A stretch of 64,000 bases of DNA from Burkholderiales bacterium (lineage in GTDB: Bacteria; Pseudomonadota; Gammaproteobacteria; Burkholderiales; Thiobacteraceae): assembly GCA_023511995.1 (NCBI GenBank), contig JAIMAL010000013.1:1-64000 (forward strand), read 5' to 3'. Below the pieces are notes generated by a model. The model was not told where the DNA came from, ran no database searches, and saw nothing but the letters and a program-made list of their open reading frames with translations. How positions within the stretch are numbered: the stretch's first letter is position 1; every line of letters starts with the position of its first letter. Position numbers and translations under genes: made by a program. This document shows positions 1 to 64,000 of this stretch, piece by piece.

Positions 1-1328
1 TTTCCGATACAAAAGCGGGCGAAAATCTCCCCCAGAAGATCGTCCGAGGTGAATTCGCCGGTGAGGGTAGCCAGGGCGTTGTGGGCAAGTTTCAGTTCTT
101 CCGCCATAAGCTCCAGCTCCTGCCAGTGGGTATCCGCCGCTTCCAGATGGGCGCGGGCCCGCGTCAGTGCCTCCAGATGCCGGGCGCGGGCCATGAACAC
201 GCCTTCCCCCGTCTCCTGCCAGCCGGCCAGGGCAAGCAGGCGGCGACGCAAAAGCTCGATGCCGGCACCGGTCTTGGCGGAAAGATAAACGGTCTCCTCC
301 GCCAGGCGCGGGGCTTCCCCCAGCAGATCGATCTTGTTCACCACCCGCAACACCGGCAGTCCGGCGGGCAGCCGCGCGAGGATGGCTTCGTCCTCCGCTG
401 CCGGCGCCGTTCCCGCTTCCGTCACCAGGAGGGCGATGTTGGCCTTCTCCACCGCGGCCCAGGTGCGGGCGATGCCCAACCGCTCCACCTCGTCCGTGGT
501 CTCCCTTAACCCCGCGGTGTCGATGATGTGCACGGGAATGCCGTCAAGCTGGATGAGTTCCCGCACGGTGTCGCGGGTGGTGCCGGCAATGGGGGTGACC
601 AGCGCCACCTCCTCCCCCGCCAGGCGGTTGAGGAGACTGGATTTGCCCACGTTGGGCCGGCCGATCAACACGACATGCAGGCCTTCCCGGAGGAGACTCC
701 CCTGGCGGGCGCGGGCGAAAACCGCGTCGAGCTGCTGCCTTAAGGCGGAGAGTTTTTCCCGGGCATGGGCCGCCTCGAGAAATTCCAGCTCCTCTTCGGG
801 AAAGTCGAGGGTGGCTTCCACCAGCATGCGCAGGTCAATGAGGGCATCTCGCAGGGCACCCACTTCCCGGGAGAATTCCCCGCGCAGGGAACGCAGGGCA
901 CTCCTCGCCGCCTGGGCGGTGGCGGCCTCGATGAGATCGGCCACACTTTCGGCCTGGGCGAGGTCCAGCTTGTCGTTGAGGTACGCGCGGCGGGTGAATT
1001 CCCCCGGCTCGGCCAGGCGCGCCCCCAGGGCGAGGCAGCGGGTGAGCACCAGTTGCAGCACGGCGGGACCCCCGTGTCCCTGCAGCTCCAGCACGTCCTC
1101 GCCGGTGAAGGAATGGGGGGCGGGGAAGAAGAGGGCGATGCCCTGATCCAGCACCTCGCCCTGGGCATCGAGGAAATCCGCCAGGGTGGCGTGGCGGGGG
1201 ACCGGGATTCGACCCAGGATGCCTTGGGCGATGGCCCGCGTGGCCGGGCCCGACACCCGCACCACGCCAATGGCCCCGCGCCCCGGGGCAGTGGCGATGG
1301 CGGCGATGGTGTCAGCGGGCGAGGCCAC
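1..1328 (-). CDS. mnmE: tRNA uridine-5-carboxymethylaminomethyl(34) synthesis GTPase MnmE (3' end cut by window)
   Basis: Cytoplasmic GTPase that works with MnmG to modify the wobble uridine U34 of a subset of tRNAs, using a folate-bound one-carbon unit. The reading frame starts at GTG 1328 inside the last 17 bases of yidC; no in-frame ATG is near, and the N-terminus [18 protein letters not shown] fits the family. A P-loop GRPNVGKSS lies near residue 220, followed by DTAG and NKID GTPase motifs. The frame runs to the window edge, where it reads CIG plus two bases of the final Lys codon, so only the last base and the stop are missing (about 443 aa). It is the last visible gene of the rpmH-rnpA-yidD-yidC-mnmE cluster. 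Confidence 0.96.
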
Positions 1329-2931
1329 CTTTTTCCGCCATCCCCAGCACGTGGTTGATGCGCCACTGCTGGAGGATGGAGAGGAGGTTGTTGACCAGCC
1401 AGTAGAGGACGAGGCCGGCGGGGAAGAAAAAGAACATGACCGAGAAGACCACCGGCATGATCATCATCACCTTCGCTTGGATGGGGTCCGGCGGCGTGGG
1501 GTTGAGCTTGGTCTGCACGATCATGGACAGCCCCATGAGGATGGGCAGCACGTAATAGGGATCGGGAGCGGTGAGATCCTGAATCCACAGGATGAAGGGG
1601 GCATGCCGCATCTCCACGCTGTAGAGGAGCACCCAGTAGAGGGCGATGAAGACGGGAATCTGCACCAGAACCGGCAGACAGCCGCCCATTGGATTGATCT
1701 TTTCCGTCTTGTAGAGCTCCATCATGGCCTGGTGCAGCTTCTGCCGGTCATCCCCATAGAGTTCCTTGATGCGCTGGAGCCTGGGCGCCACCGCCTTCAG
1801 CTTGGCCATGGAACGGTAGCTGGCAGCGGAAAGGGGGTAGAAGACCAGCTTGATGATGACGGTGAGGGCGATGATGGCAAAGCCCCAGTTCCCCAGCCAG
1901 TCGTGGAGGGTCTTGAGGAGCCAGAAGAGGGGCGCGGCAAGCACGGTGAGCATGCCATAGTCCACCGCGAGCTCCAGGCCCGGGGCAAGGGCCTTGAGGG
2001 TGTCCTGCTCCTGGGGACCCACATAGAGGCGGGTGGTCACCTGCAGCGTGCCTTCGGCTTTCGAGGAGAGGGGCAAAATCACGCCGGCGGTGTAGAGGTT
2101 GTCCGCCACCTTGCGGGCGTAATATTCCCGCGCAACTCCCGGCGGCGGCAGGTAGGCCGCCAGGAAATAATGCTGCACCATGGCTACCCAGCCATCCTGG
2201 GCGGTGATGGGGCTCACGCCCTTGGCGACGTCGGAGAAGGACAGTTTCCTGAACTTCTGTGCCTCGGTGTAGAGGGCGGGGCCAGTGTAGGTGGAAAGGA
2301 AGCGGGATTCCCCTTCGGGGGGCGAGTCATCCCGCAGGAACTGGAAATAGGCGGCAGGGTTCGAGGACTCTCCCGCGCGGTGGACTTCGTACCCCACGTC
2401 GATCACATAGCTGCCCCGGTGGAAGGTGTAGGACTTGGTGACCCGCACCGGCCCTGGGCCTTCCCAGTAGAGGCGGACGGTGAGGCTGGACTGGTCCGGA
2501 ACGAGGGTGTAGGCGGTGGCTTCGGCGCGGAAGGTTTCCTTGTGGCTGGGGAGTCCCTCGCCCAGGAGCCCGCTTTGCGCCACGTAATAGTGAGGCGGCT
2601 CGTCGGCTAAGAGCACCAAAGGTTTTTTCCGGTCGGTCGCCGCGCCATGTTTCAGCAGCACCACCCGGCGCAGGTCGCCTCCCTGGGTGTCGACTTCCGC
2701 GTCCAGCAAATCGGTGCGCACGGAAATGCGCTGGCCTTTGCTTAAGGGCGCGCCGCTGTTCGGGGCGGGGGACGGTGCGGCACCCTCAGGCAAGGTATGC
2801 GCCTTCGGCACGCTGTCTGGCTGAACCGCCGCCGGCCGCGTTTTCGGCGCGTGGTATTCCTGCCAGGACTCCCAGAGGAGGAGCAGAGAAAAGGAAAAGA
2901 CGATGAAGAGGATGAGGCGCTGGGTGTCCAT
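1312..2931 (-). CDS. yidC: Membrane protein insertase YidC
   Basis: Inner-membrane insertase that integrates and folds membrane proteins with or without SecYEG. The 539 aa length is typical of the Gram-negative form. An N-terminal membrane anchor (residues about 5-22) is followed by a Pro/Ala-rich linker and a large periplasmic beta domain to about residue 330. The conserved five-helix insertase core follows, with the stretch [15 protein letters not shown] near residue 430 and a basic, Gly-rich tail. The start is an ATG ten bases after the yidD stop; the 3' end overlaps mnmE by 17 bases, suggesting coupled translation in the rpmH operon. Confidence 0.98.
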
Positions 2932-2940
2932 GGGAGGTGC

Positions 2941-3168
2941 TCAAGCTTTCCTGGAGGCAGGGGGCACGGGATCCCATCCCCCCGCCGCCCAGGGATGGCA
3001 GCGCAAAAGTCGCCGGCCGGCCAACCCCATCCCCCGCAGCGGCCCGTGGGTTCGGATGGCCTCGCAGGCATAGTCCGAGCAGGTTGGGTGATAGCGACAG
3101 CGGTCCCCGAGGAGGGGGCTCAAGAGGTATTGGTAGAGGCGGATCAGACCGATGAGGATTCGGGACAT
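2941..3168 (-). CDS. yidD: Membrane protein insertion efficiency factor YidD
   Basis: Small (75 aa) membrane-associated protein that helps YidC-dependent insertion. The family signature [19 protein letters not shown] and a preceding amphipathic helix ([17 protein letters not shown]) are present. I chose ATG 3168 (MSRILIG) over a GTG two codons upstream (3174) because it matches the usual N-terminus. The 5' end overlaps the rnpA 3' end and yidC follows ten bases downstream, the standard rnpA-yidD-yidC order. Confidence 0.95.
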
Positions 3169-3518
3169 GGACACAATCTCGCAAGCTGGCGCAGGAGTTC
3201 CTCCCGTACCGAGGAAAAGTCCTTCCGGCAGAAGGGCTTGGCGACCCGCACCACGACATCACAGGCGCCGAAGCCCGCCTGCCCCAGGCGAAAGACTTCC
3301 CGCACCACCCGCCGCATGTAGTTGCGATCCACCGCCCGGGACGCCACGCGCCGCGGCACCATGATGGCAAGCCGGGCGTAGCTTAAGCCATTGGGGCGGA
3401 CCCAAACGGTGAAATGGGCGCTGCTTGCCCGCCGCTTAAAACCGAAAACGGACGAGATCTCGTCCGTTTTCCGCAGGTGGCGTCTTTGCGGGAAACCGTA
3501 GCGGGCCGTCACCGGCAC
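3144..3518 (-). CDS. rnpA: Ribonuclease P protein component
   Basis: Protein subunit of RNase P, which helps the catalytic RNA cleave 5' leaders from pre-tRNAs. It is 124 aa and very basic. The family motif appears as [19 protein letters not shown], carrying the conserved RN and basic residues that contact RNA, and the N-terminal [16 protein letters not shown] is typical. The likely start is GTG 3518; a second in-frame GTG lies two codons in, so the exact start is uncertain. It sits 49 bases downstream of rpmH and overlaps yidD. Confidence 0.95.
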
Positions 3519-3567
3519 ACCCCGCGGGCAGGGGGAAGGGAAAGGCTTCCCCCACCACCGGCAACGG

Positions 3568-3702
3568 TCAGACGGCCAGGCGTTTGCGACCCTTGGCGCG
3601 GCGAGCGTTGATCACGGCGCGGCCGGCCTTGGTCCGCATCCGCACGAGGAAACCATGGGTACGCTTGCGGCGCACAACGGAGGGCTGGTAGGTGCGTTTC
3701 AT
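3568..3702 (-). CDS. rpmH: 50S ribosomal protein L34
   Basis: 44-residue, extremely basic large-subunit ribosomal protein. The product begins [18 protein letters not shown] and ends GRKRLAV, an almost canonical bacterial L34. It is the first gene of the leftward rpmH-rnpA-yidD-yidC-mnmE cluster and diverges from dnaA, an arrangement conserved at many proteobacterial origins. A promoter with a perfect -35 TTGACA lies just upstream. Confidence 0.98.
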
Positions 3703-3737
3703 CGTCTGCCTTCGGCCTTGAAATCTGAAAACCGCAT

Positions 3738-3767
3738 ATTTAAGCGGGATTGGGGCTCCCCTGTCAA
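3738..3767 (-). promoter_or_regulatory. Putative sigma-70 promoter for rpmH
   Basis: Read on the minus strand: a perfect -35 TTGACA (3767-3762), an 18-base spacer and a -10-like TTAAAT (3743-3738). It ends 36 bases upstream of the rpmH ATG. Identified by eye from consensus match and position. Confidence 0.55.
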
Positions 3768-3798
3768 TGATTAAATCCTCGCCGCCCGCCCCTTTTCC

Positions 3799-3828
3799 TG
3801 TGGATAACTGTCGTGGTTGGGGTACAAT
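3799..3828 (+). promoter_or_regulatory. Putative dnaA promoter overlapped by a perfect DnaA box
   Basis: A DnaA box TGTGGATAA (3799-3807, reverse complement of TTATCCACA, 9/9) covers a -35-like TGGATA (3801-3806). A 16-base spacer leads to a good -10, TACAAT (3823-3828). dnaA starts 71 bases downstream. DnaA bound at the box would cover the -35, the classic autoregulation arrangement. The promoter assignment is an inference; the box itself is seen directly. Confidence 0.6.
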
Positions 3829-3899
3829 GGCACCTCCCCCCGCCCGGCTGGGCCACTCCTTAACCCCAACGACTTTAAGACAAACGAAGGCGAATCCGG

Positions 3900-5225
3900 A
3901 TGGAAGGCTTTTGGCAGCATTGTCTCGAGCGGTTCGGCAAGGAGTTGACGCCGCAACAGTTCAACACCTGGATCAAACCCCTGCGCGCCGAGGAGGGTGG
4001 GGAAGGGGTGCGGCTGATCGCCCCCAATCGCTTCGTGCAGCAGTGGGTGAAGGACAAATTCCTGGGCCGCATCCAGGAGCTCGCGGAGGCGCACTTCGGC
4101 CGTCCCGTCACGGTGGAGGTGGCCCTGGGCCAGGCAGAGGGCAGGCCGGAAGGGAAGACAGCCGAGGCCAAGGCCTTTGGCCTTGTACAGCGGGAAAAAG
4201 AAAACCCCACGGGGCTCAATCCCGCCTTTACCTTTGCCAACTTCGTCACCGGAAAAGCGAACCAGCTGGCGCGGGCGGCAGCCCTGCAGGTGGCAGAAAA
4301 TCCGGGGGCCGCCTACAACCCGCTGTTTGTCTATGGCGGCGTGGGGCTGGGCAAGACCCATCTCATCCAGGCCATCGGCAACCTGGTGCTGGAGCACAAT
4401 CGTCACGCGAAGATCAGCTACATCCATGCGGAACGCTATGTTTCAGACGTAGTACGCGCTTACCAACACAAATCCTTCAATGATTTCAAGCGCTACTACC
4501 ATTCCCTGGATCTCCTCCTCATCGACGACATCCAGTTTTTCGCCGGCAAAAGCCGCACCCAGGAGGAATTCTTCTACGCTTTCAACGCCTTGATCGAGGC
4601 CCGTCGGCAGGTGATCATCACCTGCGACACCTATCCCAAGGAAATGCAGGGCATCGAGGACCGACTCGTCTCCCGCTTCGGCTGGGGACTCACCGTGGCC
4701 ATCGAACCACCGGAGCTGGAGATGCGGGTGGCCATCCTCCTCAAGAAGGCGGAAGGGGAAAACGTAGAGCTGGGGGAGGAGGTGGCGTTTTTCATCGCCA
4801 AGCAAATCCATTCCAATGTGCGGGAGCTGGAAGGGGCGCTCAAGCGGGTGATTGCCTATTCCCGCTTCACCGGCCAGCCCATCTCCGTGGACCTGGCCAA
4901 GGAGGCCCTCAAGGACCTGCTGGCGGTGCAGACACGGCAGATTTCCATCGAGAACATCCAGAAGACGGTGGCCGACTATTACAAGATCAAGGTCGCCGAG
5001 ATGTACTCCAAGAAACGCTCCCGGGTAGTGGCCCGGCCCCGGCAGATCGCCATGGCGCTGGCCAAGGAACTGACCCAGCTCAGCCTGCCGGACATCGGCG
5101 ATGCCTTTGGCGGACGGGACCACACCACGGTGCTCCACGCCTGCCGCCGCATTGAGGAACTTCGCAATGTGGACCCGACCCTCAACCGGGATTTCACTGT
5201 CCTCATGCAGACCCTGCGCAGCTGA
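3900..5225 (+). CDS. dnaA: Chromosomal replication initiator protein DnaA
   Basis: ATP-dependent initiator that binds DnaA boxes, melts the origin and recruits the DnaB helicase. At 441 aa it is of usual length. Domain I ([20 protein letters not shown]) is at the N-terminus, followed by a variable linker. The AAA+ core has Walker [12 protein letters not shown] near residue 145 and Walker B LLIDDIQF. The C-terminal DNA-binding domain carries the DnaA signature [18 protein letters not shown]. The first gene to the right of the rpmH/dnaA divergent region, it is followed 208 bases later by dnaN. Confidence 0.99.
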
Positions 5226-5433
5226 GGGGGGAACAAGGTGAGGGTAGGCTGGGGGTGTTTTGGGGACAAAGGGGCGTACAGCGGGGGAAAAGAAATCCTC
5301 CACAAAACCGTCCGCCTTTCCTCCCCTGCTTCATGCACAGGCAGAGGCACAGCAAGGGATTGAAGGAAAACCATTTTTTCAGTTATCCACATATCCAGCG
5401 CCCTTATCAGACTTACCACAAGGGAAAACAACA
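5226..5433. other. oriC: Candidate replication origin region (dnaA-dnaN intergenic)
   Basis: A 208-base gene-free stretch between dnaA and dnaN. It contains one perfect DnaA box TTATCCACA (5383-5391), one 8/9 box TCATGCACA (5331-5339) and a 7/9 match TCCTCCACA (5296-5304). The last 75 bases are clearly richer in A+T than the surrounding genes, with a run of six T just before the perfect box, suitable for duplex opening. The box count is modest, and the rpmH-dnaA gap, which also holds a perfect box, is an alternative or additional site. Confidence 0.45.
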
Positions 5434-6543
5434 ATGCTATTGATCCAAGCCGACCGGGACGTCCTGCTCAAAGGCCTGCAGGCGGTCACCGGCATCGTCG
5501 AGCGCAAACACACCCTTCCCATCCTCTCCAATGTGCTCCTGGAGGGTGGGGAGGCGCGGCTGAGCTTCCTTGCTACGGATCTGGAAATCCAGATCCGCTG
5601 CGAAACCACACCCGGCCACTGTGAACAAGCTTTCCAGACCACCTGCTCGGGGAGGAAACTGCAGGACATCCTGCGCGCCCTGCCGGAGAACGCTGTGGTG
5701 AGCTTGGAACTCCAGGACAGCAGGCTGGTGGTAAGGGCAGGAAAAAGCCGCTTCAGCCTGCAGACTTTGCCTGCAGAGGATTTTCCCCGTTTCAGCGCGG
5801 CGGAAGGGGAAGGCAGACAGATCGTCCTCGAGCAAAGGCGGCTTCGCCATGCCATCGGCCAGGTGCAGTTCGCCATGGCCCAGGCGGACATCCGCTATTA
5901 CCTCAATGGCATGCTGCTGGTGGTGGGGGAGGGCCAGATGCGGCTGGTGGCCACCGACGGCCACCGACTGAGCTTGTCCCAGCAGGCGCTGCCGGAGGCA
6001 GCAGGGGAGCCGCAGGAGCTGATCGTGCCGCGCAAGACGGTGCTGGAGCTTGCCCGGTTGCTGGGGGAAAGCGAGGAGCCGGTGACGGTGCGCCTCGCCC
6101 GCAATCAGGTGCGCTTCGCCTTCGACGCCATCGTCCTGGATTCCAAGGTGGTGGACGGCAAATTCCCGGACTACAACCGGGTGATCCCCACCGGCTACCG
6201 GAACCGCTTCCGGGTGGACCGGCTGCTGCTGCAGCAGGCCCTGCAGCGGGCGGCGATCCTTTCCAACGAGAAGGTGCGGGGTGTGCGGCTGGTCCTCACC
6301 AAAAACAGCCTGAAGGTGCTGGCCACCAATGCCGAGCAGGAGGAAGCCCAGGAGGAACTGGAGATCGATTACGAGGGTGAGGCCTTGGACATCGGCTTCA
6401 ACGTGAGTTACCTGCTGGACGTGCTGAGTCACCTGGAGGCGAAGGAAGTGGAATGGGCCCTGGGGGATTCGTCCAGCAGTGCCCTGGTCACTGCCCCGGA
6501 GGATCCGGGATTCAAGTACGTGGTGATGCCCATGCGCATCTAG
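5434..6543 (+). CDS. dnaN: DNA polymerase III subunit beta (sliding clamp)
   Basis: Ring-shaped processivity clamp that tethers Pol III and many repair proteins to DNA. The start is ATG 5434 (MLLIQADRDVLLKGLQAVTG), giving 369 aa, close to the 366 of E. coli. An open frame extends further upstream, but that part is origin-region sequence without family similarity. The three repeated clamp folds are visible, with conserved segments such as RKHTLPILSNVLLE, YLNGMLL, TDGHRLS, and the C-terminal YVVMPMRI that contributes to the protein-binding pocket. Confidence 0.98.
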   Translation: MLLIQADRDVLLKGLQAVTGIVERKHTLPILSNVLLEGGEARLSFLATDLEIQIRCETTPGHCEQAFQTTCSGRKLQDILRALPENAVVSLELQDSRLVVRAGKSRFSLQTLPAEDFPRFSAAEGEGRQIVLEQRRLRHAIGQVQFAMAQADIRYYLNGMLLVVGEGQMRLVATDGHRLSLSQQALPEAAGEPQELIVPRKTVLELARLLGESEEPVTVRLARNQVRFAFDAIVLDSKVVDGKFPDYNRVIPTGYRNRFRVDRLLLQQALQRAAILSNEKVRGVRLVLTKNSLKVLATNAEQEEAQEELEIDYEGEALDIGFNVSYLLDVLSHLEAKEVEWALGDSSSSALVTAPEDPGFKYVVMPMRI

Positions 6544-6547
6544 CGCA

Positions 6548-9079
<2,532 letters not shown>

Positions 9080-9086
9080 GGGGGTT

Positions 9087-11375
9087 TCAGGCGCCCTCCG
9101 GCGCCTCCACGGGCTCGCTGAAACCGCAGTCCTTTTGCGGACAGACCTTTTCCGTACCCCGCCGCTTGGTGGTCTTCAGGGTGAGAATGGGCCAGCCGCA
9201 TTTCGGGCAGGATTGCGCAAGGGGGGGATTCCAGACCGCATAGCGGCATTCCGGATAGCGGCTGCAAGAATAGAAAAGTTTGCCGTAGCGGCTTTTCCGC
9301 TCCAAGAGCGTCCCCTGTTTGCATTCCGGGCAGGTGACCCCTGTGTCCCGGGGTTTTTCCAGGGGCTCGATGTAACGGCATTTCGGGTAGGCGGCACAAC
9401 CGATGAATTTGCCGTAGGGTCCCGACTTGATCAGGAGGCCGCTCCCACACTTGGGGCAATGGCGCCCCTCCAGGGTCTCCGCCGGGGCCGCTGAGGCTTC
9501 TGCGCTCTCGTTGGCATTGCGGGTGTAGTCGCACTCCGGGTAGCCGGAACAGCCGATGAAACGGCCCCGCTTGCCCAAGCGCAGGGTAAGGGGTCGGCCG
9601 CATTTGGGACAGGCCTCCTCGAGGGCTTCGCTGGTCACCTCCCGGCGGGCGATGCCCTGTTTGTCCGCCAGTTGCCGGGAGAAATCCTTCCAGAAGCGCT
9701 CCAGAACGGGGATCCAGTCCTCCTTGCCGTTGGAGATGTCATCCAGCTGGTCCTCCAGGCGGGCGGTGAAATCGTAGTCCACATAGCGGGTGAAGTGTTC
9801 GGTGAGGAACTTGTTTACCACCCGCCCCACGTCGGTGGGACGGAAGCGTTTCTTGTCCAGCACCACATATTCGCGCTTGAGCAGCGTGGAAATGATGGTG
9901 GCGTAGGTGGAGGGGCGGCCGATGCCGTATTCCTCCAGGGCCTTGACCAGGCTCGCTTCGGAATACCGGGGGGGCGGCTGGGTGAAGTGCTGTTCGCCGA
10001 AGACCTCGTCCACCGGCACCTCCTCCCCCTCTTCTAGGGGCGGCAGCCGCATCTCCCCTTCCTCCTCCGGCACTTCGTCGGCGCCTTCCTGATAGACGGC
10101 GATGAAGCCGGGGAAGGTGAGGGTCTGGCCGCTGGCGCGGAACAGGGTGCCCGCGCCCAGCTCGATGTCCAGGCTCACGGTGTCATATTTGGCGGGGCTC
10201 ATCTGCGAAGCGAGTGCCCGCTTCCAGATCATCTCGTAAAGCTTGGCCTGTTCCGCCGTCAGGTATTTGCGCATCGCCTCCGGCGTGCGCGCGATGGAGG
10301 TGGGGCGGATGGCCTCGTGGGCCTCCTGGGCATTTTTCGACTTGTTCCGGTAGGTGACCGGCTGCCTGGGCAGATAACCGGCTTCGAAATGTTCCGCGAT
10401 ATAGGCGCGGATCTCCTCCACCGCCTCCCGCGCGAGATTCACGGAATCCGTGCGCATGTAGGTGATGAGACCCACGGCCTGACCGCCGATGTCTACCCCT
10501 TCGTAGAGCTGCTGGGCGATGCGCATGGTCTTTTCCGCAGACAACCCCAGCTTGCGCACCGCCTCCTGCTGCAGGGTAGAGGTGGTGAACGGGGGCGAGG
10601 GCGAGCGGGTCTTCTTGCGCTTTTCCACGCTGCGCACCAGGGCGACTTCGCCCGCCTCCCGCAGGCGGGCGAGCACCGCATCGGCTTCGGCCTGGTCTCC
10701 GAGGCTGAACTGTTCCAGCTTGCGGCCTTCGAACTGGATGAGTCGGGCGCCGAATTTCTGGCGTCCCTTGTGGGAGGTGAGGTGGATGGTCCAGTACTCC
10801 CGGGGCACGAAGGCTTCGATTTCCTCCTCCCGCTCCACGATGAGGCGCAGCGCCGGACTTTGCACCCGGCCCGCGGAAAGGCCCCGGCGCACCTTGCGCC
10901 AGAGCAGGGGCGAAAGGTTGAAGCCCACCAGGTAGTCCAGGGCGCGGCGCGCCTGCTGGGCGTTCACCAGGGGCATGGAAATGTCCCGCGGGTGGGCGAG
11001 GGCTTCCTCTACCGCGCTTTTGGTGATCTCGTAGAAAACGACGCGCCGCAGGGGTTTGTCCTTGAGGAGCTTCTTTTCCCGCAGGATTTCGGCAATGTGC
11101 CAGGCAATGGCCTCCCCCTCCCGGTCCGGGTCGGTGGCCACCAGGATTTCCCGGGCGCCCTTCGCCGCCTTGGCCAAAGCCTCCACGTGCTTGGCGTTCC
11201 GTTCGATGAGCTGGTATTTCATGGCGAAGCCGTGCTCCGGGTCCACTGCGCCGCTCTTGGGCACGAGGTCACGCACATGGCCGTAGGAAGCGACCACGTC
11301 GAAACCATTGCCGAGGTACTTTTTCAGGGTTTTCGCCTTGGATGGCGATTCGACGATGAGCAAACGCTGGGACAT
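9087..11375 (-). CDS. topA: DNA topoisomerase I (type IA)
   Basis: Relaxes negative supercoils through a transient 5'-phosphotyrosine link. The 762 aa product has the TOPRIM domain near the N-terminus (LLIVESPSKAKTLKKYLG, then ATDPDREGEAIAWH). The catalytic tyrosine lies in GLITYMRTDSVNLA near residue 310. Toward the C-terminus three or four zinc-ribbon repeats of CPKCG...CxxYPxC type can be read, the last being CPKCGW...CPQKDCGF. It is tail-to-tail with gyrB, so two opposing supercoiling activities sit side by side. Confidence 0.98.
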   Translation of the reverse strand: MSQRLLIVESPSKAKTLKKYLGNGFDVVASYGHVRDLVPKSGAVDPEHGFAMKYQLIERNAKHVEALAKAAKGAREILVATDPDREGEAIAWHIAEILREKKLLKDKPLRRVVFYEITKSAVEEALAHPRDISMPLVNAQQARRALDYLVGFNLSPLLWRKVRRGLSAGRVQSPALRLIVEREEEIEAFVPREYWTIHLTSHKGRQKFGARLIQFEGRKLEQFSLGDQAEADAVLARLREAGEVALVRSVEKRKKTRSPSPPFTTSTLQQEAVRKLGLSAEKTMRIAQQLYEGVDIGGQAVGLITYMRTDSVNLAREAVEEIRAYIAEHFEAGYLPRQPVTYRNKSKNAQEAHEAIRPTSIARTPEAMRKYLTAEQAKLYEMIWKRALASQMSPAKYDTVSLDIELGAGTLFRASGQTLTFPGFIAVYQEGADEVPEEEGEMRLPPLEEGEEVPVDEVFGEQHFTQPPPRYSEASLVKALEEYGIGRPSTYATIISTLLKREYVVLDKKRFRPTDVGRVVNKFLTEHFTRYVDYDFTARLEDQLDDISNGKEDWIPVLERFWKDFSRQLADKQGIARREVTSEALEEACPKCGRPLTLRLGKRGRFIGCSGYPECDYTRNANESAEASAAPAETLEGRHCPKCGSGLLIKSGPYGKFIGCAAYPKCRYIEPLEKPRDTGVTCPECKQGTLLERKSRYGKLFYSCSRYPECRYAVWNPPLAQSCPKCGWPILTLKTTKRRGTEKVCPQKDCGFSEPVEAPEGA

Positions 11376-11457
11376 GGGATGATGCGGGTGAACGGCCGCC
11401 GGATATTAAGGGCTCGGGCGTTGCGCTGGCAAGCCGCAATCCCCGGGGGCGCAATGA

Positions 11458-11898
11458 TCAGTGCAGGGGGCCTTGGGGTGAACCGGTGAGGAAATCCTCC
11501 ACGAGAACGTAATCCCGTCCCTCACTCCAGAGCACCATGAGGACGATCCATTTCACCTGTTCGATGCCGATTTCCGGCTCATCGAGGGCGCAAAGGCGGT
11601 CGATCACCCATTCCCGCTCCGCGGCGGTGAGCAGCCCCGAGGCTTCCAGGAAGGCAATGAGACCGCGGCTTGCGGCATCGAGGCGCTGGAGCTCTTCGGG
11701 GGCGTAGCAGCGGCTCGCCGCCCCGGCCGGCAGGTGAAGGTCCTCGAGCTGGGACAGCGCCTGGAACCAATCGAAGGCCCGGGCGATGTCGGCCTCGCCA
11801 AAGCCGGCTTTAGCGAGCTCCCGCGCAAGCCGGCCTTCATCGGGCTGGCCGGCGGGACGGAAGAAGTTTTCGAAGAGATAGACGAGGATATCGAACAT
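11458..11898 (-). CDS. smg: DUF494 family protein Smg
   Basis: Conserved proteobacterial protein of 146 aa whose biochemical role is not settled. The start ATG 11898 gives the family N-terminus MFDILVYLFENFF; the open frame extends 18 codons upstream into the intergenic region without similarity. The body is rich in Glu, Leu and Arg and predicted helical, with a conserved DEPEIGIEQVKWIVLMVLWS segment. It lies directly downstream of dprA (28 bases) and before topA, the usual dprA-smg-topA order. Confidence 0.9.
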   Translation of the reverse strand: MFDILVYLFENFFRPAGQPDEGRLARELAKAGFGEADIARAFDWFQALSQLEDLHLPAGAASRCYAPEELQRLDAASRGLIAFLEASGLLTAAEREWVIDRLCALDEPEIGIEQVKWIVLMVLWSEGRDYVLVEDFLTGSPQGPLH

Positions 11899-11926
11899 CC
11901 GCTTCCCGGATTGTTTTAGGGGTCGT

Positions 11927-13021
11927 TCAGTGGATCGCCTGGTAGAGGCCACCGGGAAGCGCGGCCACGCGGCCGGCGAGCTCCAGTTCCAACAGGATGG
12001 AGGAAAGCTTCTCCGGCGTCAATCCGGTGCGCAGGACGAGGGCGTCGAGCCCGCAGGGCGCCTGCCCAAGGGCGGCCAGACACATGGCCGCCTCCTCGCT
12101 CAAGGTGGCTCCAGCGGTGGGCGGCGCGGGAGCTGCGGGCGCCACGGTGCAACCCAGCTCCTCGAGAATGTCCTGGGCGCTTTCCACCAGCTTGGCTCCC
12201 TGCTTGATGAGATAGTGGCAGCCTTTGCTCAGGGGACTGTGTATGGAGCCGGGTAGCGCGAACACCTCCCGTCCCTGTTCCGCGGCAAGGCGGGCGGTGA
12301 TGAGGGAGCCGCTCTTCATGCCCGCCTCCACCACCAGCAAGCCGCGGGCCAGGCCGCTGATCAGGCGGTTGCGGCGGGGAAAGTTTTCCCCCCGGGGTGG
12401 CGTGCCCAAGGGGAATTCCGACACCAGCGCCCCTCCCTGGGCCAGCCGGTGGGCCAGTTCCCGGTGGGCCGCCGGATAGACGGTATCCAACCCCGTGCCC
12501 ACCACGGCGATGCTGCCGCCCCCGCCGGCCAGTCCGCCTTCATGGGCGGCGGCATCGATGCCCAGGGCAAGGCCACTGACGATGCACCAGCCCTGCCGGG
12601 AGAGGGTTTCGGCGAAGGCGGCGGCATCCCGGCGTCCCTGGGCGGTGGCATTGCGGCTGCCCACGATGGCAAAGGCCGGCCGGGAGAACCAGGCCGGATC
12701 GCCCTTCACGTAGAGGAGCGGCGGAGGGTCGGGAATTTCCAGGAGCCGCTGGGGATAGCGGCGGTCGGCCAGGGTGAGCACCTGGTTTGCGGGGTCCCGA
12801 AGCCAGGCGCGGGTGCGTTCCAGTTTCTCCCGGTCGAAGGCGCGGGCGGCGATGGCTTGGGCGAGCTCCCGTTCCACCACCGTGGCTAGCACGGAAGGGG
12901 GCTGGTGGAAAATGGCTTCCGGGAGGCCGAAGCGAGAGAGAAGCCGCCGGTAACGTTCCCCGGAAAGGCCGGGAATCAGGGCCAAGGCGACCCACTCGAG
13001 GACCTCGTCCCCCTGTTCCAT
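11927..13021 (-). CDS. dprA: DNA-processing protein DprA
   Basis: Loads RecA on incoming single-stranded DNA during natural transformation. It is 364 aa. An N-terminal SAM-like region is followed by the Rossmann-type core with AIVGSRNAT, SGLALGIDAAAHEG, VVGTGLDTVYP, FPRRNRLISGLA and VVEAGMKSGSLITARLA, the family's nucleotide/ssDNA-binding motifs. A winged-helix-like C-terminal domain (about residues 300-364) completes it. A pilQ gene at the other end of the window is compatible with competence, though dprA is also common in non-competent species. Confidence 0.95.
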   Translation of the reverse strand: MEQGDEVLEWVALALIPGLSGERYRRLLSRFGLPEAIFHQPPSVLATVVERELAQAIAARAFDREKLERTRAWLRDPANQVLTLADRRYPQRLLEIPDPPPLLYVKGDPAWFSRPAFAIVGSRNATAQGRRDAAAFAETLSRQGWCIVSGLALGIDAAAHEGGLAGGGGSIAVVGTGLDTVYPAAHRELAHRLAQGGALVSEFPLGTPPRGENFPRRNRLISGLARGLLVVEAGMKSGSLITARLAAEQGREVFALPGSIHSPLSKGCHYLIKQGAKLVESAQDILEELGCTVAPAAPAPPTAGATLSEEAAMCLAALGQAPCGLDALVLRTGLTPEKLSSILLELELAGRVAALPGGLYQAIH

Positions 13022-13194
13022 GGATTACCCCGCGGCACGCTCCCGTCCGCGGCGGGCGGGCCGTTTGGCAGAGGGAAGGAACGCTGCCGGCGCCGGCGGG
13101 AAGCCGCGGCGGGCCGACCTCGCCTTGCCGGCGGGGGAGAAGTCACTCAACCGCGCGCCCATCACGGCCACGGGGCGGGGGGCCGGAAGGAGGC

Positions 13195-14382
13195 TTAAGG
13201 ATTGGTGACCACGTCCCCCTGGTGTACGGCGGATGCCGCCTGCATCACCAGGCCGTAGGACACCCGGTCGAAGGTGCGGAAGACGAGCAGCAGACCATAG
13301 CGCTCGTCCGGCAGCTTGACCATGCCCTTCTGGGCATCCTCGGGGGGACAGGGGCCCCAGGCCTCCTTGCGGTCATAGAACTGGTCGAAGCTTACCTTGG
13401 CATCCTTCTTCAGGCATTCCGTCTGGTGCCAGTTGCGCAGCGGCCGGCTCTCCTCGGCCTGGTCGGCCACCTTCACCGTCATGCCATGGCGGTAGAGGGC
13501 AAGCACCTGCCCCCGTTCCAGGCCATCCCGTTTGCCCAGATTGATGGCGACGATGGCTTTGGGGCCGGCCTCAGCCACACCGGAGTGGATGGCGACGATG
13601 CGCCCCCGCACCGGCTTTTCCGGTGCGTGGGGGACGAAATTGCTGAGCTCCGCCTCTCCCAGCGGCACGAGGCGGTCGCCCTTGTTGATTTCGGCGGCGG
13701 CGCGGACGATTTCGATGGTGGAGGTCTCCCCGAAACGTTTCACCCGCGCCTCCCCCAGATAGACGGCTTCATAGCCCAGGGTCTGGCCGCTGTCCGGGTC
13801 CACCAGGGCCCGGCCCGGGCGGAACACCTGCCATTGCTCCCGATCCCCCGCCTTGAGGCCTGCCACGTAGGCACGGTTGCCCGCCCCGATGACCACCCGC
13901 TCCTCCTCCGAGGCGACGATCTGGGGCGCGTTCCGCAGGCCATCCTCCTCGATCACCAGCGGCTGGGTGAGGAAAGGCCCGATGTCGGCGGGGGAGATGA
14001 CGGGAATGGCGGCGGCTTCCGGCCGCGGCATCTCCCGCATCGTGGGCTTCAGCACCACCACCTCGCGGCCCTGGTATTTCTGGCTGCGGACGAGCTTCAG
14101 CCGCCCCTTGCCGTCACTGCCCCGCTCCAGCACCACGACGTCGCCGGGATAGATGCGGTGGGGATTTTTGATCTGCTCCCGGTTGAGCTGCCAGATTTCT
14201 GGCCAGCGCCAGGGTTCGTTGAGGAATTTGCCGGCGATGCCCCAGAGGGTGTCGCCTTTGACCACGACGTAGCGGTCCGGCGCGTCGTCCTTGATCTGCG
14301 CCTCTTCTGCGCGGGCGCCCCAGGAATGGAAGCCGGCCAGGAAACTGCCAACCACGAGCGACGTTATAATGGCTTTACGCAT
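13195..14382 (-). CDS. Exported LysM peptidoglycan-binding domain protein
   Basis: 395 aa protein with a signal peptide (MRKAIITSLVVGSFLAGFHSWGARA) and one LysM domain near residues 40-90 (YVVVKGDTLWGIAGKFL...NPHRIYPGDVVVL). The LysM fold binds peptidoglycan glycan chains. The remaining 300 residues are a conserved domain I cannot name. ATG 14382 was chosen because it opens the signal peptide; the longer frame upstream has no similarity. The same gene lies between dprA and def in other betaproteobacteria, here with def divergent. An envelope role is likely; no enzymatic motif is visible. Confidence 0.85.
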   Translation of the reverse strand: MRKAIITSLVVGSFLAGFHSWGARAEEAQIKDDAPDRYVVVKGDTLWGIAGKFLNEPWRWPEIWQLNREQIKNPHRIYPGDVVVLERGSDGKGRLKLVRSQKYQGREVVVLKPTMREMPRPEAAAIPVISPADIGPFLTQPLVIEEDGLRNAPQIVASEEERVVIGAGNRAYVAGLKAGDREQWQVFRPGRALVDPDSGQTLGYEAVYLGEARVKRFGETSTIEIVRAAAEINKGDRLVPLGEAELSNFVPHAPEKPVRGRIVAIHSGVAEAGPKAIVAINLGKRDGLERGQVLALYRHGMTVKVADQAEESRPLRNWHQTECLKKDAKVSFDQFYDRKEAWGPCPPEDAQKGMVKLPDERYGLLLVFRTFDRVSYGLVMQAASAVHQGDVVTNP

Positions 14383-14507
14383 GGGCACCCTCGATCGATG
14401 TGCGTTTGCGGGAACTCCAGCGACATGGACCGGCCTTATGCAAAGCGGATGCTGGAGTTTGCTTGAAATTCTGCATATAAAATCTTCACCGGGCAAGCGT
14501 TTTTTCG

Positions 14508-15011
14508 ATGGCGATCTTAAAAATCCTTCATTATCCGGACCCGCGTCTGCACACCGTGGCCAAGCCGGTGGCATCGGTGGACGACCGCATCCGCTGCTTG
14601 GTGGCCGACATGGCCGAGACCATGTATGCCGCGCCCGGCATCGGCCTGGCGGCCACCCAGGTGGACGTGCACGAGCAGGTCATCGTCATCGATGTGTCGG
14701 AAACCCGCGACGAGCTCCGGGTGTTCATCAACCCCGAGCTGGTGCGGGCCGAGGGGGAGGCGGAATACGAGGAAGGGTGTCTTTCGGTGCCCGGCATTTA
14801 TGACAAGGTCAAGCGCGCCGCCCGCATCACCGTGCGCGCCCTGGACCAGGAGGGGCGGCCGTTCACCCTCGATGCGGAGGGTTTGCTTGCGGTGTGCATC
14901 CAGCATGAAATGGATCACCTCAAGGGCAGGGTCTTCGTCGAATATCTTTCCCGGCTCAAGCAGAACCGCATCCGGCAGAAGCTCAAAAAACGCGAACGCG
15001 AGACCATGTGA
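14508..15011 (+). CDS. def: Peptide deformylase
   Basis: Metalloenzyme that removes the formyl group from the N-terminal Met of nascent chains. At 167 aa it is the usual length. All three active-site motifs are present: GIGLAATQ near residue 45, EGCLSVP near 90 (the Cys is a metal ligand) and QHEMDHLKG near 133 (the HExxH pair of His ligands and the catalytic Glu). fmt follows six bases later, so the enzymes that add and remove the formyl group are co-transcribed. Confidence 0.98.
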
Positions 15012-15017
15012 GCCCGC

Positions 15018-15950
15018 ATGCGTGTCGTCTTCGCCGGTACTCCAGAATTTGCGGCGGCTGCGCTGAAATCCTTAATCGCCGCCGGTCATGAGATCCTCCT
15101 CGTCCTCACCCAGCCGGACCGCCCCGCTGGTCGCGGCCTGAAGCCGACCCCCAGCCCGGTCAAGGTGCTGGCGGAGAATATGGGCCTGGCCGTGGCGCAA
15201 CCCGCAACCCTGCGGGATCCGGAGCTCAAGGCCGCGCTGCGGCATCTCGCCCCCGAGGTCATGGTGGTGGCGGCCTATGGCCTGCTGCTGCCGCGGGAGG
15301 TGCTGAGCCTGCCCCGCTGGGGGTGCCTCAACATCCATGCTTCGCTGCTGCCCCGCTGGCGGGGGGCTGCCCCCATCCAGCGGGCCATCCTGGCGGGCGA
15401 TACCGTGACCGGCATCACCATCATGCAAATGGACGAAGGACTCGATACCGGCCCCATGCTGCTCAGAAAACCCTGCCCCATCGCGCCGGACGACACGGCG
15501 CACACACTCCACGATCGCCTGGCGCAACTGGGGGCGGCCGCCATCGTGGAGGCGCTGGCGCAGCTTCCCACCCTCACGCCCGAGCCCCAGGACGAGGCGC
15601 AGGCCACCTATGCGCCCAAGATCACCAAGGAGGAGGCCCGCATCGACTGGACCCAGCCGGCGGCGAGCCTCGCGCGGGCGGTGCGGGCCTTCAATCCGGC
15701 TCCCGTCGCCTACACCTGGCTGGGCCCGCAGCGGCTTCGCCTGTGGTTTGCCGTCAGTGAGCCGGGCGGGGCGGGCGCGCCCGGGGAGATTCTCAGCGTT
15801 GACCGTCAGGGCCTGCGCGTGGCCACGGGGGAGGGCGTGCTGCGGATCACGGAACTGCAGCGGGAAGGAGGCCGGCGCCTCACCGCGGAAGCCTTTGCCG
15901 CCGCTGACTGGCTGCGGCCCGGCATCCGCCTTGGGGCGGCACCCCATTGA
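15018..15950 (+). CDS. fmt: Methionyl-tRNA formyltransferase
   Basis: Transfers a formyl group from 10-formyl-THF to the initiator Met-tRNA. It is 310 aa. The N-terminal catalytic domain starts [13 protein letters not shown] and contains the family motif [19 protein letters not shown] and the folate-binding segment [11 protein letters not shown]. The C-terminal OB-like tRNA-binding domain begins near residue 205. It lies immediately after def and before a small remnant and rsmB. Confidence 0.98.
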
Positions 15951-16005
15951 ATTTTCACCATCGCCCCGGCATCTAAGGCGGCATCCCTTCACCCCTCAAG
16001 CTTCC

Positions 16006-16092
16006 ATGTTGGGCAACCGGATCAAAACGGCACTTCTTGCGGGCCTTGTCGCCCGCTTTCTCCTCACGGACCTGGCCCGTGGCGGCGGCTGA
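16006..16092 (+). pseudogene. Possible remnant of htpX (N-terminal fragment)
   Basis: A 28-codon frame starting MLGNRIKTALLAGLVARFLL ends in a stop overlapping the rsmB start. The first 20 residues resemble the N-terminal membrane segment of the M48 protease HtpX, and htpX occupies this fmt-rsmB position in related betaproteobacteria, as far as I recall. Nothing else of the protease, including its HExxH site, is present. I read it as the stump left by a deletion. It could instead be a small unrelated ORF or chance. Confidence 0.35.
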
Positions 16093-17353
16093 AGCGCAGG
16101 CGCAAGCGGCCCGCGTGGTGGCCGCGGTGCTGGCCGGCCGGAGTCTCACGGAGGCGCTGCGGGCGGCCACCGCCACCCTGGCCGAGCCGCGGCAAGCGCG
16201 TGCCGTGCAGGACTTGAGCTTCGGCACCCTGCGCCATCTGGCGCGCCTGCAGGCCCACCTGAAAGCCCTCGCCTCCCGGCCGGTGAAGGACAGCCTGCTG
16301 CGCGCCCTGCTCCTGGTGGGACTGAACGAGCTGCGGGCCGGGCGTGCTCCCCATCCCGCCGTCGTGCACCAGACGGTGGAAGCCGCGCGCAGCCTGGGCA
16401 AGCCCTGGGCCGCCGGCTTCGTCAATGGCGTGCTGCGTCACTACCTGCGAAAGGCCCAGGCCCTCGAAGCGCAGGCGGACCAGGACGAAACGACCCGCTT
16501 CAGCTATCCCGGCTGGTGGATCGAGCGTCTTGCCCGTCAGTACCCGGACCAGTACCAGAACCTGCTGGCGGCGGGACTGAGCCACCCGCCCATGACCCTG
16601 CGCATCAACCGCCGGCGCACAAGCCCCGAGGCTTATCGGGCGATGCTTGCCGAGGCGGGCATGGAGAGCACGCCCCTCGGGCCGGTGGCCCTGCGCCTCA
16701 GAAAGCCCGTGCCGGTGGAGGCGCTGCCGGGCTTTCGTGAGGGGCTCGTCTCGGTGCAGGATGCGGGGGCGCAGCAGGCTGCCTATCTCCTGGCCCTTGA
16801 GCCCGGCCAGCGGGTGCTGGATGCCTGTGCGGCGCCCGGCGGCAAGACCGCCCATATCCTGGAGACCGCCGATGTGCGCCTCACCGCCGTCGATCGCGAT
16901 CCCCGGCGCCTTGAACGGGTGAAGGAAAACCTCGACCGGCTGGGTCTGTCCGCCCAGCTCGTCGCCGCCGATGCCGCAAACCCCACCTGGTGGGATGGGG
17001 AGCCCTTCGACCGCATCCTCGCCGATGTGCCCTGCTCCGCTTCCGGCGTGGTGCGCCGCCACCCCGATGCCAAATGGCTGCGCCGGCCGCAGGACATCGC
17101 CGCCTTTGCCCGGGAGCAGGCCCGGCTGCTTGTCGCGCTCTGGCGCCTGCTTGCCCCCGGTGGTACATTGCTGTACGCCACCTGTTCCCTCTTTGCCGAG
17201 GAAAATCAAGAGGTCATCCAGGATTTCCTGGCCCGGCAGCCGGACGCCCGACCCGATCCCCTGTCTGCTTCCCCGGCGGGTTTCCTGCAACTCCTGCCGG
17301 ACGAGAACCAGGATGGTTTTTTCTATGCGCGGCTTCGCAAACTTCCTGCGTGA
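16079..17353 (+). CDS. rsmB: 16S rRNA (cytosine(967)-C(5))-methyltransferase RsmB
   Basis: SAM-dependent methyltransferase that modifies C967 of 16S rRNA. From GTG 16079 the product is 424 aa (E. coli 429). A NusB-like RNA-binding domain fills the first 140 residues. The catalytic domain has the SAM motif LDACAAPGGKTAHIL and the two catalytic cysteines in DVPCSASGVVRRHPD and YATCSLFAEEN. An alternative TTG start lies at 16037; neither has a strong ribosome-binding site. The 3' end overlaps the DUF4390 gene by 29 bases. Confidence 0.94.
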   Translation: MAAAEAQAQAARVVAAVLAGRSLTEALRAATATLAEPRQARAVQDLSFGTLRHLARLQAHLKALASRPVKDSLLRALLLVGLNELRAGRAPHPAVVHQTVEAARSLGKPWAAGFVNGVLRHYLRKAQALEAQADQDETTRFSYPGWWIERLARQYPDQYQNLLAAGLSHPPMTLRINRRRTSPEAYRAMLAEAGMESTPLGPVALRLRKPVPVEALPGFREGLVSVQDAGAQQAAYLLALEPGQRVLDACAAPGGKTAHILETADVRLTAVDRDPRRLERVKENLDRLGLSAQLVAADAANPTWWDGEPFDRILADVPCSASGVVRRHPDAKWLRRPQDIAAFAREQARLLVALWRLLAPGGTLLYATCSLFAEENQEVIQDFLARQPDARPDPLSASPAGFLQLLPDENQDGFFYARLRKLPA

Positions 17354-17888
17354 GGGCCTGCTCCTTGTCGGCCTGCTTTTGGGCTGCTCCACCGCCTGGG
17401 CGGGGGAAGGGGCGAGCATCCGTTCCGCCGAGCTCATCCCCGGCGAGGAGTGGTATTACCTCTATGCGGACATCGAGGTGAACTTCCCCAAGGCGCTGGA
17501 GGATGCGCTGAAAAAGGGCGTGAGCCTCAACTTCATGCTGGAATTCGAACTTCAGCGCCCCCGTTGGTACTGGTTCGACGAAACGGTGGCCAGCGTGCGC
17601 CAGAACCTGCGCATCAGCTACCATGCCCTCACCCGCCAGTATCAGTTCTCCAGCAATCAGGGCAATCGTTCCTATGCCACGCTGGCGGAAGCGAAGGAGG
17701 AGCTGCAGCACATCACGGAATGGAAGGTGCTGGACCGCAGCCAGCTTAAGAAAGGCGTCACCTATCAGGGGGCGTTGCGGCTGCGCCTGGATGTGAATCA
17801 ACTGCCCAAGCCCCTGCAGGTGGAGGCCATCAGCTCCCGCGAGTGGAACTTCAATTCCGACTGGTACCGCTTCACCGTCACGCCGTAA
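17325..17888 (+). CDS. Exported DUF4390 family protein
   Basis: 187 aa protein with a signal peptide (hydrophobic REGLLLVGLLLGCSTAWA near residues 9-26) and a single conserved domain of unknown function. The domain is rich in aromatic residues (ELQRPRWYWFDET, EWNFNSDWYRF) and predicted beta-rich. It overlaps the end of rsmB and is followed three bases later by the NtrY-like kinase. The same rsmB-DUF4390-kinase-regulator order is common in betaproteobacteria, so it may act as a periplasmic partner of the kinase; that is an inference. Confidence 0.85.
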   Translation: MRGFANFLREGLLLVGLLLGCSTAWAGEGASIRSAELIPGEEWYYLYADIEVNFPKALEDALKKGVSLNFMLEFELQRPRWYWFDETVASVRQNLRISYHALTRQYQFSSNQGNRSYATLAEAKEELQHITEWKVLDRSQLKKGVTYQGALRLRLDVNQLPKPLQVEAISSREWNFNSDWYRFTVTP

Positions 17889-17891
17889 CCC

Positions 17892-20030
17892 ATGCGCTAC
17901 ATCGTCGGCCTTTCCATCGCCTTCGGCTTCAGCCTGCTCTATCTCCTCTGGCGGGCGAGCAGCAACACCGCCCTTTTTGCCGAGCATTACACCCTGCTCA
18001 TCGTCCTCAACAGCGTGGTGGCGGTACTGCTTTTCGGGCTCATCATCTATCAGGTGCGGCTTCTGCGTCGCCGCATCCGCACTGGGCAGTTCGGTGCGAG
18101 GCTCACCCTGCGGTTGATTGCCGTCTTTGCCCTGATGGCCATCGTGCCCGGCACCATCATCTATGGCGTGTCGGTGCAGTTCCTCACCCGCTCCATCGAA
18201 TCCTGGTTCGACGTGCGGGTGGACAGCGCATTGGAGGGCGGGCTCAACCTGGGGCGAAGCGCGCTGGAGGCGCAGCTTGCCGAACTCACCAAAAAGGCGG
18301 AGGCCATGGCCATCACCCTCGCCGAGGAACCTGCCAGCAGCCATCTGGCCAGCCTCAGCCGGCTGCGGGAGCAGACCGGTGTGGCGGAAGCGGCGCTCTT
18401 CTCCGCACGGGGCGCGGTGATCGCTTTTGCCAGCGCCGATCCCCAGGCCTTGAGCCCCGAGCTTCCCTCTCCCGCGATCCTCCGCCAGGTGCGCCAGCAG
18501 CAGCCTTATCGCGCCCTGGAGGTGATCGGTGAGCGCGGCCTTTTCCTGCGCGCGGTGGTGCCGGTGAACGTGCTATCGCTTTCCGAGGACATCCGCATCC
18601 TGCAAGTGTTGCAACCGGCGCCGAAGAAACTCGCCGAGGACGCCCAGGCGGTGCAGGACGTCTATCGAGACTACCAGGAGCTGTCCTTTGCCCGCCGCAG
18701 CCTTTCCCGCTTCTTCACCCTTTCCCTCACCATGACCCTGCTGCTTGCCCTTCTTTCGGCGGTGGCAGCGGCCTTCCTCGTCTCGGAGCGCCTGAATGCG
18801 CCCCTGGGGCTTTTGGCAGAGGGCACCCGTGCGGTAGGCAAGGGGGATTTCTCGCCGGTGCAGCCGGTCAAGGCGCGGGACGAGCTGGGCATGCTCATCA
18901 ACTCCTTCAACGCCATGACCCGCCAGCTCGCGGAGACCCGCGCCCAGGTGGAATCGAAGCAACGCCAACTGGAAGGGGCGAAGGGTTACCTGGAAGCCAT
19001 TCTCTCCCATCTTTCCAGCGGCGTGCTGGCCTTCGACGAGCGGCTCTCTCTGCGCACGGTGAATCCCACCAGTGCGCTGATTCTGGGCGTGGACCTCAAC
19101 ACGTTGCGGGGCATCCCCGTCTCCGCCTGGGGGGAACGGGTGCCGGCGCTGGCCCCCTTTGGCGAGGCGCTTTTCCGCCACTTCGAGGCAGGCGGTGGCA
19201 AAGACTGGCAGGAACAGATCGAGCTTGCCCGGGAGACCGGCAGCCAGGTGCTGCTCCTGCGGGGCACGCGGCTGCCGGCGGCGGCGGAAGGGGGTTACGT
19301 GGTGGTCTTCGACGACATCACGGGCTTGATCCAGGCCCAGCGGGCCGCCGCCTGGGGCGAGGTGGCGCGGCGGCTCGCCCACGAGATCAAAAATCCTCTC
19401 ACCCCCATCCAGCTTTCTGCCGAGCGACTGGAACACAAGCTTGCGGGCAAGCTTACGCCGGCCGATGCGGCGATGCTCTCCCGCGCCACGCAGACCATCG
19501 TCAACCAGGTGGCGGCCTTGAAGAGCATGGTCAACGATTTCAGCGAATACGCCCGCGCGCCCATGCTCAAGGCGCGCCCCCTCGATCTCAATGCCCTAGT
19601 GGGGGAAGTGCTCACCCTCTACGAGCACGCCGATTTCCCCGTGCACACGGAGCTCACCGCCGGGCTCACCGTCGAGGGGGATGCCAAGCTCCTGCGCCAG
19701 GTCATCCACAATCTCCTGGCCAATGCCCAGGACGCGGTGGCCGCGGTTGCCTCACCCCGCATCACCGTGCGCACGGAAGCGGTGGGGGATTGGGCGCAAC
19801 TGCGGGTGATGGACAACGGGCCGGGTTTTGCGCCGGAGATTCTCGCGCGCGCCTTTGAGCCCTATGTCACCACCAAGGCCAAGGGCACCGGCCTGGGTCT
19901 TGCCATCGTCAAACGAATCGTGGATGAGCACCACGGCGAGGTGGAAATCCGCAATCTGGAACCCCAGGGAGCCTGTGTTTGTGTGCGTCTGCCACTTGCT
20001 TCCGCACAGGCCGCCCGGCAGGCGGCATAA
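17892..20030 (+). CDS. NtrY-like membrane sensor histidine kinase
   Basis: 712 aa. Three N-terminal membrane helices (about residues 1-25, 35-58 and 75-97) precede a periplasmic domain, a fourth helix near residue 280 and a HAMP linker. A PAS domain lies near residues 365-485. The H-box AHEIKNPLTPIQLSAERLEHKL is followed by the ATPase boxes NLLANAQDAV, MDNGPGFAPEI and KGTGLGLAIVKRIVDEHHG, all intact, so it should autophosphorylate. It is followed eight bases later by its probable response regulator. The input signal is not visible from sequence. NtrY is the nearest architecture; nitrogen control should not be assumed. Confidence 0.92.
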   Translation: MRYIVGLSIAFGFSLLYLLWRASSNTALFAEHYTLLIVLNSVVAVLLFGLIIYQVRLLRRRIRTGQFGARLTLRLIAVFALMAIVPGTIIYGVSVQFLTRSIESWFDVRVDSALEGGLNLGRSALEAQLAELTKKAEAMAITLAEEPASSHLASLSRLREQTGVAEAALFSARGAVIAFASADPQALSPELPSPAILRQVRQQQPYRALEVIGERGLFLRAVVPVNVLSLSEDIRILQVLQPAPKKLAEDAQAVQDVYRDYQELSFARRSLSRFFTLSLTMTLLLALLSAVAAAFLVSERLNAPLGLLAEGTRAVGKGDFSPVQPVKARDELGMLINSFNAMTRQLAETRAQVESKQRQLEGAKGYLEAILSHLSSGVLAFDERLSLRTVNPTSALILGVDLNTLRGIPVSAWGERVPALAPFGEALFRHFEAGGGKDWQEQIELARETGSQVLLLRGTRLPAAAEGGYVVVFDDITGLIQAQRAAAWGEVARRLAHEIKNPLTPIQLSAERLEHKLAGKLTPADAAMLSRATQTIVNQVAALKSMVNDFSEYARAPMLKARPLDLNALVGEVLTLYEHADFPVHTELTAGLTVEGDAKLLRQVIHNLLANAQDAVAAVASPRITVRTEAVGDWAQLRVMDNGPGFAPEILARAFEPYVTTKAKGTGLGLAIVKRIVDEHHGEVEIRNLEPQGACVCVRLPLASAQAARQAA

Positions 20031-20038
20031 TCTTGACT

Positions 20039-21286
20039 ATGGCCAACATCCTCGTTGTTGATGATGAAGCGGGCATCCGCGAGTTGTTGCAGGAAATCCT
20101 GCACGACGAAGGCCACCAGGTGTGGCTGGCGGAAAGTGCAAAGCAGGCGCGGCTTCTGCGCGAGGCGGCAGCGCCCGACCTGGTGCTGCTGGACATCTGG
20201 ATGCCGGACACCGACGGCATCACCCTCCTCAAAGAATGGTCGGCCAACGGCCAGCTCACCATGCCGGTGGTGATGATGTCCGGGCATGGCACCATCGACA
20301 CCGCCGTGGAAGCCACCCGCATCGGCGCCTACGATTTTCTCGAGAAACCCATCGCCCTGCAGAAGCTGCTCCACACCGTGGGGCGGGCGCTCAAGCGGGC
20401 GGAGGCACTTCACCGGCCGCGGCAGGGCTTGTCGGCGCTGGGCAGCAGCCCGCTCATCGCCGCCCTCGGGGCGCGCCTCGAAAAAATCGCCGCAGGCCGC
20501 GAACCGGTGTTGCTTCTGGGGGAGACGGGCTGCGGCTTCGAGCATTGCGCGCGGGCCCTCCATGTGCCGGGCACCCCGTGGGTGGCGCCGGAGGATACGG
20601 CGTGGCTCCTTAACAACCCGGTGGAGTTCCTGCAGCAGGCGAAGGGGGGGCTTCTCTACGTGAGTGGCCTCGAGCGCCTGGGGCGCCTGGAGCAAAAGGG
20701 GCTTGCCCTCCTTCTGCCGAAACTTACGCGCCTTGAGGTGCGTCTGGTGGCGGCCGCCACTTCCGCCATCCGGGCGCTTGTGGAAAACGGGACCTTCGAT
20801 GCCGAACTCTATCACCAGATTTCCGCCATCACCGTTCCCCTGCCGGCCCTGCGCAGCCGGCGCGAGGACATCCCGGAGCTCGCCCGTGCCTTGCTTGCCC
20901 AAATGATCGAGGCGCGGCGGGTGCCGGTCAGGCGCTTCACCACGGCGGCGCTCAATGTTCTGCGCCAGTATGATTGGCCGGGCAACCTGCAGGAGCTGGA
21001 AAACGTGGTGCGCAGCGTGGCCCTGGCAAGTGCCGAGGAAGAGATCGGCGCGGAGGAGGTCTCAGCGCTGCTTTCCCGGCCGGCGCAGGGGACTCTGCTT
21101 CCCCTCGACCTCGACCAGCCGCTGCGGGAAGCGCGCGATGCCTTCGAGAAACTCTATTTCGAGCACCATATCGGCAAGGCGGGCGGCAACATGAGCCGGG
21201 TGGCGGAAGCCGTCGGCCTGGAACGCACGCATCTGTACCGCAAACTGAAACAACTGGACATCCGCATCACCCGCAAACCCGAATGA
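20039..21286 (+). CDS. NtrX-like response regulator with degenerate sigma-54 activation domain
   Basis: 415 aa, starting MANILVVDDEAGIRELLQ. A complete receiver domain (residues 1-120) has acidic DDE, phospho-acceptor Asp in LLDIWMPD, the switch Ser in MMSGHG and Lys in EKPI. The AAA+ region (about 140-330) is decayed: Walker A reads GETGCGFEH without the Lys, the GAFTGA loop is absent, and the Walker B position reads LLYVSGLERL without the acidic pair. The arginine-finger region (SRREDIPELA) and a Fis-type HTH (NMSRVAEAVGLERTHLYRKLKQL) remain. It can probably be phosphorylated and bind DNA but not hydrolyse ATP or remodel sigma-54 polymerase. Pairs with the upstream kinase. Confidence 0.9.
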   Translation: MANILVVDDEAGIRELLQEILHDEGHQVWLAESAKQARLLREAAAPDLVLLDIWMPDTDGITLLKEWSANGQLTMPVVMMSGHGTIDTAVEATRIGAYDFLEKPIALQKLLHTVGRALKRAEALHRPRQGLSALGSSPLIAALGARLEKIAAGREPVLLLGETGCGFEHCARALHVPGTPWVAPEDTAWLLNNPVEFLQQAKGGLLYVSGLERLGRLEQKGLALLLPKLTRLEVRLVAAATSAIRALVENGTFDAELYHQISAITVPLPALRSRREDIPELARALLAQMIEARRVPVRRFTTAALNVLRQYDWPGNLQELENVVRSVALASAEEEIGAEEVSALLSRPAQGTLLPLDLDQPLREARDAFEKLYFEHHIGKAGGNMSRVAEAVGLERTHLYRKLKQLDIRITRKPE

Positions 21287-21313
21287 TTTTTGTCTCACGG
21301 AGAAAGGACTGAC

Positions 21314-21940
21314 ATGAGCGATGCCCTCAATTATCTGGTGGCGGCCCGCGGCGACGCCCTCACCCACTATTTCAAGTTCCTCAAGGATGCCGGCAAGTAT
21401 CTCGACCCCAAGACGCGGGACCTCATCTCCGTCATCACCAAGGTGCATGCACAGACGGAAACCGGCTTCAAGCAATACCTGATGCGGGCCCTGCGGGATG
21501 GGGTGAAGCCCATCGAGGTCATCGATGCGCTGATCATGGCCTTCCCCGCGCTGGGCCTGGCGAAAATTGTGTGGGCGGCGGAAATCATCCTGGAGCTTGA
21601 CATGCCCGAGTTCCGCCCGGAAAACCTGACGCGGCAGGCGGGCTGGCACGAGGTGGGGCCGGTGGAGAGTTTCAAGGATGGCGAGACGGTGCGCCTGCCC
21701 TGCGACGGCCGGGAGCTGTTCGTTTATCGCAAGGGGGATGAATTCCGGGTCTATGACAGCCGCTGTCCCCATCAGGTGACCAATATCCCCCATCTGGCCC
21801 TGGAGGGGACGACGCTTACCTGTCCCAAGCATCACTGGAAATTCGACATCACCACCGGCGAGTGCATCGCCGTGGGCAAGGAACCGCTCAAGCGGTTCGA
21901 GACCAAGGTGGAAGGTGACCGGCTGTTTGCCTACTGGTGA
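21314..21940 (+). CDS. AhpD/CMD-like domain fused to a Rieske [2Fe-2S] domain
   Basis: 208 aa fusion. Residues 1-95 resemble the helical carboxymuconolactone decarboxylase/AhpD fold (YLDPKTRDLISVITKVHAQ...), but the redox CxxC of AhpD is missing and the half has no cysteine. Residues about 113-208 form a soluble Rieske domain with both ligand motifs, CPH and CPKHH, 16 residues apart (SRCPHQVTN...TLTCPKHHWKFD), as in ferredoxin subunits. ATG 21314 follows a good GGAGAAAGGA. It precedes phosphoribulokinase, whose promoter overlaps its stop codon. An electron-transfer role is likely; the partner is unknown. Confidence 0.85.
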   Translation: MSDALNYLVAARGDALTHYFKFLKDAGKYLDPKTRDLISVITKVHAQTETGFKQYLMRALRDGVKPIEVIDALIMAFPALGLAKIVWAAEIILELDMPEFRPENLTRQAGWHEVGPVESFKDGETVRLPCDGRELFVYRKGDEFRVYDSRCPHQVTNIPHLALEGTTLTCPKHHWKFDITTGECIAVGKEPLKRFETKVEGDRLFAYW

Positions 21941-21966
21941 CAGGGCGCTGGCGCCGCTTTTATAAT
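21937..21966 (+). promoter_or_regulatory. Strong putative sigma-70 promoter for phosphoribulokinase
   Basis: GTGACA (21937-21942, 5/6 to the -35 consensus), an 18-base spacer and a perfect -10 TATAAT (21961-21966). The -35 overlaps the stop codon of the upstream gene, and the phosphoribulokinase ATG is 41 bases downstream of the -10. By eye this is the best-matching promoter in the window. Confidence 0.65.
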
Positions 21967-22007
21967 CGGCGGTTACGCACAGCATTTCCACCTTTCAGGG
22001 AGTCATC

Positions 22008-22910
22008 ATGTCCGTCAAACATCCCGTCGTCGCGGTCACGGGTTCCTCCGGCGCTGGCACCACCACGGTGAAGCGCGCCTTCGAACATATCTTCCGCCGC
22101 GAGAACATCACCGCTGCCATCATCGAGGGCGACAGTTTCCACAGCCTCGACCGCAAGGCCTTCAAGGAGGCCGTGGCCAAGGCGGAAAAGGAAGGCCGCC
22201 GGCCGCCCAGCCATTTCGGTCCGGAGGCCAATCATTTCGACCTCATCGAGAAGACCTTCAAGGAATATGGCGAGAAGGGCACCTGCCTGCGCCGCTACTA
22301 CATCCACAACGAAGAGGAGGGCAAGCCCTGGGGACAGGAGCCCGGCACCTTCACCCCCTGGCAGCGCATCGAGAAGGGGACGGACCTTCTCTTCTACGAA
22401 GGCCTGCATGGCGGCGTGGTCACCGACACCGTGGATGCCGCGCGTTACGTGGACCTGCTGGTGGGCGTGGTGCCCATCGTCAACCTGGAATGGATCCAGA
22501 AAATCCACCGGGATGCGGCGGAGCGCGGCTATGCGCCCGATGTGATCGTCGATACCATCCTGCGGCGCATGCACGATTACGTGCATTACATCACGCCGCA
22601 GTTTTCCCGCACCCATATCAATTTCCAGCGGGTGCCCACGGTGGATACCTCCAACCCCTTCATCGCCCGTGACATCCCTACGCCGGACGAGAGCTTCGTC
22701 GTCATCCGCTTCCGCCGGGAGGTGGCGCAGACGGTGGATTTCCCTTACCTCCTCAACATGATCCCCCATTCCTTCATGTCGCGCCCCAACACCATCGTCG
22801 TGCCCGGCGGCAAGATGGGCTTCGCCATGGAGCTCATCCTCACGCCCATGATCCACGACTTGATTGCGGCGAGCAGGAAAGCGAGGGCGCGCAAAAGCAC
22901 GCGCAAATGA
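22008..22910 (+). CDS. prk: Phosphoribulokinase (class I)
   Basis: Phosphorylates ribulose 5-phosphate to RuBP, the CO2 acceptor of the Calvin cycle. It is 300 aa, the size of the class I bacterial enzyme. P-loop GSSGAGTTTVKRAFE lies at residues 12-26, the catalytic-base region IIEGDSFHSLDR near 40, and EGLHGG near 131. The similar P-loop of uridine kinases lacks these flanking features. It is transcribed from its own promoter and ends in a terminator, separate from any cbb operon. Related proteins of uncertain role exist in heterotrophs, so autotrophy needs RuBisCO elsewhere in the genome. Confidence 0.93.
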   Translation: MSVKHPVVAVTGSSGAGTTTVKRAFEHIFRRENITAAIIEGDSFHSLDRKAFKEAVAKAEKEGRRPPSHFGPEANHFDLIEKTFKEYGEKGTCLRRYYIHNEEEGKPWGQEPGTFTPWQRIEKGTDLLFYEGLHGGVVTDTVDAARYVDLLVGVVPIVNLEWIQKIHRDAAERGYAPDVIVDTILRRMHDYVHYITPQFSRTHINFQRVPTVDTSNPFIARDIPTPDESFVVIRFRREVAQTVDFPYLLNMIPHSFMSRPNTIVVPGGKMGFAMELILTPMIHDLIAASRKARARKSTRK

Positions 22911-22933
22911 GGTCGGGGTGCAAAGGGGGAAGA

Positions 22934-22956
22934 AGGCCGCCGTGCGCGGCTTTTTT
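22934..22956 (+). terminator. Rho-independent terminator after phosphoribulokinase
   Basis: Stem GCCGC (22936-22940) / GCGGC (22946-22950) with a five-base loop, extended by an A-T and a G-T pair, followed by six T (22951-22956). It lies 24 bases after the stop codon. Confidence 0.75.
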
Positions 22957-23002
22957 CTTGGCGCGGCCATCGTCCCGGGGTATGGGGTGCTGAGGCTTCG
23001 CC

Positions 23003-23374
23003 ATGATGGCGCGCTTTCTCGCCGATGCGGTGTTGCTTTTGCATCTGGGCTTCATTGTCTGGGTGGGGGCCGGGGGACTGGCGGTGCTGCGCTGGCCGCG
23101 GCTTGCATTCCTCCACCTGCCGGCAGTATTGTGGGGAGCGGGCATCGAGTTCACGGGCGCGATCTGTCCCCTGACCCCCCTGGAGAACGCCCTGCGCCGC
23201 CAGGCCGGAGAGGCGGGCTACGCCGGCGGCTTCATCGAGCATTACCTTCTGCCGCTGATCTACCCCGACGCCCTCACCGAAACGGTGGAGTGGCTGCTGG
23301 GGGCGCTGGTGCTGGCCATCAACGGCCCCATCTACTGGATGCTCTGGCGCCGCTCAAGCACCCTGCGTAGGTAA
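23003..23374 (+). CDS. DUF2784 family membrane protein
   Basis: 123 aa small membrane protein with three to four hydrophobic segments (residues about 5-30, 35-52, 95-115) and the family's conserved ICPLTPLENALRR stretch, then a GGFIEHYLLPLIYP motif. The function is unknown. The start is ATG 23003, with a second Met immediately after. It stands alone between phosphoribulokinase and uvrD, eight bases before the uvrD start, and may be translationally linked to it. Confidence 0.82.
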   Translation: MMARFLADAVLLLHLGFIVWVGAGGLAVLRWPRLAFLHLPAVLWGAGIEFTGAICPLTPLENALRRQAGEAGYAGGFIEHYLLPLIYPDALTETVEWLLGALVLAINGPIYWMLWRRSSTLRR

Positions 23375-23382
23375 GGACCGCC

Positions 23383-25497
23383 GTGAACGCGCCCGCTTTT
23401 CTTGCCCAGCTCAACCCGGAGCAACTGGCGGCCGTGACCCTGCCGCGGGAATCGGCGCTCATCCTCGCCGGTGCGGGTTCGGGCAAGACGCGGGTGCTCA
23501 CCACCCGCATCGCCTGGCTGATCCAGACCGGCCAGGCCAGTCCCGGCCACATCCTCGCCGTGACCTTCACCAACAAGGCGGCGCGGGAAATGCTCACGCG
23601 GCTTTCCAGCATGTTGCCCATCAACACGCGGGGCATGTGGGTGGGCACCTTCCATGGGCTCGCCAACCGCCTGCTGCGCGCCCATCACCGGGAGGCGGGA
23701 CTGCCGCAGCTCTTCCAGATCCTGGACCAGCAGGATCAGCTTGCGGCCATCAAGCGGGTGCTCAAGGCGGCGAACGTGGACGACGAGCGCTATCCCCCCC
23801 GCCAGGTGCAGTACTTCATCAACAGCGCCAAGGAGCAGGGGCTGCGCGCCGGGGAGGTGGAAGCGCCGGATGACGAGCGCGGGGTGTACCGCAGCCTTTT
23901 TGCTGCTTACGAAGAACAATGCCAGCGGGAAGGCGTGGTGGATTTCGCCGAGCTTCTGCTGCGCAGCTACGAGCTGCTCGCCCGCAACGAAGTTTTGCGC
24001 GCCCACTATCAGGCGCGTTTCCGCTACATCCTGGTGGACGAATTCCAGGACACCAGCCGCTTCCAGTACGAATGGCTGAAACTGTTCGCGGGCGCGGACA
24101 ATGCGGTCTTTGCCGTGGGCGACGACGATCAGTCCATCTATGCCTTCCGCGGCGCCCATGCCGGCAACATGCAGGACTTCCTGCGGGATTTCCGCGTCCG
24201 TCAGCTCATCAAGCTGGAGCAGAACTATCGTTCCCAGGGCAACATCCTGGACGCCGCCAATGCCGTGATCGCCCACAACGGCAACCGGCTGGGCAAGAAT
24301 CTGTGGACGGCGAAGGGGGCGGGCGAGCCCATTCGCGTCTTCGCCGCGGCAAGCGATGCGGAGGAGGCGCAGTTCGTTGTGGAAGAGGTGCGCGCCCTGC
24401 ACCGCGCGGGCCTGCCGCTGTCCGAAATCGCCGTGCTCTATCGCGCCAATGCCCAATCGCGGGTGCTGGAGCATGCCCTCTTCAGCGCCGGCCTGCCCTA
24501 CCGGGTCTATGGCGGCCTGCGCTTCTTCGAACGCCAGGAGATCAAACATGCGCTGTCTTATCTGCGCCTGCTGGCCAATCCTGGGGACGACAACGCGCTA
24601 ATCAGGGTGATCAACTTCCCGCCCCGGGGCATTGGTGCGCGCACCCTGGAAAAAATTCAGGAGGCGGCGCGGGAGCAGGGTGTCTCCCTCTGGCAGGCGG
24701 CGTGCCGGCAGGGCGCCACGCCGACGCGGGGACTGCCCGCCTTCGTTTCACTGGTGGAGGCGCTGCGGGAGGAGACCAAGGGCATGCGCTTGAGGGAGCA
24801 GGTGGAGCACATGCTTGAGGCAAGTGGCCTCACGGCCCATTACCGGGCGAGTGGCGAGCCGGATCGGGTGGAGAACCTGGAGGAGCTCATCCATGCCGCC
24901 GCGGCCTTCGAGGCGGAATACGAGGCGGAAGCCGAGGCGGGCGTCGATGTGCTCATCGCCTTCCTCACCCACGCCGCCCTGGAGGCCGGCGAGCATCAGG
25001 CGGGATTGGGCCAGGACGCGTTGCAGCTCATGACGGTGCACGCGGCCAAGGGGCTGGAGTTCGACGCGGTGTTCATCACGGGCCTCGAGGAAGGCCTCTT
25101 TCCCCATGAGAACAGCCTCTTCGAGGCGGGCGGGGTGGAGGAGGAGCGGCGCCTCATGTATGTGGCCATCACGCGGGCCCGCCAGCGGCTCTATCTCAGC
25201 CATGCGCAAAGCCGCATGCTCCATGGCCAGACGCGCTATGGCATTGCCTCCCGTTTCCTCGACGAGATTCCGGCTGCGCTGCTCGCCCCCGTGGGCAGCC
25301 CCGCGCCCCCCGCCCCGCGGCCCGAGGCGGCGGGCATCCCCTGGCGGGTGGGCCAGAGCGTGGTGCATGCCAAGTTCGGCGTGGGGGTGATCGTGGATTG
25401 CGAAGGCCGGGGCGCGGATGCTCGCATCCAAGTGAACTTCCGCGATGCGGGCCTTAAGTGGCTGATGGTGGAATACGCCAAGCTCACGCCCGCCTGA
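23383..25497 (+). CDS. uvrD: DNA helicase II UvrD (SF1A)
   Basis: ATP-dependent 3'-5' helicase of nucleotide excision and mismatch repair. 704 aa from GTG 23383. Helicase motifs in order: Q-motif LNPEQLAAV, Walker A AGAGSGKT near residue 30, TFTNKAAREM, DEFQDTS, VGDDDQSIYAFRGA, LEQNYRS, LMTVHAAKGLEFD and YVAITRARQRL. The C-terminal 50 residues carry the Tudor-like extension of UvrD/PcrA (VHAKFGVGVIVDCEG), which distinguishes it from Rep. It converges on the next gene with 74 bases between. Confidence 0.95.
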   Translation: MNAPAFLAQLNPEQLAAVTLPRESALILAGAGSGKTRVLTTRIAWLIQTGQASPGHILAVTFTNKAAREMLTRLSSMLPINTRGMWVGTFHGLANRLLRAHHREAGLPQLFQILDQQDQLAAIKRVLKAANVDDERYPPRQVQYFINSAKEQGLRAGEVEAPDDERGVYRSLFAAYEEQCQREGVVDFAELLLRSYELLARNEVLRAHYQARFRYILVDEFQDTSRFQYEWLKLFAGADNAVFAVGDDDQSIYAFRGAHAGNMQDFLRDFRVRQLIKLEQNYRSQGNILDAANAVIAHNGNRLGKNLWTAKGAGEPIRVFAAASDAEEAQFVVEEVRALHRAGLPLSEIAVLYRANAQSRVLEHALFSAGLPYRVYGGLRFFERQEIKHALSYLRLLANPGDDNALIRVINFPPRGIGARTLEKIQEAAREQGVSLWQAACRQGATPTRGLPAFVSLVEALREETKGMRLREQVEHMLEASGLTAHYRASGEPDRVENLEELIHAAAAFEAEYEAEAEAGVDVLIAFLTHAALEAGEHQAGLGQDALQLMTVHAAKGLEFDAVFITGLEEGLFPHENSLFEAGGVEEERRLMYVAITRARQRLYLSHAQSRMLHGQTRYGIASRFLDEIPAALLAPVGSPAPPAPRPEAAGIPWRVGQSVVHAKFGVGVIVDCEGRGADARIQVNFRDAGLKWLMVEYAKLTPA

Positions 25498-25571
25498 GGG
25501 GCATCGCGCTTTCCTGCCCCAATGAGGCAAGGCAATGGGCCATGCCCGTTGCCCTCACGGGCGCCTTCCCT

Positions 25572-26387
25572 TCAGGCCTCTGCTCCGTTTTCCCCTGGTG
25601 TTGCTCGGTCGAAGACATCCCGATAGGAGGCATAGACCGAGGCGAAAATGAGGGCGGCAAAGGCACACAGCACGGGGAAGGCGAGAAGCAGGCCGAGAAC
25701 ACCGGCCACCCTGGCGCCGGCCACGGCGGCAATGACTGCCACCACCCCCTGCAGGAGGAGGGAGAGGAAGGCATCGAGGAGGAAGAGGAGCACTCCATAG
25801 ACCAAAAACGGCCAGAAGTTGACGAGACTTGCCGAGAGTGACAGGCGCAGCGCCTCGCCAGGCCCAAGATCGCGGAACACCACCAGCGCCGGCGCAAACC
25901 AGTTGGCCATGGCCAGCGGCAAAAGGAGCGCCATGACCAGGAGGGCGGGCAGGGTAAGCTGGGTGAGGGCCTCTTCCACCACGGCGTGATCGGGTTTGGG
26001 GCTTGCCAGAAGTTCCACCAGGCGGCGCACGTCCTCACCCCAGCCCAGGGCAAAGAGGAGACTGGCGAAGAGTAGTGCCAGCACATTCACGCCCCCTAAG
26101 GCAAGCAGCGGCCGGGGCGTTTCCCGCAGGCCCGTGACGAGGTGGCCGAAGTGAAGGGGCTCGCCCCGTTCCGCGGCCCGTGCGGCGAACATGAGACCGG
26201 CGGTAAGCCCTGGCAAAAGCAAGAGGACGACGATCGGCCCCAGCAACGGCAGGGTGCCCAGCAGCGTCGTGGCGAGCAGGCCCATGGCCACCAGGGCAAG
26301 CCAAGCCCAGGGCTGGGAGCGGAGGAGGCGGAGGCCCTCCCGCAGCCAGCCATAGCCATAAAGGGGATTGCAGCGGCGGATGTTCAT
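25572..26387 (-). CDS. Multi-pass inner-membrane protein (BPSS1780-like family)
   Basis: 271 aa, strongly hydrophobic, with about six predicted membrane helices (including residues 30-60, 95-115, 150-170, 185-215 and 225-250). It resembles the betaproteobacterial BPSS1780-type family, whose function is unknown. The start ATG 26387 overlaps the thrB stop by four bases (ATGA), so translation is coupled. The frame is open further upstream, but that portion overlaps thrB and lacks membrane character. It may be transport-related or structural; no catalytic motif is seen. Confidence 0.75.
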   Translation of the reverse strand: MNIRRCNPLYGYGWLREGLRLLRSQPWAWLALVAMGLLATTLLGTLPLLGPIVVLLLLPGLTAGLMFAARAAERGEPLHFGHLVTGLRETPRPLLALGGVNVLALLFASLLFALGWGEDVRRLVELLASPKPDHAVVEEALTQLTLPALLVMALLLPLAMANWFAPALVVFRDLGPGEALRLSLSASLVNFWPFLVYGVLLFLLDAFLSLLLQGVVAVIAAVAGARVAGVLGLLLAFPVLCAFAALIFASVYASYRDVFDRATPGENGAEA

Positions 26388-27337
26388 GCGACCCAGTGGC
26401 GGCGCAATTCGGGTTCGTGGTGGATATGGTTTTCCAGCACCCGCTGGAAATGTTCCGGGTCCTTGGCGTGGGTGACTTCGCCCGGCCGCGGGAAATGGTA
26501 GTCGTAGAGGCGTGATAACCAGAAGCGCAGGGCTGCGGCACGCAGCATCACCGGCCAGGCACCCTTTTCGATGGCGGTGAGGGGCCGTCTGCCGTGGTAG
26601 GCGGTGAGCATGGCCATGACCCGTGGCGCATCCAGGGTGAGGTCCTCGGCAAGACACCAGTCATTTACGGCGATGGCCAGGTCGAAGAGCCACACATCGT
26701 TGCAGGCGAAATAGAAGTCGATCACCCCGGAAAGCCGGCTGTCCTCGAAGAGGACATTGTCGCGGAAGAGATCGGCATGGATCACGCCTCGGGGCAGATC
26801 CTCGAAGCGGTAGAGGGCCTGGAAGCGCAGCTCCTCCATGAGCAGGGCCTGACCGGGCGCATCGAGATGGGGCATCACCGCCCGCGCCGTCTCCCGCCAC
26901 CAGTGGGGTCCGCGGGGGTTGGCGAGCTCGGCGGGATAACTCCGGGCGGCCAGGTGCAGATCGGCGAGCATCTCCCCCACCTCGGCGCAATGGGTGGCGG
27001 TGGGTTGCATCTGCGGTGCGCCGTTCAGGCGGGTGACGATGCAGGCGGGTTTGCCCTTGAGGGGGTTCACATAGCGGTTATCCAGGCTGGCGATGGGCTG
27101 CGGACAGGGGATGCCGTGGCTCGCCAGGTGCGCCATCAGGTTGAGGTAGTAGGGCAGGCTTTCTGGGGCCATGCGTTCGAAGAGGGTGAGCACATAGCGG
27201 CCGTGGGTGGTGGTGACGAAATAGTTGGTGTTTTCCACACCGGCGGCAATGCCCTTCAGTTCGACGAGGCTGCCCAGGGAATACTGGCCAAGCCACGCCC
27301 GCAGCTCCTCCGGGGTGACGGCTGTATAGACGGACAT
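26384..27337 (-). CDS. thrB: Homoserine kinase (APH-fold type)
   Basis: Phosphorylates homoserine in threonine synthesis. It is 317 aa of the aminoglycoside-phosphotransferase fold used by pseudomonads and betaproteobacteria, not the GHMP ThrB of enterics. MSVYTAVTPEELRAWLGQY is the typical N-terminus; the catalytic loop VIHADLFRDNVLFED and the metal-binding Asp in GVIDFYFA are intact. It lies between a small DUF2782 gene upstream and a membrane protein that overlaps its stop codon. Confidence 0.94.
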   Translation of the reverse strand: MSVYTAVTPEELRAWLGQYSLGSLVELKGIAAGVENTNYFVTTTHGRYVLTLFERMAPESLPYYLNLMAHLASHGIPCPQPIASLDNRYVNPLKGKPACIVTRLNGAPQMQPTATHCAEVGEMLADLHLAARSYPAELANPRGPHWWRETARAVMPHLDAPGQALLMEELRFQALYRFEDLPRGVIHADLFRDNVLFEDSRLSGVIDFYFACNDVWLFDLAIAVNDWCLAEDLTLDAPRVMAMLTAYHGRRPLTAIEKGAWPVMLRAAALRFWLSRLYDYHFPRPGEVTHAKDPEHFQRVLENHIHHEPELRRHWVA

Positions 27338-27352
27338 CGGCGGGGGCGGGAC

Positions 27353-27691
27353 TCAGAACTGATGGATCACCCAGCGCGGCACGCGGGTGCCGGAATCCAG
27401 GTTGTCCATGCGCACGAAGGTGCCGTCGCCCTTGTCGTCCACCAGATAATAGGGTTTGCCGTAACGGGGCGTGATTTTCATCATGTACAGCTTGCCGCCG
27501 ATGCGGAATTCCTCCACCTGTTCCTCCCCCCGCTGGCGGATGGTGACTTCCGGCTCCAGGTCGGGGTTGAGCTCATAGCCCGGCGGGGGCGGCGGCGGTT
27601 CGGGAACCGGCGCGAGATCCTTGGGCAGCGCCCGCTCCTCGGCGATGGCGGCCTGCGTGAGGAAAAAAAGCAGCGGCAGGGCACGGCGCAT
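27353..27691 (-). CDS. Exported DUF2782 family protein
   Basis: 112 aa with a signal peptide (MRRALPLLFFLTQAAIA) and a Pro-rich segment (PEPPPPPPGYELNPDLEPEV). A conserved domain of unknown function ends DNLDSGTRVPRWVIHQF. DUF2782 genes habitually sit beside homoserine kinase or polA in betaproteobacteria. ATG 27691 was chosen over an upstream alternative because it opens the signal peptide. It is separated by 15 bases from thrB. Confidence 0.8.
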   Translation of the reverse strand: MRRALPLLFFLTQAAIAEERALPKDLAPVPEPPPPPPGYELNPDLEPEVTIRQRGEEQVEEFRIGGKLYMMKITPRYGKPYYLVDDKGDGTFVRMDNLDSGTRVPRWVIHQF

Positions 27692-27715
27692 GGAAGATCC
27701 TTGAGGCAAAAGCCG

Positions 27716-27721
27716 ATTATA
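27716..27721 (-). promoter_or_regulatory. Possible -10 element for DUF2782-thrB
   Basis: A perfect TATAAT on the minus strand (27721-27716), 25 bases upstream of the DUF2782 ATG. No convincing -35 at 16-18 bases; TTGTGA at 15 bases is the best. A palindrome GTGATCAC (27733-27740) lies where a regulator could bind. Weak evidence. Confidence 0.35.
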
Positions 27722-27736
27722 ACCCGGCTGCCGTGA

Positions 27737-28462
27737 TCACAAATGGAGCTGGATTTCCCGCTCCGCGGCGGTGGGCTCGAAGCCGCGCAGCTCGTAGTGT
27801 TTGAAGATGGCGTCCACCACCGCCTTCGGCTCGTCGATGAGCTGGATGAGGTCCACATCCGCCGGATCGATCATGCCCTCTTTCACCAGAGTGTTGCGGA
27901 ACCAATCCACCACTGGCATCCAGAAGGGCGAATGCACGAGGATGATGGGCATTTTGCGCGTCTTGCCGGTCTGCACGAGGGTTAAGGCTTCAAAGAGTTC
28001 GTCCAGGGTGCCGAAGCCACCGGGCATGACCACATAGGCGATGGCGAAACGCACGAACATGACCTTGCGCGCAAAAAAATGGCGGAAGGTCTGGGAAATG
28101 TCCTGGAACGGATTGGCGCGCTGTTCGTGGGGCAACTGGATGTTGAGGCCCACGCTGGGCGAGCGGCCGAAATAGGCGCCCTTGTTGGCGGCCTCCATGA
28201 TGCCGGGGCCGCCGCCCGAGATCACGGCAAAGCCCGCATCGGAAAGCTGGCGGGCAATCTGTTCGGCAAGCAGGTAGTAGGCGTGGTCGGGCGGCACGCG
28301 CGCGCTGCCGAAAATGGATACGGCGGGACGAATGGCGGCCAGGCGTTCGGTGGCTTCCACGAACTCTGCCATAATCTCGAACACCCGCCAGGATTCCCGC
28401 GGCGAAAAGGCGCGCGCCTGGACGTCGGGATCCAGGATCTTGGGAATTTTCTCTTTCATCAT
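27737..28462 (-). CDS. LOG family (TIGR00730) Rossmann-fold protein
   Basis: 241 aa. Contains the LOG signature GGGPGIMEAANKGAY and PGGFGTLDELFEALTLVQTGK, which form the nucleotide-monophosphate binding and phosphoribohydrolase site. Family members release the base from nucleoside monophosphates (cytokinin activation in plants, AMP/pyrimidine turnover in bacteria). The real substrate here is unknown. The start is ATG 28462 or the adjacent Met at 28459. It is divergent from polA with only 14 bases between start codons, so the two promoters must overlap or lie inside the coding regions. Confidence 0.88.
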   Translation of the reverse strand: MMKEKIPKILDPDVQARAFSPRESWRVFEIMAEFVEATERLAAIRPAVSIFGSARVPPDHAYYLLAEQIARQLSDAGFAVISGGGPGIMEAANKGAYFGRSPSVGLNIQLPHEQRANPFQDISQTFRHFFARKVMFVRFAIAYVVMPGGFGTLDELFEALTLVQTGKTRKMPIILVHSPFWMPVVDWFRNTLVKEGMIDPADVDLIQLIDEPKAVVDAIFKHYELRGFEPTAAEREIQLHL

Positions 28463-28476
28463 GCGACCCCGCGGAA

Positions 28477-31167
28477 ATGAAAACCCTGCTGCTGGTTGAT
28501 GGCTCGTCCTATCTCTACCGCGCCTTCCATGCGCTGCCCGATCTGCGCAATGCCGCCAACGAACCCACCGGGGCCATCTATGGCGTGCTCAACATGCTGC
28601 GCCGGCTGCGCCGGGAAGTGCCGGCCGATTATATCGCCTGCGTATTCGACGCAAAAGGAAAGACCTTCCGCGATGCCCTCTATGCCCAATACAAGGCCCA
28701 TCGTCCGCCCATGCCGGATGATCTCGCGGCGCAGGTGGAACCCCTGAAGGCCGCCATCACCGCCATGGGCTGGCCGGTGCTCGTCATCGAAGGCGTGGAG
28801 GCCGATGATGTCATCGGCACCCTCGCCCGCGAGGCGGAAAGCCAAGGCATCGAAACCATCATTTCCACCGGTGACAAGGACATGGCCCAGCTCGTCGGCC
28901 CCCACGTGACACTGGTCAACACCATGACCAACGAAAAACTCGACGAAGCGGGCGTGCAGGAGAAATTCGGCGTGCCCCCCGCGCGCATCGTCGATTATCT
29001 CGCCCTGGTGGGCGACAGCGTGGACAACATCCCGGGTGTGGACAAGGTGGGGCCGAAGACGGCGGCAAAATGGCTTTCCCAATACGGTGACCTCGACAAC
29101 CTCATTGCCCATGCCGACGAAATCAAGGGCGTGGTGGGCGAGAATCTGCGCAAGGCACTGCCTTGGCTCACGCACGCGCGGGAGCTGGTGCGCATCGTGC
29201 GCGATCTTGCCCTTCCCGTGCGCGTCACCGATCTCACGCCGCGGCCTCCGGATGTGGCGGAACTGCGGCGGCTCTTCACTCGCTTTGGCTTCCGCAATTG
29301 GCTGAAGGAGCTCGATGCCGCCGGGTCGGCGGATGCCGCGGCAGAAGCGCCTTCGGCCCCGGCGGCGGAGTATGAGACCATCCTCACCGAAGCGCAGCTC
29401 ACAAGCTGGCTTTCCCGGCTGGAAGCCGCCCCCCTCGTTGCCCTCGACACCGAGACGCAAAGCCTCGATCCCATGCGCGCGCGGCTTGTGGGACTCTCCT
29501 TTGCCGTGGGGCCGCATGCCGCCGCCTATGTGCCCCTCGGCCACCGCTATCCCGGCGCGCCGGCCCAGCTTGCCCTGGAAACGGTGTTGGCAACACTGCG
29601 CCCCTGGCTGGAAAACCCGGCGCGGCGCAAACTGGGTCAGAATCTCAAATACGACAAACACGTCCTTGCCAACCACGGCATCCGCCTGGAGGGCATCGCC
29701 CACGACACCCTGCTCGAATCCTACGTGCTGGAGCCCCACAAAGCCCACGACATGGATTCCCTCGCCCAGCGGCACCTCGGCCACAAAACCCTTTCCTACG
29801 GGGAAGTGGCGGGCAAGGGCGCCAAACACATCGGCTTCGATCAGGTGAGCATCGAGCTTGCCACGCGTTACGCCGCCGAGGATGCGGACGTCACCTATCG
29901 CTTGCACGAGGCGATGTATCCGCAGCTTGCCAGGGATGCCAAGCTCAAGCGCGTCTACGAGGAAATCGAAATGCCCGTGCTCGAGGTGCTGTGGGCGATG
30001 GAGCGGGCGGGCGTGCTCCTCGACTGCGACAAGCTCGCTGCCCAGAGCCGGGAGCTCGCGCACAAGCTCATGGAGCTGGAAGCGCAGGCCTATGCCCTCG
30101 CCGGTCAGCCCTTCAATCTCAACTCGCCGCGGCAGATTCAGGAAATCCTCTTCGGCCGCCTGGGCCTGCCGGTGAAAAAGAAAACACCGGGGGGTGCGCC
30201 TTCCACCGATGAAGACGTGCTGCAGGAACTCGCCCTCGACTATCCCCTGCCCAAACTGCTTCTCGAATACCGGATGCTCGCCAAGCTCAAGTCCACCTAC
30301 ACCGACAAACTGCCGCGTATGGTGGATCCGGCCACGGGGCGCATTCACACCAGCTACAACCAGGCGGTGGCGGTCACCGGCCGACTGGCGAGCGCCGACC
30401 CCAATTTGCAGAACATTCCGGTACGCACGCCCGAAGGGCGGCGCATCCGCGAAGCCTTCATCGCGCCGCCCGGCTGCCAGCTCGTCTCCGCCGACTATTC
30501 CCAGATCGAGCTGCGCATCATGGCGCATCTGTCCCAGGACCCGGGGCTGCTCGCCGCCTTCGCCGAGGGTCAGGACATCCACCGCGCCACCGCCGCGGAA
30601 GTGTTCGGTGTCCCCCCCGATGAGGTCACGCCGGAGCAGCGGCGCTATGCCAAGGTGATCAATTTCGGCCTCATCTATGGCATGTCCTCGTATGGGCTGG
30701 CGGCCCAGCTTAATATCGAGCGCAGCGCGGCCCAGGCCTGGATCGACCGCTATTTCGCCCGCTATCCCGGTGTGGCCGCGTACATGGAACGCACCCGGGA
30801 GCTCGCGCGTTCCCAGGGCTATGTGGAAACCGTCTTTGGCCGCCGCCTGTGGCTGCCGGAGATCAACAGCGGCAGTCCCGCGCGGCGCCAGGCGGCCGAG
30901 CGCGCCGCCATCAACGCCCCCATGCAGGGCACCGCCGCCGACCTCATCAAACTGGCCATGATCGCCGTGCATCGCTGGCTCGGCGAGCAGGGCTTCAAAA
31001 GCCGCCTCATCCTCCAGGTGCACGATGAACTGGTGCTGGAAGTGCCGGAGGCGGAGCTTGACGATGTGAAGGAGGCGCTGCCGCGTCTGATGGCCGGGGT
31101 GGCCCGCCTCGACGTGCCCCTGGAAACGGAACTGGGGGTGGGGCCCAACTGGGAACAGGCGCACTAG
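28477..31167 (+). CDS. polA: DNA polymerase I
   Basis: Gap-filling polymerase for Okazaki processing and repair. 896 aa with all three domains. The 5' nuclease covers residues 1-290 (LLVDGSSYLYRAFHALP, DKDMAQLV, GDSVDNIPGVDKVGPKTA). The proofreading exonuclease is at about 300-490, with its DTE motif (VALDTETQSLDP) and YAAEDADVTYRL retained, so it should be active. The polymerase occupies 510-896 (ADYSQIELRIMAHLS, INFGLIYGMSSYGL, QVHDELVLEVP). A 901-codon open frame on the opposite strand is a shadow. Confidence 0.98.
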   Translation: MKTLLLVDGSSYLYRAFHALPDLRNAANEPTGAIYGVLNMLRRLRREVPADYIACVFDAKGKTFRDALYAQYKAHRPPMPDDLAAQVEPLKAAITAMGWPVLVIEGVEADDVIGTLAREAESQGIETIISTGDKDMAQLVGPHVTLVNTMTNEKLDEAGVQEKFGVPPARIVDYLALVGDSVDNIPGVDKVGPKTAAKWLSQYGDLDNLIAHADEIKGVVGENLRKALPWLTHARELVRIVRDLALPVRVTDLTPRPPDVAELRRLFTRFGFRNWLKELDAAGSADAAAEAPSAPAAEYETILTEAQLTSWLSRLEAAPLVALDTETQSLDPMRARLVGLSFAVGPHAAAYVPLGHRYPGAPAQLALETVLATLRPWLENPARRKLGQNLKYDKHVLANHGIRLEGIAHDTLLESYVLEPHKAHDMDSLAQRHLGHKTLSYGEVAGKGAKHIGFDQVSIELATRYAAEDADVTYRLHEAMYPQLARDAKLKRVYEEIEMPVLEVLWAMERAGVLLDCDKLAAQSRELAHKLMELEAQAYALAGQPFNLNSPRQIQEILFGRLGLPVKKKTPGGAPSTDEDVLQELALDYPLPKLLLEYRMLAKLKSTYTDKLPRMVDPATGRIHTSYNQAVAVTGRLASADPNLQNIPVRTPEGRRIREAFIAPPGCQLVSADYSQIELRIMAHLSQDPGLLAAFAEGQDIHRATAAEVFGVPPDEVTPEQRRYAKVINFGLIYGMSSYGLAAQLNIERSAAQAWIDRYFARYPGVAAYMERTRELARSQGYVETVFGRRLWLPEINSGSPARRQAAERAAINAPMQGTAADLIKLAMIAVHRWLGEQGFKSRLILQVHDELVLEVPEAELDDVKEALPRLMAGVARLDVPLETELGVGPNWEQAH

Positions 31168-31178
31168 ATTTCACGTCG

Positions 31179-31207
31179 TTGAGCAAACTTTCCCTTGCGT
31201 ATAAAAT
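31179..31207 (+). promoter_or_regulatory. Putative sigma-70 promoter for dusB-fis
   Basis: -35 TTGAGC (31179-31184), a 17-base spacer and -10 TAAAAT (31202-31207), in the 66-base gap between polA and dusB, 26 bases before the dusB ATG. Confidence 0.5.
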
Positions 31208-31233
31208 AGGCGCCCTTTCCCCACCCGCCTGCC

Positions 31234-32259
31234 ATGCAAATCGGTCCCCATCGTCTGCGCAACAACCTGATCGTCGCTCCCATGGCGGGGGTGACCGATC
31301 GTCCCTTCCGGCAGCTGTGCAAGAAAATGGGCGCCGGCATGGCGGTTTCCGAGATGGTGGCGTCCAACTCCCTACTCTGGGGCTCGGTCAAGACCCAGCG
31401 CCGGGCCAATCACGAGGGAGAGGTGGAGCCCATTTCGGTGCAGATCGTCGGCGCCGACCCGCGCATGATGGCGGAAGCCGCCCGCTACAACGTGGATCGC
31501 GGTGCGCAGATCATCGACATCAACATGGGCTGCCCGGCAAAGAAAATCTGCAACGTGGCGGCGGGTTCCGCGCTGCTCAGGGACGAGCTTCTGGTGGCCC
31601 GCATCCTCGAGGCGGTGGTGAAGGCGGTTGACGTGCCGGTCACCCTGAAAATCCGCACCGGCTGGGACCGGGAACATAAGAACGCCTTGAACATCCTCAA
31701 AACTGCCGAGGCGGCGGGCATCCAGGCCCTGGCCATCCACGGCCGCACCCGCGCCTGCGGCTTCTCCGGCGAGGCCGAATACGACACCATCGCCGCCGTG
31801 AAGCGGGAGGCCCGCATTCCCATCATCGCCAATGGCGACATCACCTCGCCGGAAAAAGCCAGGTTCGTTTTGGACTACACCGGCGCCGATGCGGTGATGA
31901 TCGGCCGCGCCGCCCAGGGACGGCCATGGATTTTCCGCGAAATCGAGCACTATCTTGTCACGGGCGAAAAACTGCCGGAGCCGGAGGTGACGGAAATCCA
32001 CGCCGTGCTTCTGGAACACCTGGACGCCCTGTACAGCTTTTACGGTGAATACACCGGCGTGCGCATGGCACGCAAGCACATTTCCTGGTACACCCGCGGG
32101 CTTGCCGGTTCGGCGGCTTTCCGCCATCACATGAACCGTCTGGAATCCACGCGGGAACAGTTGGCCGCCGTCAATGCCTTCTTCGAGGGGCTGGCGAGCC
32201 GCAGCCGGCGCCTGGTGTACGAAACGGAGCAGGTCACAACAGAACTCGCAGCCGCCTGA
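31234..32259 (+). CDS. dusB: tRNA-dihydrouridine synthase DusB
   Basis: FMN/NADPH-dependent enzyme reducing uridine to dihydrouridine in the tRNA D-loop. 341 aa. The TIM-barrel starts QIGPHRLRNNLIVAPMAGVTD; the catalytic Cys sits in NMGCPAKKICNVAAGSALL, and the FMN-phosphate region is GADAVMIGRAAQGRPW. The dusB-fis pair is a conserved operon in beta- and gammaproteobacteria; fis starts 26 bases downstream. Confidence 0.97.
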   Translation: MQIGPHRLRNNLIVAPMAGVTDRPFRQLCKKMGAGMAVSEMVASNSLLWGSVKTQRRANHEGEVEPISVQIVGADPRMMAEAARYNVDRGAQIIDINMGCPAKKICNVAAGSALLRDELLVARILEAVVKAVDVPVTLKIRTGWDREHKNALNILKTAEAAGIQALAIHGRTRACGFSGEAEYDTIAAVKREARIPIIANGDITSPEKARFVLDYTGADAVMIGRAAQGRPWIFREIEHYLVTGEKLPEPEVTEIHAVLLEHLDALYSFYGEYTGVRMARKHISWYTRGLAGSAAFRHHMNRLESTREQLAAVNAFFEGLASRSRRLVYETEQVTTELAAA

Positions 32260-32285
32260 CGGCCAGCGGGCGAAGGAGAACAGGG

Positions 32286-32525
32286 ATGGCATCCAAGGAG
32301 ACGGAGCTTTCCGCCTGCGTGCGGAAAGCGGTGCATGACTATTTCAAGCACCTGGATGGCGAGGAGCCGGGCGGCATCTATGACATGGTTCTCGCCTGTG
32401 TGGAAAAGCCCCTCATCGAAACCGTGCTGCAGTATGCGCAGGGCAACCAGACCCGGGCGGCGGAGCTTCTCGGCATCAACCGCAACACCCTGCGCAAAAA
32501 GATGCTCGCCTACAAGATCAAGTGA
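32286..32525 (+). CDS. fis: Nucleoid-associated factor Fis
   Basis: 79 aa homodimeric DNA-bending protein that activates rRNA/tRNA promoters and shapes nucleoid topology in fast growth. It is shorter than E. coli Fis (98 aa) at the N-terminus, as usual in betaproteobacteria. The helix-turn-helix QGNQTRAAELLGINRNTLRKK closes the protein. It follows dusB, and purH begins nine bases after its stop, so purine synthesis is linked to this growth-related operon. Confidence 0.95.
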   Translation: MASKETELSACVRKAVHDYFKHLDGEEPGGIYDMVLACVEKPLIETVLQYAQGNQTRAAELLGINRNTLRKKMLAYKIK

Positions 32526-32534
32526 TTCCCCATC

Positions 32535-34103
32535 ATGACCCCGATCAGACGCGCCCTCATCAGTGTTTCGGACAAGGCCGGCATCGTCGAATTCGCGCGG
32601 GGACTGGCCAAATTCGGCGTGGAAATCCTCTCCACCGGCGGCACCGCCAAGCTCCTTACCGAGCAGGGCGTGCAGGTCATCGAAGTGGGGGAATACACGG
32701 GCTTCCCGGAAATGCTGGATGGGCGGGTGAAGACCCTGCATCCCAAAATCCACGGCGGCATCCTGGGCCGGCGGGATTCTCCGGAACACGTTCAGGCCAT
32801 GCGCCAGGCGGGGATTCCCCCCATCGACATGGTGGTGGTGAATCTCTATCCCTTCGCCGCCACGGTGGCCCGTCCCAACTGCCCGCTGGCGGAAGCCATT
32901 GAGAACATCGACATCGGTGGGCCGGCTCTCGTGCGTGCGGCGGCGAAGAATTACCAGCACGTGGTGGTGGTGGTGGACCCCCACGATTACAAACCGCTGC
33001 TGTCCGAAATGGAAATGACGGGTGGGCTCATCGCCGGCGAGACGCGCTTCAACCTCGCGCGCAAGGCCTTCTCCCACACCGCCGAGTACGATTCCATGAT
33101 CAGCAACTATCTCACCTCGGTGGATTCCCAGGGGCGGCGCGAGGGGTTCCCAGAGCGGCTCAATCTCAACCTGACCCGCCGCATGAGCCTGCGCTATGGT
33201 GAAAACCCCCACCAGCGGGCCGCCTTCTACACCTGGGGCCAGGAGAAGGAAGCCTCCATCGCCACAGCGCGCCAGTTGCAGGGCAAGGAACTGTCCTACA
33301 ACAACATCGCCGATGCCGATGCCGCCCTGGAGTGCGTCAAACAGTTCACGGATGCGCCCGCCTGTGTCATCGTCAAGCATGCCAATCCCTGCGGCGTGGC
33401 GGTGGCCGCCAGCCTGGGCGAGGCGTACGATCGCGCCTGGCGCACCGACCCCGAGTCCGCCTTCGGCGGCATCATTGCCTTCAACCGAGAGCTCGATGCC
33501 GCCACCCTGCAAACCATCCTCGAGCGCCAGTTCGTGGAGGTGATCATCGCCCCCAAGGTCTCGCCCGCAGCGCTGCAAGTGGCGGCGAGCAAAAAGAACG
33601 TGCGCGTGCTGGAATGCGGCATGTGGCCGGAGGAGCCGGCGCCGCGGCTCGACTTCAAAAAAGTCACCGGCGGGGTGCTGGTGCAGGAGGCAGACCTGGC
33701 GCTTTTCGCCGAGCTCAAGGTGGTGACCCGGCGTGCCCCCACGGAGCAGGAAATGGCGGATCTGCTGTTCGCCTGGAAAGTGGCCAAGTTCGTCAAATCC
33801 AACGCCATCGTCTATGCCCGGGAGGCGATGACGGTCGGGGTGGGCGCCGGTCAGATGAGCCGCGTCAATTCCGCCCGCATTGCCGCGATCAAGGCCGAGC
33901 AGGCCGGGCTGTCGCTCGCCGGTGCGGTGATGGCCTCCGATGCCTTCTTCCCCTTCCGCGATGGCATCGACCAGGCGGCGGCGGTGGGCATCAGCGCGGT
34001 GATCCAGCCGGGCGGTTCCCTGCGGGATGAGGATGTGATCGCCGCCGCCGATGAGCACGGCATGGCGATGGTCTTCACCGGCATGCGCCATTTCCGCCAC
34101 TGA
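32535..34103 (+). CDS. purH: Bifunctional AICAR transformylase / IMP cyclohydrolase
   Basis: Catalyses the last two steps of de novo IMP synthesis. 522 aa. The N-terminal cyclohydrolase domain ([35 protein letters not shown] with the first residue D) is followed by the transformylase ([46 protein letters not shown] at the end). It lies nine bases after fis and is followed, after a hairpin, by purD. Confidence 0.98.
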
Positions 34104-34110
34104 GCGCCAT

Positions 34111-34172
34111 GGGGCGCACCGCGGGCTGGCCTCGGGTGGGCTTTACCCTCCCCGCCCGGGGAGCGCCCCTTT
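34111..34172 (+). terminator. Hairpin with T-run between purH and purD (possible attenuator or terminator)
   Basis: GGGGCGC (34111-34117) pairs with GCGCCCC (34163-34169), followed by TTTG. The 45 enclosed bases are G+C rich and can form further pairs (GGGTGGGC against GCCCGGGG). It begins 8 bases after purH and lies 64 bases before purD. It could end purH transcription or only reduce read-through; the T-run is short. Confidence 0.35.
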
Positions 34173-34235
34173 GTCCCTGGAGATCATCTGCGTGCCGGGC
34201 ACGCATCGAATTGAACAACAGCAGATGAGGCTGGC

Positions 34236-35504
34236 ATGAAGACATTGGTCATCGGCTCTGGCGGGCGTGAGCACGCCCTGGCATGGAAACTCGCGCAATC
34301 GCCGCGCATCCAGAAAATCTTCGTGGCCCCGGGCAACGCCGGCACGGCGCTGGACCCGGACATGGAAAACGTCCCCCTCACCGCCATCCCCGATCTGGTG
34401 GACTTCGCCCGCCAGGAAAAAATCCACTTGACCGTGGTGGGACCCGAAGCGCCGCTCGCCGCTGGTATCGTCGACGCTTTCCGCGCCGCCGGCCTGAAGA
34501 TCTTCGGGCCGACGCAACAGGCGGCGCAGCTGGAAGCTTCCAAGGACTATGCCAAGGCCTTCATGGTGCGCCACGGCATTCCCACCGCGGCCTATGCCAC
34601 CTTCACCGATGCGGCGGCCGCCCATGCCCATGTAGAGGCAAAGGGGGCGCCCATCGTCATCAAAGCCGATGGCCTGGCGGCGGGCAAGGGCGTGGTGGTG
34701 GCAGCCACTGTGGCTGAAGCCCATGCGGCGGTGGACATGATGCTCGGCGAAAACAAACTGGGCGCCGCCGGCGCGCGGGTGGTGATCGAGGAATATCTCA
34801 CCGGCGAGGAGGCAAGCTTCATCGTCATGGTGGATGGCGAGCATGTGCTGCCGCTCGCCACCAGCCAGGATCACAAGCGCCTGCTCGATGGCGACCGCGG
34901 ACCCAATACGGGCGGCATGGGCGCCTATTCCCCCGCGCCCCTCATCACCCCGGAGCTCCATGCGCGCATCATGCGGGAGATCATACAGCCGACGGTGGCC
35001 GGTCTGCGTGCCGAGGGGGTGCCCTACACGGGTTTTCTCTATGCGGGGCTGATGATCGATGCCGCCGGCAATCCGCGTGTGCTGGAATACAACTGCCGCA
35101 TGGGCGACCCGGAAACCCAGCCCATCATGATGCGGCTGAAAAGCGACTTCCTCGCCCTCCTGGAACATGCCCTCTCCGGCACGCTGCACCAGGTGGAAGC
35201 CCAGTGGGACCGACGCACGGCGCTTGGCGTGGTGCTGGCCGCCGCTGGCTACCCGGAGGCGCCCCGCACCGGCGATGTGATCACCGGTCTGCCGGCGCCC
35301 GGGGAGGATTACATGGTCTTTCACGCCGGCACTGCCCTGCGCGACGGCCAGGTGGTGACCAGCGGCGGCCGGGTGCTGTGTGTCACTGCGCTGGGCGATA
35401 CGGTGAAAATGGCCCAGCGCCGCGCCTACGAAGTCGCCAGCCGGATTCATTTCGCCGGCATGCAGATGCGCCACGACATCGGCCATCGTGCCCTGCGGCG
35501 CTAG
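34236..35504 (+). CDS. purD: Phosphoribosylamine-glycine ligase
   Basis: ATP-grasp enzyme (GAR synthetase), second step of purine synthesis. 422 aa, usual length. N-terminal MKTLVIGSGGREHALAWKLA, the ATP-grasp segment IVIKADGLAAGKGVVVA, the Gly-rich loop RGPNTGGMGAYSPAP (after DHKRLLDGD) and LEYNCRMGDPETQPIMMRL are all present. purH-purD adjacency is standard. No Shine-Dalgarno as strong as in the neighbours; ATG 34236 follows GAGGCTGGC. Confidence 0.98.
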   Translation: MKTLVIGSGGREHALAWKLAQSPRIQKIFVAPGNAGTALDPDMENVPLTAIPDLVDFARQEKIHLTVVGPEAPLAAGIVDAFRAAGLKIFGPTQQAAQLEASKDYAKAFMVRHGIPTAAYATFTDAAAAHAHVEAKGAPIVIKADGLAAGKGVVVAATVAEAHAAVDMMLGENKLGAAGARVVIEEYLTGEEASFIVMVDGEHVLPLATSQDHKRLLDGDRGPNTGGMGAYSPAPLITPELHARIMREIIQPTVAGLRAEGVPYTGFLYAGLMIDAAGNPRVLEYNCRMGDPETQPIMMRLKSDFLALLEHALSGTLHQVEAQWDRRTALGVVLAAAGYPEAPRTGDVITGLPAPGEDYMVFHAGTALRDGQVVTSGGRVLCVTALGDTVKMAQRRAYEVASRIHFAGMQMRHDIGHRALRR

Positions 35505-35646
35505 CGACTGGCCGGGATCTTCTCGCCACGCCCGGCGAATCGTCCCCCTTTGCGCAGGAGGCAGGCCAGCATCCGGCTTCCCCGGCGGGCGGGGGAGTTT
35601 TCAAGCGCAGCCCTGAAGACGCAAAAGAAACCGAGGAGTAAGCCCG

Positions 35647-36543
35647 ATGGAAACCAAGCGTGTCCGGGAGTTCCTGACGGAATTACAGGAACTCATCGTC
35701 GAGCGTCTGCAACAGGTGGACGGTAAGCGTTTCCGCCGCGATGAGTGGAGCCGCGCGGAAGGAGGCGGCGGGGTGACCTGCGTCATCGAAGAAGGCAATG
35801 TGCTGGAGCGCGGCGGGGTGAACTTCTCCCATGTCATGGGCGAAAGCCTGCCGCCCTCGGCCACGGCCAGCCGGCCCCAGCTTGCCGGCCGCCGGTTCGA
35901 GGCCATGGGCGTGTCCCTGGTTTTGCATCCCCGCAACCCCTACGCGCCCACGGTGCACATGAACGTGCGCTTCTTCGTCGCGGAAAAACCTGGTGAGGCG
36001 CCGGTGTGGTGGTTTGGCGGCGGCATGGACCTCACCCCCTATTACGGCTTCGAGGAGGATGCGGTGCATTTCCACACCCTCTGCCGCAATGCCCTGACCC
36101 CCTTCGGCGCCGACTACTACCCCCGCTTCAAGAAATGGTGCGATGAGTATTTCTACCTCCGGCATCGGGGCGAGCCGCGGGGCGTGGGGGGCATCTTCTT
36201 CGACGATTTCAGCGAGGGGGGCTTCGAGCACGCCTTCAATCTCACCGAAAGTGTGGGGGATCATTTCCTGCCCGCCTATGTCCCCATCCTGGAGCGGCGC
36301 ATGAACACCCCTTACGGGGAACGGGAGCGGGATTTCCAGGCCTACCGGCGGGGTCGTTACGTGGAGTTCAACCTGGTCTATGACCGCGGCACGTTGTTCG
36401 GGCTGCAAAGTGGCGGGCGTACCGAGTCCATCCTCATGTCCCTGCCGCCGCTGGTGAAATGGCGCTACGACTGGAAGCCGGAGCCCGGCACGCCGGAAGC
36501 GCGCCTCTATACGGATTTCCTCATCGCCCGCGACTGGGTGTAA
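35647..36543 (+). CDS. hemF: Oxygen-dependent coproporphyrinogen III oxidase
   Basis: Converts coproporphyrinogen III to protoporphyrinogen IX with O2, showing that this organism makes heme aerobically. 298 aa. Family motifs [46 protein letters not shown] and [12 protein letters not shown]...[12 protein letters not shown] are complete. Preceded by GAGGAG nine bases before the ATG. Transcribed with purH-purD or from the 142-base gap upstream, which shows no clear promoter. Confidence 0.97.
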
Positions 36544-36580
36544 CACCGAAGCGCGCCTGCGCAGCTTATACTGCGGGGGC

Positions 36581-37144
36581 ATGGGGTTTAACCATCTGCC
36601 CAACCTGCTCACCACCCTGCGCGTGCTGGCCGCGCCGGTGTTGGCCTGGGCGCTGCTTACCGGCAACTTTGCCCTGGCCTTCTGGATTTTCCTCGCCGCT
36701 GCGCTCACCGATGCGCTGGACGGCTGGATCGCCCGCCGCTTCCAGCTCACGACGCCCTACGGTGCGGTGATGGATCCGCTGGCCGACAAGCTGGTCACCC
36801 TGGTGTGCGTGATCCTCCTCACCTGGCTCAGCATGGTGCCCTTGTGGCTGACGCTCGCCCTGGTGGTGCGGGATACCATCATCGTCGGCGGCGCCTTCGC
36901 CTATCACCGCGTCTTCGGTGAAGTGCAGATTCGGCCCACGCGGCTGGGCAAGGCGCACACCCTGCTCGCTTTTGCCCTCTTCGCCGGTGTGCTGGCCGAT
37001 GCCGCGGGTTATCTGGAGCTCGATGCAGTGCGGGAGCCTTTCTTTCTCCTCGTGTTGATCCTGACCGTGGCGAGCGGCACCCAGTATGTGCTGCTGTGGG
37101 GCCGCCGCGCGGCGGCGGAGGCGTCACGGCGACAGCCGCGCTAA
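36581..37144 (+). CDS. CDP-alcohol phosphatidyltransferase family protein
   Basis: 187 aa integral membrane enzyme with the complete CDP-OH-P signature DGWIARRFQLTTPYGAVMD followed by PLAD, i.e. DG(x2)AR(x8)G(x3)D(x3)D, at residues about 46-71. Four to five membrane helices. It is PgsA-like, but the exact alcohol (glycerol phosphate or another) cannot be told from sequence. Its 3' end overlaps the 3' end of the convergent GGDEF/EAL gene by 21 bases. Confidence 0.88.
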   Translation: MGFNHLPNLLTTLRVLAAPVLAWALLTGNFALAFWIFLAAALTDALDGWIARRFQLTTPYGAVMDPLADKLVTLVCVILLTWLSMVPLWLTLALVVRDTIIVGGAFAYHRVFGEVQIRPTRLGKAHTLLAFALFAGVLADAAGYLELDAVREPFFLLVLILTVASGTQYVLLWGRRAAAEASRRQPR

Positions 37145-39952
37145 CCAGTCGTCGAGGGGTTCGGGGCGGTGGAAATGATAGCCCTGGAAGCGCTCACAAC
37201 CCTGGCGCCTGAGGAAATCGTACTGGGCGGTGTTCTCCACCCCTTCCGCCACCACTTCCAGGCCCAGATGGGTGGCCATGGCGAGAATGGTTTCCACCAG
37301 CGCCACGTCGTTGAGGTCGTGGGGCACATCCTGGACGAAACTCTTGTCGATCTTGAGCTCCGCCAGGGGCAGCCGCTTCAGATAGGCAAGGGATGAATAG
37401 CCGATGCCGAAGTCATCGATGGAAAAGCGCACGCCCAGATTCGAAAGCTCCGTCATGTGGGCGAGCACCTCGGCGGTGTGTTCCAGCAAGAGGCTCTCCG
37501 TGATCTCCAGCACCAGATAGCCGGGATCGGCCCCGGTAGCGGTGAGGATTTCCCGCACCCGGCGCACCAGATCGGGCTGGCGAAACTGGCGGGGACTCAT
37601 GTTCACCGCGATGCGCAGGCCGCGGCCCTCGCCATCGAGGCGGGCGATGAGGCGGCAGGCCTGGGTGAGGACCCACTCGCCAATGGGCACGATGAGCCCG
37701 CTTTCCTCCGCCACGGGGATGAAGGTGGCGGGTGGCACCAGGCCCCGTTCCGGATGGGGCCAGCGCAGCAGCACCTCGGCGCCGGTCAGGCGACCCGCTG
37801 CATCCAGCTGGGATTGCAGGTAGACGGCGAAGGCCTGGGTGCGCACCGCTTCGCGCAGCGCCTGCTCCAGGGCGTAGCGCTGGCTGACTGCCTCCTGCAG
37901 CGCCGGCTCGAAATACGCCACCGCATTGCGCCCCGCCTCCTTGGCGCGATACATGGCGATGTCCGCCTCCCGCATGAGATCGTCGATGTTCTCGTGATCC
38001 TTGGGGAAGAGGGTGATGCCGATACTGGCGCCGGAGATGAAATCCATTTCTCCCACCCGCACCGGCTGGGTGAGGGACAGTCGGATTTTTTCCGCGAGTG
38101 CCAGGGCGAGCGTGGCGGCATCCTGCAGGGAGGGGGCGAGGTCCGGGACGAGCACGACGAACTCGTCACCCCCCAGCCGCGCCACGGTATCGGTTTGGCG
38201 CAGGTGAAGGCTGATGCGCTGCGCCACCTCCTTAAGCAGGCTGTCGCCGATCTCGTGCCCATAGACGTCGTTGATGCGCTTGAAATGGTCGAGATCGACG
38301 AACATCAAGGCGCCGCGACGGCGGTTGCGGGAAGCGGCGGCGACGGCCTGCGCGAGCCGGTCGCGCAAAAGCGTCCGGTTGGGCAGCCCGGTAAGGGGAT
38401 CGTGAAAGGCCAGGCGCTCGATCTCGGCCTCGGCGCGCTTGCTATCGGTGATGTCCAGGCAATGGCCCACATAGCCGAGAAAGCCGCCTTCGCTGTCATA
38501 GCGCGGGCTGCCCTGATCGACGATCCAGCGGTATTCGCCGCTGTGGTGGCGCAGGCGGTATTCCATGCGGAAGGGCTGGCGGGCGTCGAAGGCGCGCTCG
38601 TAAATTTCCACCACCCGCGGCAGGTCTTCCGGGTGTACGCTGGCGGTCCAGCCCATGCCCAGTTCGTCTTCCAGGCGGCGGCCGGTGAATTCCAGCCACA
38701 CCCGGTTGAAGTAGTCGCAGAGCTTGTCGGGACCCGAGGTCCAGATGAGCGCCTGGCCGGCATCGGCGAGGGTGCGGAAATGCCGTTCGCTGTCCGCCAG
38801 CCGGCGCCGCAACCGGTATTCCTCCGTCACGTCGCGGAAGACCAGCACCACGCCTTCCACTTCGCCGGACACGCCGCGGATGGGCGCGGCCGAATCGGCG
38901 ATATGACGCCGGTTCCCGTCCCGCGCCACGAGCACGGTGTGATTGGCCAGGCCCACCACGATGCCCTCGGCGAGCACCCGATCCACCGGGCTTTCCTGGG
39001 GTTGGCCGGTGAGGGCGTTTTCGATGACGAAGACTTCGCCAAGCTGCCGCCCCCGGGCTTCGGCCAGGGGCCAGCCGGTGAGGGCTTCCGCCACCGGGTT
39101 CATCAGGGTGACGCGCTGGGCGGCATCGGTGGCGATGAGGGCATCGCCGATGGACTGGAGGGTGATGGCAAGCCGTGTCTCGCTCTCCGCCAGCCGCGCC
39201 TGGGCTTGCGCCACCGCCTCTGCCATGTGGTTGAAGGCCTGCGCCAGGCGTTGGATCTCCTCCGGTCCTTCCGGCTGCGATCGTGCCTCGAGCTCCCCGT
39301 GGCCGAAGCGTTCCGCGACACCGGCGAGCCGGTTCAAGGGGCGGCTTACCTGATGAACCAGATAAAAAGCAAGCCCGCCGATGAGGAGAACCAGCCCCAC
39401 GAGGTCCGGCAGCCGCGCGGCGAACGCCGCCCGCAGGGCCGCCGCCCGCTGCCGGCTCACATCGAACCGCACATACACCACGCCCCGGCGGGAGCTGCGC
39501 ACCTCGGTGGGCGCGGCGGGAAAATCGAAGGGATGGAAGACCTCCAGCCGGTTGCCGTCGATATGCTCGATGAGCAGGGGCAGCCGGCGCTCGCCCGCCG
39601 CGCGTGCACGCTCCAGGGGGAAGCCGGGCATCACCTCCGCCACGGGTCTGTCCCGCCAGGCGTAACGATGGGCGCTTATCACCCTGTTGGCTTCGTCGAG
39701 GATGAGCACCGCCGCCACCCGGGGGTCGGTCGCCACATGGGCGAGATCCGCCTCCACCAGGCTGCGGGCGGAGGCAAACCCGTATTCGGCCATGCGGGCG
39801 AGATGAGCGGCAGCGGCCAGGGCGTCCTGGCGGGCCGAGGTCTTGATGTCCGCCTGCTCGTCGTTGAGGGCGGTGAAAAAGGAAATCCCGCCGATCAGAA
39901 GCAAAAGCAGGGTGAGCCCCAGGGGCAGCAGCAGCCGCAGCGGCGCGCGCAT
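37124..39952 (-). CDS. Membrane-bound GGDEF/EAL cyclic-di-GMP signalling protein with HAMP and two PAS domains
   Basis: 942 aa. TM helix (about residues 8-28), periplasmic sensor region, second TM (about 185-205), HAMP, two PAS domains (about 270-390 and 400-515), GGDEF (about 520-680) and EAL (about 690-940). GGDEF is intact and preceded by an RQTD inhibitory-site motif, so cyclase activity with product inhibition is expected. The EAL motif itself reads EVL, but the other catalytic residues (NMSPRQF, LEITES, DDFG, KIDKSF, EGVE, FQGYHF) are present, so phosphodiesterase activity is possible. Its start shares one base (TGATG) with the stop of the upstream solute-binding lipoprotein, indicating a receptor pair. 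Confidence 0.93.
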   Translation of the reverse strand: MRAPLRLLLPLGLTLLLLLIGGISFFTALNDEQADIKTSARQDALAAAAHLARMAEYGFASARSLVEADLAHVATDPRVAAVLILDEANRVISAHRYAWRDRPVAEVMPGFPLERARAAGERRLPLLIEHIDGNRLEVFHPFDFPAAPTEVRSSRRGVVYVRFDVSRQRAAALRAAFAARLPDLVGLVLLIGGLAFYLVHQVSRPLNRLAGVAERFGHGELEARSQPEGPEEIQRLAQAFNHMAEAVAQAQARLAESETRLAITLQSIGDALIATDAAQRVTLMNPVAEALTGWPLAEARGRQLGEVFVIENALTGQPQESPVDRVLAEGIVVGLANHTVLVARDGNRRHIADSAAPIRGVSGEVEGVVLVFRDVTEEYRLRRRLADSERHFRTLADAGQALIWTSGPDKLCDYFNRVWLEFTGRRLEDELGMGWTASVHPEDLPRVVEIYERAFDARQPFRMEYRLRHHSGEYRWIVDQGSPRYDSEGGFLGYVGHCLDITDSKRAEAEIERLAFHDPLTGLPNRTLLRDRLAQAVAAASRNRRRGALMFVDLDHFKRINDVYGHEIGDSLLKEVAQRISLHLRQTDTVARLGGDEFVVLVPDLAPSLQDAATLALALAEKIRLSLTQPVRVGEMDFISGASIGITLFPKDHENIDDLMREADIAMYRAKEAGRNAVAYFEPALQEAVSQRYALEQALREAVRTQAFAVYLQSQLDAAGRLTGAEVLLRWPHPERGLVPPATFIPVAEESGLIVPIGEWVLTQACRLIARLDGEGRGLRIAVNMSPRQFRQPDLVRRVREILTATGADPGYLVLEITESLLLEHTAEVLAHMTELSNLGVRFSIDDFGIGYSSLAYLKRLPLAELKIDKSFVQDVPHDLNDVALVETILAMATHLGLEVVAEGVENTAQYDFLRRQGCERFQGYHFHRPEPLDDWLARLSP

Positions 39953-40908
39953 CAAGCGGCCTCCGGCAGGAAGCGGGCATCGGCCAGGCCCGCGAGGGTC
40001 ACGGGCCGCCGCAACAGGCCGTTTTGCAGCATGAGGGTCTGCACCTGGGTGGCCGCGGCCGTAAGCCGCTGGCCGCCTTCGTCCAGCCACGCCCGATTGG
40101 CGCGCCGATCCATCATGCGCACGCCGGCGTAGGCGCGCGCCACCGCCTCGGGGGGAATGCCCAGCCGCGGCGCCATGCGACGGGCGGCATCCGCCGGTTT
40201 CTGCAGGAAGTGATCCAGGGCGGCAAAGTAAGCCGCGGTGAGCTGACGGAAGGATTCCGCTGCTGCCGCCAGGGCGGAAGCATGGGCCACCAGCACGTCC
40301 ACGATGAGACCGGGAAAGGCACCGCTATCGATGATGCGGCGCGCGCCGAGGGCTTCGAGTTGGGTGGCGTAGGGTTCCCAGGTCACCAGCGCATCCACCT
40401 CGCCGGCCTGATAGGCGGCGAGGTGGCGGTCGCCGGTGACGGGCACCTTGACCACCTCCTTCGGAGCAAGGCCGGCGATTTCCAGGCTTTTGCTCAACAT
40501 GAGCGCCCCGGCCGCCGTCTCCTCCACCCCGATGCGCTGTCCGGCAAGATCGCGCGGCGTGCGCAGGGGCGGGCGCGCCATCACCACGTCCGCCCCGGCC
40601 GAATCGTCGAAGACTAGGATGACCCGCACATCGAGGCCGCCCTCCCGCGCCAGCAGACACTCGTCCAGGGTGAGGCAGGCCGCTTCCACCTCTTTGCTGG
40701 CGAGTGCCATGAGGCTCGCCGTGTTGGAAGGCATTTCCACCAGACGCACCGCCGACTCATCCAGCAAGCCCAGTTCGCGGGCGAGGAACAGGGGCTCGTA
40801 GCCCACCCAGACGATGCCCGCCACGCGCACCAGCGGCCGCGCCGGCTGACAGCCGGCCCAAAGGGGCAGGGTGAGGAGCGAGGCGAGGACATCGCGACGG
40901 GTGGGCAT
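39952..40908 (-). CDS. Lipoprotein solute-binding protein of ABC-transporter type (NMT1/SsuA-like)
   Basis: 318 aa. The N-terminus MPTRRDVLASLLTLPLWAGC combines a twin-arginine-like TRRDVLA with a lipobox (LWAGC), so it is probably a membrane-anchored periplasmic lipoprotein. The fold resembles the nitrate/sulfonate/thiamine-precursor binding family (GYEPLFLARELGLL, VDALVTWEPYATQLEALGA). No permease or ATPase gene is adjacent; the partner is the GGDEF/EAL gene, whose start overlaps its stop by one base. It likely presents an unknown small molecule to that sensor rather than to a transporter. Upstream Met codons exist; 40908 starts the signal peptide. Confidence 0.85.
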   Translation of the reverse strand: MPTRRDVLASLLTLPLWAGCQPARPLVRVAGIVWVGYEPLFLARELGLLDESAVRLVEMPSNTASLMALASKEVEAACLTLDECLLAREGGLDVRVILVFDDSAGADVVMARPPLRTPRDLAGQRIGVEETAAGALMLSKSLEIAGLAPKEVVKVPVTGDRHLAAYQAGEVDALVTWEPYATQLEALGARRIIDSGAFPGLIVDVLVAHASALAAAAESFRQLTAAYFAALDHFLQKPADAARRMAPRLGIPPEAVARAYAGVRMMDRRANRAWLDEGGQRLTAAATQVQTLMLQNGLLRRPVTLAGLADARFLPEAA

Positions 40909-41055
40909 GGATTCTCGGGGCTGTATACCGGCTTGCCTTTGCTTCATGGTAGCCGGATGTGAGGTGGCCCGCAAAACGTCCGGGGGGTTGCCCGTGTCTT
41001 CGTCCCGCGGCTCCCGCAGGGCGGCCGTGGCGGCGATGCCCCGCCTTGGGGGCAC

Positions 41056-41084
41056 AAAAAAGCCGGCTTCAAGCCGGCTTTTTT
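41056..41084 (-). terminator. Bidirectional terminator after cytochrome c gene
   Basis: AAAAAAGCCGGCTT (41056-41069) and its complement AAGCCGGCTTTTTT (41071-41084) form a long inverted repeat with A/T flanks on both sides. It lies 17 bases past the cytochrome c stop and separates that gene from the solute-binding-protein operon. Confidence 0.85.
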
Positions 41085-41100
41085 GGGAGGTCGCGGTGCC

Positions 41101-41415
41101 TTACTTGAGGGACAGCACCCAGCTCACGATGGCTTTGAGATCCGCGTCGGGCACCTGGGGGTTGGGCGGCATGGGGACGGTCCCCCAGACGCCGGAGCCG
41201 CCCTTCTTCACTTTCTCGATCAGGTGGGCTTCGGCGTTTTTGTCACCGCGGTATTTGGCCGCCACGTCCTTGTAGGCGGGGCCGACCACCTTCTTGTCCA
41301 CCTGGTGGCAGCTCATGCAGGCGTATTTTTGCGCCAGGGCCTGGCCATCGGCGGCGAAAGCGGGGGCGCCGGCCAGAAGGCCGACAGCGGCAAGGGCGAG
41401 GATGGTGGGTTTCAT
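41101..41415 (-). CDS. Class I cytochrome c (c551/c552 type)
   Basis: Small periplasmic electron carrier: 104 aa precursor with signal peptide (MKPTILALAAVGLLAGAPAFA). One heme-binding CMSCH motif sits near residue 33, and the sixth-ligand Met is in VPMPPNP near residue 81. The length and the GPAYKDVAAKY motif match cytochrome c551/c552, donors to terminal oxidases or nitrite reductase. Monocistronic: own promoter and strong terminator. Confidence 0.94.
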   Translation of the reverse strand: MKPTILALAAVGLLAGAPAFAADGQALAQKYACMSCHQVDKKVVGPAYKDVAAKYRGDKNAEAHLIEKVKKGGSGVWGTVPMPPNPQVPDADLKAIVSWVLSLK

Positions 41416-41452
41416 GGCGTCTCCTTGTCAGGTCAGGGAAAAAGTCCGGCCA

Positions 41453-41481
41453 ATCTTAGCCGAGGGTTTCCGTCTTGCCTA
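41453..41481 (-). promoter_or_regulatory. Putative promoter for cytochrome c
   Basis: Minus strand: -35 TAGGCA (41481-41476, 4/6), a 17-base spacer and -10 TAAGAT (41458-41453, 5/6), 37 bases upstream of the cytochrome c ATG. Confidence 0.45.
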
Positions 41482-41513
41482 GTGTGCCCCACCGGGGGGG
41501 TGGTGGAGCACAC
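41482..41513. terminator. Inverted repeat downstream of the methyltransferase operon
   Basis: GTGTGC-C-CCACC (41482-41493) pairs with GGTGG-A-GCACAC (41502-41513) in 11 of 12 positions around an eight-base loop of mostly G. No T-run follows on either strand, so it may be a weak terminator, mRNA-stabilising hairpin or protein site. It lies between the methyltransferase stop and the cytochrome c promoter. Confidence 0.35.
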
Positions 41514-41563
41514 GGGCTTGACCCATTAACGCCCACGAGGGGCCGCCGTTGACAGGCGCCGGT

Positions 41564-43090
41564 TCATTCGGGGACAAAGAGGCCGTTCCGGGCGAAGGTC
41601 CACAGAAGCTGCGCGCAGGCAACCCGGGTTTCATCGGCGTCGAATTCCGGCCAGCGCGCCTGCATCAACCCGGCAAGTTGTGCCAGATCCCGGCTGCCAT
41701 CGCAGGCCAGGGCCAAAGTCTGCGCCGCCTCGTCCAGGGCGAGGGCGCTGTGGCGGATTCCCGCCGGGGCTTCGCCCCGGCTGATCTGTAAGCGGGCGAG
41801 GGCATGGAGCCGCGGCCGTGGAGAAGGGGTCAAGGTCCACGCCTGGGGCGCGGGGGCAATCCCCAGAAAACGCCAGCTCACCAGGGCGGCGAGCTCGGTG
41901 AGGCAGCGCTCGGATTCGCCCGCGCGCGGGTGTCCGCCATGTTGTTCCACCAGGGCGCGGGCGGCCTTGAGGAGATCGTCGTAGGCCACCGCGGCGGGGA
42001 AGCGCGCCGATAGCGTCATGAGGGCGGCCTTGGTCAGGGGGTGGCTCGCCTGAAAGGCGGAACGGGTGCTGGTGTGGAAAGTCTGGGGGGTGTCCGCGGC
42101 GAGATCGATTTCCTCCTCCGAGGTGACGTCGGCAAACAGGGCCAGGGTGGAAAGTCTGTGGGGCTCAAAAGCCAGGGCCTCGCCCGTGCCGGGGGTGAGC
42201 AGACTGCGGCGGAAGGGGCGCAGGGTGAGAAAGTCGTAATACTGGATGCGCCGGGCCAGGGGAAACTCCTCCACCGCCGCCCGCGCCTTCCCGGGCAACC
42301 CCTGACCCAGATCGGCGGCGGCTTCTGCATCGCCCACGTAGGTGAGGCCGGCGGCCCGCGCCGCAGCGAGGAAATCGCTCACCAGGAGCGGCTCGTTGTA
42401 CTCGTCCAGATACTCGTGGTAGAGGTAGCCCGGCGGCGCCTTGAGGAGATAGTCGAGCTCCCGCGCAATGGGCCCAGTCTCGGGGGCGTCGAGGGCGGCA
42501 TAGGCGGGAGCCATGCGGGCGAGGAATTCCTGCGCCAGGGCAAGCCGCGCCCGGGGATGGCTGGCCTCCCCCACGTGGGCTGCCAGCATGTCCCGCACCA
42601 TGGCGCGAGCGCGCCAGCCGGGCAGGGTGTTGTAACTCACATAGGCAATGCCGCCAGGCCGCAGCGCTTCGGCGATGACCGGCAGAAGCCCATCCCGCAC
42701 CGCAGGCGGCACCCAGGAATAGAGACCGTGGGCAATCACATAGTCGAAGCGGCCCAGGTCCGCCACGCCGCTTGCCACGTCGCGATGGAGAAGCCGCACG
42801 TTGGTGAGGGACAGCGCCTCGATGAGGGCGCAGCCGGCTTCCACCTGCTGCCGGGAAAGATCGATGCCCACGTACTCGTTGCCGGGACGGTAGAAGGCCA
42901 TGGGAATGAGATTGCCGCCACTGGCGGCGCCCAGTTCCAGTACCCGGCAGCCTTCCACCGGCGGCGGCGTGAGGCCGGCAAGGTGCGCCGCCGCCGCCAG
43001 CGCATCCGGATGCGTGGCGGGGATGGGCAGGCTTTCGTAGGGGATGGCGTCGTAACTTACGAGGGTGTTTGACGCCTCGGGGGCCATCAT
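41564..43090 (-). CDS. Class I SAM-dependent methyltransferase with regulatory domain
   Basis: 508 aa. The SAM-binding motif VLELGAASGGNLIPM lies near residue 45, followed by EYVGIDLSRQQVEAG and a motif II region (FDYVIAHGLYSWVPP). The middle and C-terminal parts resemble the methyltransferase regulatory domain found in bacterial enzymes of this type, with a winged-helix-like end. The substrate is unknown. The start ATG 43090 overlaps the tlpA-like stop (ATGA); the next codon is also ATG. It is the last gene of the ilvD operon. Confidence 0.85.
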   Translation of the reverse strand: MMAPEASNTLVSYDAIPYESLPIPATHPDALAAAAHLAGLTPPPVEGCRVLELGAASGGNLIPMAFYRPGNEYVGIDLSRQQVEAGCALIEALSLTNVRLLHRDVASGVADLGRFDYVIAHGLYSWVPPAVRDGLLPVIAEALRPGGIAYVSYNTLPGWRARAMVRDMLAAHVGEASHPRARLALAQEFLARMAPAYAALDAPETGPIARELDYLLKAPPGYLYHEYLDEYNEPLLVSDFLAAARAAGLTYVGDAEAAADLGQGLPGKARAAVEEFPLARRIQYYDFLTLRPFRRSLLTPGTGEALAFEPHRLSTLALFADVTSEEEIDLAADTPQTFHTSTRSAFQASHPLTKAALMTLSARFPAAVAYDDLLKAARALVEQHGGHPRAGESERCLTELAALVSWRFLGIAPAPQAWTLTPSPRPRLHALARLQISRGEAPAGIRHSALALDEAAQTLALACDGSRDLAQLAGLMQARWPEFDADETRVACAQLLWTFARNGLFVPE

Positions 43091-43728
43091 TCCTGGATCA
43101 GGGCACGCAGGACCTTTTCCATTTCGGGATGATCGAACTCCCGCCCGCCCATGGCGCGATAGGCGATGCGGCCCTGTTTGTCCACGATGAAACTGGCGGG
43201 CAGGCCCTTCACGCCCCATGCCTTGGCGCTTTTGCCTTCGCCATCGAGGAGGATGGGGAAGGTGGGCGCGGGTTCGAGCTGGCCGGTGAAGCTGAAGACG
43301 AGATCGAAGTTTTCCATCTGGTTCACGGCGAGGATGGCGAAGGGCTGATCCTTCAGTTTCTGGTGCAGCCGCTCCATGGACGGCATTTCCCGGCGGCAGG
43401 GCGGACACCAGGTGGCCCAGAAATTCACCAGCACCACTTTGCCCCGGTAGTCCGACAGGCGCTGCAGTTTGCCGTCCAGGTCCTTGAAGGCGAAATCCTT
43501 CGCCTGGGCGCGGGGCTTGACGGGCGTGAGGTGAAAGGTGAGCTCCGGCAGTTGCGTCTGTGCCCCGGCCGGCGTTGCGCTAGCGAGGGGCAAAAGAAAA
43601 ACGAGGAAGGCGAAAAGCCGCGCGGGCCAACCTGCTGCCTCAAGTTTGCTGCGGTCTTTCGCCCTAGCGCAGGCCGGAGCCTGTCGGGCACTCCAGATTT
43701 TCCAACCGACCGGTGTAGCGTTTGCCAT
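43087..43728 (-). CDS. TlpA-family thiol:disulfide oxidoreductase
   Basis: 213 aa if started at ATG 43728. A hydrophobic export segment (RLFAFLVFLLPLASATPAGA, about residues 38-57) precedes a thioredoxin fold with the active site WCPPC in VNFWATWCPPCRREMPSM near residue 103 and the cis-Pro region KGLPASFIVD. Periplasmic TlpA/ResA proteins reduce cysteines, for example of apocytochrome c. The start is uncertain: ATG 43728 overlaps the upstream gene by 65 bases and leaves an unusually long pre-signal segment, but no closer start codon is in frame. Confidence 0.88.
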   Translation of the reverse strand: MANATPVGWKIWSARQAPACARAKDRSKLEAAGWPARLFAFLVFLLPLASATPAGAQTQLPELTFHLTPVKPRAQAKDFAFKDLDGKLQRLSDYRGKVVLVNFWATWCPPCRREMPSMERLHQKLKDQPFAILAVNQMENFDLVFSFTGQLEPAPTFPILLDGEGKSAKAWGVKGLPASFIVDKQGRIAYRAMGGREFDHPEMEKVLRALIQE

Positions 43729-44275
43729 GCTGTCTCCAGGTGTAGATGAGATCGAAACGGGTGCCGGGGGCGACGCGGGGCGTGGTGAAACCCTGGGCCC
43801 AATCCCCCACGTCGAACTCGATGTCGTCGGGCAGGATGGAATAGCTGAAATCGGCGCCCAGCTTCTTCCATACGGCGATCCACTCGGATTTGGTGCGCAG
43901 GCGGTGACGCTTGCCGTCCGGGGTGACATAGCGCCACTCCGCCACGCGGTAGGAAAGGGGCGCGTTGCTTTCATTGCGCACCACCGTGCCGAAAATGCAG
44001 AAGCCTTTCATGCTGGCATAGAGTGCCGGCGGCAGATCCCGGGAGGCATAGGTCGCCTCGACGAATTCCGGCAGAAGCTGCACCAGCTCGATGCTGAAAC
44101 CCCGGTCCAGCTTTCTCCAGCTCTTGAGCCCGGTCTCCGGATTGACCATCTCCACCTGTCCTTCGGCATGGGCGAGGAAAGGCGAAAGGCACAAAAGCGC
44201 CCACAGCAAACGTCGCCCCTTGAGCCCCGGGGCAAGCGGAAAAAGGCGAAGGTTCGTCCCATTCCACAACGTCAT
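43664..44275 (-). CDS. Exported protein of unknown function
   Basis: 203 aa with a signal peptide (hydrophobic [16 protein letters not shown] near residues 21-36). I do not recognise the family. The mature part is rich in aromatic and charged residues ([31 protein letters not shown], a CIFGTVV segment, [10 protein letters not shown]) and contains two Cys, one at CIFG and one near the end (LECPTG), which could be a substrate of the adjacent TlpA protein. ATG 44275 overlaps the ilvD stop by four bases (ATGA). Confidence 0.75.
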
Positions 44276-46125
44276 TTTCGCTCCAGTTGGCTCACATCCC
44301 GGACCGCTCCCGTTGATGCCGAAGTGGTGAGCGCCGCATAGGCCTGCAGGGCGGCGGAGACGATGCGGGTGCGCGCCACGGGCTGCCACGCCTTGGCGCC
44401 ACGACTTTCCATGGCGGCGCGCCGGCGCGCAAGCTCCTCGTCGCTCACCCTGAGGGTGATGCTGCGGTTGGGGATGTCGATGTCGATGACATCGCCCTCC
44501 TCGACCAGGGCGATGGGACCCTTCGCCGCCGCCTCCGGTGAGACGTGACCGATGGAAAGCCCCGAAGTGCCACCGGAGAAGCGGCCATCGGTGATGAGGG
44601 CACACAGCTTGCCCAGCCCCTTGGATTTGAGGTAACTCGTGGGATAGAGCATCTCCTGCATGCCCGGCCCGCCTTTGGGTCCCTCGTAGCGGATCAGCAC
44701 CACGTCGCCCGGTTTGATTTTGTCGCCGAGGATGGCCTCCACCGCTTCCTCCTGGCTTTCGAAAATGCGCGCCGGGCCGGAAAAGCGCAGGATGCTTTCA
44801 TCCACTCCTGCAGTCTTCACGATGCAGCCTTCCGGGGCCAGGTTGCCATAGAGCACCGCGAGCCCGCCATCGCGGGAATAGGCGTGGGCCACGTCCCGCA
44901 CGCAGCCGTTGGCCACGTCGGTGTCGAGGCTCTCATAGCGTTTGTTCTGGGAGAAGGCGACGGTGGTGGGCACGTTGCCGGGGGCGGCGCGGAAGAATTC
45001 CAGGACTTTTTCGTCGCGGGTGCGGCGGATGTCCCAGTGCTCCAGCGCCTCGCCCAGGGTGGCACTGTGGATGGTGGGCACGTCGCGGTGGATGAGACCG
45101 GCGCGGTCCAGTTCACCGAGGATGCGCATCACCCCTCCCGCGCGGTGGACGTCCTCCATGTGGTAGAGGGGCGTGGAGGGGGCCACCTTGCACAGATTGG
45201 GCACCTTGCGCGACATGCGGTCGATGTCCTTCATGGTGAAATCCACCCCCGCTTCCCGGGCTGCGGCAAGGAGGTGCAACACGGTGTTGGTGGAGCCGCC
45301 CATGGCGATGTCGAGGGCGATGGCGTTTTCGAAGGCTTCAAAGGTGGCAATGGAACGGGGCAGCACGGCCTCGTCGCCACGCTCGTAGTAACTGCGGGCA
45401 AGGGCGACGATGAGGCGCCCTGCCTCGATGAACAGGCGCTTGCGGTCGCCATGGGTGGCCACCAGGGAACCATTGCCGGGCAGCGCAAGGCCGAGGGCCT
45501 CGGTGAGGCAGTTCATGGAATTGGCGGTGAACATGCCGGAACAGGAGCCACAGGTGGGGCAGGCCGAGCGCTCGGTGAGGGCCACGTCTTCGTCGGTCTC
45601 CTGCGGGTCGGCCGCCGCCACCATGGCATCCACCAGATCCAGCTTGACCGTTTTGCCGTGGACAACGGCCTTGCCCGCTTCCATGGGACCCCCGGAAACG
45701 AAGACGGTGGGGATGTTGAGGCGCAGGGCGGCCATGAGCATGCCCGGCGTGATCTTGTCGCAGTTGGAGATGCACACCAGGGCATCGGCACAATGGGCAT
45801 TCACCATGTATTCCACGCTGTCCGCAATCAGCTCCCGGCTGGGCAGGGAATAGAGCATGCCACCGTGGCCCATGGCGATGCCATCATCGACGGCGATGGT
45901 GTTGAACTCCTTGGCCACCCCGCCCGCTTTCTCGATCTCCTGGGCGACGAGTTGTCCCAGATCGCGCAGATGCACGTGACCGGGGACGAACTGGGTGAAG
46001 GAGTTGGCAATGGCGATGATGGGCTTGTCCCAGTCGGTTTCCTTCATGCCGGTGGCGCGCCAGAGGGCGCGCGCCCCCGCCATGTTGCGGCCGTGGGTGG
46101 TGGTCCAAGAACGATAGCGCGGCAT
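44272..46125 (-). CDS. ilvD: Dihydroxy-acid dehydratase
   Basis: Iron-sulfur dehydratase for valine and isoleucine synthesis. 617 aa, matching the long bacterial form. The start [21 protein letters not shown] is typical; Fe-S cysteines sit in [13 protein letters not shown] and [18 protein letters not shown], with [28 protein letters not shown] and [20 protein letters not shown] further on. It leads a four-gene operon in which every junction overlaps. Divergent from lgt across 101 bases. Confidence 0.98.
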
Positions 46126-46226
46126 GGTTTTGCCTCACAGGTGACAAATGGGCAAGGCAGAGTTTACCTCAGGGCGCCGGCGGGGCGTGTAAAATCACGG
46201 CCCTATCGTTAAGCCCTTGCCCCCCC

Positions 46227-47000
46227 ATGCTCGTTCATCCCCAATTCGACCCTGTCGCCCTCCATCTGGGGCCCCTTGCCATCCGCTGGTACGGGCTCAT
46301 GTATCTCCTTGCCTTCCTGCTGGTGCTGGTGTTGGGGCGCTGGCGCATCCAGCACCAGCCGTGGACGGGGTGGAACCCCCGCATGCTGGACGACGTGCTG
46401 TTCTACGGGGTGCTGGGGGTGATCCTGGGCGGGCGTCTGGGCTATGTGTTCTTCTACAAGCCTGCCGACTACCTCGCCGATCCCCTGGCCATCCTCCGCG
46501 TCTGGGAAGGGGGGATGAGCTTCCACGGCGGCTTCCTCGGCGTGGTGATCGCCATGATTTTCTTTGCCCGCCGCCACCACCTGCCCTGGCTTTCGGTGAC
46601 CGATTTCATCGCGCCCCTGGTGCCTCTGGGGCTGGGGGCGGGCCGCATCGGCAACTTCATCAATGGCGAACTGTGGGGACGCCCCACCAGCGTGCCCTGG
46701 GGGATGATCTTCCCCCAGGTGGATGCCATTCCCCGCCACCCTTCGCAGCTCTATGAGTTCGCCCTGGAGGGGATTGCGCTGTTTGTCATCCTCTGGTGGC
46801 TCGCGCGCAAACCGCGGCCCCAGGGTTTCCTCTCCGCCGCCTTCCTCGTGGGCTATGGCAGCTTCCGCTTCCTCGTCGAGTTCACCCGGGAGCCCGACCG
46901 CTTTCTGGGCACGCTCGCCTTCGGCTTGAGCATGGGCCAGTGGCTGTCGCTGCCCATGATCGTCGCCGGCCTGCTTTTGTTCTGGTTACGCCGCCCATGA
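46227..47000 (+). CDS. lgt: Prolipoprotein diacylglyceryl transferase
   Basis: Inner-membrane enzyme that adds diacylglycerol to the lipobox cysteine, the first step of lipoprotein maturation. 257 aa. It has about seven membrane helices and the family motifs [29 protein letters not shown] and [20 protein letters not shown]. Several lipoproteins encoded in this window (LptE, the DsrE-type protein, the solute-binding protein) are its likely substrates. A terminator follows within three bases of the stop. Confidence 0.98.
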
Positions 47001-47002
47001 AA

Positions 47003-47026
47003 AAAGCCGGCCCGCGGGCCGGCTTT
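47003..47026. terminator. Bidirectional terminator between lgt and the DsrE gene
   Basis: A 24-base perfect palindrome whose halves are AAAGCCGGCCCG and CGGGCCGGCTTT. A-run on the left and T-run on the right serve both converging genes (lgt stop at 47000, DsrE-type stop at 47043). Confidence 0.8.
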
Positions 47027-47042
47027 CTGCGGCGCGTTGCGA

Positions 47043-47477
47043 TCAGGGACGGATATAGGTCCAGCCAGCGCGTTGCTTCTCGCCGATTTCCAGGACCCCG
47101 GCCTTGACCACCTCCACGCCCGGCACCAGGTCTTCCTTGTTCACCTTCATGCCGCGCATGGTGTTGCCGCAGGCCACCACCTTAACCCCGTCCTTCATCG
47201 CGTCCTGGATCCGGTTGGCGACTTCGGACTCGGCCTTGAGCATGTTGAGCCCGGGCCCGTAGGCGACGATCTCCACCTGGCTCTTTTCGGCGCCCAGGTC
47301 CTTCTGCACGTTCTTGGCATTGTTGAGGGCCAGGTTCCATTTCGCGGGATCGTTGTCGCTCACCTGGATGACGAAACTCGCCTTCTCCGGCCGCGGCGCC
47401 TGCTGGGCGCAGCCGGCGAAGGTGAGCACGGCCAGGGCGAGGAAAAGCATGTTGAGGAAATGCCGGGTGTGATGCAT
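47043..47477 (-). CDS. DsrE-like lipoprotein
   Basis: 144 aa. An N-terminal lipoprotein signal ends in TFAGC (Cys about residue 23). The rest is a DsrE/DsrF fold (FVIQVSDNDPAKWNLALNNAKNV, VEIVAYGPGLNML, GVKVVACGNTMRGMKV with a Cys at the position used by sulfur carriers of this fold). DsrE proteins usually act in the cytoplasm in sulfur relay; an exported, membrane-anchored form suggests a periplasmic sulfur or thiol role. Monocistronic, between two terminator/promoter regions. Confidence 0.85.
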   Translation of the reverse strand: MHHTRHFLNMLFLALAVLTFAGCAQQAPRPEKASFVIQVSDNDPAKWNLALNNAKNVQKDLGAEKSQVEIVAYGPGLNMLKAESEVANRIQDAMKDGVKVVACGNTMRGMKVNKEDLVPGVEVVKAGVLEIGEKQRAGWTYIRP

Positions 47478-47544
47478 GGTCTGTCTCCTTGTCGATCAAA
47501 ACCGCCTCCATTGGCGTGAAAGCATCATAGCAATCCAGCCGGCA

Positions 47545-47573
47545 TTTACGCCAGCCGGCTTTGGCCATACAAT
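47545..47573 (+). promoter_or_regulatory. Promoter of tRNA-Ala
   Basis: -35 TTTACG (47545-47550, 4/6), a 17-base spacer and -10 TACAAT (47568-47573, 5/6), followed by a G+C-rich discriminator (AGCGCC) typical of stringently controlled stable-RNA promoters. The tRNA starts 12 bases after the -10. A nine-base direct repeat CCAGCCGGC (47535-47543 and 47551-47559) flanks the -35. Confidence 0.55.
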
Positions 47574-47584
47574 AGCGCCTCTTC

Positions 47585-47660
<76 letters not shown>

Positions 47661-48015
47661 ATTCCAAACCTGCCCCGGCCTGTTGCCTTGCTCGCGAAGG
47701 TGAGCCGTGGGGGTCAAAGCGGCCTGGCAACCGCCCTCGTGGAGAACGCTGTCTCGAGCCGGAGCCCCGCACTCAGCAATCCTCACCTCGAGACGGCCAA
47801 GCAGGACCGGTGCGTGACCCCATCGCGGGACATCCGGGCAAGTGCTTCAAGGGGCGAGGCGCCGTTGTTGCTGGCATGAAAGATGCAGGCGGGCGCTTCC
47901 CGCCGTTTGCCGGGCTCATGCAAAAGGCCAATTTTTCCGCGGTGGGGCCTTGTCTCCCCAATCCGCTGTGCTAGCATTGGCGCAGCGTTTTTTTCCTCAA
48001 CCCAAAGGAGAGACT
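47661..48015 (+). ncRNA. 355-base gene-free stretch with a candidate structured RNA (about 47675-47810)
   Basis: No credible coding sequence. Bases 47675-47687 pair with 47795-47810 (13 pairs, three one-base bulges), closing three hairpins: GCTC/GAGC (47690/47702), GCGG/CCGC (47719/47731) and GTCTCGAG/CTCGAGAC (47751/47787). A further stem GGCGGG/CCCGCC lies at 47888-47904 and TTTGC/GCAAA at 47906-47924. This could be a small RNA (6S-like is one possibility I cannot confirm) made by read-through from tRNA-Ala, or simply G+C-rich spacer that folds. Near the end TTGTCT (47950) and TAGCAT (47972), 16 bases apart, could be the HU-gene promoter. Confidence 0.3.
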
Positions 48016-48333
48016 ATGGCCAAGGCCGCTGCAACTGCAAAAGCACCCACCAAGACCGAAATCGTCGCCCAGATGGCCGAGGAGGCAGGCATCACCAAGA
48101 AGCAGGCCGCCGCCGCGCTCACCGCGCTACAGAACATGGCGGGCAAGGCCCTGAAAAAGGGCGGTGTGTTCGTGATCCCGGGCTTCGTCAAGGCGAAGGT
48201 GGTGGTGAAGCCCGCCACCAAGGCGCGCAAGGGCATCAATCCCTTCACCAAGGAAGAAATCATGATCAAGGCCAAACCGGCGCGGAAAGTCGTCAAGGTG
48301 CAGGCCCTGAAATCCCTCAAAGACATGGTTTGA
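48016..48333 (+). CDS. HU-family DNA-binding protein
   Basis: 105 aa basic nucleoid protein, longer than HU (90). An Ala/Lys-rich N-terminal tail (MAKAAATAKAPTKTEIVAQM) precedes the HU fold: TKKQAAAALTALQNMAGKAL, GVFVIPGFVKAKV, then the DNA-gripping arm KARKGINPFTKEE and a helical end. HU dimers bend DNA without strong sequence preference. ATG 48016 follows AAAGGAGAGA; the longer upstream frame is the non-coding region. A terminator follows, so the gene is monocistronic. Confidence 0.9.
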   Translation: MAKAAATAKAPTKTEIVAQMAEEAGITKKQAAAALTALQNMAGKALKKGGVFVIPGFVKAKVVVKPATKARKGINPFTKEEIMIKAKPARKVVKVQALKSLKDMV

Positions 48334-48353
48334 GGCGGAGCTTCCCGTGGTAC

Positions 48354-48383
48354 AACGCCGGGGCTTCTCACCCCGGCGTTTTT
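48354..48383 (+). terminator. Terminator after HU-family gene
   Basis: Ten-base stem AACGCCGGGG (48354-48363) / CCCCGGCGTT (48371-48380) with a seven-base loop and a T-run (to 48383). A second GGCGC/GCGCC pair with TTTT follows about 30 bases later. Confidence 0.85.
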
Positions 48384-48470
48384 GTTTCCGGCGCGCCTGC
48401 GGACCCACGCCGGGGCGCCGTTTTGATGTGGCTGAAAGCCGCTTGCGGTGGGGTGGCCGCACCTGCCGGG

Positions 48471-48800
48471 TCAGCGGCCCAGGCGTTTTTCCAGGCGGCG
48501 GGCGAAGACGGTCATTTCCCGGGCGGCCTGTTTGTCCCCTTTGCGCTCGGCCGCGCTGATGCCCTGCCGGTAGGCGCTGAGGGCTTCCTCAAGCCGTCCC
48601 GCTTCGGTGAGTGCCCGCCCCAAGAGCTTCCAGGCCGCGGAGTAAGCGGCATCGAAGGCAAGTGCCGCCTGAAGATGGGCGATGGCTTTTTCCGCTTCCC
48701 CCAGCTTGAGGTATTCGTTGCCCAGGCCGAAACGCAAAAGCGCGTTGTCCTTGCCGCTCGCCAGCATTTTCTCCAGATTCTGCAGCGCTTGCGTGGTCAT
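48471..48800 (-). CDS. TPR (tetratricopeptide) repeat protein
   Basis: 109 aa consisting of about two and a half TPR units: ALLRFGLGNEYLKLGEAEKA, AIAHLQAALAFDAAYSAAWK and LLGRALTEAGRLEEALSAY, with a basic C-terminal helix (FARRLEKRLGR). No signal peptide. TPRs mediate protein-protein contacts; the partner is unknown. Divergent from leuS, with 36 bases between starts; a similar small TPR gene beside leuS occurs in other betaproteobacteria. Confidence 0.82.
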   Translation of the reverse strand: MTTQALQNLEKMLASGKDNALLRFGLGNEYLKLGEAEKAIAHLQAALAFDAAYSAAWKLLGRALTEAGRLEEALSAYRQGISAAERKGDKQAAREMTVFARRLEKRLGR

Positions 48801-48809
48801 GGCCTATAA

Positions 48810-51434
<2,625 letters not shown>

Positions 51435-51436
51435 CG

Positions 51437-51913
51437 ATGCGCCTGATCTGGCTTGCCCTCCTCCTCACCCTCTCCGCCTGTGGCTTCCAGTTGCGCGGCG
51501 CCCTGAGTCTGCCCTTCACCACCCTCTACATCGAGAACGCCGGCCCGGAAATGGGGGTGGAGCTCGCGCGGGCGGTGCGCACCACGCAAACACGGGTGGT
51601 GGAGGATCCGGCGCAGGCGCAGGCCGTGCTGCAGATTCTTTCCCAGCAGCGGGAAAAGCAGATTCTGAGCTTGAGTGGCGCCGGCCGCGTCAGCGAATAC
51701 CGGTTGCTCTACCGCGTGAGTTTCCGTGTGCGCGACGCGGCGGGCCGGGAATTGCTGCCGCCAAGTTCCATCGAGCTCAGGCGCGAGCTCACCTTTGATG
51801 CCTCCAAGGCCCTGGCCAAGGAGGCGGAGGAGGCCCTGCTCTTCCGCGACATGCAAAGCGATGCCGTGCAGCAGATCGTCCGGCGGCTGGCGGCGATGCG
51901 GCCGGCGGGTTGA
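51437..51913 (+). CDS. lptE: LPS-assembly lipoprotein LptE
   Basis: Outer-membrane lipoprotein that plugs the LptD barrel and helps deliver lipopolysaccharide to the cell surface. 158 aa with lipobox LSAC (MRLIWLALLLTLSACGFQLRG), and the CGFQLRG start typical of LptE. It begins two bases after the leuS stop and overlaps or abuts holA. Confidence 0.94.
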   Translation: MRLIWLALLLTLSACGFQLRGALSLPFTTLYIENAGPEMGVELARAVRTTQTRVVEDPAQAQAVLQILSQQREKQILSLSGAGRVSEYRLLYRVSFRVRDAAGRELLPPSSIELRRELTFDASKALAKEAEEALLFRDMQSDAVQQIVRRLAAMRPAG

Positions 51914-51915
51914 CC

Positions 51916-52962
51916 ATGCGGGTGGGGTTGGCCGACTTGGGCGCGCAGCTTGCGCGCAGGCTTGCCCCCCTCTACCTCGTCAGCGGCGATGAGGTGCTGC
52001 TCATCGAGGAGGCGGTGGCGGCCATCCGCGCCGCCGCCCGCGCCGAAGGTTACACCGAACGGGAAGTACTCACCGTGGAGGCGGGGTTCCGCTTCGGGGA
52101 ACTTGCCGCCCTGGGGGGGAGCCCTTCCCTCTTCAGCAGCCGGCGACTCATCGAGTTGCGCATGCCCGGCGGCAAGCCCGGGGCGGAGGGCGCGGCGGCC
52201 CTGGAAGCCTACGCCGCCCGGCTTCCCCCCGACACCCTCACCCTCATCACCCTGCCCCGCCTCGACAAACGGGCCACCCAGGCCGCCTGGTACCAGGCCC
52301 TGGCGGCGGTGGGCTGTGTGGTGGAAATCGAACCGGTGCCGGTGAAGGCTTTGCCGGCCTGGCTCAAGGAAAGGCTTGCCCGCCAGGGGCAGAGTGCCGA
52401 TGAGGAGACCCTGCTGTTCCTCGCGCAACAGGTGGAGGGCAATCTCCTCGCCGCCCATCAGGAGGTGCAGAAGCTGGGCCTGCTCCATCCGCCGGGAAGA
52501 CTGACCCTCGAGCAGGTGGCGGAGGCGGTGCTGGATGTGTCCCGTTTCGATGTCTTCCAGCTTGCCGAGGCCATGCTGGCGCGGGATGTGGCGCGCCTTG
52601 TCCGCATCCTGGACGGGCTGGCGGCGGCGGGGGAGAAACCGGTGCAGATTCTGGGCGTGCTGGCCTGGGTGATCCGCGCTCTCGCCCGCGCCCGCGCCGC
52701 CCTGGACCGGGGCGCGGACATGGCCACCGCGCTGCGGGAAGGGGGGTTCTGGGGCGAGCGCCAGCAGCTTGCCCGGCGCCTGTTGCCCCATCTTTCCTTC
52801 GACGGGCTCGCCGCCGCCCTCAGGCACGCGGCGGAAGTTGATAGAATGAGCAAAGGGTTGGCCTTGGGGGATGTGTGGGACGAATTGCGGGAGCTCTGCC
52901 TGCGGGTGGCGCAGGCCCACCCCGTCTCCTTGCGCCCGGCCTTCGCCAAGCCCCATCCCTGA
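51916..52962 (+). CDS. holA: DNA polymerase III subunit delta
   Basis: Clamp-loader subunit that opens the beta clamp encoded by dnaN. 348 aa from ATG 51916; a TTG two codons upstream would overlap lptE by four bases. Family segments: LYLVSGDEVLLIEEAVAAI (degenerate P-loop region), LFSSRRLIELRMP, LLAAHQEVQKLGLL and VFQLAEAMLARDVARLVRILDGL. Follows lptE as in E. coli. About 155 bases before proA show no clear promoter or terminator. Confidence 0.93.
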   Translation: MRVGLADLGAQLARRLAPLYLVSGDEVLLIEEAVAAIRAAARAEGYTEREVLTVEAGFRFGELAALGGSPSLFSSRRLIELRMPGGKPGAEGAAALEAYAARLPPDTLTLITLPRLDKRATQAAWYQALAAVGCVVEIEPVPVKALPAWLKERLARQGQSADEETLLFLAQQVEGNLLAAHQEVQKLGLLHPPGRLTLEQVAEAVLDVSRFDVFQLAEAMLARDVARLVRILDGLAAAGEKPVQILGVLAWVIRALARARAALDRGADMATALREGGFWGERQQLARRLLPHLSFDGLAAALRHAAEVDRMSKGLALGDVWDELRELCLRVAQAHPVSLRPAFAKPHP

Positions 52963-53117
52963 AGGGGAGACGGAACCACGTCCCGCCTCAAGGGGAAGGG
53001 ATCAGGACGCCTCTTTATGCCAGGCGGAAAGCGGCGGGGCACAGGCGTGCGTCGCGTGGAGGAATGCGGTCATCACCCGGGCTTTTTTCCCTTGCAGGAA
53101 GGACTTGAGAGCGTGTT

Positions 53118-54374
53118 ATGGATGTCAAAGCATACATGAGAAGGCTTGGGCAGCAGGCGCGGGCCGCTTCCCGCGCCATGGCCCGTGCCGAGACCCGCGC
53201 CAAGAACCAGGCGCTCCTTGCCATGGCGGAGGCCATCGAACGGGATGCGGAGCATCTCCTTGCCGCCAATGCGCGCGATATGGAGGCGGCGCGCGCGGCG
53301 GGTCTCGATGCCGCCCTCCTTGACCGTCTGCAGCTCACCGGCAAGACGGTGGCGGCCATGGCGGAGGGTCTGCGCCAGATCGCTGCCCTGCCTGATCCCG
53401 TGGGCAGCATCACCGATCTCAACTATCGCCCCTCCGGCATCCAGGTGGGCCGCATGCGCGTGCCCCTGGGGGTGATCGGCATCATCTACGAGGCCCGCCC
53501 CAACGTCACCGCGGATGCCGCCGGCCTGTGTCTGAAGAGCGGCAATGCCGCCATCCTGCGTGGCGGCTCGGAGGCGATTCACTCCAATCAGGCCATCGCC
53601 GCCTGCGTGCGGGAGGGGCTTGCCGCCGCCGGCCTGCCGGAGACTGCCGTGCAGGTGGTGGAAACCCCGGACCGCGCCGCCGTCGGGGAACTCATTACCA
53701 TGAAGGAATACGTGGACGTCATCGTTCCCCGCGGCGGCAAGGGTCTCATCGAACGCGTCACCAACGAGGCGCGCATTCCCGTCATCAAGCATCTACACGG
53801 GGTCTGCCATGTGTACGTGGATGATGCAGCCGATCTCGACAAAGCCGTACGCATCGCCGACAACGCCAAGACCAGCCGCTACGGCACCTGCAACACCATG
53901 GAGACCCTGCTGGTGGCGGAAGGCGTGGCGCGGGAATTTCTGCCGCGCATCGCCCACATCTACCGGGAGAAGGGCGTGGAGATGCGGGGCTGCGGGCAGG
54001 CGCGTGCCATCGTGCCCGACATGAAGCCCGCAAGCGAAGAGGACTGGAGCACGGAATACCTCGCGCCCATCATTTCCATCCGCGTGGTGCGGGACCTCGA
54101 TGCCGCCATCGAGCACATCCACACCTATGGCTCCCAACACACGGATGCCATCGTCACCGAGGACTACACCCGCGCGCGGCGCTTCCTGCGGGAAGTGGAT
54201 TCCAGTTCGGTGATGGTCAACGCCTCCACCCGTTTCGCCGATGGCTTCGAATACGGGCTCGGTGCGGAAATCGGCATCTCCACCGACAAAATCCACGCCC
54301 GCGGCCCGGTGGGGCTGGAAGGGCTCACCTGCCAGAAGTTCGTGGTCCTGGGCGATGGTCAGGTGAGGACCTGA
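53118..54374 (+). CDS. proA: Glutamate-5-semialdehyde dehydrogenase (gamma-glutamyl phosphate reductase)
   Basis: NADPH-dependent second step of proline synthesis. 418 aa. [22 protein letters not shown] start, catalytic Cys in [15 protein letters not shown] near residue 258, substrate region [11 protein letters not shown] and [11 protein letters not shown], and C-terminal [10 protein letters not shown] are typical. No proB nearby. The nadD ATG overlaps its stop by one base (TGATG). Confidence 0.97.
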
Positions 54375-55030
54375 TGGCCACAGGGGCGGCTGCCCTGGGG
54401 GTACTGGGCGGAACCTTCGATCCCATCCATTACGGGCATCTGCGCTTGGCGCTGGAGGTGGCGCAGCAGGTGGGGCTGACCGAGGTGCGCTTCATCCCTG
54501 CGGGCCGTCCCTGGCACCGCAGCGCACCCCGCGCCGCGGCGAGCCACCGTCTGGCAATGGTGCGGCTCGCCGTGAGCGACAATCCCCTGTTCCGGGTGGA
54601 TGAGCGGGAAGTGGTGGCCGACAGTCCCGGCTATACCGTGGAGACGCTCACCGCCCTGCGCCGCGAGCTGGGCTTCGAGCGCCCCGTTTGCCTGTTGTTG
54701 GGGGCGGATGCCTTCCAGGGGCTTCACACCTGGCATCGCTGGCAGGAACTCTTCGGCCTTGCCCACGTGGTGGTGGCGCAGCGTCCGGGCTGCTCGTCGG
54801 TGGGGGCGGCGCTTGCGCCGGATCTTGCTGCGCAATTTTCGGCGCGGCAGATCACCGACCCGGCGGTCCTGCTTAGGGAGCCCGCCGGCCGCATCCATGT
54901 GCAGACCATCACCGCCCTCGACATTTCCGCAAGCCGCATTCGCGCCGATCTCGCCGCGGGGCGCGATCCCCGTTATCTGTTGCCGGACAGCGTGCTGGCT
55001 TACATTGGACGACACCGACTCTATGACTGA
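54374..55030 (+). CDS. nadD: Nicotinate-nucleotide adenylyltransferase
   Basis: Adenylates nicotinate mononucleotide in NAD synthesis. 218 aa. The nucleotidyltransferase motif GGTFDPIHYGHLRLALE is at residues 12-28, and the C-terminal ISASRIRADLAAG carries the ISxxxxR signature. The rsfS start lies eight bases inside its end. The proA-nadD-rsfS-rlmH order is conserved in betaproteobacteria. Confidence 0.97.
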   Translation: MATGAAALGVLGGTFDPIHYGHLRLALEVAQQVGLTEVRFIPAGRPWHRSAPRAAASHRLAMVRLAVSDNPLFRVDEREVVADSPGYTVETLTALRRELGFERPVCLLLGADAFQGLHTWHRWQELFGLAHVVVAQRPGCSSVGAALAPDLAAQFSARQITDPAVLLREPAGRIHVQTITALDISASRIRADLAAGRDPRYLLPDSVLAYIGRHRLYD

Positions 55031-55382
55031 ACCCAACGCCGACACCCTGCGCCAGGTGGCCGTCGCCGCCCTGGAGGACATCAAGGCTAAAGACATCGTC
55101 GTCATGGATGTGAGAAAGCTCACCTCCCTGGCCGATTTCATGGTGGTGGCCAGCGGCGAGTCCGCCCGGCAAACCAAGGCGCTGGCGCGCAACGTGGTGG
55201 AGAAGACGAAGGCTGCCGGCGGGCGGGTCCTGGGTGTGGAAGGCGAAGAGGTTGGCGAGTGGATTCTGGTGGACCTCGGCAGCGTCATCGTGCACATCAT
55301 GCACCCCGCGGTGCGTGCCTACTACAATCTGGAGGAGCTGTGGGGTGAGTCCGTCAACCGGATACGCGGCCACGCCCCTTGA
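55023..55382 (+). CDS. rsfS: Ribosome silencing factor RsfS
   Basis: Binds ribosomal protein L14 and blocks subunit joining in starvation or stationary phase. 119 aa, usual length. The segment VVMDVRKLTSLADFMVVASGES and the C-terminal GSVIVHIMHPAVRAYYNLEELW are hallmarks. The eight-base overlap with nadD and six-base gap to rlmH indicate one transcript. Confidence 0.97.
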   Translation: MTEPNADTLRQVAVAALEDIKAKDIVVMDVRKLTSLADFMVVASGESARQTKALARNVVEKTKAAGGRVLGVEGEEVGEWILVDLGSVIVHIMHPAVRAYYNLEELWGESVNRIRGHAP

Positions 55383-55388
55383 GGACGC

Positions 55389-55859
55389 ATGCGGCTTGTC
55401 ATTGTTGCCGTCGGCACCCGCCACCCGCAGTGGGTGGAGGAGGGCTTTGCCGAATATGCGCGGCGTATGCCCCGGGAAGTGCGGCTCGAACTCATCGAAA
55501 TCCGCGCGGAAAAACGGGAGGACAGCCGCACGCCAGAGCAGGTGCGGCAGGCGGAAGCCTCCCGCATCCTCGCCGCCCTGCCCCGGGGCGCGCTGCGCGT
55601 GGTGTTGGATGAGCGGGGCAGCAGTCTCACCAGCATGGCGCTGGCGCAACGAATGAGGGCATGGCTTGCCGGCGGGCGCGATGTGGCGTTCATCATCGGC
55701 GGTGCCGATGGATTGGCGGCGAGCCTGCGGGAGCAGGCGGATTTCGTCTGGTCCCTTTCACCCCTCACCCTGCCCCATGGCCTGGTGCGCGTGCTCCTCG
55801 CGGAACAACTCTACCGGGCCCTCAGCATTTGCCAGGGACATCCCTACCATCGGGCTTAA
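55389..55859 (+). CDS. rlmH: 23S rRNA (pseudouridine(1915)-N(3))-methyltransferase RlmH
   Basis: SPOUT-class methyltransferase acting on the 70S ribosome at helix 69. 156 aa. MRLVIVAVGTRHPQWVEEGF start, VVLDERGSSLTSMALAQRM, the trefoil-knot loop FIIGGADGL and the C-terminal GHPYHRA that contacts SAM are present. Same operon as rsfS; both act on the ribosome. Confidence 0.97.
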   Translation: MRLVIVAVGTRHPQWVEEGFAEYARRMPREVRLELIEIRAEKREDSRTPEQVRQAEASRILAALPRGALRVVLDERGSSLTSMALAQRMRAWLAGGRDVAFIIGGADGLAASLREQADFVWSLSPLTLPHGLVRVLLAEQLYRALSICQGHPYHRA

Positions 55860-55862
55860 GCC

Positions 55863-56462
55863 ATGGGTGCGCTGTGGGTGACGGCTTATCTGGCGGTGCT
55901 CCTGTGGTCGGCCCACGCGCCCAAGGATGCCTTCACCTGGTTCCTGGAGGCCCTGCCGGCGCTTGTGGCGCTGCCCCTGCTTGCGGCCACACGGCGGCGT
56001 TTCCCCCTGACGCCGCTGGCCTATGTCCTGATCTGGCTGCATGCCAGCATCCTGCTCGTGGGCGCCCATTACACCTATGCCGAGGTGCCCCTGTTCGACA
56101 CGCTGCGGGAAGTCTTTCACTGGCAGCGCAACAACTATGACAAAGTGGGCCATTTCGCCCAGGGCTTCGTGCCCGCCATCCTGGCGCGCGAGATCCTCCT
56201 GCGCCTTAAGGTACTCTGCCGCCGCGGCTGGCTTGCTTTTGTGGTGATCTCCTTCTGCCTTGCCCTGAGCGCCAGCTACGAGCTCATCGAATGGGCGGTG
56301 GCGGTCGCCTCCGGGGAGGCGGCGGTGGCTTTTCTCGCCACCCAGGGGGACCCCTGGGATACCCAGTCCGACATGGCCTGGGCACTCATCGGCGCGGCAA
56401 GCGCCCTCCTTCTCATCTCCCGGCTGCACGACCGGCAGCTGGCGGAACTTGCCAGGCGATGA
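55863..56462 (+). CDS. DUF2238 (YjdF-like) membrane protein
   Basis: 199 aa with five or six membrane helices (residues about 4-20, 28-44, 54-72, 100-118, 124-144, 172-190). Conserved features include the segment [17 protein letters not shown] and the [21 protein letters not shown] stretch, a polar pattern carried by the family. Function unknown. Starts three bases after the rlmH stop and its stop overlaps the maf ATG. Confidence 0.85.
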
Positions 56463-57058
56463 ACACACCCTTGACCCCCGTGCTCTATCTCGCTTCCCGT
56501 TCGCCGCGGCGGCGCGCCCTCCTCAAACAGCTGGGCCTTGCCCACCGGGTGCTGGTGGCGGACGTGGATGAAACGCCACAACCCGAAGAGACGCCGGAAG
56601 CCCATGTGCGGCGGCTTGCGCGCCTGAAAGCCACCTTGGGGGAGCAGCAGGTGCGGCAGCGGGGCCTGCCGGGGCTGCCGGTGCTGGGCGCCGACACCGT
56701 GGTGGTGCACCAGGGCCGCATCCTCGGCAAACCCCGCGATCCCGCGGAAGCCGCGGCGATGCTGGCGCTCTTGTCGGGACGGCAGCATCGGGTGCTCACT
56801 GCAGTGGCGGTGGCGTTTGAGGGTAAACTGCAGGTTGCGGTCTCAGCCACCTGCGTGGTGTTCCGGCGACTTTCGGCGGCGGAAATCGAGGCCTATGTGA
56901 AAACCGGTGAGCCCATGGACAAGGCGGGGGCGTACGCCATCCAGGGGCTTGCCGCCGTTTTCGTGCGGCGCATCGAGGGAAGCTACAGCGGGGTGATGGG
57001 CCTGCCCCTCTTTGAGACGGCCCGGCTTTTGCGCAAATTCGGCATCGTGATTCCATGA
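56459..57058 (+). CDS. maf: Maf-family nucleotide pyrophosphatase
   Basis: House-cleaning enzyme that hydrolyses dTTP/UTP or modified nucleotides. 199 aa from ATG 56459 ([21 protein letters not shown]); the longer upstream frame overlaps the DUF2238 gene and lacks similarity. The Maf motifs [23 protein letters not shown] and [10 protein letters not shown] are intact. Overlaps the rng start by four bases (ATGA). The subfamily cannot be settled by eye. Confidence 0.94.
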
Positions 57059-58503
57059 ACGAGGAAATCCTCATCAACGTCACGCCCCAGGAGACCCGGG
57101 TGGCGGTCATGCAGCAGGGCGTGGTGCAGGAATTGCATATCGAGCGTGCCTTGAGCCGTGGCCTGGTGGGGAACATCTACCAGGGTCGCGTGGCACGGGT
57201 GCTGCCGGGCATGCAGTCGGCCTTCGTGGACATTGGCCTTGAGCGGGCGGCTTTCCTGCATGTGGCCGACATCTGGCATGAGACGCCGCGGGAGGGGCGC
57301 GCCATCGAAAAAATCCTGCATGAAGGGCAGACGCTGCTGGTGCAGGTGATCAAGGACCCCATCGGCACCAAAGGGGCGCGGCTGTCCACCCAGGTGAGCA
57401 TTGCCGGCCGGCTCCTCGTCTATCTGCCGCAGGAAAGCCACATTGGCATTTCCCAGCGCATCGAGGATGAGCAGGAGCGGGAGCTTCTGCGGGGAAAGCT
57501 GCAGCAACTGCTGCCGCCGGATTTGCGCGGCGGCTTCATCGTGCGCACCAGTGCGGAGACCGCCACCGATGCCGAGCTGGTCGCCGACCTCGAGTATCTG
57601 CGCCGCATATGGGAGAACATCGAGGAAAAGGCGCGCACCGCCGCGCCGCAAACCCTGCTCTATCAGGAGCTCGACCTGCCGCTTCGGGTGCTGCGGGATT
57701 TCGTCCATGATGAGACGGCACGCATCCTGGTGGATTCGCGGGAGACCTTCAACCGCATGCAAAACTTTGCCGCCGCCTATGTGGCCAATGTCCTGCCCCG
57801 CATCGAGCATTACCAGGGCGAGCGGCCGCTGTTCGATCTCTACCAGGTGGAGGCGGAGATCGAAAAGGCCCTGTCCAGAAAGGTGGAGCTCAAGTCCGGC
57901 GGTTATCTCATCATCGACCAGACGGAAGCGCTCACCACCATCGATGTCAACACGGGGGCCTTCGTCGGCGGGCGCAGCTTCGACGACACCATCTTCAAGA
58001 CCAACCTGGAAGCGGCCCATGCCATCGCCCGTCAACTGCGCCTGCGCAATCTGGGCGGCATCATCATCATCGATTTCATCGACATGGACAATGCGGACCA
58101 CAAGGCGGCGGTGCTGGAGGAATTCCGCAAGGCCCTGGCGCGCGACCGTACCCGCATGACGGTGAACGGTTTCACCGCCCTGGGTCTGGTGGAGATGACC
58201 CGCAAGCGTACGCGGGAAAGCCTCGCCCATGTGTTGTGCGAACCCTGTCCCGTCTGCCAGGGGCGGGGCGAGTTGAAGACGGCGCAGACCGTCTGCTACG
58301 AAATCCTGCGGGAGCTGCTGCGCGAGGCGCGGCAGTACAACGCGCGGGAGTTCCGCATCCTCGCCTCCCAGGCGGTGATCGATCTTTTCCTCGACGAGGA
58401 ATCGCAAAGCTTGGCCCAACTTGCCGACTTCATCGGCAAGCCCATTTCCCTCCAGGTGGAGAACCAGTACACCCAGGAGCAGTACGACATCGTCCTCATG
58501 TGA
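57055..58503 (+). CDS. rng: Ribonuclease G
   Basis: Endoribonuclease that matures the 5' end of 16S rRNA and degrades some mRNAs. 482 aa, close to E. coli RNase G (489), so not RNase E (no long C-terminal scaffold). The S1-like region ([20 protein letters not shown]) and the DNase I-like domain with catalytic Asp residues in [12 protein letters not shown] and [14 protein letters not shown] are present, as is the zinc link CPVCQGRG. maf-rng is a common gene pair. Converges on the next gene with two bases between stops. Confidence 0.97.
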
Positions 58504-58505
58504 GG

Positions 58506-59258
58506 CTAGCGCGGCGTAAGTTCCCGCTCGAGCCGCAGGGCAAGCGCCTCATCTTCACCCTGCTCTACCGCGGGCGCCGGGGGTGGGGCGGGGGCGCGGT
58601 GGACGATGGGCGCAGGCGGGCTCTCCGCGGGGGGCACGGTGACGGGTTCGCCCCGCAGCCAATAATAGATGAGCCCGCCACCCCCCAGCACGAGGAGAGT
58701 CACCGTCGGCCAGAAGGGATTGGCGAAAAAGCCGCGGCGGCTCAATGCGAGCTGATGGGTGACACGCTGGCGCAGGGCGGCAAGCCGGCGGGCGGCAAGC
58801 CGGCGCAAAAGCCGCGGCGTGCCGGCGAGAACGATGCCCACCGGATAGTTGCTGATCTGGCGAATGGCTTCCAGCGTGGCATCCTCGTAGGCGTCGGCCG
58901 CTTCGCACAGCAGCACGAAGCGCCCCTTGGGTGCGGGTAGCAGCAGGCGCTCACCCACCCGCGCCGCCACGGGCAGGGCGCCCTTCGCCGGCAGATGGAG
59001 CTGGGCGGCGAGCGATGCGTAAAAGGCCTCGGGATCGAGGGGCGACTTGATGCGCAGCAGGGTGGAGCGTTTGCTGATGCCGTGGCAGAGATCCGCCAGG
59101 AAACCGCTCATGCGCCCATCCCACTTGCCCGTGACCACCACGATCTGCCGGTCCTGGGCGAGCAGGGCGGCCAGTCCGTCGGCGATACTGGGGGGGATGT
59201 CCTGCTCGAAGGCATGGGTGGAAAGCAGCGCCTTGAGTTCGGTGGTGGCGAGATTCAC
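58506..59258 (-). CDS. DamX/ExeA-like single-pass membrane protein with decayed P-loop
   Basis: 250 aa from GTG 59258, which overlaps the dgt-like stop (GTGA). Residues 1-165 resemble the AAA+ domain of ExeA/DamX proteins (ILHxD-type beta strand [41 protein letters not shown]), but the P-loop Lys is missing and Walker B is weak. A membrane helix (about 185-200) is followed by a Pro-rich tail without a recognisable SPOR domain. Its position after aroK-aroB matches damX, a division-related gene in enterics. Confidence 0.75.
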
Positions 59259-60394
59259 AGGGCCTCCACGGAGAAGAGGCGGTGATATTCCTTGATCGCG
59301 TAACGGTCGGTCATGCCGGCGATGTAATCGGCAATGGTGCGCGCCTTGTCGGCACGCGCCTTGCGCTGATACTCGGGGGGCAAAAGCCGCGGATCCTCCA
59401 TGAAGGCCTCGAAAAGGGACCGGATGATGCGGCGCGCCTTGCTACTCATGCGGTTGACGCGATAGTGCTGGTAGAGATGGGTGCGCAGGAACTGTTTGAG
59501 TTCCTGCTGCTCGGCGCGGATGCGTGGCGAGAAACCGATCAGGGGCGGCAGGGCACGCACGGCCTCGATGGAATCGGGGCGCGCCTCGGCGATGTTGCGG
59601 CTGCTGTTTTCCACCAGATCGAGGATCAGGGTGTTGATCATGCGGCGCACCGTCTCGTGGATGACGCGCCGGCCGGCCAGTGAAGGATAGAGGCGTTTCA
59701 CCTCGTCGAGATGGCGGGCGAAGACCGTGACTTCCGCAAGCTGTTCCAGGGTGATGAGACCGGATCGCAGCCCGTCGTCCACATCGTGGTTGTTGTAGGC
59801 GATTTCATCGGCAAGGTTCGCCACCTGGGCTTCCAGCGAAGGCTGGCGGTTGTTGAGGAAACGCTCCCCCAATTCCCCCAGCTCCCGCGCCTTGGCCGGC
59901 GAGCAGTGTTTGAGGATGCCTTCCCGCGTCTCGAAGGTGAGATTGAGGCCGTCGAATTCCGCGTAGCGTTCTTCCAGCACGTCCACCACCCGCAGCGACT
60001 GCAGGTTGTGCTCGAAGCCGCCAAAATCCCGCATGCAGGCGTTGAGGGCATCCTGGCCGGTATGGCCGAAGGGCGTATGCCCCAGGTCATGGGCGAGGGC
60101 AATGGCCTCCACCAGGTCCTCGTCCAGGCGCAGGCTGCGGGCGATGGCCCGGCCGATCTGGGCCACCTCCAGGCTGTGGGTGAGGCGGGTGCGGAAGAGA
60201 TCCCCCTCGTGGTTGACGAAGACCTGGGTTTTGTATTCCAGGCGGCGGAAGGCGGTGGAATGGATGATGCGGTCCCGGTCCCGCTGGAACTCGGTGCGGC
60301 CCACCGGGGGCGGCTCACGATGGCGCCGGCCGCGGCTTTTTTCCGGATGCGCGGCGTAGGGCGCCCTGTGCTCGCGGTCAGACGGCAGCGACAT
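59255..60394 (-). CDS. dGTP triphosphohydrolase-like HD-domain protein
   Basis: 379 aa. HD residues appear in [19 protein letters not shown] and [19 protein letters not shown] with further His/Asp in [17 protein letters not shown], the pattern of dGTPases (deoxyguanosinetriphosphate triphosphohydrolase-like), which lower dNTP pools. The typical N-terminal [22 protein letters not shown] is present. Its 5' end overlaps aroB by 17 bases. Whether it prefers dGTP is not decidable here. Confidence 0.93.
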
Positions 60395-61466
60395 GCGTGG
60401 TCAGGGTTTGCCGCAACAGCGCCTCGGGCACATCCGCGGTCACCACGGCCTCGCCCAGCCGGCGCAGGAGAACGAAACGGATGCGCCCGCCTTCGACTTT
60501 CTTGTCCAGCCCCATGAGGTCGAGGTAACGGTCGAAGCCCAGATCGGGCGCCTGGTCCGGCAGCCGGGCCCGTCGCACCAAGCCCCGCACCCTTTCCACG
60601 TCGCTTTCCGCAAGCCAGCCAAGGCGCATGGACAAATCCGCCGCCAGCACCATGCCCGCCGCCACCGCCTCGCCATGGAGCCAGACACCGAAACCGAGGC
60701 CCGCCTCGATGGCATGGCCAAAGGTGTGGCCGAGGTTGAGGATGGCCCTAAGTCCCCCTTCCCGCTCGTCCGCGGCGACCACTTCCGCCTTGTTGCGACA
60801 AGAGCGCAGGATGGCGAAGGTGAGTGCCTCGGCATCGCGGGCAAGGAGCCGCTCCATGTTAGCCTCCAGCCAGGCGAAAAACTCCCCGTCGCGGATCAAC
60901 CCGTATTTGATGACCTCGGCGAGTCCGGCGGAGAGCTCCCGGTCGGGGAGGGTGGAAAGGGTGTCGGTGTCGGCGAGCACCAGCCGCGGCTGATAAAAGG
61001 CACCGATCATGTTTTTGCCCAGGGGATGGTTGATGCCGGTCTTGCCACCCACCGAGGAATCCACCTGGGCAAGCAGCGTCGTCGGCACCTGGATGAAGGG
61101 CACGCCGCGCAAATAAGTGGCCGCGGCAAAGCCCGTGAGATCACCGATGACGCCGCCCCCCAGGGCGATCAGCGTGCTTTTGCGCTCCATGCGGGCACCC
61201 AGCAGCGCATCGTAGATGCGGCCCAGGGTTTCCATGTTTTTGTATTGCTCTCCATCCGGCAGCACGATGGGGAGCACCTCCACCCCCGCCCCCGTGAGGG
61301 TGTCGCGCAGGGTGTCAAGCCAGAGAGGACCGACGGTGGTGTTGGTCACCACCGCCACACGGGGCAGCGCAAGATGGGGCAGGATCAGGCTCGCCTCGCG
61401 TAAAAGGCGGCTACCCACGTGGATGGGATAGCTGCGCTCGCCAAGTTCAACGGTGAGGGTTTGCAT
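60378..61466 (-). CDS. aroB: 3-dehydroquinate synthase
   Basis: Second step of the shikimate pathway, NAD and metal dependent. 362 aa (E. coli 362) from ATG 61466, [15 protein letters not shown]. Motifs: [51 protein letters not shown] and [12 protein letters not shown] with metal-binding His. The 5' end overlaps aroK by 20 bases. Confidence 0.98.
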
Positions 61467-62001
61467 GGCTGGCCTTGCCGGCTGACGCGGTGAAGGCGGC
61501 GAGCCGGTCTTCGATTTCCCGCACCACCTGGTGCACGCTTTGGCGACCGGAGGTGACGATGATGTCGGCAATCTCCCGGTAGAGGGGGTCCCGCTGCCGG
61601 TGGAGTTCCTCGAGCTTCAGACGGGGGTCATGGGTTTGCAGCAGTGGTCGATTCCGGTCGTGGCGGGTGCGCTGCACCAGATCGTCCACACTGGCATCGA
61701 GATAGACGACGATGCCATGGCGGGCGAGGGCGGCCCGGTTTTCCGGACGCAGCACTGCCCCGCCCCCGGTGGCAAGGACGATGTTGTCGCGGGTGACCAG
61801 TTCGGCCAGAAGCTTCGCCTCCCTGTCGCGAAAGCCCGCCTCCCCCTCCAGTTCGAAAATCAGCGGAATGCTCACACCGGTGCGGGCTTCCAGTTCGTGA
61901 TCGGCATCGATGAAGGTTTTGTGGAGGCGGCGGGCGAGAAGACGACCCACCGTCGTCTTGCCGGCACCCATCAGGCCCACGAGAAACACATTCCCCGTCA
62001 T
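61447..62001 (-). CDS. aroK: Shikimate kinase
   Basis: Phosphorylates shikimate. From ATG 62001 the product is 184 aa. P-loop [11 protein letters not shown] near residue 10, shikimate-binding [11 protein letters not shown] and GGGAVL, and a lid region with RNRPLL are intact. I prefer 62001 because GGTGGA lies five bases upstream, and because a -10-like TAGAAT (62035-62030) overlaps the more distal ATG at 62031, which would then lie before the transcript start. Coupled to aroB. Confidence 0.95.
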
Positions 62002-62029
62002 TTTTCCACCGGTTTGAAACATGACGGGC

Positions 62030-62035
62030 ATTCTA
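62030..62035 (-). promoter_or_regulatory. Possible -10 element for aroK-aroB
   Basis: TAGAAT on the minus strand (62035-62030), 5/6 to consensus. No good -35 at 16-18 bases: the heptamer repeats lie there. Positions transcription to start near 62022. Confidence 0.35.
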
Positions 62036-62049
62036 GCGGAAATCGGGCG

Positions 62050-62091
62050 GCAGGGCTCAGGGGTCAGGGATCAGGATTCAGGAATCAGAAA
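62050..62091 (+). repeat. Heptamer tandem repeat (TCAGGRN)
   Basis: Five exact-period units: TCAGGGG (62057), TCAGGGA (62064), TCAGGAT (62071), TCAGGAA (62078), TCAGAAA (62085), preceded by a degenerate GCAGGGC (62050). On the pilQ-aroK strand it reads as (CCTGANC)n. Lies between the pilQ terminator and the aroK start. Confidence 0.85.
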
Positions 62092-62112
62092 AGGGGGCGA
62101 CGCGCTCGCCCC
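62085..62112 (-). terminator. Intrinsic terminator downstream of pilQ
   Basis: Read on the minus strand: GGGGCGA (62112-62106), loop GCGCG, TCGCCCC (62100-62094), then CTTTTCT. The last heptamer repeat supplies part of the T-run. A second, T-less hairpin GGAAGCCGG/CCGGCTTCC (62157-62182) lies three bases after the pilQ stop. Confidence 0.6.
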
Positions 62113-62185
62113 TGCCTTTTCGGTGGAGCCGGGAGGCGGCTTAAAGCGGTAGCCGGGGAAGCCGGCGGCCACACCGGCTTCCGCT

Positions 62186-64000
62186 TCAGCGCAGATTCAG
62201 GCTTTCCTTGAGGATGCGGGGGGTGACGAAGATGAGCAGCTCGGTCTTGTTGTCCTGTTTGCTGGTGTTGCGGAAGAGATGCCCCAGTACTGGAATGTCG
62301 CCGAAGAAGGGCACCTTGGACACCCGTTCCGATTCGTCTTGGGTGTAGATGCCCCCGATGGCCACGGTGCCCCCGTTTTCCACCAGCACCTGGGTGCTAA
62401 TCTGTTTGGTGTCGATGGGCGGCACGCCGGCCACGATGCGGTCGAAATTGGGAGAGTCCTTGTTGACCTTGATGTCCATGATCACGTTGTCATCGGGCGT
62501 GATCTGGGGTTTCACCTTGAGCGACAGGACGGCCTTCTTGAACTGCACCGCTGTCGCACCGCTGCTGGTGGCCTGCTGGTAGGCGATTTCCGTACCCTGT
62601 TCGATGGTGGCCTCCACCTGGTCGGCGGTGACCACACGGGGATTGGAAATGATCTTGCCGCGGCCGTCGGACTGCAGCGCGGTGAGCTCCAGGTTGAGGA
62701 AGCGCGCCACCCCGGAACGGAAGAGGGTGATAGCGATACTGCCCGGATTGAAGCCCGCCACCTTGGGGGCAGCGAGGTTCACGTTGAGGAACTGGGGTAC
62801 CGTGGGGGCATCGGTGATCTGACCCGTATGGTAGCCGGTGTCCTCGAAGCTCCCGCCCGGGGTCAGCCGCGTTTTGCCACCGCTGGAGACGGGCCAGCCC
62901 TGACCCGTCTGATCATGGATACCCAGCCGTGCCCCCAGGTTCTTCACGAAACTGTCCTGGGCCTCGACGATGCGCGACTCGATCATGACCTGTTTCACCG
63001 GCACGTCCACCTGTTCGATGAGGCGGCGGATTTCCTCCATCTTGGTGGGCGTGTCCTGGATGAAGAGGGTGTTGGTGCGCGGGTCGATCACCGCGCTGCC
63101 CCGTTTGGACAGGATGCGCTGCTTTTCGTCGGTGAGCACCTTGACGAAATTCTCCGCCCGCTGGAAGCGCAGGTGGAAGGTTTCGGTGTGCAGCGGCTCC
63201 AGATCGAGGATCTGCTGTTTGGCCTCCAGCTCCAGCTTCTCCTTGGTGGCGAGCTCATCGGCAGGGGCGATCCAGATCACGTTGCCATTCTTGCGCATGG
63301 CGAGCCCCCGGCTTTGCAGGATGATGTCCAGGGCTTGATCCCAGGGCACATCCTTGAGTCGCAGGGTGAGGTTGCCGGTGACGGTATCGCTGGTGATGAT
63401 GTTGAGGCCGGTGAAATCGGCGATGACCTGCAAAACGGCGCGCACTTCCACGTTCTGGAAGTTGAGGGAGAGCTTCTCCCCGGTGTAGCGCTTGCCCCGC
63501 ACCAGGCGCGCCGGATCCTCCTGGACCGGTTTGATGTCGACGATGAATTGGCGGTCAGTCTGGTAGGCGGAATGCTCCCATTCCCCCTTGGGTTCGACGA
63601 CGATGCGCGCCGTGCTGCCCTGCTGGAAAGTATCCACGGTGAGCACCGGGGTGCCGAAGTCCGTGACATCCATGCGCCGCTCCAGGTTCTTCGGCACCGT
63701 GGTGTTGAGGAGGTCGATGACGAGGTTCTTGCCCTGTTGGCGGATGTCGATGCCCACGTTGGCATCGGAAAGATCAATGACCACCCGGCCTTCGCCATTG
63801 CGGCCGCGGCGGAAGTCCACGTCGCGCACGCTGTGGGGGCTGCCGCCGCGGTCCTCGGCAAAATGGGTGGTGCGCGCCGCCACGGTGGCGGAGGGGCCCA
63901 CCCCCTGCAGGGCGATGACCAGGGTCTTGCCCTCGATGGTGGTGTCATAGGGCGTGTTGCGGGAAAGATTCAGCACCAGCCGCGTCTTTTTGCCGGACTG
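62186..64000 (-). CDS. pilQ: Type IV pilus secretin PilQ (5' end cut by window)
   Basis: Outer-membrane secretin through which type IV pili and, in competent species, DNA pass. 604 codons are visible; the frame continues off the right edge, so the N-terminal signal and first AMIN domain are missing. A second AMIN-like region (about 63500-63980) precedes the secretin N0/N1 domains (NFQNVEVRAVLQVIADFTG, FHLRFQRAENFVKVL, GSAVIDPRTNTLFIQDTP). The C-terminal beta-barrel secretin core follows (VQFKKAVLSLKVKPQITPD, VLVENGGTVAIGGIY, VPFFGDIPVLGHLFRN). pilQ-aroK-aroB is the conserved order. Confidence 0.97.
   Translation of the reverse strand, partial: QSGKKTRLVLNLSRNTPYDTTIEGKTLVIALQGVGPSATVAARTTHFAEDRGGSPHSVRDVDFRRGRNGEGRVVIDLSDANVGIDIRQQGKNLVIDLLNTTVPKNLERRMDVTDFGTPVLTVDTFQQGSTARIVVEPKGEWEHSAYQTDRQFIVDIKPVQEDPARLVRGKRYTGEKLSLNFQNVEVRAVLQVIADFTGLNIITSDTVTGNLTLRLKDVPWDQALDIILQSRGLAMRKNGNVIWIAPADELATKEKLELEAKQQILDLEPLHTETFHLRFQRAENFVKVLTDEKQRILSKRGSAVIDPRTNTLFIQDTPTKMEEIRRLIEQVDVPVKQVMIESRIVEAQDSFVKNLGARLGIHDQTGQGWPVSSGGKTRLTPGGSFEDTGYHTGQITDAPTVPQFLNVNLAAPKVAGFNPGSIAITLFRSGVARFLNLELTALQSDGRGKIISNPRVVTADQVEATIEQGTEIAYQQATSSGATAVQFKKAVLSLKVKPQITPDDNVIMDIKVNKDSPNFDRIVAGVPPIDTKQISTQVLVENGGTVAIGGIYTQDESERVSKVPFFGDIPVLGHLFRNTSKQDNKTELLIFVTPRILKESLNLR

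Follow-up and report, generated by a model that had tools for sequence, protein, structure and literature searches.

Binding Proteins as Partners of Transmembrane Receptors

Receptors driven by binding proteins are thought to be widespread, and few have been characterised. In LuxP-LuxQ, TorT-TorS and ChvE-VirA, the ligand-loaded solute-binding protein (SBP) stimulates a transmembrane kinase. The same has been described for BctC-BctE, a kinase system of this design (PMC9602780). In other cases, an SBP or an SBP-like domain is tied to the control of c-di-GMP, as with ArtI and STM1987 in Salmonella and with RmcA in Pseudomonas (PMC8846402), and according to a review of 2022, SBP_bac_3 is the only member of the PBP clan studied in c-di-GMP networks (PMC8846402). 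The closest layout is that of NspS-MbaA in Vibrio cholerae and Sinorhizobium meliloti, where the SBP gene overlaps the receptor gene by 16 bp and 3 bp and NspS is the sensor, whose ligand state sets the cyclase versus phosphodiesterase activity of MbaA (PMC9993111, PMC8967002).

Here, we describe a gene pair of similar layout in the window, a 64-kb stretch of DNA that belongs to a 2.5-Mb genome with 25 GGDEF matches. Both genes together most probably encode one two-subunit signal receptor, the SBP no longer serving an ABC importer; we put the probability of this reading at a little under 0.8.

The Gene Pair and Its Surroundings

The pair and its junction comprise the following features.

39952..40908, minus strand: NMT1-family solute-binding lipoprotein (SBP, the proposed sensor subunit), 318 aa (ORF, Pfam, AF2 model)
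37124..39952, minus strand: membrane receptor, 942 aa, TM-Cache-like-TM-HAMP-PAS-PAS-GGDEF-EAL (ORF, Pfam)
39950..39954, minus strand: TGATG, one-base stop/start overlap (translational coupling; sequence)
41056..41085, no strand assigned: palindrome AAAAAAGCCGGC-TTCAA-GCCGGCTTTTTT, likely bidirectional terminator between the pair and the upstream cytochrome c gene (sequence)

Across the join, the minus strand reads TTGATGCG, and base 39952 is common to the TGA stop of the SBP gene (39954-39952) and the ATG of the receptor gene (39952-39950). A sequence-only reading of the window had described a lipoprotein gene sharing one base (TGATG) with the gene of a membrane PAS-PAS-GGDEF-EAL partner, and its coordinates proved exact to the base. 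The palindrome is near-perfect, with 12-bp arms, and was not listed by a pattern scan. On its other side, the pair meets the 3' end of the phosphatidyltransferase gene (36581-37144), which is convergent with it. Bounded in this way by a likely terminator and the end of a convergent gene, the SBP and receptor genes probably form a two-gene transcription unit. A sigma-70 promoter scan found no promoter, and an Rfam scan of the window returned only a tRNA and no Guanidine riboswitch.

Judged by their sequences, the neighbours on one flank are PurH, PurD, HemF and the CDP-alcohol phosphatidyltransferase, and those on the other flank are cytochrome c, a methyltransferase, a TlpA-like protein and IlvD. 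There is no ABC permease or ATPase gene among them, as the earlier reading had stated for the genes adjoining the pair. Elsewhere, the genome does encode SsuB/SsuC-type components. It also holds two further arrangements of a binding protein with a GGDEF protein: a PhnD-like periplasmic binding protein followed by a PAS-GGDEF-EAL protein (G000:C5, about 51.2-54.6 kb; L006, L115), and a HAMP-GGDEF protein followed by a PhnD-like binding protein (G000:C8, about 42.9-45.7 kb; L007, L114). The number of SBP-GGDEF pairs in this genome is at least three.

The Binding Protein

The SBP begins with MPTRRDVLASLLTLPLWAGC, which combines a twin-arginine motif with a lipobox-like Cys20.

40849..40908, minus strand: twin-arginine signal peptide and lipobox, RR at residues 4-5, Cys20 (sequence, Cys conservation)

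The protein matches Pfam NMT1 (PF09084) at 4e-15 and 56.7 bits, above the gathering score of 20.5, as well as Pfam NMT1_2 and SsuA/TauA-type families of NCBIfam, and it stays below the curated cut-off of SsuA_fam TIGR01728 (NCBIfam; 100.8 vs 163.5 bits). Pfam gave NMT1 and NMT1_2 only, and an assignment to the PotD/PotF polyamine-binding family was not obtained. The AF2 model (pLDDT 92.7) has the type II PBP fold with a TauA/SsuA match, and its closest PDB fold is TauA with 2-aminoethylphosphonate (TM 0.82). Among the signalling relatives, 107 of 115 have the lipoprotein cysteine, whereas none of the transporter-linked relatives does (0/28); a lipid anchor kept across the group is in keeping with a protein that remains next to its receptor.

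The Receptor

The domains of the receptor are as follows.

39407..39871, minus strand: periplasmic single Cache/PAS-like domain between two TM helices, about residues 28-182 (AF2, Foldseek)
39212..39361, minus strand: HAMP, residues 198-247 (Pfam PF00672, 2.4e-12)
38465..39160, minus strand: two PAS domains, residues 265-380 and 414-496 (Pfam PAS_4, 5e-24; PAS_3, 1.7e-19)
37925..38410, minus strand: GGDEF domain, with GGDEF motif and RQTD (RxxD) I-site (Pfam, 6.5e-50)
37163..37864, minus strand: EAL domain, EVL motif, with the N, E, D, K and Q signature residues present (Pfam, 1.1e-69)

The receptor N-terminus was modelled with a pLDDT of 94.9, and Foldseek matched its periplasmic domain to the extracytoplasmic domains of WalK, PctD, DcuS and DctB. 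We propose this Cache-like domain as the docking site of the SBP. Inspected by eye, the signature residues of both GGDEF and EAL are intact, and the two domains are predicted to be an active diguanylate cyclase and an active phosphodiesterase, respectively.

Relatives of the Pair in Other Genomes

Relatives of the SBP were searched in 1,179 genomes (order, class and phylum samples), their loci were taken with flanks, and the neighbours were labelled by profiles built from GGDEF, EAL, kinase, SsuB, SsuC and sensor-domain sequences. The loci come from the top of the score list and from an intermediate zone. The sequence-only reading had suggested a survey of how often such binding proteins neighbour GGDEF/EAL genes without transporters. 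Among the 93 loci with at least 300 bits, the gene directly downstream encodes a GGDEF/EAL protein in 39 and a histidine kinase in 44 (83/93 together), and in none is it ssuB, ssuC or another ABC gene; since the loci were chosen by score, these counts describe the chosen loci and are no census. Another six have a transmembrane sensor with no recognised output, some of them cut by contig ends. Four carried no labelled partner (L059, L074, L146 and L151), of which L059 proved to encode a PhnD-PAS transducer and L151 a broken remnant. Hence, 90 of the 93 close relatives have a transducer or transmembrane sensor as partner, and three (L074, L146, L151) have no intact transducer. An invariable presence of permease and ATPase genes in orthologous pairs, the finding named beforehand as contrary to a signalling role, was looked for and not encountered. 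In contrast, the 54 more distant loci, at 150-210 bits, comprise 27 with ABC genes, 8 with transducers and 19 with other neighbours (Fisher p about 1e-20).

Matches of at least 240 bits were listed for about 39 of the 369 class-sample genomes and 41 of the 399 phylum-sample genomes, so that relatives of the pair occur in roughly 10% of the sampled Pseudomonadota species. The adjacency and coupling are seen in the sister species (G009), in three Thiobacillus MAGs and in G373, and the adjacency extends across dozens of genera; such recurrence makes it more than chance. Of 90 relatives, 61 have a partner gene whose best start overlaps the stop of the SBP gene by 1-4 bases. A named, annotated case is that of Niveispirillum, where the SBP gene, labelled 'ABC transporter substrate-binding protein', is followed after a gap of 9 nt by an EAL-domain gene. 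Most members presumably carry just this label, which is likely to be functionally wrong for them.

Two variants of the arrangement were observed. In L059 (6919-8562) and L212 (5955-7319), the transducer that comes after the NMT1 lipoprotein has a PhnD-type binding domain, fused to PAS, as its own sensor, and two types of binding protein may thus meet in one receptor. In L137, L139, L160 and L161, a separate EAL-domain gene follows the SBP-kinase pair, which may give a phosphorelay access to a phosphodiesterase and hence to the same output.

These neighbourhoods bear on whether the SBP could be an orphan subunit of an importer encoded elsewhere, with the GGDEF/EAL protein sharing its transcript merely so as to coordinate c-di-GMP with uptake. 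The SsuB/SsuC-type components of the genome, and the wider SBP relatives that serve importers, would suit such an arrangement, whereas no close relative adjoins transporter genes, transducers of two unrelated output types recur as partners, and the SBP is lipid-anchored while its transporter-linked relatives are not. We regard an orphan importer subunit as very unlikely. The recruitment of a transporter-type protein as a sensor, which the sequence-only reading had seen in this pair, is supported by the survey; its view of a dedicated ligand-to-c-di-GMP switch was too narrow, as histidine kinases are the partners in about half of the family.

Evolution and Exchange of the Output

The signalling SBPs stand apart from the transporter-linked ones. 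On a tree of 169 SBP rows, the signalling/ABC label changes once and the GGDEF/kinase label 20 times, and on a second tree of 120 rows, built under a mixture model, the changes are one and 22; most of these output-swap counts depend on modestly supported branches, and the starred branches alone force 12 (GGDEF) and 16 (HK) changes on the first tree and 8 on the second. The root being uncertain, the single change may have led from transport to signalling or the other way round. The swap nearest to the window is L056, whose SBP is 63% and whose sensor domain is 41% identical, and whose output is a histidine kinase.

This single split also speaks to a dual system, in which the SBP would serve both a remote importer and the receptor, as is thought for ArtI (arginine, Salmonella). 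The idea has precedent in SBPs that serve a transporter and a receptor alike (PMC9602780, PMC8846402); with one signalling/ABC change on the tree, no ABC neighbours and a lipid anchor in nearly all members, we hold it to be quite improbable for this group.

For a two-subunit receptor, the co-evolution of SBP and sensor domain is of interest. Their distances are correlated (Mantel) with r = 0.45 for GGDEF partners and 0.56 for HK partners, with r = 0.42 and 0.50, respectively, when the output domain is controlled for, and with r = 0.43 among pairs that differ in output (p = 0.0005 throughout). Joint inheritance of the operon accounts for part of these correlations: among GGDEF partners, the SBP follows the output domain (0.47) no less closely than the sensor domain (0.45). 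The covariation of SBP and sensor domain across outputs further argues against an orphan importer subunit. In 23 genomes, the best full-length matches of the sensor-domain profile adjoin SBP genes, a specificity that is partly circular because the profile was built from SBP partners. Taken together, the close relatives of the binding protein, which lie beside receptors with an often-swapped output, point to one widespread sensor module.

The Binding Pocket and the Candidate Ligand

In TauA, the sulfonate is contacted by the side chain of Gln30 and the main chain of Gly61, Gly79 and Thr132, and the amine by Glu106, Thr132 and Asp205 (PMC6906117). In the alignment, Glu106 corresponds to D107 here (90/90 signalling members) and Asp205 to D204 (88/90), and Gln30 is not conserved: it aligns with W34, and tryptophan stands there in 89 of 90 signalling members. 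After the position of Gly79 come D82 (90/90) and E83 (89/90). With the amine-binding acids kept and the sulfonate-contacting glutamine replaced by tryptophan, a small cation is likelier than a sulfonate, and the ligand of the signalling group is probably a small cation or amine. Sulfonate or taurine is disfavoured by the same replacement in the SBP and nearly all its signalling relatives. A nitrate, sulfonate or thiamine-precursor ligand, after which the earlier reading named the binding-protein family, is not indicated.

The conservation of this pocket is also relevant to another alternative, that the SBP is a fixed accessory lipoprotein, an envelope or surface-stress monitor that senses no small molecule and keeps its pocket as a relic. 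The Cache-like domains of WalK, which are controlled by partner proteins, rank high among the fold matches of the sensor domain and lend this idea some basis. A relic, however, would not keep the pocket-mapped residues W34, D82, E83, D107 and D204, nearly invariant in 88-90 of 90 diverse signalling members, and we judge it highly improbable.

The residues W34, D101, S103, D107 and D204 are common to the SBP and its nearest transporter-linked relatives. In 5 of 12 scanned loci of these relatives (L083, L090, L103, L168, L182), a Guanidine-I riboswitch stands at the start of an SsuA-type ABC operon, which suggests that these operons encode guanidine importers; one named relative lies in a urea-carboxylase operon of Cupriavidus. 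Guanidine import by ABC transporters under such riboswitches is established (PMC12186494). For the signalling side, the Rfam scan found no Guanidine riboswitch in 12 loci, and with the window also lacking a match, control of the pair by such a riboswitch was rejected. The ligand need not be guanidine, given the differences at positions 37-38, 82-83, 135 and 178. That the whole signalling group senses a single conserved small cation, for which guanidine or a guanidino/amine compound might be considered, with the output exchanged many times, is a speculative and rather unlikely extension. If true, many Pseudomonadota would own a dedicated periplasmic receptor for that cation, with c-di-GMP or a phosphorelay as output. 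Otherwise, the known sensing of guanidine is intracellular, by riboswitches.

Proposed Mechanism

In the two-subunit receptor that we favour, the SBP would be a lipid-anchored periplasmic Venus-flytrap protein with no role in an ABC importer. It would close on its ligand and then bind or release the periplasmic Cache-like domain of the receptor, and the signal would pass through TM2 and HAMP to the PAS domains. As a result, the receptor would tilt towards making c-di-GMP (GGDEF) or towards degrading it (EAL). By analogy with NspS-MbaA, the SBP may toggle the receptor between cyclase and phosphodiesterase states (PMC8967002). The gene pairing, the anchoring, the covariation and the output swaps come from the computational analysis, whereas contact between the subunits, the class of ligand and the sign of the response are inferred.

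The group is a large set in which a transporter-type protein is apparently a full-time sensor, with its pocket kept and its outputs exchangeable. The ligand of one member should predict those of many others, which makes ligand discovery efficient, and the group offers a natural series on how a Cache-like domain reads a binding protein.

Comparison With Known Systems

The layout resembles that of NspS-MbaA in that the SBP gene lies directly upstream of, and overlaps, a GGDEF/EAL receptor gene, and the receptor shares the TM-periplasmic-TM-HAMP-GGDEF-EAL order of MbaA, with two extra PAS domains here. Unlike NspS, which is PotD-type (spermidine), the SBP is an NMT1/SsuA/TauA-type lipoprotein; the periplasmic part of the receptor is a single Cache-like fold of about 155 aa as compared with about 233 aa in MbaA (S. 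meliloti), and the SBP group also drives histidine kinases. LuxP, TorT, ChvE and BctC belong to other SBP families, BctC is still part of a transporter, and the output of the receptor in the window is GGDEF-EAL. ArtI, the arginine-binding protein of a transporter, is not a dedicated partner gene, and in RmcA, the SBP_bac_3 domain is fused to the protein, while the SBP here is a separate partner gene. TauA/SsuA and the SBPs of guanidine importers have the same fold, and the nearest transporter relatives share W34, D107 and D204; however, they have no lipoprotein cysteine and sit in permease/ATPase operons, several of them behind Guanidine-I riboswitches.

The sequence-only reading had called the pair the best candidate in the window for an uncharacterised signalling system. 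A literature search found no description of the NMT1-transducer group, which is weak evidence given its partial coverage, and with NspS-MbaA showing the same layout, the system is not categorically new. Its kind is known; the novelty lies in the family and the lipid anchor of the SBP, in the single Cache-like domain proposed for docking and in an output that has been exchanged repeatedly.
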